IMG/VR virus record: IMGVR_UViG_3300009155_000206
Coordinates: 1-27,360 of that record
DNA: 27,360 nucleotides
Strand: one strand, 5' to 3'
Source: a virus
In this document: positions 1-27,360 of the stretch, in pieces
Numbering within the stretch: the first letter of the stretch is position 1
Layout: each line of letters begins with the position of its first letter
The notes under the pieces: model-generated
What the model saw: only the letters and a program-made list of their open reading frames with translations
What the model was told of the DNA's origin: nothing
Databases searched by the model: none
Made by a program: the position numbers and the translations under genes

Positions 1-354
1 ATTGGCTCCACTGGGGCTACGGGAGTTGCTGGTGGTCAAGGTTCGACTGGAGCGACAGGTGCGACTGGTGTTATTGGCGCGACTGGAGTTGTCGGTTCTA
101 CGGGAGCTACTGGAGTTTTGGGTTCAACCGGCGCAACCGGCGCAACTGGAGTAGTTGGATCAACTGGATCAACTGGAGTCGTTGGAAGCACTGGAGTCGT
201 TGGAAGCACTGGGATTGATGGGGCCACAGGGGCCACTGGAGTTGTTGGATCGACTGGAGCCACTGGCGCAACAGGAATTGGAACCACAGGGGCCACCGGC
301 AGTACTGGAGCAACTGGTGTTGGCACTGCTGGAGCCACAGGAGCCACAGGCCCA
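1..354 (+). repeat. Gly-X-Y coding repeat (collagen-like)
   Basis: This is a tandem 9-nt-type coding repeat (variants of GGA-GCN-ACN and GGA-GTN-GTN) in the fibre gene. Every third codon is glycine across the whole visible stretch. Third-position variation shows it is old enough to have diverged at the DNA level. Such arrays change length easily by slippage or recombination. Confidence 0.9.
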
Positions 355-1449
355 GCTATTGCAACGCCTGTTTCGGTTGACCAGGGTGGGACTGCTGCAA
401 CTGATGCAGGGACTGCGCTGTTTAATCTGGGTTGCCCAGCGCATTATTGCATAGTCCGTGCATCCGCGTCGCAAACGCCAAATCTTTTGCCTTTTGCATA
501 TTTTGCGACTTGGACAACAAGTTCAACAACAGTAACACTAACGTCTGGAAATACTTCGGCCCTTGCTATTGGCATGACGCTTTCGCCAACGGCATTGAGA
601 ACTTTTGCAATCGCGAGCATCGTTGATTCCGTAACTTTTACGATTTCCGGAATCCCCACACTTGCGGGGACAGCAGCATCGTTGCCAATTTTCACCACGA
701 CAAACAGCACGTTTACATACCCGACTGGAGCGCAAACCGCCCTTGAAGGCAGGACTATAGTTGTTGGCGATGTTGTTCTTTTTTCGGGTCAAACCCAAAT
801 AACGACAATGGGGCCTTGGGTTTGCACGGTGCAAGGCGCGTTGGGAGTCTCGCAGGTAATGACGCGTCCAAGTTGGTTTACAGCAACAGGTTACCCAATT
901 GCCTGCACACTGCAACGCGGAAACGTAAGTGCGGGTCAAACGTATTCCGTGTACCAAGTCACACCGGCTGACTCAGATTTAGCTATTGGCCAAGTATCTC
1001 TAGCTGTGTCGCTTGTTGCGGCACGCGGGGCTGTTGCAGTTCTGGGGGGAAATACCTTCTCCGGCAAAAACACCTTCCAAGCTGGATCGTTAGGATCTGG
1101 CGCAGTACCTTTTGCGTTTCAGGCTGGTGTATTGATGACTACGCCGCAGGCGCATAGCGTCGAGTGGGACGGCCTGCTTGAGTACACAACGGCATTGATG
1201 ACCTTTGCCGGAACGTGGGGAACAGGCAGCACTACAATCACGCTCACAACCGGCACAACGTCTGGTCTTGTAGTTGGAGCAGCGATTGCTTCTGGTATTA
1301 CTGGAGCGGCTCAGTTGTTTGTTACGGCAATCACAGGCCGGCTGACATTCACCGTGGGAGCTAATCCAACCAACACAGGTTCAAGCACTGCATTTACAAT
1401 CGCAAACAGAGACAGTATTGTGACCACAAACTCTTTCGGAACCTACTAA
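1..1449 (+). CDS. Collagen-like phage tail fibre protein, 5' partial
   Basis: The reading frame is open from the first base, so the start lies to the left of the window; the TTG at 118 is only an internal codon. The first roughly 118 visible residues are Gly-X-Y triplets, mostly GAT, GST and GVV, which should form a collagen-like trimeric shaft. A tail-fibre-type motif ([19 protein letters not shown]) follows. The rest is Thr/Ser-rich beta-type sequence in which one domain occurs twice, at about nt 500-720 and nt 1198-1446. The protein ends in FGTY. Collagen-like shafts are common in phage fibres and usually carry host-contacting domains at the C-terminus. The next gene starts 4 nt after the stop. 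The role as a fibre is fairly sure; the receptor is unknown. Confidence 0.85.
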
Positions 1450-1453
1450 CACT

Positions 1454-2641
1454 ATGTCTGTACCATTTAATCCAACGAGGAACGCAACGGCAGGTTCTAC
1501 TGCCGCTCCTACTACGTCTAACCTGACCACGACCGGGCAGTGCGCCATCAACGCCTATACCGGGACGTACTACATGCGGAAAGAGGACGCTACGATCAGC
1601 GACATCGTGGGTGATCGCCTGAGTGGGTTCCGCAACCGGCTGATCAATGGGAATATGGCAATCGACCAGCGGAACGCTGGGGCGAGTGTGACGCCCGCAG
1701 ATGGAGCATATACAGTAGATAGGTGGGCTGCTGGTTTAACTCAGGCTTCAAAATTTTCAATTCAACAGAATGCAGGTGCCATTTCTGGGCCAATTGGGCT
1801 TCCTAATTATTTAGGAGCAACATCATTAAGTGCTTACACAGTGCTTGCTGGTGATACTTTTAGAATTACTCAAGCGATTGAGGGTGTTAATTTTGCGGAC
1901 TTTGGATGGGGATCTGCTAGTGCATCTCCAGTTACATTGTCGTTTTGGGTTCGCTCGTCGAGTTTGACTGGAACTTTTGGTGGATCTCTAAGAAACTCTG
2001 CGTCAAATCGTAGTTATCCATTTACATATACAATTACCGCCGCAAGTACTTGGGAGCAAAAGACTGTTGTAATTGCGGGAGACACAAGTGGTACTTGGGT
2101 TGGAGCAACAAATGGAATTGGCGTGAGTTTAGCCTTCAGCCTTGGTTCTGGCGCTACATTTAGCGGAACTGCTGGGGCATGGGCCGCTGCAAACTATATT
2201 TCTGCAACTGGAGCAGTCTCACTTGTTGGCACCAACGCCGCTACGCTCTATGTCACCGGCGTCCAGCTTGAGAAGGGCCTAGTGCCTACTCCGTTCGAGG
2301 TGCGCTCTTACGGCACGGAGTTGGCGCTGTGCCAGAGGTATTTTTGTGCTCTAAACCCAACATCAACACTGGCTCTTGCGTTGAGCACAACGACTGCACG
2401 CGTGGGATTGCAGCCACAGTCAAAAATGCGAACAACTCCAACTTTCAGCAAAATTGGAAATTTAGTAAGACTTGTTGGAGTTGCAACTGATTCAACTCAG
2501 TCTGCTGAGAGTTTTACTGATGCAAGCAGTAGTGCGTCATTGGCTATTGTTCAATTGGGAAACTTTTCTGGATTAGTAGCTGGATCTGTTTATGTTGTAG
2601 CTGATCAAGCAGCACAAATTGGATTAAATTCTGAACTGTAA
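1454..2641 (+). CDS. Tail fibre / receptor-binding-type protein
   Basis: The product is 395 residues long. The motif [19 protein letters not shown] at about residues 57-75 and the motif [20 protein letters not shown] at about residues 271-290 are widespread in phage tail-tip and fibre proteins, where they flank a beta-rich, carbohydrate-binding-like domain. The N-terminal part, with the sequence [20 protein letters not shown], is a likely attachment segment. Base composition is uneven: the two conserved segments are GC-rich, while the middle (about 1740-2220) and the 3' end (about 2340-2640) are AT-rich. That suggests exchangeable receptor-binding modules. No strong ribosome binding site is visible, and translation may be coupled to the fibre gene that stops 4 nt upstream. 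Confidence 0.8.
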
Positions 2642-2642
2642 T

Positions 2643-2801
2643 ATGTATAAACTAAACCTTCTTTTGCCAGAAAACAAAGTTACATCTGTGACCAGAATTT
2701 CTGATGGAGCCTGCATTCCATTCGACCCAGCCAATACAGACTACCAAGCCTACCTAGCGTGGCTGGCAGAAGGAAACACACCGTTGCCTGCTAACGAGTA
2801 G
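2643..2801 (+). CDS. Small tail-fibre-associated protein (52 aa)
   Basis: This short ORF starts 1 nt after the stop of the fibre gene and encodes 52 residues. Its second half reads [20 protein letters not shown] and continues with [14 protein letters not shown]. This pattern (I-P-x-D-P-x-N-x-D-Y followed by a W-L-A-x-G-N-x-P motif) is common at the ends of phage tail-fibre assembly proteins and small fibre partners. Position and motif suggest a fibre chaperone or tip protein. The exact role is inferred. Confidence 0.72.
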
Positions 2802-2843
2802 TTTTCGCTTGCAGGTATAACCTGTCCGAATAGCTTGTCGGCA

Positions 2844-3986
2844 ATGACACAAATCCATTGCCTAGCCGTGCCACATACCATCAGCAATGATGACTATGTG
2901 GCTTGTGCTTTTACTCAGAAAGTCCGCAAGTTCTTGACGATGTTCAAGGACTCGACCAAGTACCGCACGGTCCACTACGGCCACCCTGAGTCAGTCACCG
3001 ACGCGCATGAACACGTCGATGTGACTGACAACAAGACGCTTGTTGCTGCGTATGGGGAGTACGACTGGAAAAAGAACCTGTTTAAGCATGGGATCACGGA
3101 TCTGGCTCATACCGTGTTTAACGAGAGAGCTGCCAAGGAAATCAAGGCTAGGAAGAAGAAGGGCGATCTTGTGCTTTGCTTTTGGGGAGGCACACAAGCA
3201 GCGGCAGAATCAGCCAACGAATCAGATCTTATCGTTGTTGAGCCTGGGATAGGCTCAGGCGGGGCTTTCGCTCAGTTCCGGTGCTACGAGTCGTATCCGC
3301 TGAAAGCGGCTTTTGTGGGCACGCAGGGCGTCTCTTACTGCGATCCAAAGTGGTACTGGAGAGTGGTCCCGAATTACTTTAATCTGAACGATTTTAGTCC
3401 AGATGAAGACCGGGAAGAGTTTGCTCTCTACATCGGCAGGATCGGCAGAAACAAGGGACTGGATATCGCGATTGATGCCTGCTCCAGAATGGGAGTTAAG
3501 CTCAAAGTATGCGGTCAAGGCAGCTCCACTGATGTTGGCTATGATGAATGGCCCAGCCATGTGGAGTATTTGGGATACGCTGACATCGCTACTCGAAAGC
3601 AACTTATGGGCACGGCCAAGTTTGGCTTTCTCCTCTCGACGTACTGGGAGCCATTCGGGGGCACGGCAGTTGAGATGATGCTCTCCGGGTGCGTGCCGAT
3701 CTGTTCTGATGCCGGTGCGATGACCGAGTATATTGTGGATGGCGTGAACGGATTTCGCTGCAACACGATGGGCGACATCCTCAGAGCCATCAGACTAGTA
3801 CCAACTATTCGGCGCGACCGAATGGTTCGGTTTGCCCAAGATAACTTCTCACTTGATGCCGTGCGGCCCAAGTTTGAGCGTGCCTTTGATGACTTCTCTG
3901 ATGTCTTTAACGCCGGCGGTTGGTATGAAGACCACAATAGAGAATTGTCAGGCGTTGGACTCGAATACAAAGCATTGTACCTATGA
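2844..3986 (+). CDS. Glycosyltransferase, GT-B fold (GT4-like)
   Basis: The product has 380 residues from the ATG at 2844; a TTG at 2835 could add three residues. No strong ribosome binding site separates the two. The C-terminal half is a typical retaining GT-B domain. FALYIGRIGRNKGLDIAIDA starts the donor-binding half, and EPFGGTAVE carries the two glutamates of the EX7E motif. SGCVPICSDAGAMTEYIVDG and NGF follow, as in GT4 enzymes. There is no signal peptide or membrane segment, so it should act in the cytoplasm and transfer a sugar from a nucleotide donor. The acceptor is unknown: fibre protein, cell-wall precursor and DNA are all possible. The 4-nt overlap with the methyltransferase points to a joint function. 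Confidence 0.85.
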   Translation: MTQIHCLAVPHTISNDDYVACAFTQKVRKFLTMFKDSTKYRTVHYGHPESVTDAHEHVDVTDNKTLVAAYGEYDWKKNLFKHGITDLAHTVFNERAAKEIKARKKKGDLVLCFWGGTQAAAESANESDLIVVEPGIGSGGAFAQFRCYESYPLKAAFVGTQGVSYCDPKWYWRVVPNYFNLNDFSPDEDREEFALYIGRIGRNKGLDIAIDACSRMGVKLKVCGQGSSTDVGYDEWPSHVEYLGYADIATRKQLMGTAKFGFLLSTYWEPFGGTAVEMMLSGCVPICSDAGAMTEYIVDGVNGFRCNTMGDILRAIRLVPTIRRDRMVRFAQDNFSLDAVRPKFERAFDDFSDVFNAGGWYEDHNRELSGVGLEYKALYL

Positions 3987-4513
3987 GAATTATTGATGTT
4001 GGCTGCGGCCCCGGAATCTATGTGAAAGCCCTGCGGGAGGCTGGAGTAGATGCAGATGGAGTCGATCTGGACCCAGCGTGTCCATACGACATCATGGATG
4101 TATTTTCTGACGAGTTTGAGGCCAAATACAAAGGCTATGACTTAGCCATGTGTCTTGAGGTCGCAGAGCACTTGCCAGAGTCAAAGGCTGGCGACCTTGT
4201 CAAAAGGCTTACTGCGCTTGCTCCTACGGTCTTGTTTTCTGCCGCTGTGCCCAATCAAGGCGGACACGGCCACATAAACTGCCAGCCAAAGGAGTACTGG
4301 ATCGGCAAATTTGCGGAACTTAATTACGTTGTGGATTCGGTATCGACTCTCAAGCTTCTGGATTTCATTACGTCTGGATACCACATGGGGTGGTTTAGAA
4401 ATAATGCCGTAGTTTTCAAGCAATATGGAGCAACCTGCTATGCCAGCATCATCGAAGAGGAAACACCACAGGCGGTAAGGCTTGCTGAGTACCTGTCCCA
4501 AAATAAGCTTTAA
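3983..4513 (+). CDS. Class I SAM-dependent methyltransferase
   Basis: The start codon overlaps the glycosyltransferase stop (ATGA), so the two are translationally coupled. Residues 3-11 (IIDVGCGPG) form the glycine-rich SAM-binding loop. VDLDP at about residues 27-31 fits motif II, and AMCLEVAEHLPE at about residues 55-66 is the post-motif region typical of small-molecule and sugar methyltransferases. HGHINCQPKEYW resembles the late motif of UbiE/MTF_23-like enzymes. At 176 residues it is a minimal Rossmann methyltransferase with no target-recognition domain, so DNA methylation is unlikely. It may methylate a sugar added by its neighbour. The family is sure; the substrate is not. Confidence 0.85.
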   Translation: MRIIDVGCGPGIYVKALREAGVDADGVDLDPACPYDIMDVFSDEFEAKYKGYDLAMCLEVAEHLPESKAGDLVKRLTALAPTVLFSAAVPNQGGHGHINCQPKEYWIGKFAELNYVVDSVSTLKLLDFITSGYHMGWFRNNAVVFKQYGATCYASIIEEETPQAVRLAEYLSQNKL

Positions 4514-4557
4514 GCAGCTTGATTGATAGCTACCGTTCGTGTATTTACACACTAGAA

Positions 4558-5970
4558 ATGCAGGTATCAGTTCCAATCCTGAACGGGATCTACACGGACA
4601 ATGCCTCGGACTTCCGCGTGGAGTATCCGAGGAACCTGATTCCTGTGCTTCAGGGTAGCGGAATTTCCAATGGGTACTTCAGGCCCGCCGACGGTATCGT
4701 TGCCGCTGGCAGCGGACCTGGGGTAGACCGTGGAGGAATCGAATGGAACGGTGTCCACTACCGAGTGATGGGGACAAAGCTTGTCTCCATATCGGCCTCA
4801 AACGTAGTGACTGTACTGGGCACCCTTGGCGGCTCTGGACAGGTAACAATGGATTACTCGTTCGATTATCTCGCAATTGCTTCGAGTGATCAGCTCTGGC
4901 TCTACAAGCCAGGCGAAGGTTTGAATCAGAACGTGGATCCGGATCTCGGTAATGTCATCGATATGGCTTGGGTCGATGGCTACTTTATGACGACCGACGG
5001 TCAGTATCTGATCGTCACCGAACTGGGTGATCCATTCTCCGTGAACCCGCTCAAGTATGGGTCCTCGGAAGCAGACCCGGATCCGATTGTGGCGCTCCTG
5101 AAGGTTCGGAACGAGATCTACGCACTCAACCGACACACCATTGAAGCGTTCCAAAACGTAGGTGGCGCTCTGTTCCCATTCCAGCGCATTGAAGGCGCTC
5201 AGGTGCAACGCGGAGCCATCGGCACGAATGCCTGCTGCCTCTTCATGGAGTCCATTGCATTTGTTGGCGGTGGTCGTAATGAAGCGCCGGCAGTGTGGTT
5301 TGTCACCGGCGGGAACTCCGAGAAGATCTCCACCCGCGAAGTTGATCAGATTCTTGAAACGTACAGCGAATCAGTGCTGTCGCAGACTCTTCTTGAGGCA
5401 AAGGTCGATAAGGGCTACCGCCATCTGTACATTCACTTACCGGATCGCACACTTGTCTTTGATGGAGCTGCCACTGCTCTCTCAAAGGAGCCAGTGTGGT
5501 TTGTGCTTTCAAGCGGTACGGCTGAAGCTTTCACTCAGTACAGAGCCAAGAACATGGTATGGGTGGGTGACAAGTGGTATGTCGGTGACCCCCAAAGTTC
5601 AAACTTTGGATATTTTACTGATCAAATCTCCAGTCATTGGAACCAGATAGTACGCTGGGGATTTGGGACAACCATTTTGTACGCTCAGAACAAAGGGGGC
5701 ATCTTTTACGATCTGGAGTTAGTTCCAATCTCTGGGAACGCCACATTTGGTGCAGACCCAAGCATCTGGCTCTCGTACACCGAGGACGGTCAGACTTGGA
5801 GTCAGGAGCGCGTTGCTAGTGCTGGTAAAACTGGCAACAGAGCAAAACGCATTGTCTGGTTCCAACAAGGCCGCATGAGACAGTGGAGAGGCTACCGGTT
5901 CCGTGGCACCAGTGATGCGCACATTTCTTTTGCGCGGCTAGACGCGAATATTGAGCCACTGAGCGTGTGA
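4558..5970 (+). CDS. P22 gp10-like tail hub / packaged-DNA stabilisation protein
   Basis: From the ATG at 4558 the product has 470 residues, almost the length of P22 gp10 (about 472). The N-terminus (MQVSVPILNGIYTDNASDFR) matches the start of that family, which supports this ATG over the TTG at 4519. Family-like features follow: a repetitive beta sequence, the GDPFSVNPLKYGSSEADPDP region, RNEIYALNRHTIEAFQNVGG at about residues 182-201, and a repeat resembling a beta-propeller. In P22, gp10 sits below the gp4 adaptor and holds DNA in the filled head. Here it opens the tail and ejection module, as in P22 gene order. Only weak ribosome binding sequence is seen upstream. Confidence 0.88.
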   Translation: MQVSVPILNGIYTDNASDFRVEYPRNLIPVLQGSGISNGYFRPADGIVAAGSGPGVDRGGIEWNGVHYRVMGTKLVSISASNVVTVLGTLGGSGQVTMDYSFDYLAIASSDQLWLYKPGEGLNQNVDPDLGNVIDMAWVDGYFMTTDGQYLIVTELGDPFSVNPLKYGSSEADPDPIVALLKVRNEIYALNRHTIEAFQNVGGALFPFQRIEGAQVQRGAIGTNACCLFMESIAFVGGGRNEAPAVWFVTGGNSEKISTREVDQILETYSESVLSQTLLEAKVDKGYRHLYIHLPDRTLVFDGAATALSKEPVWFVLSSGTAEAFTQYRAKNMVWVGDKWYVGDPQSSNFGYFTDQISSHWNQIVRWGFGTTILYAQNKGGIFYDLELVPISGNATFGADPSIWLSYTEDGQTWSQERVASAGKTGNRAKRIVWFQQGRMRQWRGYRFRGTSDAHISFARLDANIEPLSV

Positions 5971-5971
5971 T

Positions 5972-6268
5972 ATGGCTGACGGCCCATACAAGATCACACG
6001 CGCCGAGCTGGCCCAGTTTCTGCCTTCTCCTCGGGCGATCCGGGCTTTTGAGCAGCTCTTTGATATTGTCCCTGGTGACATCAATATCATTAACGCCGAA
6101 ATTGTGGCGCTTGGAATAGCCGTCACTGCTGTTGATGTAAAAGCCACAACGGCAATTGGAAAGGCCGACGCTGCGCAGTCTAGCGCAAATGCCGCGCAGT
6201 CCACAGCAACTGAAGCTTTGACCAAGGTCAATCAGCTTTTGGAAAATATAGACTTTGGAACCTACTGA
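5972..6268 (+). CDS. Small coiled-coil virion-region protein (98 aa)
   Basis: The start lies 1 nt after the gp10-like stop. The N-terminal half (MADGPYKITRAELAQFLPSP followed by RAIRAFEQLFDI) is a conserved-looking opening seen in small phage proteins encoded near tail genes. Residues 55-90 are Ala-rich heptads (KADAAQSSANAAQSTATEAL) that should form a coiled coil. The last residues are FGTY, as in the fibre at the left edge. P22 has its trimeric tail needle gene (26) at this point in the order, so a needle-like or small virion role is possible. Sequence similarity to the needle is not visible, and the function is inferred from position only. Confidence 0.7.
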   Translation: MADGPYKITRAELAQFLPSPRAIRAFEQLFDIVPGDINIINAEIVALGIAVTAVDVKATTAIGKADAAQSSANAAQSTATEALTKVNQLLENIDFGTY

Positions 6269-6284
6269 GGGTAGGATTGATGCA

Positions 6285-6746
6285 ATGGATTGTGAACTCA
6301 CAGCGCCAGTAAACGATCAAATCGAGGCCGTTGAACAGAAGTTACTTCAACTGCCTCAGATTGATTGCCCGCTTGTGCACAGATTTGCACCATCTGTTTA
6401 TATGCGCGAAGTCACAATGCCAGTTGGTTCATTTGTGATTGGACATGAGCATAATACAGAGCATTTTAATGTTGTTTTAACAGGAAAAGCCAGAGTGATG
6501 ATAGACGGAATGGTTGAAGATATTGTTGCTCCATGTGTGTTTGTATCCAAGCCATCTGTTAGAAAGATTCTATTTATTGTCGAAGAGATGAAATGGGCAA
6601 CAGTTCATCCAACTGAAGAGACAAATCTTGAAGTGCTTGATTCGGTATTAATTACAAAAAGTAATGCCTTTGTTGCTCACGCTGAGGTGAAGGCAATGGA
6701 GGACAGTTTTAATCCAGAAAAAGGAGGTTTATTATGGCTTGGGTAG
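6285..6746 (+). CDS. Cupin-fold protein of the virion module
   Basis: The ATG at 6285 has a GAGGGTAGG purine stretch upstream and fits better than the in-frame TTG at 6255, which lies inside the previous gene. The product has 153 residues. Residues 48-66 (GSFVIGHEHNTEHFNVVLTG) carry the cupin motif 1 pattern, with H54, H56 and E59 as likely metal ligands. H108 (WATVHPTEE) fits motif 2. The cupin fold is fairly clear, but substrates vary widely in this superfamily and no enzyme class can be chosen. Similar small cupins occur among podovirus tail genes, where they may be structural. The 3' end overlaps the gp7-like gene by 13 nt. Confidence 0.75.
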   Translation: MDCELTAPVNDQIEAVEQKLLQLPQIDCPLVHRFAPSVYMREVTMPVGSFVIGHEHNTEHFNVVLTGKARVMIDGMVEDIVAPCVFVSKPSVRKILFIVEEMKWATVHPTEETNLEVLDSVLITKSNAFVAHAEVKAMEDSFNPEKGGLLWLG

Positions 6747-7600
6747 CAGTAGCTATTGGAACTGCGGCAGTAATTGGAGCGGGTGCATCGTATGTTGCAT
6801 CCAGTAATGCTGCGGATGCTGCACAAGAAGCAGCGCAGACTCAGGCAACTGCTCAAGAAAAGGCAACAGCGGCTCAAACAGCGGCTCAAGACCAAGCGAT
6901 CACAGAGCAGCGTCGGCAGTTTGATAAAATACAAGAGCTGCTTTCTCCGTATACACAAGCTGGTCCAGGTGCGCTTCAAGGAATGCAGGGGCTTGCCGGA
7001 CTACGCGGTGCTGGAGAGCAGCAGGCATCAATTGACCAGATTAAGCAGTCTGCTCAGTACCAAGAGTTGGCCCGGCAGGGAGAACAAGGGATCCTTCAGA
7101 ATGCTTCTGCCACTGGTGGTCTTCGAGGAGGAAATGTACAGGCTGCACTAGCTCAATTTCGGCCTTCGCTTCTAAACCAACTTATTGAAAGTCAATATAG
7201 CAAACTGGCTGGATTGACTTCACTAGGACAAGCATCAGCGGCTGGCACAGCGGCGGCTGGGCAGCAGTCAGCCACAAACATTGGCAATCTTTATTCGGCA
7301 CAAGGTGCTACACAGGCCGCTGGATACACAGGAATCGGCCAAGCTCAAGCCGGGGGTATCATTGGAGCTGCAAACGCTCAAGCGCAAGGCACGGCTTCAA
7401 TGATAGGAGGAATTAACTCAGGTATTCAGGGATACGCGATGTTAAATGCCGCAAATGCTCCAAGCATGAATTCTGGAATCGGAACAGGTGGGTTTGCAGG
7501 AACCTATGGGCAGGCTCAGGCCATGTACGGAGGCGCTCCGCTTGGTTATCAAACTCCAATGGGACCCGGGGCTCCTGGTGGATATTACAAAGCTCAATAA
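6734..7600 (+). CDS. P22 gp7-like DNA ejection (injection) protein
   Basis: A strong ribosome binding site (AAAAAGGAGG, ending 6 nt before the ATG) marks the start. The 288-residue product begins with a short hydrophobic helix (WVAVAIGTAAVIGAGASYVA), followed by an Ala/Gln-rich helical stretch. Then come family hallmarks: QRRQFDKIQELLSPYTQAG at about residues 60-78, GILQNASATGGLRGGNVQAA at about residues 119-138, and LAQFRPSLLNQLIESQYSKL after it. In P22, gp7 is carried in the virion and leaves with the DNA to build the channel across the envelope. P22 gp7 is about 229 residues; this one has a longer Gly/Ala-rich C-terminus. It heads a three-gene ejection set. Confidence 0.9.
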   Translation: MAWVAVAIGTAAVIGAGASYVASSNAADAAQEAAQTQATAQEKATAAQTAAQDQAITEQRRQFDKIQELLSPYTQAGPGALQGMQGLAGLRGAGEQQASIDQIKQSAQYQELARQGEQGILQNASATGGLRGGNVQAALAQFRPSLLNQLIESQYSKLAGLTSLGQASAAGTAAAGQQSATNIGNLYSAQGATQAAGYTGIGQAQAGGIIGAANAQAQGTASMIGGINSGIQGYAMLNAANAPSMNSGIGTGGFAGTYGQAQAMYGGAPLGYQTPMGPGAPGGYYKAQ

Positions 7601-7605
7601 CTTTT

Positions 7606-9018
7606 ATGCCTGCACCATACGACTACACGGTAAATATCCCTCAGCCTCCGGCGCAGAACTTCTTGCAGAGTCTGCTCGGGATTCAGCAGCTCAAGGGGCT
7701 TCAGCAGCAGAGCCAGCTTGCCGAGCAGCAGGCTGGAATCCAAGCGCAGCAGGCGCAGTTCGCGCAGCAGATGCAGCCGCTTCAGCTTCAAACAGAGCAG
7801 GCGCGACTTGAGCAGATTGGGCAGTCTACAGCAACAGGAGCAGAGGCACTGCGTCAGGGTAAAATTACGTTTGAGCAAACACAGCAGGATCGTGTCCGCC
7901 AAATGGAGCAGCAAGCTGTTGCACAAGCGCAGCAGCAACAGCTTTTTGGAAAGCTGAATGCTTTGGGGGCAAATGCTTCAATGTCTGAAATTGTTCCAAT
8001 CGCTAATCAGCTTCTTTTGCTTCCAGGTGGGCCTGCTATCTCTAAACAGGCAATGGAAAACTTTAGTGCACTTCCTGAAGAATTTCAAAAGCTCTCAAAG
8101 ATGACATTGGTAACGGCAACAGGGCAACTTGACGCTGGGGATATTGAAGGCGCAAAAACGACATATAACACTTTTGAAAAAGCTGTCAGAAATTCTGCTG
8201 GAAATAACCCAAGGTTAACACAATTGGCAGATGGCATAAAAGCTCAAAAAATGATTTTGGAACTTCCTGACAACAGGGGAGTTAATGTCGGAAAGCTTAC
8301 TGCTGCTCAAGCGCTTGGAGTCATTGATCCGACTGCCCTAAACGCGATCACTGCTGCCAGAAAGCAAGAAGCAGAAACTCCAATGAGGGCAGCGGAATTA
8401 GAGGGCAAGCAATTAGAAAATAGGTTAGCAGAACAAAAGCTTGCTGGGGGTTTAGATCCACAGGAAAAAGCTAAAGCTGAAGCAGCAGAGCGCGCTCACA
8501 TTGAGTCGCAGCCATTTGTACGCGGATACCTGACGAAGCGAGAAGCTTTTGACATGATTAAAACCGCAGATCCAACTGCGTCTGGCGATGAGTCTATTTT
8601 GACCCAGTTTGTCAAAATGGGTGATCCGGGGTCCGTTGTGAGTGTTACAGAAAAAGGTGGCACAAAAAATGTCACTGTTGGTGATTATATTGCGTCTCTT
8701 CAGGCAAAGCTAACAAACGAGGGATCACTTGGTCCAGCAAAGCGAAAAGAGCTTAAGGACCAAGCATTTCAGATGCTAAAGACATCCGAAAAAGCCTACA
8801 AAGAATACACAGGAAATCTTGAACCTGTGTATAGAGAACGAGGACTTAATTCTAAAAACATCTTTGTGCTTCCGAGTAGCGAGCAGCTTCGTGAGGATGC
8901 AAAGAAACAAACTGCCGGTCCTGCCGGAGCGCCTGGGGTTTCAATTAACGTAGGAACATCGCCGGTTGCCCCCAGTTACACTCCACCCACTGGGGTAACA
9001 ATTAAGAGCGTACGCTAA
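7606..9018 (+). CDS. P22 gp20-like DNA ejection protein
   Basis: The product is 470 residues, close to P22 gp20 (about 471), and follows the gp7-like gene by 5 nt. Residues 10-110 are Gln/Ala-rich and should form long helices and coiled coil (LLGIQQLKGLQQQSQLAEQQ and following). The middle is helical without clear motifs. The C-terminal 35 residues are Pro/Gly-rich and probably disordered. There is no signal peptide, as expected for a virion-carried protein ejected into the cell. The assignment rests on composition, length and gene order more than on strict motifs. Confidence 0.82.
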   Translation: MPAPYDYTVNIPQPPAQNFLQSLLGIQQLKGLQQQSQLAEQQAGIQAQQAQFAQQMQPLQLQTEQARLEQIGQSTATGAEALRQGKITFEQTQQDRVRQMEQQAVAQAQQQQLFGKLNALGANASMSEIVPIANQLLLLPGGPAISKQAMENFSALPEEFQKLSKMTLVTATGQLDAGDIEGAKTTYNTFEKAVRNSAGNNPRLTQLADGIKAQKMILELPDNRGVNVGKLTAAQALGVIDPTALNAITAARKQEAETPMRAAELEGKQLENRLAEQKLAGGLDPQEKAKAEAAERAHIESQPFVRGYLTKREAFDMIKTADPTASGDESILTQFVKMGDPGSVVSVTEKGGTKNVTVGDYIASLQAKLTNEGSLGPAKRKELKDQAFQMLKTSEKAYKEYTGNLEPVYRERGLNSKNIFVLPSSEQLREDAKKQTAGPAGAPGVSINVGTSPVAPSYTPPTGVTIKSVR

Positions 9019-9019
9019 T

Positions 9020-11038
9020 ATGCCTGAATTTACTCTAGACGTTTACGGCAAAGAGTACGTTATTGACGCACCAGACCAAAAGTCTGCCGTTGATGCTGCT
9101 CTTGGGCATTACAAAACAACGTATGGAGATGCGCAACCTGCCGCAGCAGTTGCTCCCGTGGAGCAGGCTGGAATGCTTCAGCAGCCCATCGAGGTGCCTG
9201 CCGCGCCGCCATCTGAAACCGCACAGATCGCAGGCGCAGCACTGCGAGGCGGCGCTACAATCGGCGCAGGCGCATTGGCAGGGGCAATAGCTGGAGCACC
9301 TTTTGGTGGTGTTGGAGCGATTCCAGGTGCCGCAGCAGGAGCAACGGCAGCGGCATTAACGGGACCAATCCTCGAAGGCATCAATCAAACTTTTGGGACA
9401 AACTACACCAAACCCGATGAGGCGATGCAGCATTTGCTGACATACCTTGGTGTCCCAAAGGCTGAAATGTCATCTGCAAAACTTGCTCAGGCCATGACTG
9501 GGGCTATTGCTGAAACGGCAGCAGGAGTCGGACTCGGTAAAGCTCTGATGGCTGCGGCAAAGCCGTTTTCTACCGGTGCTTTAGTTGGTGAGGCATTGGC
9601 TTCACAGCCCGGACAACAGATGATGGGGGCTGCCGGTGCCGCAGCAGGCACGCAGGCCGCAGAGATGGCCGGCATGGGTATTCCGGGGCAACTTCTGGCA
9701 GGACTTGGCGGTGGGATGCTTGGATCGTTTGCAGGTGCAGAACGGTCAATTGCAGGAGCAACTACACCAAAAGGGCTTCGTGAAGCAGAGCAACTTGGTA
9801 TTGAGCCGCTTACTTCGCAGGCTTTTCCTCCAAAGACTCCTTTGGAAAATGCGCTGGCAAAAGCCAGAGAAATGACTCCGTATGGAACTGGGAGCTTGTT
9901 ACAGAAGCAGGAGGCAAAAAGAATTACAGAGGCAAAAGATTTGCTTCAAGATTTTGGCGCCGACATACCAGGAACAGATTACTTGCCAGAGTTGGCAAAA
10001 CAGTTGACCGACAGACGCAGAAGCATAGTTGATAAATTTTCTAAGATGAAAATGAATGTCATCAACAGCTTGTCTGGAGTTGGAAGACAACCAAATGTTA
10101 ATCACACTGTTCAGGTTGTTGATGACGAGATTAAGCGACTCAGAAGAATTAGTGGCGCTGGATACGACAAGGCTATAGCAGAGCTTGAGTCTTTTGGGGT
10201 GGATGTAATGTATAAAGATCTAAAAGAATTAGAGGCTAGAAGAAAGTTGCTCGGATTGCAGTTTAGGGCTCCAGAACTTGCTACAGTTAAAGATGAAGGC
10301 AAGAAATCCATCGATGCAATCTATGCCGCCTTGAATGAAGACATGGGAAACTTCATCAAATCAGAAGGGACAAGAACAGATTACATAAGATGGAGGATAG
10401 GAAACAGAAATCTGTCTGAGATGGCAGATGAACTAAAAGACAATACTTTAAAGAAAATTTTAAACAGCGAAGATACAACTCCTGAAAAGGTTCGAGAACT
10501 GTTGTTTTCGCAAAACAAAAGCTCAATTCAAAGGCTGTACGACAACCTAGACTCAAATGGCAGAAATACAGCTCGAGCCGCTATTTTAAGGAAAGCCGCA
10601 GATCAAGCTGGTGGGATTGAGGAGTTAGATCCAAACAGGTTTTTGGGCAAACTCAAAAAACTTGAAGACGAGACTGGAATTTTCTTTAAAAAAGAAGAAA
10701 AGCGTCAAGTTGAAGGATTAATGCGAGCTTTATCTTTCACAAAGCGAGCTGGGGAATTTGCTGCAAATCCTCCAACCGGAACACAACTTTCTGCATTTGG
10801 AATGGGAAGTTTTTTAACAAGTATTTTCGGAGGAGTTGCAGGAGTGCTTGCTGCCACAGGTCTGGGCACAGCAGCTACAAGGATCTACGAATCTAAACCA
10901 GTTCGAGAATTGCTCTTGAAGCTTCCATCCATAAAGGCTGGATCTCCTGAAGAAGCATCTACTATGAAACGTCTTGGCGATATTTTAAAAGCTCAAGCAG
11001 CAAAAGTTCCAAATGCACCTCAACAGGAGTCCAAATAA
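9020..11038 (+). CDS. P22 gp16-like DNA ejection protein
   Basis: This 672-residue protein is the third gene of the ejection set, in the place of P22 gene 16 (about 609 residues). It starts 1 nt after the gp20-like stop. The N-terminus (FTLDVYGKEYVIDAPDQKSA) is a short domain seen at the start of many phage structural proteins. Residues 70-115 and 150-240 are Gly/Ala-rich with GxxxG-type spacing, as in membrane-inserting segments. Residues 270-570 are charged and helical. A further hydrophobic stretch lies near residues 590-622. This fits a protein that inserts into the host membrane during genome entry. No lytic transglycosylase motif is visible. The stop overlaps the next ATG by 1 nt (TAATG). 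Confidence 0.8.
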   Translation: MPEFTLDVYGKEYVIDAPDQKSAVDAALGHYKTTYGDAQPAAAVAPVEQAGMLQQPIEVPAAPPSETAQIAGAALRGGATIGAGALAGAIAGAPFGGVGAIPGAAAGATAAALTGPILEGINQTFGTNYTKPDEAMQHLLTYLGVPKAEMSSAKLAQAMTGAIAETAAGVGLGKALMAAAKPFSTGALVGEALASQPGQQMMGAAGAAAGTQAAEMAGMGIPGQLLAGLGGGMLGSFAGAERSIAGATTPKGLREAEQLGIEPLTSQAFPPKTPLENALAKAREMTPYGTGSLLQKQEAKRITEAKDLLQDFGADIPGTDYLPELAKQLTDRRRSIVDKFSKMKMNVINSLSGVGRQPNVNHTVQVVDDEIKRLRRISGAGYDKAIAELESFGVDVMYKDLKELEARRKLLGLQFRAPELATVKDEGKKSIDAIYAALNEDMGNFIKSEGTRTDYIRWRIGNRNLSEMADELKDNTLKKILNSEDTTPEKVRELLFSQNKSSIQRLYDNLDSNGRNTARAAILRKAADQAGGIEELDPNRFLGKLKKLEDETGIFFKKEEKRQVEGLMRALSFTKRAGEFAANPPTGTQLSAFGMGSFLTSIFGGVAGVLAATGLGTAATRIYESKPVRELLLKLPSIKAGSPEEASTMKRLGDILKAQAAKVPNAPQQESK

Positions 11039-11325
11039 TGTCCATTCGCATCACTCCACCGTTCCCGACATTCACAACTCTCGATGGCGGCAATCTCGAG
11101 AACGGCTTCATCTACATCGGGCTCGCAAACTTCAACGCTGAGACGGCCCCTGTGCCGATCTTCTGGGACTCGGCCTGCACGATTACGGCTTCTCAACCGA
11201 TCCGCACCATCAACGGTATGCCGTCACGAGAAGGCGCACCCTCGAACTTCTACACGCTAGCGACATCGTACTCGATGACCGTGCGCGACAGCGCCGGGGG
11301 ACTTGTGTACTCTGCCAACGTATGA
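11038..11325 (+). CDS. Free-standing tailspike head-binding domain protein (95 aa)
   Basis: The whole 95-residue product aligns by eye with the N-terminal head-binding domain of P22 tailspike gp9. FPTFTTLDGGNLENGFIYIG matches the 'ANGKIYIG' region, APVPIFWD the 'NQIPVYIE' region, ITASQPIRTINGMPSREGAP the 'ITQPLIINAAGKI' region, and YSMTVRDSAGGLVYSANV the 'HSMAIYDANGSQVDYIANV' region. In P22 this domain attaches a large glycosidase trimer to the tail. Here the gene stops right after the domain, with no spike body. The frame ends in a clean TGA and no continuation is visible downstream. It may be an adaptor onto which another fibre docks, or a remnant. Confidence 0.85.
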   Translation: MSIRITPPFPTFTTLDGGNLENGFIYIGLANFNAETAPVPIFWDSACTITASQPIRTINGMPSREGAPSNFYTLATSYSMTVRDSAGGLVYSANV

Positions 11326-11372
11326 GCAAGAAACAGGTCAATCTATCTAAGCCTGCTAAAAAGAAATAGCAA

Positions 11373-11858
11373 ATGAGCTTTTTGTCTACGCTGCTACCAA
11401 CAATTGGAAATTTGATCGGAGGACCGCTCGGTGGAATGGCGCTAGACTGTGCTGCAAAAGCCTTGGGTATGAGCGACACGACCGCAGACAAGGTGCAGAA
11501 GGCTTTGACATCAGGGAACCTAACGGCGGACCAGATTGCCGCCTTGCAGGCCGCTGATCTCCAGTTGAAAACGAGGATGGCCGAGCTGGGCATTGACGCC
11601 GAGAAGATCGCCCAGGCTGATCGGGCGAGCGCCCGGACAATGCAACAAACTACTGGCAGCTGGGTTCCGGCGGCATTGGCGGTGACCTTGACGGTTTGTT
11701 ATCTTGGGATCATCTGCGCACTTTTAACTGGAGATATGAAACTATGGGAGAACCCCACTTTGACGCTCTTGCTAGGTGGCCTGACTACTGGGTTTACGTC
11801 GGTACTGTCATTTTACTTTGGTGCATCACACATTCAGGCGGGCACTGACAAAAAATGA
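11373..11858 (+). CDS. Holin, 3-TM gene-transfer-agent type
   Basis: The product has 161 residues. The C-terminal two thirds match the GTA-type three-transmembrane holin family: DRASARTMQQTTGSWVPAAL, then a hydrophobic helix (LAVTLTVCYLGIICALLTG), then NPTLTLLLGGLTTGFTSVLS followed by FYFGAS. The N-terminal segment (TIGNLIGGPLGGMALDCAAK) may be another membrane or amphipathic helix. Holins set lysis timing by permeabilising the inner membrane. The gene starts the lysis cassette, and its stop overlaps the next start (ATGA). Confidence 0.8.
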   Translation: MSFLSTLLPTIGNLIGGPLGGMALDCAAKALGMSDTTADKVQKALTSGNLTADQIAALQAADLQLKTRMAELGIDAEKIAQADRASARTMQQTTGSWVPAALAVTLTVCYLGIICALLTGDMKLWENPTLTLLLGGLTTGFTSVLSFYFGASHIQAGTDKK

Positions 11859-12160
11859 ACTTCAAGGAACAAGGCATTGATATTGGGTTCGCCATAGCAG
11901 GCTTATTTGGGGCACTGCTGATGATGTCGAAGACGGCAGGTCTGAACGTGGGCAGAACAGTGTTGGCGACCGTTGGAGGCGCCGCATCGGCTAATTACGT
12001 CACGCCGCTGATCCTGCACGTCACTAAGCTCGGGGATGATCCGACATACAGCTACAGCATCGCATTTCTGCTTGGATTTGCGGGTCTAAGAGCCATCGAA
12101 ACATTAACCTCAAAGGTACTTACAGATGAACCCGCTAACAGCAGCAAACGCCGTCGCTAA
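11855..12160 (+). CDS. Small membrane protein of the lysis cassette (101 aa)
   Basis: The gene overlaps the holin stop by 4 nt. The product has two or three likely membrane helices: IGFAIAGLFGALLMMS at about residues 10-25, VLATVGGAASANYVTPLIL at about residues 36-54, and SIAFLLGFAGLRAIETL at about residues 68-84. It ends in a basic tail (SSKRRR). Small membrane proteins with charged tails beside a holin are often second holins or antiholins. No family is recognised with confidence, so the lysis role is inferred from neighbours. Confidence 0.7.
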   Translation: MNFKEQGIDIGFAIAGLFGALLMMSKTAGLNVGRTVLATVGGAASANYVTPLILHVTKLGDDPTYSYSIAFLLGFAGLRAIETLTSKVLTDEPANSSKRRR

Positions 12161-12527
12161 CGGCATCGTCATCATTTCGGTAGCCGGAATGGCAATTCGA
12201 GTGTTTGGGGATTCTAATCACCAGATTCATGCACACCGCGAACTCTTTTACATTCGCAAGTTTATATCGTCTTTGGTAATTTGTGGAGCCGTGTTAAATC
12301 TTGCGACACTTTCCACTCCAAACTGGACAGAAGTCGTTTTGAATTACGGCTTTGCATCTAATTATCTGTTTTCACTTTATTACCATGACCGTACTTCCCG
12401 TTCCCCAAATTCCAAGAATGCAGGAACGCTACCTAAACAGCGTGCCCCCCGCCGGGCTGGTGGTGCTGGAAAGGCCGCACCGCGTCCTGCCCCCGGCAGG
12501 ACAGGACGGAAACGGTCTTCCACCTGA
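12126..12527 (+). CDS. Membrane protein of the lysis cassette with basic C-terminus (133 aa)
   Basis: The start lies 35 nt inside the previous gene. Three hydrophobic stretches are seen: ANGIVIISVAGMAIRVFG at about residues 11-28, FISSLVICGAVLNLATL at about residues 46-62, and VVLNYGFASNYLFSLYY at about residues 70-86. The last 45 residues are rich in Arg, Lys, Pro and Ala (APRRAGGAGKAAPRPAPGRT) and should face the cytoplasm. The segment HRELFYIRKFISSLVICGAV looks conserved rather than random. The 3' part overlaps another ORF (12385-12615) in a different frame. A holin-related role is likely from context, but it is not proved. Confidence 0.68.
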   Translation: MNPLTAANAVANGIVIISVAGMAIRVFGDSNHQIHAHRELFYIRKFISSLVICGAVLNLATLSTPNWTEVVLNYGFASNYLFSLYYHDRTSRSPNSKNAGTLPKQRAPRRAGGAGKAAPRPAPGRTGRKRSST

Positions 12528-12615
12528 CACGATTATTCCTTACAGTGGAATCTACGATGAAAACGGAAGACTCCCAACGCCGGCATCGAACCTCACATTT
12601 TTATCTCATGCTTGA
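12385..12615 (+). CDS. Possible overlapping gene in the lysis cassette (76 aa)
   Basis: This ORF overlaps the 3' 143 nt of the previous gene in another frame. Its ATG at 12385 gives a soluble Pro-rich product (MTVLPVPQIPRM to the end LTFLSHA). The stop overlaps the next gene's ATG at 12608 by 8 nt, a spacing typical of coupled genes. The product has no membrane helix and no lipobox, so it does not look like an Rz1-type outer spanin. It could be a real small phage protein or chance. A strong GC-rich hairpin (12484-12502) lies within the overlap. Confidence 0.4.
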   Translation: MTVLPVPQIPRMQERYLNSVPPAGLVVLERPHRVLPPAGQDGNGLPPDTIIPYSGIYDENGRLPTPASNLTFLSHA

Positions 12616-12787
12616 AAATAACATCGAGGAAATGGTGAAGGTTAACTTCGTGAATCTGGCTGCGTTTGCTGTCAGTATCAGCGACTTTTCTGAGTTGGTT
12701 AAGTTGCTCGTAATGATCGCGTCATTGGTTTACACCGTCACAAAAATTGTTCAGACTGTGCAGGAAATTAAAGCCAAGAAAAAATGA
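12608..12787 (+). CDS. Small single-helix membrane protein, holin-like (59 aa)
   Basis: The ATG at 12608 is chosen; an in-frame GTG at 12545 and ATG at 12557 would add polar residues that look non-native. The product has two hydrophobic stretches (VNFVNLAAFAVSISDF and LVKLLVMIASLVYTVTKIVQ) and ends in EIKAKKK. Very similar small proteins (acidic N-terminus, one or two helices, Lys-rich end) stand just before endolysins in many podoviruses. A T7-type class II holin role is plausible. The stop overlaps the endolysin start (ATGA). Confidence 0.65.
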   Translation: MLENNIEEMVKVNFVNLAAFAVSISDFSELVKLLVMIASLVYTVTKIVQTVQEIKAKKK

Positions 12788-13326
12788 GTGACTTTGAGAA
12801 AGCTTTGAAGTTTGTGCTGGAGCACGAAACCGTCTACGCCAAGGGGCACTACGGTGATATGGACTACGCTGTGGTCGAGAATGAACCCGGTGACTCTGGT
12901 GGGAAGACCAAGTTCGGCTTAGATTCTGCAAGCCATCCAGAGCTTGATCTCGACACACTTACGCTTGAGGAAGCATCACTTGTGTACAAGCGAGAGTACT
13001 GGGAGCGAGCGCACTGCCCACAGTTGCCGTGGCCCCTTTCACAGGTGCAGTTTGATGGGGCGGTAAATACCGGCATCGGTCAGCAGATGAAGTTCTTGCA
13101 GCGGGCCGCTGGCGTTAATCCAGACGGCGCTTGGGGACCAAACACAAGCCGCGCCACAGGGAATATGATCAGTGAGATTGGCCTAAAAGCTTTGTGCATT
13201 GATGTTTGTGACAAGAAGGAAGAGTTCTACAAGAACCTAGTTTCCAAAAAGCCGAATCTAAATCGATTCCTTCGGGGCTGGCTTAACCGCCTAAACGATC
13301 TTCGCAAGGACTGCGGACTCGCGTAA
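12784..13326 (+). CDS. Endolysin, GH108-like muramidase with peptidoglycan-binding region
   Basis: The product has 180 residues. The N-terminus (FEKALKFVLEHE) and NEPGDSGGKTKFGL at residues 33-46 match the GH108 family, in which a glutamate at the first position (here E15) is catalytic and 'NDPxDxGGxTxxGI' is the signature. The spacing between E15 and the NEPGD motif is longer than usual. The C-terminal part (VQFDGAVNTGIGQQMKFLQR, then NPDGAWGPNT) matches the peptidoglycan-binding domain normally found with GH108. There is no signal peptide, so export through the holin pores is expected. The enzyme cuts glycan strands of murein. It is the last gene before a terminator. Confidence 0.87.
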   Translation: MSDFEKALKFVLEHETVYAKGHYGDMDYAVVENEPGDSGGKTKFGLDSASHPELDLDTLTLEEASLVYKREYWERAHCPQLPWPLSQVQFDGAVNTGIGQQMKFLQRAAGVNPDGAWGPNTSRATGNMISEIGLKALCIDVCDKKEEFYKNLVSKKPNLNRFLRGWLNRLNDLRKDCGLA

Positions 13327-13346
13327 CCAACTCAAAATCAACATAG

Positions 13347-13379
13347 AAAAAGCGCACTTAAAAATAGTGCGCTTTTTTT
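13347..13379 (+). terminator. Intrinsic terminator after the lysis cassette
   Basis: A perfect 12-bp inverted repeat (AAAAAGCGCACT and its complement, 13347-13358 with 13366-13377) encloses a 7-nt AT-rich loop. It runs into seven T residues on the plus strand. The A-rich 5' arm means it could also stop transcription from the right on the minus strand. It separates the late virion and lysis genes from the replication block. Confidence 0.92.
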
Positions 13380-13419
13380 ATTGCGCTAATTTTGAGCGTA
13401 CACTATCTCTACTTACGAC

Positions 13420-13722
13420 ATGACAAACCTCCAAATGGATGTTCGCGGTGTCGTTAAGAAGTTCGGTGGCCGAGCGCAGCTTTACAGGAAGTTGTGCGTG
13501 GCGAAAGTCGAGCTAAGTCATCGCACGATAGATAATTGGATTTGTGCTGGGATCATTCCCATGCATCGATTCCTTCAGTTAATGGCCCTCGCAAAAGACG
13601 AGGGGTTTACACTAAACCTCAGAGAACACACAAAAAATGAAAGACCTCACAAACCTGACGGTGCCGGAACTGGTGTCGGAGTTGGAAACGCTGCGAATGA
13701 TGCAGCTAGTATACAGGCTTGA
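13420..13722 (+). CDS. Small HTH DNA-binding protein (Cro/YdaS-like)
   Basis: This is the first gene after the terminator. Residues 9-50 (VRGVVKKFGGRAQLYRKLCV through TIDNWICAGIIPMHRFLQLM) read as a Cro/YdaS-type helix-turn-helix: 'FGG.A.L...L' forms the first helices, TIDNWICAGIIP is the recognition helix and turn, and the family usually has W-x-x-x-G-I-P here. The last 25 residues are Gly/Ala-rich and probably disordered. It may regulate the early block it heads. The 3' end overlaps the next gene by 86 nt. No clear sigma-70 promoter was found in 13380-13419, although TTTTGAGCGTACACT stands just upstream. Confidence 0.65.
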   Translation: MTNLQMDVRGVVKKFGGRAQLYRKLCVAKVELSHRTIDNWICAGIIPMHRFLQLMALAKDEGFTLNLREHTKNERPHKPDGAGTGVGVGNAANDAASIQA

Positions 13723-14065
13723 TATTCAGCATGCTGAATCAGAGCTTCTAAGCCGAACATCTGCCGCGTTCAGCGCGGAGATGGCGCAACGCGAAAAAAC
13801 GCATGGCTCGATCTCAAAGGAGATCGACGGCGTGAAGCTCACATATGACGTGAAACAAACTGTCACATGGGACCAAGAAAAACTAAAGTCTCTTCGGGAA
13901 GCTCTTCCCATCGAGGTTGCTGACAGGCTGATCAAGACTGAGTTCTCAGTCTCTGAAGCAGTCTTCAAGAACCAGGTTGATCCCGGCCTGATTGACGCTC
14001 TGGTGGACGCCAGAACGACTAAACTCGGGGTGCCAACAATCAAACTGAACAAGAAAGATGCTTAA
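13637..14065 (+). CDS. Hypothetical early protein (142 aa)
   Basis: No family is recognised. The protein is charged and mostly helical in the first 60 residues. The later part (VKLTYDVKQTVTWDQEKLKS, then LREALPIEVADRLIKTEFSV) looks like a compact, conserved-type domain. Similar small proteins often stand just before Sak4-like ATPase genes. Starting at 13637 gives a long overlap with the HTH gene; the double ATG at 13697 would shorten the protein by 20 residues and the overlap to 26 nt. It overlaps the ATPase gene by 8 nt, so it belongs to the same operon. Confidence 0.65.
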   Translation: MKDLTNLTVPELVSELETLRMMQLVYRLDIQHAESELLSRTSAAFSAEMAQREKTHGSISKEIDGVKLTYDVKQTVTWDQEKLKSLREALPIEVADRLIKTEFSVSEAVFKNQVDPGLIDALVDARTTKLGVPTIKLNKKDA

Positions 14066-14924
14066 ATTCACAAAAGCAGATGACCGCAAGAAAGCGGCGA
14101 AAGACAAGGTGACGATGGTTATCTTCGGCCCAGCAGGGGCCGGTAAGACAACGCAGGCGCGGACGCTTGACCCAAAGAAGACGCTCTTCATCGACTTCGA
14201 GGCCGGTACTCTGGCGCTCGGGAAAGACTGGGCCAAAGACAACGTCTTTGACGTGCGAGCGGTAGCAGGCACCGTCGGGTGTCACCCTTGGGAGCTAGCC
14301 AGAGCTGCTGCTCTCTACATCGGTGGGCCGGACCCATCGGATGCCACCGGCTCGTACTCGAAGGCGATGTACGACCAAGTCTGTGGGATGTTTGGAGATC
14401 CCAAGGAGCTTGACCAGTACGACGCAGTGTTCGTTGACTCGATCACTGTAGCGGCCAGGGAGTGCTTCAAGTGGAGCCAAATCCAGCCGGAAGCCATGAG
14501 CGAGCGCACTGGTAAGCCAGACATGCGCGGAGCTTACGGTCTCTTAGGCCGGGAGATGATGCGTTGGATAACCCATCTCCAGCACTGTTCCAAAACGATC
14601 ATCATGGTTGGCATTCTTGACCGGCAGGAAGATGATCTCAAACGTGTGGTTTGGGAACCGCAGATCGACGGCTCTAAAACTGGCAGGGAACTGCCGGGGG
14701 TCTTTGATGAGGTGCTCACGCTCTCAAACCTGAAGGCGGAAGACGGCACGCTCTACCGAGCGTTCGTATGCCGCGAACAAAATCCCTACGGCTTTCCTGC
14801 AAAGGATCGCTCCGGGTGCTTGGACATGGTGGAGGAACCCAACCTCGCAAAAGTCCTTGCAAAGATCCGCGCTGGAAAGCGCGTTGATAACCTCGTAACA
14901 ACCATTCCCACTCAAACTGCTTAA
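14058..14924 (+). CDS. Sak4-like RecA-fold ATPase (AAA_24 type), recombination
   Basis: The product has 288 residues. Walker A is GPAGAGKTT at residues 24-32, and Walker B is in YDAVFVDSIT at about residues 117-126. FIDFEAGTLAL after Walker A and the later LPGVFDEVLTL region fit the AAA_24 family, which includes phage Sak4 single-strand annealing proteins. Sak4 proteins pair with a phage SSB to anneal or exchange strands during replication and recombination. Here the next gene, 2 nt downstream, is an SSB-like protein, which strengthens the call. The protein acts in the cytoplasm on ssDNA. Confidence 0.85.
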   Translation: MLKFTKADDRKKAAKDKVTMVIFGPAGAGKTTQARTLDPKKTLFIDFEAGTLALGKDWAKDNVFDVRAVAGTVGCHPWELARAAALYIGGPDPSDATGSYSKAMYDQVCGMFGDPKELDQYDAVFVDSITVAARECFKWSQIQPEAMSERTGKPDMRGAYGLLGREMMRWITHLQHCSKTIIMVGILDRQEDDLKRVVWEPQIDGSKTGRELPGVFDEVLTLSNLKAEDGTLYRAFVCREQNPYGFPAKDRSGCLDMVEEPNLAKVLAKIRAGKRVDNLVTTIPTQTA

Positions 14925-14926
14925 TT

Positions 14927-15520
14927 ATGTCATTCTTTTCACCTGAATCCTCAAACACCGGCTCAACCTCATTCGACCTCATCCCTGCCGGGGTGCTCGC
15001 AAAAGTCGTCATCATCGTCAAAGAAATTAAACACTCCCAGAGTACAGGGGCAAAGTTCATTGATCTTGAGATGGTCATCGACGGCGGAAAGTTCGACCGG
15101 CGCCGTGTTTACGGTGTCATCTGCGATCCGTGGGATTCCAAGACCAGCGAGAAGGCCAAGGAAATGGCCGTGGGTGCGATCACTCGCATCATGGAGTACA
15201 TCGGTGTGTTTGATCCCGCAAACCCAGAAAGCTACAACGCTTTCAACTCGGCCGGGATCGAAGAAGTCGCAATGGCGATTAACACCAAGACCGCCGGGAT
15301 TGTCATTGGAATCAAGAAAGGTAGCAACGGCTACAGCGACCGGAACGAGGTCAAGGAGTGGCAGTCACCGAATCCAAAATCGAATGGCTTCAAGTCATTC
15401 ACTGCGGCGCAGGCCGGCAAGGAGACGATGGCGGCTCCGGGCGAAGCGGCAGCGCCAGTGTCAGCGCCCAAGCCACAGCCAGTGGCAGCAGCAGCGCCGC
15501 CGTGGATGAAGGCTAAGTAG
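14927..15520 (+). CDS. ssDNA-binding-like protein (DUF669 type)
   Basis: The product has 197 residues. Its start (FDLIPAGVLAKVVIIVKEIK), the strand FIDLEMVIDGGKFDRRRVYG and the VAMAINTKTAGIVIGIKKGS region follow the layout of DUF669-type phage proteins, which have an OB-like fold. The tail is Ala/Pro-rich and ends in APPWMKAK, as in SSBs where a flexible end recruits partners. It sits directly after the Sak4-like gene, its usual companion. Binding to ssDNA is inferred from family and context, not from a seen motif. Confidence 0.75.
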   Translation: MSFFSPESSNTGSTSFDLIPAGVLAKVVIIVKEIKHSQSTGAKFIDLEMVIDGGKFDRRRVYGVICDPWDSKTSEKAKEMAVGAITRIMEYIGVFDPANPESYNAFNSAGIEEVAMAINTKTAGIVIGIKKGSNGYSDRNEVKEWQSPNPKSNGFKSFTAAQAGKETMAAPGEAAAPVSAPKPQPVAAAAPPWMKAK

Positions 15521-15695
15521 TCAACAGCCTTCTGCACTGGTTCAATACAAAAACGAACTAGCCAGTGTAGGGGGTTTGCGGTAAAACACAAACGGCACCA
15601 GGGGTGGTGCTCGCATCGGGAGTGCTGCGCAGGGAGATCCTGCGAGAAGGTTATTTCATTTTGTACCTTGTGAATCACTCGTTGCGTTTTCTTTT
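15521..15695 (+). other. Intergenic stretch with three hairpins
   Basis: This 175-nt gap interrupts an otherwise tightly packed block. It holds a bulged hairpin with arms CACTGG (15535-15540) and CCAGTG (15562-15567), a perfect 6-bp hairpin GCACCA/TGGTGC with a GGGG loop (15595-15610), and another perfect 6-bp hairpin CGCAGG/CCTGCG with a GAGAT loop (15628-15644). None is followed by a T-tract, so they are not ordinary terminators. The last 50 nt before the helicase ATG are AT-rich. A leader RNA, small RNA or regulatory element is possible. I found no convincing ORF. Confidence 0.5.
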
Positions 15696-17327
15696 ATGAT
15701 TCTTCGACCAAGACAAAAAGCATTTGTAGAGAAGTGCCACACGGCGCTTGATCAGTACGGAGCAGCCCTTGGGGTTGCGCCAACCGGAGCAGGCAAGACT
15801 GTCATGCTCTCGGCAGCGGCAAGCCGATACAAGCGGACGCTCATTCTCCAGCACCGTGACGAGCTAGTCAGCCAGAACCGCAAAACGTTCACGGCTATTA
15901 ATCCGCGCATGAGGAGTGATTTATTCACGGCAGAGCGTAAGAACTGGGGAGTAAACGCCACATTTGGCATGGTTCAGACGCTCGTCAAGGAGCGAAACCT
16001 TGCGACCATGCCGAATAACTTGGACCTGTTGGTAGTAGACGAAGCACATCACGTTGCTGCCGCCTCGTACCAGAAAATCATTGAAGCCTTCCGAGAGCAG
16101 AACCCAGAGGGCCACATCTTGGGCCTGACGGCAACGCCCCAGCGCAGCGACCGAAAGGCGCTCATCGGCACGTTCCCGGTGGTCGCTGACATCATTCAGC
16201 TCGCTGAACTGGTTCAGGGTGGGTTTCTAGTGCGCCCTCGGGGGATCGTCATGGATCTTGGACTCAAGTCAGAACTGGACCGAATTCCCAAGACCAGCGA
16301 CTGGGACATGGACCAAGTGGCCGAGGTCATGGACAAGTCGCCGCTGAATGACCGGATCGTCAAGGAATGGAAGGCACAGGCCGGAGGACGGCGCACAGTA
16401 GTCTTCACTGCCACCGTGGCGCACGCCGAGCATCTATGCCAAGCGTTCGTTGAGGCCGGTGTGTCTGCTGTAGTAGTCCACGGTGAGATGGGTGGCGGAG
16501 ACCGCGCAGCAACTCTGAAGGGTTTCGACGAGGGACGGTATCAAGTGATACTAAACGTGGCCGTCCTGACCGAGGGTTGGGATTGTCAGCCTGTGTCCTG
16601 TGTAGTCCTCGTGAGGCCATGTTCGAGCAAAAGCGTTATGCTCCAGATGGTTGGGCGTGGCCTCAGAAAGCTGGACCCAGAGCGGTATCCTGGGCAGACC
16701 AAATCTGACTGCGTCATCATGGACTTTGGCTACAGCCTAGTGACGCACGGTAACCTGGAGGCGGACGTGCGGTTAATCCAGAAGGCCAAGGACTCCGAGC
16801 ACGGCGAGGCACCAGAAAAGACCTGCAAAGGGTGTGGGATCAAGCTGCCGATCAGTGTAATGATCTGTCCGATCTGCGGCTACGAGGACAAGATTTCTCG
16901 GGGAATCCTTGAGGAGTTCCGCATGACCGAGGTGGAATTGCTCGATGCGTCGCCGTTTATGTGGGAGTCGTTGTTTGACGGGCTGGTTCTGGTAGCAAAC
17001 GGGATGCAGGCCTGGGCGGCGGTCATCTCTTTTGGCGGAAACTTCTGGGCCGTGGGGGCTGTCGAAGGACAGCGTGTTCAGAAGATCGACGTGTCGGATG
17101 ACAAGATCCTAGCGATCTCCAGCGCAGATGATTTTCTGCGCACCAACGGCGACACAAGCTTGTGCCGGAAGACCCGGTCGTGGCTTAATCTGCCTCCGAC
17201 TCAAAAGCAACTTCAGCTTCTGGGTGGTGGCGCTTCCATGTTCAACATGAACCGCTACCGAGCATCCTGCCTACTGACATGGAACTTCAACGAGAACAAA
17301 ATTCGCACAAGAATTACCGCACGATGA
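15696..17327 (+). CDS. SF2 DEAH-box helicase with C-terminal zinc ribbon
   Basis: The product has 543 residues. Motifs in order are RPRQ at residues 4-7 (Q-motif-like), Walker A PTGAGKT at residues 29-35, DEAH at residues 115-118, LTATP at residues 144-148, and QMVGRGLR at residues 317-324 (motif VI). Four cysteines at 377, 380, 391 and 394 (CKGCG and CPICG) form a zinc ribbon after the helicase core. The remaining 145 residues show no known motif. The layout resembles phage RecG/RadD-like or YeeB-type superfamily 2 enzymes that remodel DNA. It probably works with the neighbouring Sak4-like and SSB proteins. The stop overlaps the next ATG (ATGA). Confidence 0.9.
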   Translation: MILRPRQKAFVEKCHTALDQYGAALGVAPTGAGKTVMLSAAASRYKRTLILQHRDELVSQNRKTFTAINPRMRSDLFTAERKNWGVNATFGMVQTLVKERNLATMPNNLDLLVVDEAHHVAAASYQKIIEAFREQNPEGHILGLTATPQRSDRKALIGTFPVVADIIQLAELVQGGFLVRPRGIVMDLGLKSELDRIPKTSDWDMDQVAEVMDKSPLNDRIVKEWKAQAGGRRTVVFTATVAHAEHLCQAFVEAGVSAVVVHGEMGGGDRAATLKGFDEGRYQVILNVAVLTEGWDCQPVSCVVLVRPCSSKSVMLQMVGRGLRKLDPERYPGQTKSDCVIMDFGYSLVTHGNLEADVRLIQKAKDSEHGEAPEKTCKGCGIKLPISVMICPICGYEDKISRGILEEFRMTEVELLDASPFMWESLFDGLVLVANGMQAWAAVISFGGNFWAVGAVEGQRVQKIDVSDDKILAISSADDFLRTNGDTSLCRKTRSWLNLPPTQKQLQLLGGGASMFNMNRYRASCLLTWNFNENKIRTRITAR

Positions 17328-17575
17328 TTCCATCACCCTTAGAAGCAAAGGTTTACTGGTTGAATGCAATCGGTGTCAGCATGAAAGAAGTGGCTTCAAT
17401 GCTGTCCTGCTCACGGCAGGCAGCACAGGCGGCACTCGATTCCGCCCGAAAGAAAGCAAAGAAAGTTGGGCTTTCGTATAAAATGCAGCTAAAGCCAGAG
17501 GCAGAGTTGCCGACAATAGAGAGTGGAATGAGCATCGCAATGACGCTCGCCAGAGAAGCAAATCTAATCAAATGA
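17324..17575 (+). CDS. Small HTH protein (83 aa)
   Basis: The ATG at 17324 overlaps the helicase stop (ATGA) and is preferred over the in-frame ATG at 17279. Residues 5-45 (LEAKVYWLNAIGVSMKEVAS, then MLSCSRQAAQAALDSARKKA) read as a helix-turn-helix of the sigma-region-4 or MarR/AsnC kind: IGVSMKEVASMLSCSRQAAQ is a standard helix, turn, recognition helix. The rest is helical. It may be a small transcription factor or a DNA-binding accessory protein. The class is inferred from one motif. Confidence 0.6.
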   Translation: MIPSPLEAKVYWLNAIGVSMKEVASMLSCSRQAAQAALDSARKKAKKVGLSYKMQLKPEAELPTIESGMSIAMTLAREANLIK

Positions 17576-17784
17576 CACAAAATGAAACAGTTGCCACAGA
17601 AGTGATACTTCTGGAGGCAGAGCGCCAGTTAGCTTCCGTTCAGGAAGCTTTTGAAATCGCACTTGAAGCCGCAAGCCAGCTTCTTGAGTTGGGAGTGCCA
17701 TCCATCCGCAACCGACAGAATCTACTGGCATGGTCCCATCTTGGGCTGACCATCGAAACACTTAAAAGGGAGCTAAAATGCTAA
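17572..17784 (+). CDS. Hypothetical helical protein (70 aa)
   Basis: The start overlaps the previous stop (ATGA). The product is almost all helix, with acidic and Ala/Leu-rich heptads (LEAERQLASVQEAFEIALEA), consistent with a short coiled coil. It contains one Cys at the very end. No family is recognised. The tight coupling on both sides supports it as a real gene of the replication block. Confidence 0.6.
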   Translation: MTQNETVATEVILLEAERQLASVQEAFEIALEAASQLLELGVPSIRNRQNLLAWSHLGLTIETLKRELKC

Positions 17785-17921
17785 GTATCGGATTTGATGG
17801 AGACGAGGACGACCGCTACGAGGAATGTCCGGTCTGCGAGAAGTGCAAAAATGAAATGAGCCTTGATTTGTGGGATGAGTGGTTCTGCGAGGTGTGCTCT
17901 AAGCCGGAGGATGAAGAATGA
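17778..17921 (+). CDS. Small acidic zinc-ribbon protein (47 aa)
   Basis: This short ORF overlaps the previous gene by 7 nt, and its stop overlaps the next start (ATGA). It encodes a very acidic protein with two Cys pairs: CPVCEKC near residues 17-23 and CEVC near residues 38-41. That gives a CxxC...CxxC arrangement likely to bind zinc. GAGCTAAAATG at its start has a weak ribosome binding site. Small zinc ribbons of this kind are frequent among phage early genes; the function is unknown. Confidence 0.65.
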   Translation: MLSIGFDGDEDDRYEECPVCEKCKNEMSLDLWDEWFCEVCSKPEDEE

Positions 17922-18196
17922 CAACTGAAACACTTATAGCAAACCTTAAAGAATTGCACCCGGTAGGGCCGCTTACAAATTCTTTAGTCACATTAGCGGC
18001 TTTGAGGCTGGAGGAGTTGCAGCGGGACTTAGTTAGGCTGCGTCGTACTACAACCCGCCCAGAGCCCTCGCGGCTGGAGATTGCGGCGATGTTAATAGCT
18101 GGGTCGTATGCGTGTCAGGATATCAATCCGCTGGAAGCAAACATCGCGCTTAAACAGGCAGACAAACTCATCGCAGCAGCAAAGGAGGCAGAATGA
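17918..18196 (+). CDS. Hypothetical early protein (92 aa)
   Basis: A purine-rich GGAGG stretch lies about 8 nt before the ATG, and the start overlaps the previous stop. The product is helical; the second half (LEIAAMLIAGSYACQDINPL, then EANIALKQADKLIAAAKEAE) looks like a conserved helical hairpin. Small proteins with such an 'AxxIAxG...A..AD.LI..A' ending are frequent in phage early regions and are unassigned. The stop overlaps the next start (ATGA). Confidence 0.6.
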   Translation: MTTETLIANLKELHPVGPLTNSLVTLAALRLEELQRDLVRLRRTTTRPEPSRLEIAAMLIAGSYACQDINPLEANIALKQADKLIAAAKEAE

Positions 18197-18873
18197 CCGT
18201 AATGCCTGCTAACGCAACAGGGTGGTTTTGGCATTATCTTGCGCGAGAAACTGGCAAAATCGGCCATTTGTTTTCGCCCGACGCCCAGCGTGGCCCGTGG
18301 CCGTGGATGCCTTATGCCTTGGACAACGGCGCATTCGCAGCGTGGGACATGGCCGCCAATGTTTGGGATGAATCAAAATGGGATGTTAATGCATGGCGGC
18401 GCATGATCTTTTGGGCGCAGGCTCAACAGCAGCAACCGCTCTGGGCCATCGTTCCAGATTGGATCGGAGACGGTGATAAGACCATTGAGCGGTGGCAGCA
18501 ATTCAAAGATGAAATTCCGTTTCCGAAAGCCTTAGCAGTGCAAGATGGAATGACGGTGGAGGCAGCTCGGGCGTTAAATCCTGACGTGATTGCGATTGGC
18601 GGCACAACCGACTGGAAGTGGGCGACGGTCGAAATGTGGGCAAAAGAGTTTCCGCGAGTCCATGTCCTTAGAGTCAACAGTCCTTCAAATTTAGATTACC
18701 TTGAGTCTTTGGGGATTGAAAGCTGTGACGGTACAGGGTGGAATCGCGGAAACAAAAATCAAACCATGGGACTGGAACTTTGGGCAAGAGAAAACCCACA
18801 ACCAAGGGCTGACTTGCTGACGCCTTTTACTTGTCGGCAACAACGCGACAAGGAGCAAATGACTTTTGCATGA
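18193..18873 (+). CDS. TGT/DpdA-like base-exchange protein (queuine tRNA-ribosyltransferase fold)
   Basis: An AAGGAGG site lies 5 nt before the ATG. The 226-residue product has the ordered motifs of the tRNA-guanine transglycosylase superfamily as seen in phage DpdA-like proteins: LDNGAF with D44, VPDW at residues 87-90, QDG at residues 117-119, IGGTTDWKW at residues 135-143, VLRVNSPSNLDYLESLGI at residues 158-175, and SCDGTGWNRGN at residues 177-187. By analogy with TGT, D44 may be the general acid/base and D179 the nucleophile. Such enzymes swap guanine for a 7-deazaguanine in DNA or tRNA. It is shorter than bacterial TGT (about 370-380 residues) and lacks the C-terminal zinc site. No precursor-synthesis gene is seen in the window. 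Confidence 0.72.
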   Translation: MTVMPANATGWFWHYLARETGKIGHLFSPDAQRGPWPWMPYALDNGAFAAWDMAANVWDESKWDVNAWRRMIFWAQAQQQQPLWAIVPDWIGDGDKTIERWQQFKDEIPFPKALAVQDGMTVEAARALNPDVIAIGGTTDWKWATVEMWAKEFPRVHVLRVNSPSNLDYLESLGIESCDGTGWNRGNKNQTMGLELWARENPQPRADLLTPFTCRQQRDKEQMTFA

Positions 18874-18911
18874 GTCCACATGAATTACATTTACACTGGA
18901 AAAACAAACAA

Positions 18912-19160
18912 ATGACCGACAAACAGATCAACGCGGCGATTGAAACAGTGCTGCACCAAAATGAGCATTGGATGATCTCAAGAGACTACTGCACCGACCT
19001 CAATGCAATACATGAGGCGGAGCAGACGCTGAAAGGAATGGCGCTTTATGAGCATATCGATCAATTATTTGACTTATGCTATGAACCAACTATTGCCACA
19101 GCACGCCAACGCGCAGAGGCGTTTCTGAGGACGCTGGGGAAGTGGGAGGAGGCAGAATGA
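18912..19160 (+). CDS. Small phage protein, paralogue 1 (82 aa)
   Basis: The ATG at 18912 is chosen because the product then starts like its neighbour (MTDKQINAAI against MTNKQINAAI). An ATG at 18870 overlaps the previous stop and would add 14 residues. The shared core is INAAIxxV near the start, LNAxHEAEx in the middle, and ATARxRAEAFLRTLGKWEE at the end. This 'LNAMHEAEK...ATAxQRAEAFL' pattern is widespread in small phage proteins that may have an alpha-beta-alpha sandwich fold. The function is unknown. The stop overlaps the paralogue's start. Confidence 0.65.
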   Translation: MTDKQINAAIETVLHQNEHWMISRDYCTDLNAIHEAEQTLKGMALYEHIDQLFDLCYEPTIATARQRAEAFLRTLGKWEEAE

Positions 19161-19474
19161 CAAACAAACAAATTAACGCGGCGATCGCTGAGGTGTGTGG
19201 GTGGACTGGCATTTTTGAGCATCCAGAGTTTGGATTGATGGGAGTCGCCCCGGAGACGCATGGCTGCCGGACTGCGGTTGAGGAGTACGCCCACTGCCTC
19301 AATGCGATGCATGAGGCGGAGAAGTTGCTGAATTCTGATGACATTTTTGAAGCGTACTACTTGGCGCTTTATGAAACGACCCAGTCAACACGCTGGCCAG
19401 TGTGTGCAACTGCCCGCGAACGCGCAGAGGCGTTTCTGCGCACGCTGGGCAAATGGGAGGAGGTGCAGGGGTGA
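19157..19474 (+). CDS. Small phage protein, paralogue 2 (105 aa)
   Basis: The start overlaps the previous stop (ATGA). It repeats the architecture of the gene before it, with a 20-residue-longer middle that contains GWTGIFEHPEFGLMGVAPET. The DNA around the C-termini is nearly identical for about 35 nt (CAACGCGCAGAGGCGTTTCT against CGAACGCGCAGAGGCGTTTC), so one copy probably arose by tandem duplication. The function is unknown; it may bind a partner in replication or host takeover. Confidence 0.68.
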   Translation: MTNKQINAAIAEVCGWTGIFEHPEFGLMGVAPETHGCRTAVEEYAHCLNAMHEAEKLLNSDDIFEAYYLALYETTQSTRWPVCATARERAEAFLRTLGKWEEVQG

Positions 19475-20256
19475 GTGCAAAGAACATGTTTGAACCACCA
19501 AAGCAGCGTCACAATGAGGAAATCGAGGCCGCTATCTCCAATGCACTCACCATCACCAGAAGCAGAGAAGACCGGCGCACCTACCTTGGGGCGTCGAGAT
19601 GGGGGCATCACTGTGAGCGCGCACTCGGATACGAGTTCCATGCCACTCCCAGAGACGACATGTCCAAGCCCCAGTTCAGTGCTAACTTGTACCGCGTATT
19701 CGACATGGGACACGACGGCGAGAGTCGCATGTCCGAGTATATGCGAATGGCGGGGTTTGAGTTGCAGACGGAAAAGCCAGGAGGCGGTCAGATAGGGTTC
19801 TCGGTCTGCGGAGGAAAGCTTGGTGGGCACTGCGACGGCATCGTCCACGGTGGCCCCGGTATTAGCAAGGCGCCGCTTGTCTGGGAGAATAAGGCGCTCA
19901 ACAACAAATCGTGGAGTGATACCAAGGACAAGGGTGTCGCCAAAAGCAAGCCGCTGTACTACGCGCAGATGCAGACCTACATTGCATATCTCGATTTGCA
20001 AGGTTTCCTGTTTACGGCCATGAACCGAGACACTGGGGAGGTCTACGTTGAGTTGGGTGAGCCAGATATGAGGTTGGCTCAGGAGGTCAGCGACAAGGCG
20101 CTGCGCATCATCCAGAGTGAGCACCCAGAGCAGTTGCCGAGGGCGGCGAGTGTAGAAACAGACTGGCAGTGCCGGTTCTGTGACTTCCAGAAGCAGTGTT
20201 GGGGGCGGAAAGAAACGCCAGTCGAGCAGCGTCAGTACTTTAACTACAAAAAATGA
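19471..20256 (+). CDS. PD-(D/E)XK nuclease with Cas4-like Fe-S cysteines
   Basis: The GTG at 19471 overlaps the previous stop (GTGA) and has GGAGGAGGT about 8 nt upstream. The product has 261 residues. H81 (MGHDGE), D122 (GGHCDGI) and E139-x-K141 (WENKAL) give the H...D...ExK active site of the PD-(D/E)XK superfamily, and YYAQMQTYIAYL is the following helix. Four cysteines fit a Cas4/AddB-type cluster: C48 near the N-terminus and C234, C237 and C243 near the end (CRFCDFQKQC). Such enzymes process DNA ends for recombination. It overlaps the primase-helicase start, so the two are coupled. Confidence 0.85.
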   Translation: MSAKNMFEPPKQRHNEEIEAAISNALTITRSREDRRTYLGASRWGHHCERALGYEFHATPRDDMSKPQFSANLYRVFDMGHDGESRMSEYMRMAGFELQTEKPGGGQIGFSVCGGKLGGHCDGIVHGGPGISKAPLVWENKALNNKSWSDTKDKGVAKSKPLYYAQMQTYIAYLDLQGFLFTAMNRDTGEVYVELGEPDMRLAQEVSDKALRIIQSEHPEQLPRAASVETDWQCRFCDFQKQCWGRKETPVEQRQYFNYKK

Positions 20257-22697
20257 TGACAGAGAAAAATGAAAGCCTGGTCCACTTTGATGAGGCCCAG
20301 GTCAGGGAACACTTGTCTTTTATCTTCGGGGCTGTCGACTTTCAGCCCGGAGCATATATTTGTCTCCGAGGGATCGGAGAGAAGGGAACAGCGCAGGAAG
20401 GCACGTTCAGGGAAGAGTTTTTCTTTGAGCCGGCAGTGGAACAGAACTGGATGAATTCAGCCGTAGAGCACTGCCAACGCTGGGGACAGCATGCCGTGGC
20501 CTCGTTCATTGTGCCGTGCGTATTGAAAGCACCCAAGGCAACGTCTTTAAATGTCAGCCAGTTTACCACAGTTGTTGCGGACTTTGATTCTGGTAACACA
20601 GATGAGCGGATCGCTTGGGTGGCGGAACACATTGGAATGCCGGATTTGGTGGTCGAGTCTGGTGGAACTACCGAGGCCGGAACGCCAAAGCGGCATGCCT
20701 GGTGGAAGATTGAACCCACTGCTGATATTGAGGGCGTCATCAATCTGCGCCACGCAATTGCCGAGAAGTCCGGTGGGGATTTGATGCTGGGGCGGGGTGT
20801 GAAGGCCAATCCATTTGGCCGTTCTCACCAGCCAGTAAGAATCGCCGGCACAGTACACGGCAAGGGCGGTACGGCGAAGCCGTGCCGGTTTGAGTGGAGT
20901 GGGGAGATAACTGGAGACTGTCTGCACACTGACTTTGCCGACAAGGTTAAGGAGGTTCAGCCAGCTCCGTGGGCAACGAGGACAGTGATGTCCCTTGGGG
21001 ACGGGAATAACGTGATTCGGGGACTCTTTGGGGAGGATAGCACGAACTCAGGGGAGGACTTTGAGCCGGTGGAACTGAATAGGGATGTTCATGCCGGCGG
21101 GGACACAGTCACTCGCTTCGGAGAGTTTAACCGGGTTGCCGGGCACTACATCCACTGTGTGCGGCGCGGGGACATGGACAAGGCAGAAGCCTTTGAGGCA
21201 TTGAGTGGGTGGGTGAGCGCCCACATGAAACCAGCATGGCCTGAGGCGCGAGTGAGGACAGAGTGGGAGGCCCTGTGCCGTCAGGACGTGTCCTCGAAGG
21301 GTGCTTTTACAGAGGAAAAATCGGGGACACACTCGGGGACAGGGGCGCTGCCAGTGGGGGAGAACGGTTTGCTAGCGTGGAGTGCCCACCGGTGGATCAC
21401 CGACCCAGTTCCGGTACACGAGGAACTGGTAGAGGGTTTGGTGCTCAAGGGTGAGCCGCATCTGTTTGTGGGTGAGGGTGGATCGGGAAAGACGTTTCTT
21501 GTGGCAGATCTGGCGCTGAAGGTGGCGGCCTGGAACGAGGCCAAGGACTATTTCTGGTGCGGTCAGAAGGTCCGCGCCGGTGGGACCGCTGTGTTGATTC
21601 TGTGTGAGGATAGCCAGACCGAGATGCATATCCGGATCAAGCAACTCGATCAGGGGGGACTGATCAATCAGGCCGGTGACCGATTGATAGTACTACCAAT
21701 GACCAACATTGGGGGTGCGTTTCCGCTGACCCAGCGGAACTCGAAGACCGGTGAATCGGTTACATCAGACCGCTGGCGGTCCATGCTGGATCTGATGAAG
21801 GCGCTCCCGGAGCCGCCGGTTCTGGTGGCGATTGATACGCTTAACAGTGTGTCGCACGGGGACGAGAACTCGAATGTCGTCATCGCCGAGATGATGCGGG
21901 AGGCCCACCGCGTTTGCGGGGAGATGGGAGCGGCTTTGCTGATTAACCACCACATCCGCAAGTCAAACGAGCCTTTAAGATCTCTGGAAGAATTACGCAG
22001 TGCGATCCGTGGAGCGTCAGCGATTCCCTCGTATTTCCGCATCAACTTTGGGATGTTTCATGCAAGCGATTACGAGCGGCGCATGAAAGCGATGAGCATG
22101 ACTCCAAAACGGGGCGCAATGTGGAAGTTCGGAGTCGTAAAAGCGAACATTCATGGGCTCTTGCAGGGCGAGCGTACTCTGTTGCGTAATGGGATCGGCC
22201 TCTTGGAGGACATTACCGTTAACGACTCGTATGCCGCTGTGAACGTGTCTGAGCGTGTGGCTTGGATGGTTTACGCCATTCAGCAGGCGGCCTCGGCGCT
22301 GCATCCGTACGCTGTGGGTGGGAAGAATGCCGCCAACGGTCTCTATAAGCGCAGGAATGAGCTGCCACAGATCTTAAGGGGAGTAGGCTGGCGGGAGTTC
22401 GGGAACCTGGTTGAGGAAGCATTGGTCAAGGGACTGCTAGTGCCGTGTGCGGTGCGCGGATCAAAATCGAAGACGTATTTGGATGTACCGGGTGGGGTGT
22501 TGTCCCAGGACGAAGCAGGTGTAACGATAGCCTCTGGGTCGTATAACACGGCCCCAGAATGGGAGGATTTTTACTTCGATGCGGACTCCGGCGAGGTAGT
22601 TTTGGCCGCTAAAAGCAACGCTTGGAACGCGCAGTTTCAACGTACTGTGCCGCCCATGGGTGGCCCAAAGAGAAAAAGTGAGGATTTGGACCCATAG
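20253..22697 (+). CDS. Primase-helicase: N-terminal AEP-like primase fused to RepA-type hexameric helicase
   Basis: The product has 814 residues. The N-terminal 210 residues look like an archaeo-eukaryotic-type primase: ADFDSG with D110 and D112 as metal ligands, RHAWWK at residues 147-152, and QPVRIAGTVHGKGG at residues 193-206 are the expected spaced motifs. A linker of about 190 residues follows. The C-terminal part is a RecA-fold RepA/AAA_25-type helicase: Walker A GEGGSGKT at residues 407-414, Walker B VLVAIDTL at residues 523-530, and INHH at about residues 557-560. The RepA part is followed by a winged-helix-like end. It should open and prime the origin, which may lie immediately downstream. 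No other replicative polymerase is in the window. Confidence 0.88.
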   Translation: MMTEKNESLVHFDEAQVREHLSFIFGAVDFQPGAYICLRGIGEKGTAQEGTFREEFFFEPAVEQNWMNSAVEHCQRWGQHAVASFIVPCVLKAPKATSLNVSQFTTVVADFDSGNTDERIAWVAEHIGMPDLVVESGGTTEAGTPKRHAWWKIEPTADIEGVINLRHAIAEKSGGDLMLGRGVKANPFGRSHQPVRIAGTVHGKGGTAKPCRFEWSGEITGDCLHTDFADKVKEVQPAPWATRTVMSLGDGNNVIRGLFGEDSTNSGEDFEPVELNRDVHAGGDTVTRFGEFNRVAGHYIHCVRRGDMDKAEAFEALSGWVSAHMKPAWPEARVRTEWEALCRQDVSSKGAFTEEKSGTHSGTGALPVGENGLLAWSAHRWITDPVPVHEELVEGLVLKGEPHLFVGEGGSGKTFLVADLALKVAAWNEAKDYFWCGQKVRAGGTAVLILCEDSQTEMHIRIKQLDQGGLINQAGDRLIVLPMTNIGGAFPLTQRNSKTGESVTSDRWRSMLDLMKALPEPPVLVAIDTLNSVSHGDENSNVVIAEMMREAHRVCGEMGAALLINHHIRKSNEPLRSLEELRSAIRGASAIPSYFRINFGMFHASDYERRMKAMSMTPKRGAMWKFGVVKANIHGLLQGERTLLRNGIGLLEDITVNDSYAAVNVSERVAWMVYAIQQAASALHPYAVGGKNAANGLYKRRNELPQILRGVGWREFGNLVEEALVKGLLVPCAVRGSKSKTYLDVPGGVLSQDEAGVTIASGSYNTAPEWEDFYFDADSGEVVLAAKSNAWNAQFQRTVPPMGGPKRKSEDLDP

Positions 22698-23068
22698 GCC
22701 AAGAAAGGGACACGAGGACACGCCGCGTCAACAGAGTAAGCGTAATGTGCGTGTCCTCAGGGGACATGGAAAAGGACACGCAAAAGTGCGTAGAAAATGC
22801 GCGTGTCCTCAAATGCGTTTTTTGGGGGGTCTCGGGGACGGGCTTAAGTTGTTGAAAATTCAAACTTTACGCGATTTGAGGACACGGGGACTATATATAG
22901 GGAATAGGGATAAGTCCCCTAGTTCCCGTATCCTCATATATTCGGATACCCTTAACCGCTAACGCTAGGGTATCCGTATGAGGACCGTGAACGCTTCGCT
23001 TCCTTGCTATATTTTGCGACGGTGCTCAAAGTTTACAAAAAACAGCGTATACGCAGAAAAGAAGTACA
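22698..23068. repeat. Iteron-like repeats, candidate replication origin
   Basis: No gene is visible in these 371 nt. The 7-mer GGACACG occurs exactly four times on the plus strand (22708, 22716, 22774, 22880), and its complement CGTGTCC occurs twice (22750, 22802). The longer GAGGACACGC is present at 22714 and in inverted form at 22749 and 22801. A 16-nt unit (22744 and 22796, 15/16 identical) repeats 52 bp apart. Further right are an inverted repeat GGGGACT/AGTCCCC (22886-22919) around an AT-rich core, a perfect 10-bp inverted repeat CGGATACCCT/AGGGTATCCG (22943-22976), and the palindrome GCGTATACGC (23045-23054). The location after a primase-helicase fits an origin. Confidence 0.65.
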
Positions 23069-23605
23069 ATGAAAAAACAGATCACATTGAGCGAGGAGTG
23101 TAGCGACGGCACCGGTGAGTTGCTCGTTCGGCTGAGTGTGCGGGGAGAGCCCAAGAGCCAGCCGCGTCCGCGCTTTGTAAAAGGCCGTGTAATCTCAAAT
23201 ACCAGCCCAGCAGTGTCGTCATGGCAGTCGGCAGTGCAGAGGGCCGCTAGTGAGGCTTTGTGTGCGATTGAGCGGGGGTTGCTGGACAAGGCGACAGCCT
23301 TGAGAGTGGATGTGACGTTCTTCTTCCCGACGAAGAAGCCTGACCGCTGGGGCAAACCGCACACCCAGAAGCCTGACCGGGACAACTGCGACAAGCTGAT
23401 CTTGGACGAATGCACCAAGGTTGGACTCTTCGGTGGGGACGACTGCCGGGTATCCGCCGGCATGATCAGGAAGTACTGGTGCCGTGTTGGTGGTGAGGGA
23501 GCCGTCGTAGAGGTGTCGATAGACGCCTCAGGAGCCCCGTGGGAGGGTATGGACTCGACTTCGAGCATGACCACAGCCGACGAGGCTCCCGATTGGCTAG
23601 GATAG
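23069..23605 (+). CDS. RusA-like Holliday junction resolvase
   Basis: The product has 178 residues, longer than E. coli RusA (120) by extra ends. The N-terminal LLVRLSVRGEPKSQPRPRFV gives the 'P.SK.R.R' strand of the family. KPDRDNCDKLILD at residues 101-113 and FGGDDCRV at residues 121-128 carry the acidic residues equivalent to the metal-binding aspartates of RusA (D103, D105, D124/D125). The enzyme cuts four-way junctions made during recombination or replication. The C-terminal 25 residues are unmatched and probably disordered. It closes the plus-strand replication block, and its end overlaps a minus-strand gene by 9 nt. Confidence 0.88.
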   Translation: MKKQITLSEECSDGTGELLVRLSVRGEPKSQPRPRFVKGRVISNTSPAVSSWQSAVQRAASEALCAIERGLLDKATALRVDVTFFFPTKKPDRWGKPHTQKPDRDNCDKLILDECTKVGLFGGDDCRVSAGMIRKYWCRVGGEGAVVEVSIDASGAPWEGMDSTSSMTTADEAPDWLG

Positions 23606-23938
23606 GCTTGCCCGCAGGGCCTTCTGTTTAACGTGCCACTCCCGGCACTTTCGAATGTTCCGAGCACGCGCAGCGCCCACCGCTGGGTTGGCCTTGGCCC
23701 AGGCTGCTTTCTTGAGCTTCTGAGTTGTGGTGAGCGGCTTGTTGGCTTTGCGGCGCTTGCCGCTAGCGGTCGAGACCGTCTTGCTCCAAGAGCAAGAAAA
23801 GTCTTTACCGTACCGGCGCTTCTCCCAGGCACGCAGTGCCACCATCATCGAGTAGGACAGCGTCCCAGCGAAGCCGCCCTCGGCTTGGGAGGGGTAAAGG
23901 TCTTGGAGCCCTTGTTTGGGCTGGGCTATCAGGCGCAT
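23597..23938 (-). CDS. Hypothetical basic protein (113 aa)
   Basis: This convergent gene's stop overlaps the RusA stop by 9 nt. The product is very basic, especially residues 50-113 (SGKRRKANKPLTTTQKLKKA, then AWAKANPAVGAARARNIRKC), and mostly helical. It may bind nucleic acid. The Cys/His content is too low for a zinc finger, and no HNH motif is seen. A plus-strand ORF covers the same DNA but looks like random Pro/Arg-rich sequence, so the minus frame is preferred. The function is unknown. Confidence 0.5.
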   Translation of the reverse strand: MRLIAQPKQGLQDLYPSQAEGGFAGTLSYSMMVALRAWEKRRYGKDFSCSWSKTVSTASGKRRKANKPLTTTQKLKKAAWAKANPAVGAARARNIRKCREWHVKQKALRASLS

Positions 23939-23948
23939 GGTTAGGGAG

Positions 23949-24224
23949 CTAGGATTTAACCAAGGTGAACGCGACAGCGGTAACGAACAGCCCTGTCAGC
24001 ATTGAGAGCGCAGCGATCACCACTGACTCGACCGGCAGGTCAGCGCAGAGCGCGAGAGCGATCCCGTCTATCACCGAGAGCGCAAGCCCGGCCAGAAAAA
24101 GCCACAGGGCTTTGCTCCGGCGCACACGACGCGAAGCGGAATAGGTAATCGGAAGTGGAATCCGCATGGTCTGGGAGCCGACGTCGTGTTGCGCCGGACG
24201 GGAGGAGTAGTGTGAGGTGCTCAT
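23949..24224 (-). CDS. Small two-helix membrane protein (91 aa)
   Basis: The product has two clear membrane helices (ALWLFLAGLALSVIDGIALA at about residues 40-59 and VVIAALSMLTGLFVTAVAFT at about residues 68-87), preceded by a basic stretch (SASRRVRRSKA) that would stay in the cytoplasm. It lies 11 nt after the previous minus-strand gene and before the basic protein. No family is recognised. A superinfection-exclusion or holin-like role is possible from size and shape, but nothing specific supports it. Confidence 0.55.
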   Translation of the reverse strand: MSTSHYSSRPAQHDVGSQTMRIPLPITYSASRRVRRSKALWLFLAGLALSVIDGIALALCADLPVESVVIAALSMLTGLFVTAVAFTLVKS

Positions 24225-24235
24225 ATTGGGGTGGG

Positions 24236-24529
24236 TTACTTGGTTGCGTCAAAAGCGGCAGCGAGGAGCGGATTGGTTCTGCGGACTTCGCGGGCAACGG
24301 CGGTCAGCACAGCAAGCCGGACTTCACTGAGATAGCGGTCCAGTTGCTTCGGTGCCATATACGGCGTCAGATCATCTAGCTCGTCCCAGAACTCTGGGTT
24401 CTCAAGCAGAGCGGTTTCCTCGATATTGGCCCAGGCTTCAGCGTTAGCGGCAATCTCTTCTTTAGAGTGCTTCAGCTCGTTCTTCTTGGCTGCGATCAGT
24501 TGGCTGACTTGTTCTTCTGTTAGTTTCAT
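24236..24529 (-). CDS. Hypothetical helical protein (97 aa)
   Basis: The ATG at 24529 (MKLTEEQVSQLIAAKKNEL) is chosen; a start at 24640 would put the copy 1 repeat DNA (24566-24607) inside the coding region. The product is acidic and helical in its first 60 residues (KHSKEEIAANAEAWANIEET, then ALLENPEFWDELDDL) and ends in VRRTNPLLAAAFDATK. No family is recognised. It is the first of three minus-strand genes that converge on RusA. Confidence 0.6.
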   Translation of the reverse strand: MKLTEEQVSQLIAAKKNELKHSKEEIAANAEAWANIEETALLENPEFWDELDDLTPYMAPKQLDRYLSEVRLAVLTAVAREVRRTNPLLAAAFDATK

Positions 24530-24565
24530 TTGTTTTGCTTGGTTTTTGTTTGTTACTGCTTTGTT

Positions 24566-24746
24566 TGGGCCCCACTTTTCCCAAGTGAAATCACTTTTGA
24601 GAAATGGTTTTACCAATTTCCAGTTTCTAGGAATCGGCATTGGTGGCGTTCGGCTTTAGCGAAATCTGTCGCCGCAGGCAAGTACCGCCGGAGGCTTTCC
24701 AATCTGGGCCCCATTTTTTCCGAGTAAATTGACTTTTGAGAAATGA
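24566..24746 (-). repeat. Two 42-bp imperfect direct repeats
   Basis: The copies at 24566-24607 and 24705-24746 match at about 34 of 42 positions and are 139 bp apart. Both begin TGGGCCCCA and end CTTTTGAGAAATG on the plus strand. Copy 1 contains a perfect inverted repeat AAGTGA-AA-TCACTT that copy 2 has lost in part. They lie upstream of the minus-strand gene at 24529 and are likely regulatory, or relics of a duplicated segment. On the minus strand both copies can be read in one frame (FLKSDFTWEKWGP against FLKSQFTRKKWGP). Confidence 0.65.
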
Positions 24747-25027
24747 AATGGGCGATTTTGGTTTTGGGGAATTGGGCTTCGGAAATAGGGCGTTTTTGGT
24801 GCTTTCCCAGTGTCGGCTTGAGTGTCTTTGGGTGCTTCTGGCTTGCTTGGAAGGTGTGTTTCTGAGGCTTCAGGGTGGCTTTGCGCTAGTGTCTGAGAAC
24901 CAGAACGGTAGGAAGTGGCTGAATGCGGGGTGAGGGATCATTAGGGGGCTTTCTGTGCGCTTGTCAGGGGTGGGCTTTGGGGACGCTTTGGGGACGAAAT
25001 GGGGACGGAATGCGCTAGCATTAGGGC
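24747..25027. other. Non-coding stretch with an 11-bp tandem repeat
   Basis: No supported gene is visible. The 11-bp unit (TTTGGGGACGC, TTTGGGGACGA, AATGGGGACGG) is repeated three times without gaps at 24976-25008, with GGGGACG at 24979, 24990 and 25001. The period is about one helical turn, so a protein could bind all copies on one face. The rest is GT-rich plus-strand sequence with a weak ORF (24736-24933) that starts at TTG and looks random. Confidence 0.55.
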
Positions 25028-25062
25028 AAAAAAAGGGGAGCTCCCTTGTGAGGAGCTCCCTT
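25028..25062 (-). terminator. Intrinsic terminator for the minus-strand cassette
   Basis: A perfect 9-bp inverted repeat GGGAGCTCC/GGAGCTCCC (25036-25044 with 25052-25060) has a 7-nt loop. On the minus strand it is followed by a run of T residues (the plus-strand AAAAAAA at 25028-25034). It lies 24 nt beyond the stop of the last gene of the 26553-25086 group. It therefore ends that transcript before the repeat region. Confidence 0.88.
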
Positions 25063-25085
25063 ATTCGGAGTGGCGTTGAGATGTC

Positions 25086-25253
25086 TTAGGCTTTCGGACG
25101 GCCCCAAAAGTCTCTGTCCATTTGATCGGATCGGATCAGCTTAAGGCTGTTTCGGCGCGCCCATAGGCGCGCTTCCTTCGCGCTTGCAAAGGTGTGGACA
25201 CCTAAGGCTCGCACTACCCAAGCGGAACCGGAACGGTAAAGGCGCGCGCTCAT
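25086..25253 (-). CDS. Hypothetical basic protein (55 aa)
   Basis: This gene starts with ATG at 25253, overlapping the previous stop (ATGA), and has GGAGG 7 nt upstream (25261-25265 on the plus strand). The product is basic (MSARLYRSGSAWVVRALG, then EARLWARRNSLKLIRSD) and ends in DFWGRPKA. The combination of good ribosome binding site, coupling and terminator just downstream makes it credible despite its size. No family is recognised. Confidence 0.6.
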   Translation of the reverse strand: MSARLYRSGSAWVVRALGVHTFASAKEARLWARRNSLKLIRSDQMDRDFWGRPKA

Positions 25254-25447
25254 TCTGAGGCCTCCGTGACGACTTCGTCGCGCCAGAAAAGCGCAGTCTC
25301 AATTTCGGTGCATGCGGCATCCCAGCTGGGAGCATAACCGTATTCAAATGGGGTCGCCCACCCGTATTCGTTTTCTTGGGTTTGCCAGATTCGAACCAGG
25401 ACGTGATGATCCGGGTGATTCCATTCAGTGAGTGTTCCTGGAATCAT
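25250..25447 (-). CDS. Hypothetical acidic protein (65 aa)
   Basis: The product is Trp- and Tyr-rich (TLTEWNHPDHHVLVRIWQTQ, then YGWATPFEYGYAPSWDAACT) and acidic at the end. It reads as a small folded domain. The start overlaps the stop of the gene before it (TAATG), and the stop overlaps the next start (ATGA). No family is recognised. Small acidic phage proteins of this kind sometimes inhibit host enzymes, but nothing here shows that directly. Confidence 0.65.
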   Translation of the reverse strand: MIPGTLTEWNHPDHHVLVRIWQTQENEYGWATPFEYGYAPSWDAACTEIETALFWRDEVVTEASE

Positions 25448-25557
25448 TAGCGTTTGTTGAGGTTGCGGAGCTCGGCGCGGAAGGTGCGCGCGAAAAGAAG
25501 GACGGTCCCGAGTAGGGGACCGAAGATGACGGCAAAGGAGATGAGAATGTTTTTCAT
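25447..25557 (-). CDS. Very small single-helix membrane protein (36 aa)
   Basis: The ORF starts with ATG at 25557 and encodes 36 residues: a hydrophobic helix (ILISFAVIFGPLLGTVLLFA) followed by a basic tail (RTFRAELRNLNKR). The positive tail predicts an N-out, C-in inner-membrane peptide. It begins 3 nt after the previous stop, and its own stop overlaps the next ATG. No strong ribosome binding site is seen, so its expression depends on coupling. No function can be assigned. Confidence 0.55.
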   Translation of the reverse strand: MKNILISFAVIFGPLLGTVLLFARTFRAELRNLNKR

Positions 25558-25560
25558 TTT

Positions 25561-25818
25561 TTACAGAATAGACGAAATGAGTTTGCTGGGTACGGGTTTA
25601 CCTGTCTCGACATAGCGCAAATGCGCTTTGTACTTGTGGCCCTTTTTGGTTTGGAGACTGCGTCCCCACCCACAGAAGGTGGCGACAACGCGGTCACCGT
25701 TAAGCTCGCCCTCAATGCCTTGCCAGCCGAAGATGGCTTTTCTAACGGCAGAGTGGACGTAAGTTTGCCCGAATTTGCGGGTGGCGACAACGTAAGGGAT
25801 TAAAGTTTGGATGTTCAT
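25561..25818 (-). CDS. Hypothetical basic protein (85 aa)
   Basis: The start at 25818 gives a compact, basic product (MNIQTLIPYVVATRKFGQTY, then EGELNGDRVVATFCGWGRSL and KKGHKYKAHLRYVETGKPVP) with alternating strand-like and charged stretches, suggestive of a small beta-rich, possibly nucleic-acid-binding fold. It lies 27 nt after the Cys-rich protein. A plus-strand ORF on the same DNA shows no coding features. No family is recognised. Confidence 0.6.
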   Translation of the reverse strand: MNIQTLIPYVVATRKFGQTYVHSAVRKAIFGWQGIEGELNGDRVVATFCGWGRSLQTKKGHKYKAHLRYVETGKPVPSKLISSIL

Positions 25819-25845
25819 TTTATGGTGCAGGTTGTACGGGGGGAA

Positions 25846-26553
25846 CTAGTTGAGGGAAAGGTTAAGAACGGCTTTTTCGGTCTGGTACCCGTGTGCCTTG
25901 ATCCAAACGGAAGGAAGTGAACGTGAGCGTGTTGCGCTTCTTTTTGTGCCGTCACAAAGACCGCAATCTATGCATTGCAGCCCTTTCGTATCGGAAAGGC
26001 ATTCGATTCCAAGCGCTTTATCCGTTGGCACTTCCGAGACAACCGTAAAGGTGCGCAAGCCAAGGTTTTGAGCGTACGACACGTTATGGGGCTCGCAGGA
26101 AGCCATGAAGTATTTCCCATAAGCTTTCGCTAGTGAGACCGGCATGATATTCCAATCGTGGAAATAGCCTGTGTGCGAGACGCTTAGGCTGGCAATGTTC
26201 TCAATCATTTCAAGGGGTAGGATGGACGGATTTCCGTAGGCGCCAAAGCGCACGGCCTCGCCTAAAAAGAAGCTATCCCATTCGGCGGAGCCGATTTGCA
26301 GATGGGAGTAGCTTCCTGCTTTGTACGCTCTCCAGAGAGCCATCAACGGCAAGGGAGAGACGTAACATCCTTTATTTGAAGCATAAGGGCAACCAGCGCA
26401 CTGGAGAGTAGAATCATGGCCCGTGCGGCGGCTCTCTACGGGGTGGACGTTGCGGCTCATGATCCAGATCTGAAGCATCGGGCCGGTTTTTGCGTTATTG
26501 CTTGCGGGAGTGGCGATTGCTACCGTGTCGGCGGTTTCGTGAATGATGTACAT
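25846..26553 (-). CDS. Cys-rich protein of unknown function (235 aa)
   Basis: This is the largest gene of the minus-strand cassette. Two Cys clusters, C52/C55/C63 (CAGCPYASNKGC) and C185/C194/C197/C200 (CIDCGLC), and a lone C153 look like metal or Fe-S sites. Other conserved-looking motifs are MLQIWIMSRNVHPVESRRTG, VRFGAYGNPS at residues 101-110, TGYFHDW at residues 128-134 and FMASCE at residues 149-154. I know this pattern (R-x-G-A-Y-G-[DN]-P with TGY-x-H-x-W) from a family in phages and plasmids with no assigned role; I cannot name it reliably. It heads a five-gene transcript, divergent from the terminase gene. Confidence 0.72.
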   Translation of the reverse strand: MYIIHETADTVAIATPASNNAKTGPMLQIWIMSRNVHPVESRRTGHDSTLQCAGCPYASNKGCYVSPLPLMALWRAYKAGSYSHLQIGSAEWDSFFLGEAVRFGAYGNPSILPLEMIENIASLSVSHTGYFHDWNIMPVSLAKAYGKYFMASCEPHNVSYAQNLGLRTFTVVSEVPTDKALGIECLSDTKGLQCIDCGLCDGTKRSATRSRSLPSVWIKAHGYQTEKAVLNLSLN

Positions 26554-26654
26554 TTTTGGTTGTGGTTAACTGACTGCGCACAATCTAAGTAAAGCACAGA
26601 GTATGGTCGAGATAATTCGTACGCTTTTTTTGCGTACAGTGTGGAGGGAGTTGG
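26554..26654. promoter_or_regulatory. Divergent intergenic region with inverted repeat
   Basis: These 101 nt separate two diverging genes, so promoters in both directions are expected. A perfect inverted repeat GTACGC-T7-GCGTAC (26619-26637) lies nearer the terminase gene and could be an operator. On the plus strand GATAAT (26611-26616) resembles a -10 box, but no good -35 box stands at the right spacing. The plus-strand gene has a strong ribosome binding site, GGAGG at 26643-26647, 7 nt from its ATG. The promoter assignment is therefore only positional. Confidence 0.5.
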
Positions 26655-27113
26655 ATGCGTGGTATTTACGCAATGTATTTTCTTTTCGACGAAAAGCTAA
26701 AAAAGGCGGAAGGTAGCTTTATGTTGCCAGCAGCACTAAAAGAGCACGCGTTTAAACCAGGTGAGAGAGTCGTGGGGCGAAGCAAAGGCACGCCTAATGC
26801 GTTGACGGTATCGGTCCGCGAAGCGGTAGAACGCGCATTTGAAAAGCTGGGTGGCGCGAGCTACCTGGAACACGTAGGCCGTACAGATCCTAGGACGTTT
26901 TGCGCATTGTTATCCAAACTCCTGCCGACCAAGCTGGCCAACGCGGACGGCAGTCCGCTACTCGCGGCGCTAACTGAGTTGACGGACGCTCAACTCGAGG
27001 CTAGGACGGCGCGCGCGCTAGCGGATGCGTCCAGGGCCGGGTTGATGGCATCGCCGGGCCCGGTGATTGAGGTCTCGGCAGAGGCTGTGCAAGCGCCGGT
27101 TGATCCGGTTTAA
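26655..27113 (+). CDS. Small terminase subunit-like DNA-binding protein
   Basis: The product has 152 residues. GRSKGTPNALTVSVREAVERAF at residues 41-62, then EKLGGASYLEHV and RTDPRTFCALLSKLLPTKL at residues 76-94, closely follow the 'GRPKGSPNK.T..VREA...A...LGG...L......P..FY.L..KLLPK' pattern of small terminase-like phage proteins. The first 40 residues are less typical, so the true start may be a later ATG (26721), although the ribosome binding site supports 26655. Small terminases recognise the packaging site and load the large subunit, which would be expected beyond the window. The C-terminus is Ala/Val-rich. Confidence 0.75.
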   Translation: MRGIYAMYFLFDEKLKKAEGSFMLPAALKEHAFKPGERVVGRSKGTPNALTVSVREAVERAFEKLGGASYLEHVGRTDPRTFCALLSKLLPTKLANADGSPLLAALTELTDAQLEARTARALADASRAGLMASPGPVIEVSAEAVQAPVDPV

Positions 27114-27134
27114 CAATACTTTGACGATACTTTT

Positions 27135-27225
27135 GGGATGATCAGAGGCTGTCTACTCTGTATGACCACCTGATTAGCAATCAGGTAATCACTCGCCGTG
27201 TAGTGGTCGGCGGGGCGATCACCCC
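27135..27225 (-). other. Multi-hairpin structured element, tRNA-like in outline
   Basis: These 91 nt are closed by arms GGGATGATC (27135-27143) and GATCACCCC (27217-27225), which pair over 9 bp with one G-U. Inside are hairpins CAGAG/CTCTG (27143-27160), ACCTGATT/AATCAGGT with a 3-nt loop (27168-27186), CACT/AGTG (27190-27205) and GACC/GGTC (27164-27208). On the minus strand the second reads as a 5-bp stem with loop TTGCTAA, like the anticodon arm of tRNA-Ser(GCU). The spacing of the other arms and the lack of a TTCGA loop do not fit a standard tRNA. It may be a degenerate tRNA, a packaging-site structure or a regulatory RNA. Confidence 0.4.
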
Positions 27226-27312
27226 AGGCCGCGCCGCTAAAAGAAATGAAGTCGAGGTCCCTCCACAGTCGCGCCGGGGGTGCCCCACACCCTGAGGCCC
27301 CTACTCACCCCA

Positions 27313-27335
27313 AGGGGGTACCCCCTCTCTTTTTT
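27313..27335 (+). terminator. Possible terminator in GC-rich end of window
   Basis: A 14-bp perfect palindrome (AGGGGGTACCCCCT, 27313-27326) can fold as a 5-bp GC stem with a small loop and is followed by a T-rich run (27328-27335). A second GC hairpin CCCCC-GCTT-GGGGG lies just downstream (27345-27358). Together with the hairpins at 27135-27225 they make this stretch unusually structured. No supported gene is visible in 27114-27360. Confidence 0.5.
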
Positions 27336-27360
27336 CTGGACGGACCCCCGCTTGGGGGGA

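Follow-up and report, generated by a model that had tools for sequence, protein, structure and literature searches.

Can a viral protein of only 226 residues be a base-exchanging enzyme of the tRNA-guanine transglycosylase (TGT) superfamily, and if so, does it act on tRNA or on the DNA of the virus itself? The question is raised by a gene in an IMG/VR virus record (IMGVR_UViG_3300009155_000206) of 27,360 nucleotides, which was analysed over its whole length and is called here the window. An initial annotation had described the gene product as a TGT/DpdA-like enzyme, possibly involved in 7-deazaguanine modification of phage DNA. We propose that this short enzyme probably edits the virus's own DNA and hides it from host restriction enzymes, because many related viruses carry genes for making the base directly beside the gene of the short form.

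The gene and its relatives

The open reading frame (Table 1) runs from an ATG start to a TGA stop, and its start overlaps the stop of the upstream frame 17918-18196 by four bases (ATGA). A helicase gene (15696-17327) lies on one side and a Cas4-like gene (19402-20256) on the other, followed by a gene for an AAA_25 primase/helicase-type ATPase (20253-22697), so that the location first assigned to the gene, within a replication block, proved right. Megablast comparison of the window with annotated phages returned no match.

Relatives were found at several levels of similarity: 30 close viral relatives with 56-95% identity, 255 relatives in a family-profile search and a sister clade of the short form with 460 members. 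The dN/dS ratio, taken from pairs with unsaturated dS only, is 0.03-0.09. All 76 relatives compared have the same residue at D44, N45, P88, D89, Q117, G119, G136, G137, D179, G180, T181, W183, R185 and G186. Taken together, the relatives at all levels, the invariant residues and the low dN/dS mark the gene as genuine, beyond chance, and as being under strong purifying selection. More than 700 environmental contigs were matched in two scans, a number from which overlap between the scans was not removed. Among cellular genomes, relatives were found only in Verrucomicrobia and a myxobacterial metagenome-assembled genome (MAG). Two contigs of Verrucomicrobia LW23 (L123 and L124), seemingly the same prophage stretch, have the short TGT gene between terminase-like and portal-like genes.

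The motifs of the superfamily named in the initial annotation, including D44, D179 and the W-N-R-G segment, are all present in their order (Table 1). The two peculiarities that it had pointed out were confirmed as well: the protein is about 150 residues shorter than bacterial TGT, and its only two cysteines, C178 and C214, leave no zinc site of the TGT type (CxCxxC...H). With the putative catalytic aspartates and the GG motif in order, and with a predicted TGT-type barrel, the protein is by motif and model a member of the superfamily.

Table 1. Positions in the window of the short transglycosylase gene, its ribosome-binding site and the codons of its putative active site
Feature	Position	Strand	Remarks
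Short DpdA-like transglycosylase gene	18193..18873	+	226 aa; PHROG 15826 family
Ribosome-binding site AAGGAGG (Shine-Dalgarno-like) of the short DpdA-like gene	18182..18188	+	sequence
D44 codon, putative general acid/base (LDNGAF)	18322..18324	+	76/76 identical; aligned with DpdA LDSGAF; by motif corresponds to TGT TDSGG
D89 codon (VPDWIGD)	18457..18459	+	76/76 identical; DpdA counterpart LDGIGD; TGT counterpart by motif AFDEC
Q117 codon (AVQDG)	18541..18543	+	76/76 identical; TGT counterpart by motif IVQGG; His in this motif of canonical DpdA
G136-G137 codons (IGGTT), putative base-binding GG motif	18598..18603	+	76/76 identical; aligned with DpdA IGG
D179 codon, putative catalytic nucleophile (SCDGTGWNRG)	18727..18729	+	76/76 identical; aligned with DpdA SCDSSSW
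W183-N184-R185-G186 codons	18739..18750	+	W, R and G invariant in 76/76

The region downstream of the gene has features of its own. A conserved peptide, M(S/H)PHELHxxW, starts directly after the TGT stop codon and overlaps it (18870-18920 in the window). It occurs at the equivalent place in most close relatives (L003, L005, L051-L058, L060, L061, L064, L068-L073), where it continues into differing downstream proteins, and its appearance suggests a small coupled leader or, alternatively, a recombination joint. Two tandem small paralogues (18831-19160 and 19142-19474) contain repeated DNA segments of 24-59 nt that are 83-87% alike. Many related phages carry such paralogues with repeats in the surroundings of their TGT gene, and the region is a likely site of cassette exchange.

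Fold and place among known families

Standard domain searches do not recognize the protein. Pfam yielded no family for it at an E value of 10, the TGT model PF01702 matched none of 19 relatives at an E value of 1, and PDB sequences, searched with phmmer and with profiles, contained no real match. Among PHROGs, the best profile was 15826 ("unknown function"; E 1.3e-23, profile positions 18-197 of 212), followed by a weak match to 887 (queuine tRNA-ribosyltransferase, E 5e-5). An AlphaFold2 model, built on an alignment of 35 relatives, is a beta/alpha barrel with pLDDT of 89.2, for which Foldseek retrieved from PDB the TGT 3unt as best hit (E 9.5e-5) and the DNA preQ0 insertase DpdA 7ui4 as second (E 1.1e-4). 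Aligned with TGTs by VIA-align, residues 1-203, nearly the whole domain, reach a Z of about 12. Pyruvate kinase, an unrelated TIM barrel, ties with TGT in Z, and the fold on its own is therefore not decisive.

Profile-profile comparison with ten canonical phage DpdAs gave a probability of 94% (E 9e-8). The alignment pairs LDNGAF with LDSGAF, PDWIGD with LDGIGD, IGG with IGG and SCDGTGW with SCDSSSW, and places D44 and D179 on DpdA aspartates. The match to the short clade of actinophages and Vibrio phages is much stronger (99.7%, E 1e-25). The identity proposed at the outset is thus supported by the two top Foldseek hits, by the profile match to canonical phage DpdA and by the Que operons of relatives described below; a fold other than the TGT-type barrel, which would have counted against it, was not what the model predicted. 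On this evidence the 226-residue protein is homologous to canonical phage DpdA and yet belongs to a separate, shorter and zinc-less family.

This family is PHROG 15826, with which the window protein shares length class and ordered motifs. Members from actinophages, for example Sonali gp81 and Phegasus gp54, bear the annotation "DpdA-like tRNA-guanine transglycosylase". The PHROG 15826 sister clade is only 26-40% identical to the window protein, and in place of the DGTGWNRG motif of the window clade it has DGT or DGS, after which comes a loop that varies.

Canonical phage DpdA (PHROG 887; Seurat/CAjan, Rosebush and Dp-1 type) shares with the short form the TGT-type barrel, the order of motifs (D..GAF, D-x-IGD, IGG, CD(S/G)) and the linkage to QueC, QueD, QueE and FolE. 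It is filed in a PHROG of its own and is longer (about 240-385 residues, mostly near 300, with a C-terminal region in the alignment of ten). The histidine of its PxxH/H.GE motif is invariant in the ten sequences, whereas the corresponding stretch of the short form, ALAVQDGM, has no histidine and its glutamine is conserved in 76 of 76. Both forms occur together in Sonali, R29Z, phiG7 and L150; because phages such as the first three carry both, the two need not be redundant, and the short form might serve a different function in them.

DpdA2 of Vibrio phage nt-1 (YP_008125322), encoded beside QueC and with the same proposed job, also lacks the conserved histidine of canonical DpdA (PMC6884629). 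It is 464 residues long, against 226, and a comparison of profile to single sequence detected no similarity between it and the short family. Bacterial TGT has the barrel and the motif order TDSGG / FDEC / VQGG / IGG / FDC that are kept in the short form, but the latter has neither the zinc site nor the additional 150 or so residues and is missed by the Pfam model. The bacterial DNA preQ0 insertase DpdA (7ui4) has 413 residues, with 17% identity over the aligned region, and the window contains no dpd island. Literature on DpdA2, DpdA3 and short DpdA, covering open-licence papers, describes no family of this kind. Since the window protein lacks the histidine and the length of canonical DpdA, the zinc site and the Pfam match of TGT, and, in the comparison of profile to single sequence, detectable similarity to DpdA2, we place it in a short DpdA-like family of its own, which probably works like DpdA. 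This would be a third, minimal family beside canonical DpdA and DpdA2.

Two database entries of relatives deserve mention. The short TGT of Erythrobacter phage ZS04 (L128:4887-5528) is annotated as "DarB-like antirestriction protein", a name that looks wrong for a protein showing this transglycosylase family's motifs. In Escherichia phage phiG7 (L131:4938-5530), and likewise in SHIN8, two overlapping ORFs in different frames together make up the short TGT, which is either a frameshifted relic or a case of programmed frameshift.

Linkage to 7-deazaguanine synthesis

Four viral contigs (L102, L105, L106 and L107) contain an operon of the order TGT-QueC-QueD-QueE-FolE2, headed by a short TGT that is 50-54% identical to the window protein. 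In L106, QueC and FolE2 score above the NCBIfam/Pfam cut-offs (218.6 bits against 150.3 and 285.5 against 215, respectively) and QueD exceeds its Pfam cut-off; QueE is the best family for its gene, yet under the NCBIfam cut-off. No DpdA/TGT-like match besides the short TGT was found in the four operon records, which are fragments of 7-18 kb. QueC, QueD and FolE2 are present in L112, QueD adjoins the short TGT in L111, and QueC adjoins it in a Verrucomicrobiales MAG (L121). In the tree, the full operon falls within one clade of the window's group and L111 is placed elsewhere; the linkage to the pathway is therefore not one single event.

The sister clade has the same association. QueC, QueD or QueE is located at most 641 bp from the short TGT, mostly less than 65 bp away or overlapping, in 46 of 80 loci, as counted on metagenomic fragments with home-made HMMs (QueC matches are strong, E about 1e-50). 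At 70% identity the loci form 29 clusters, of which 9 include linked loci. Two large clusters, of 16 and 19 loci, account for many of those with QueC, so that independent events are fewer than 46. A canonical DpdA lies within 6 kb of the short TGT in one of the 80 loci only, L150. The Que and FolE2 operons of relatives and the adjacency in the sister clade tie the short family to 7-deazaguanine synthesis, and by this gene context it belongs to 7-deazaguanine metabolism.

A further neighbour, suggestive only as to its linkage, is a gene for a PAPS-reductase-like PP-loop ATPase. In five clear cases (L051:4417-5319, L054:5081-5941, L060:4587-5444, L081:3-818 and L113:4438-5529) it lies from 60 bp to 0.7 kb upstream of the short TGT, all five falling within a limit of 1.6 kb, and both of the proteins tested belong to PHROG 424. 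Such a gene also adjoins the short TGT in ReqiPine5 (gp02), and in L152 it is upstream of QueE and TGT. It is conceivable, if quite improbable, that the short enzymes are a third DpdA class in which, in a part of the window clade, the PAPS-reductase-like ATPase finishes the base, giving a 7-deazaguanine derivative undescribed in DNA.

As PHROG 15826 is labelled "unknown function" and Pfam gives no match, annotation pipelines miss a likely DNA-base editor in hundreds of environmental viruses. The operon linkage to Que genes provides this family with a testable function. At about 200-235 residues it may include the smallest natural base-exchange enzyme of the TGT type, useful for studies of structure and mechanism and possibly, as a compact tool, for introducing 7-deazaguanines into DNA.

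Substrate, base supply and alternatives

We consider it likely that the protein is a minimal, zinc-less TGT/DpdA transglycosylase which puts a 7-deazaguanine into phage DNA against restriction, the base being supplied in the window phage by the host. By analogy with TGT and DpdA, D179 would attack C1' of the target (deoxy)guanosine and form a covalent intermediate. Guanine would leave, and a 7-deazaguanine, likeliest preQ0 or a near intermediate, would replace it before resealing, the incoming base being held by D44, D89, Q117 and the GG motif. The likeliest target would be phage DNA and the likeliest benefit protection from host restriction. DNA is favoured as substrate on two grounds: the protein is homologous to DNA-acting phage DpdA and not matched by the Pfam model of TGT, and its gene moves between dsDNA phages.

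A tRNA-directed phage TGT, inserting preQ0 or preQ1 into host or phage tRNA and tuning translation, with the Que genes feeding tRNA queuosine, would be in keeping with the exchange for which the superfamily is named and with Gln117 in AVQDG, which is nearer to IVQGG of TGT than to the histidine of canonical DpdA. It is unlikely, as the protein is missed by PF01702 and detected by both the phage DpdA PHROG and the phage DpdA profile, as the zinc subdomain of TGT is missing from the short form, and as a full TGT is already encoded in a Verrucomicrobia genome that carries a relative.

In relatives with FolE2-QueD-QueE-QueC the base would be made by the phage. In agreement with the initial annotation, which had seen no precursor-synthesis gene in the window, the 27,360-base record, a fragment without most of the virion block, yielded none of QueC, QueD, QueE, FolE and FolE2. 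The same holds for eight related records of 27-42 kb, the near-complete ones included. Weak QueC matches in G005-G008 were discarded, covering only model positions 4-32 and falling under the cut-off; in G006 and G007 the match lies in a virion-block gene carrying SGGKDS. By its gene content the window phage is of the "singleton" or "DpdA only" type, so its base would depend on host preQ0, drawn from the queuosine pathway of the host. The prophage-bearing Verrucomicrobia LW23 has its own full TGT and QueC, which makes precursor supply by such a host plausible there. M. smegmatis, on the other hand, lacks preQ0 synthesis (PMC6884629); it is the host of cultured phages, for example Majeke and Phegasus, that have the short form and no canonical DpdA.

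It is rather improbable that, despite a competent enzyme, the window phage in practice remains unmodified or modified only in traces, with a base from neither phage nor host and the gene a mobile moron that pays only in some hosts. Phages with differing backbones indeed share the gene at 74-88% identity, synthesis genes are absent from the window and its eight relatives, and among DpdA-only phages Orion has no modification, 7-11 a trace of dADG (PMC6884629) and MED16 about 0.13% dADG (PMC8306585). Purifying selection and the complete catalytic conservation argue instead for regular use, and queuosine synthesis is common in bacteria, LW23 included. The short family makes it testable why some phages have an inserting enzyme without synthesis genes.

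A role as non-inserting partner of canonical DpdA or of host TGT, be it as a second subunit comparable to eukaryotic QTRT2 or as an enzyme that removes bases, would suit the four cases in which both forms are carried, but is very improbable, given that most relatives have no canonical DpdA nearby and that both catalytic aspartates are invariant, unlike in a non-catalytic partner.

Two other loci of the window were recorded. The minus-strand gene 25846-26553 encodes a protein of 235 residues (PHROG 2554, unknown, E 6e-35; weak DUF7227) with cysteine clusters of CxxC type resembling an iron-sulfur site. In the tail region, a glycosyltransferase gene (2835-3986), homologous to one in the siphovirus-like contig G002, overlaps a methyltransferase-like gene (3983-4513).

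Follow-up and report, generated by a model that had tools for sequence, protein, structure and literature searches.

The intergenic block at positions 22698–23068 of the viral DNA analyzed here (IMG/VR record IMGVR_UViG_3300009155_000206, 27,360 nucleotides; this whole stretch is referred to as the window) is very probably the replication origin of a bacteriophage that is P22-like in its head closure. It would provide binding sites for an iteron-bound initiator, a point of entry for a helicase and a starting place for a primase, with binding, melting and priming as the presumed activities. Two observations favor this reading. First, an array of short repeats follows genes of one primase-helicase family across loci, despite changes in the repeat word. 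Second, a dyad downstream of the array is kept by compensatory changes. An origin at this position had been suggested in a preliminary description made from the letters of the window, and the comparative evidence supports it, insofar as origin activity can be predicted from sequence. To our knowledge, phage origins are rarely known outside of a few models.

Organization of the intergenic block

The heptamer GGACACG is present in six exact copies, starting at 22708, 22716, 22750 (minus strand), 22774, 22802 (minus strand) and 22880, an orientation pattern of ++-+-+. This group of six within 22708–22886, in both orientations, had been recognized in the preliminary description and is well supported: the maximum number of copies of any 7-mer per 200 bp in 60 second-order Markov surrogates is three (56 surrogates) or four (four surrogates) and never more, and the GGACACG block, with six copies within 200 bp, is the densest 7-mer cluster in positions 1001–27360. 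The heptamer occurs 11 times in the window, six of them in the block, compared with a mean of 3.1 and a maximum of 10 in shuffled sequences, none of 100 reaching 11. The densest 7-mer repeats of the window as a whole are collagen-like Gly-X-Thr repeats at positions 1–430, in the first, truncated ORF, a probable tail protein.

The full iteron consensus, obtained from sites collected in relatives, is TTYGAGGACRCG. Iteron 1 (22708–22714) and iteron 4 (22774–22780) are plus-strand copies of GGACACG identified by exact motif count. Iteron 2 (GAGGACACG, 22714–22722, plus strand), iteron 3 (GAGGACACG, 22750–22758, minus strand) and iteron 5 (TTTGAGGACACG, 22802–22810, minus strand) are identified both by motif count and by the sites collected in relatives, and the terminal iteron (ATTTGAGGACACG, 22878–22886, plus strand), for which alignment provides further evidence, is the best conserved copy. 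A degenerate iteron (ATGAGGACCG, 22980–22986, plus strand), identified from the collected sites, lies inside the right arm of the dyad H2 described below. A 16-nt unit, AATG[T/C]GCGTGTCCTCA, located at 22744 and 22796, had been reported as a repeat 52 bp apart; the spacing is correct, but the two copies are 15/16 identical rather than exact.

Between the array and the terminal iteron is an AT-rich segment (22836–22877), a candidate melting segment distinguished by its composition and by a spacing that is conserved in the alignment. The AT-rich core proposed earlier is modest, with 62% AT at 22836–22877 and 67% at 22888–22905, compared with 48% for the whole window. At 22845–22857 on the minus strand there is an IHF-like box, TTTCAACAACTTA (plus strand TAAGTTGTTGAAA), at which IHF may act. 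The form TAAGTYRTTG is common to the window, clades B and C (see below), Rhizobium phage RHph_Y3_1 and Azospirillum, and its minus-strand reading has a single mismatch to the IHF consensus WATCAANNNNTTR in the window and none in clade C locus L073. Matches to this consensus with no more than one mismatch are not rare in 350 bp, and the weight of the box lies in its recurrent place and orientation, not in its score. To the right of the terminal iteron is an AT palindrome, CTATATATAG (22891–22900), evident in the sequence and also present as CTAT..ATAG forms in clades B and C.

Inverted repeats had also been placed after the array, and two perfect ones, GGGGACT/AGTCCCC and CGGATACCC/GGGTATCCG, are indeed present. 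The first of these (22886–22892/22913–22919) is an alternative pairing that overlaps dyad H1 (GGGAA-T-AGGG ... CCCTA-G-TTCCC, 22900–22927), seen in the sequence and the alignment, in which paired changes (GGGG with CCCC, and T-A to A-T in two sequences) were noted by eye and are uncounted. The second forms the arms (22943–22951/22968–22976) of dyad H2 (22931–22984), and these are extended by TCCTCATA/TATGAGGA (22931–22938/22977–22984) to give a stem of 8 + 10 bp, interrupted by a 4-nt bulge, and a loop containing an invariant CGCTWACGCT. When the pairs of this named structure were counted in an alignment of 11 distinct clade-A sequences, 99.5% of cells were found in standard pairs and two-sided changes in 6 of 18 pairs, a number reached by none of 500 shuffles and compared with 0–1 for slid versions of the structure. 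One-sided changes are nearly absent, and the lone U-G cell comes from a sequence (L012) in which the alignment is shifted. A hairpin or palindrome in the DNA would account for this pattern no less well than an RNA structure, and H2 is possibly an ssi-like (single-strand initiation) hairpin.

Two other interpretations of sequences within the block were rejected. H2 is not an intrinsic terminator, as no T run follows it; a weak terminator-like site is present at 22799–22818, away from H2. An ORF at 22660–22962 that overlaps the block has no conserved counterpart in relatives and is not regarded as a gene; the intergenic limits of 22698–23068 are correct.

The primase-helicase and a proposed course of initiation

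The gene immediately to the left of the block (20253–22697, plus strand) codes for an 814-residue protein that was analyzed using Pfam, phmmer, a structure model, Foldseek and VIA. There are three parts: an AEP primase domain (residues ~10–235), a RepA-like AAA_25 helicase domain (375–572) and a C-terminal segment that is conserved in relatives. The helicase domain matches Pfam AAA_25 (E 9.6e-27) and, weakly, RSF1010 RepA (1g8y; phmmer E 1.4e-4, with a profile giving only E 0.23). A model of residues 1–372 built with 17 aligned sequences has a pLDDT of 77 (a single-sequence prediction reaches only 34), and its closest fold is that of the cyanophage S-2L PrimPol (6zp9; Foldseek E 4e-8, VIA Z 20.5), followed by RSF1010 RepB′ (3h20/3h25; Foldseek E 7e-7 and 6e-6, VIA Z 15.7 and 15.4); the matches to further AEP enzymes rank lower. 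The AEP-like motifs VADFD, SGG...H and RIAGTxHGK are conserved. The Pfam match, the RepA match and the AEP fold agree, and the prior assignment of this protein as an AEP primase fused to a RepA-type helicase is confirmed. Three attributes of iteron origins are found together here: clustered copies of a short motif in an intergenic region, adjacency to an initiator/helicase gene, and an AT-rich segment to melt, albeit one that is modestly enriched (62% compared with 48% AT).

The gene to the right of the block (23069–23605, plus strand) codes for a RusA-like Holliday junction resolvase, which adjoins the block in clades A and B. Other genes in the window code for a glycosyl hydrolase 108/peptidoglycan-binding protein, the head closure protein Hc3, a DNA transfer protein, a Sak4-like annealing protein and a Cas4-domain exonuclease. 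Salmonella P22-like phages, as well as phages of Vibrio and Pseudomonas, have relatives of the head-closure protein, and from this set of virion and phage genes, including the P22-like head closure, we conclude that the virus is a bacteriophage. Searches of the window and three related records for DNA polymerases of families A, B and C gave nothing, so it likely uses a host DNA polymerase.

We propose the following course of initiation. A phage-coded initiator would bind the TTYGAGGACRCG iterons, and would most likely be the primase-helicase itself, acting through its C-terminal part, or else a small partner. Assignment of iteron binding to the C-terminal region is weak, because this region is conserved across different iteron words and in the array-less Wolbachia WO phages. 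Host IHF could possibly assist at the TAAGTYRTTG box, and the AT segment, which separates the array from the terminal iteron, would open. The RepA-like hexameric helicase domain would then enter, and the fused AEP domain, with its fold near that of RSF1010 RepB′, would prime first at the exposed H2 (and H1), a host DNA polymerase presumably extending the primer. A small protein encoded at 13420–13722 has a weak match, below the cutoff, to a carph-isopro domain and is possibly a DNA-binding partner.

Conservation of the layout among phages and prophages

Scans of viral contigs revealed 13 relatives with the full block, referred to as clade A, whose primase-helicases are 64–98% identical to that of the window; a near-identity DNA search of cultured phages gave no match. 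In the closer relatives the intergenic blocks align from the iterons through the hairpins, and the iteron words are unchanged though the spacers diverge. In two relatives at 64–65% identity the spacers have diverged and the array is enlarged to ~10 copies, such that copy number ranges from 6 to ~10. Variation of this kind is what might be seen if the array were a functionless repeat expansion, simply mutational noise beside a fast-evolving gene end, but the identity of the iteron words despite spacer divergence, the paired changes that preserve H2, and the recurrence of the same architecture with different words in many loci make this barely credible, and we retain the origin reading.

GAGGACACG was also counted in three larger related contigs. 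There are 9, 5 and 3 copies in contigs of 40.4, 37.0 and 46.7 kb, respectively, of which 7 of 9, 4 of 5 and 3 of 3 lie within the block or at its edge; the remainder are one inside the primase gene (two contigs) and one in or near rusA (one contig). The motif is thus nearly confined to the block, and the even spread over the genome that the preliminary description gave as grounds for refuting an origin is not seen. In the window, a single minus-strand GAGGACACG is located within the primase-helicase gene (21287–21295), and is found at the same place in most clade-A relatives, where it may reflect only conserved codons. The three contigs in which the motif was counted (G001, G002 and G003) carry terminal direct repeats of 119–127 bp, which suggests that they are circular (complete) assemblies. 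The preliminary description also anticipated a switch in GC skew at the block, but the skew does not mark the site. In the window's clade the skew rises almost monotonically with one-directional genes, and in clade B the minimum falls at a switch in gene direction ~1.1 kb from the block; because skew follows gene direction, it is uninformative as an origin marker.

A scan with a DNA pattern yielded two contigs of the clade B/C type that had been missed by the protein scan, and further members were found later. Their primase-helicases are divergent (37–39% identity in the N-terminal part) and, unlike in clade A, the block is located ~1.5–2 kb past the primase-helicase gene. The iteron word is the same as in the window and rusA is just after the block (shown for clade B). 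The block ends with GTAAGTCGTTG, the terminal iteron, CTAT..ATAG, a minus-orientation iteron and then a hairpin, which in clade C is GGCACACC-CATGCTTCGCA-GGTGTGCC; iterons, box, terminal iteron and a hairpin are all retained. Just past the primase-helicase gene in these clades (L068, L072–L074) is a gene for a small basic protein (GRNRLYRWVKK-type), a candidate DNA-binding partner.

The same layout is present with other repeat words. In Rhizobium phage RHph_Y3_1 (word GGGAACG), where a Toprim-type primase is joined to a related helicase, there are nine GTTCCCA/TGGGAAC copies in 187 bp directly 3′ of the annotated DNA primase/helicase gene (L067 7065–7253, corresponding to about 12936–13124 of MN988490). 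This is the best such cluster in that genome, it has the box TTAAGTCATTGAAAA, and the gene that follows it is an unrelated hypothetical one; the array is probably an unannotated origin. At an Azospirillum oryzae plasmid or prophage locus (L089 3631–3980, and L092), six copies of ATCCCCG are located 3′ of a RepA-like primase-helicase gene, together with TAAGTCGTTGATC, TAAGTCGTTG and a hairpin, GATGAAGGCATC...GATGCCTTCATC, with a stem of 12–14 bp. Arrays are also found past the helicase gene in Rhodoferax phage P26218 and podovirus ctfPj964, the latter (L088) having ten copies of ACTCACA at 7218–7454, past a repA-like gene, and fifteen of GGACAGA at 10902–11148, across a predicted pentapeptide-repeat gene. 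Iteron words such as CGTTCCC, CCGGGAA and CATTTCC are shared among prophages of Burkholderiales, Rhizobiales and others (L101–L119, L141–L200), where they lie 3′ of the same helicase family and the hairpin often embeds the core of an iteron (e.g. GGTGAGCATTGGGAATGCTCACC). Not every relative has the layout, common though it is: there is no array near the related helicase gene in Wolbachia WO phages or mycobacteriophage Gadjet. Among matches in a plasmid collection, Azospirillum has its array, Agarilytica has only three exact copies by a strict count, and Shinella has no clear array.

The association was then quantified across the helicase family. Scanning bacterial genomes with the full protein alignment gave no relatives, and an alignment of the helicase gave 31 bacterial loci along with 80 viral loci; the 97 with distinct 3′ sequence were counted. 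An array was scored wherever the 600 bp following the gene contained at least five copies of any one 7-mer inside a 250-bp span. By this definition 62 of the 97 loci have one, compared with 6 of 619 control tiles taken from these loci, and with at least six copies the numbers are 52 and 5; about a third of the related loci are without such an array. A relaxed version of the box is found at 21 loci compared with 9 of the 619 tiles. The 97 loci are phylogenetically non-independent, with about a dozen different repeat words among them, and the word varies with lineage while the link to the primase-helicase gene stays. A set of 42 representative blocks was chosen from the result of this test, such that its counts are descriptive: orientation is mixed in 37 of them, and an inverted repeat with a stem of at least 8 is present at the 3′ side of 19, compared with 11 of 186 control pieces.

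These comparisons bear on two further explanations. The iterons could be operators of a phage transcription regulator for rusA and later genes, with the hairpins acting in a 5′ leader RNA. In favor of this, rusA directly follows the block in clades A and B, inverted or alternating sites are common among operators, and an RNA hairpin would also suit the compensatory changes. However, it seems improbable that this is their role. First, no sigma-70-like promoter was found in the block and an Rfam search of it gave no match. Second, it is the primase-helicase gene that precedes the array in RHph_Y3_1, in Azospirillum and at most of the 97 loci, and the next gene in RHph_Y3_1 is an unrelated hypothetical. 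Third, the link to the helicase gene is constant while the repeat word shifts by lineage. A partition (parS-like) or packaging site would similarly have clustered inverted and direct repeats, but is very unlikely given that the array is tied to a replicative helicase gene, that a parS site would not be expected to have the AT segment, the box or covarying hairpins, and that there is no ParB-like gene among the subset of window proteins examined.

A possible origin class and its relation to known systems

With the block taken as an origin, we are inclined to regard it as a member of an undescribed and widespread class of phage and prophage origins tied to RepA-like primase-helicases. These would share one layout (alternating iterons, TAAGTYRTTG box, AT segment, terminal iteron and hairpin), with the iteron word replaced in each lineage to give a private origin code; in the window's clade, a single AEP-RepA protein would combine the helicase and primase of RSF1010 and would act on iterons together with an ssi-like hairpin. 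No paper on this layout for RepA-like phage primase-helicases was found in the openly accessible literature, and its novelty is provisional. The layout offers a sequence rule by which origins could be located in environmental phages and prophages, beside genes for RepA-like primase-helicases. It makes co-evolution of initiators and iterons testable over many natural pairs, and it unites, within phages, traits of IncQ plasmids, PICI satellites and pRN1-type AEP replicons.

RSF1010 relies on RepC as the iteron-binding protein, RepA as the unwinding helicase and RepB′ as the primase that starts at ssi hairpins (PMC4234260, PMC4434180). The phage system resembles RSF1010 (IncQ) oriV in several respects. 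First, there is a RepA-type hexameric helicase (AAA_25; 1g8y at E 1.4e-4, profile E 0.23). Second, the AEP primase has a RepB′-type fold, notwithstanding the closer match of S-2L PrimPol (Z 20.5). Third, there are iterons and hairpin sites, the likeness being one of layout; the covarying dyad H2 and dyad H1 of the phage block are candidate counterparts of ssiA and ssiB, which are present one per strand in oriV. Finally, no DNA polymerase family was found in the phage records searched. It differs in that primase and helicase are one protein, the iterons are short and in both orientations, and the block is in a phage; the RepC family, the separate iteron binder of RSF1010, has no match among the window proteins scanned (a subset of ORFs).

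In PICI elements the origin follows rep and has an AT region placed between two sets of iterons (PMC6092414). As in PICI/SaPI and P4-type origins (PMC6092414, PMC7581432), the phage array is directly 3′ of an initiator helicase gene and, as in the PICI/SaPI type, there are iterons on both sides of the AT segment (the array at 22708–22810, and 22878–22886 with the degenerate copy at 22980–22986); these phages appear to provide one more instance of such an arrangement. However, the phage helicase is RepA-like (AAA_25), the block has additional conserved hairpins and the TAAGTYRTTG box, and the window contains virion genes (head closure Hc3, DNA transfer protein), unlike a PICI satellite.

A stem-loop located 3′ of the AEP primase-helicase gene is required in pRN1, and Bordetella phage BIP-1 has a similar one (PMC4234260). 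The phage described here shares with these the fusion of an AEP primase to a helicase and a stem-loop (essential or proposed) just 3′ of the gene, with structure conserved more than sequence, but pRN1 has an SF3 helicase and no iterons, in contrast to the AAA_25 helicase and strong iteron array of the phage. The putative SCCmec Cch2/CCPol-MP origin (PMC7581432) differs in having separate proteins, another helicase family and a different repeat, but likewise has short and inverted repeats 3′ of the helicase gene; there, the Cch2 helicase binds its repeats through its C-terminal domain and the primase-polymerase CCPol-MP starts at the repeats (PMC7581432).
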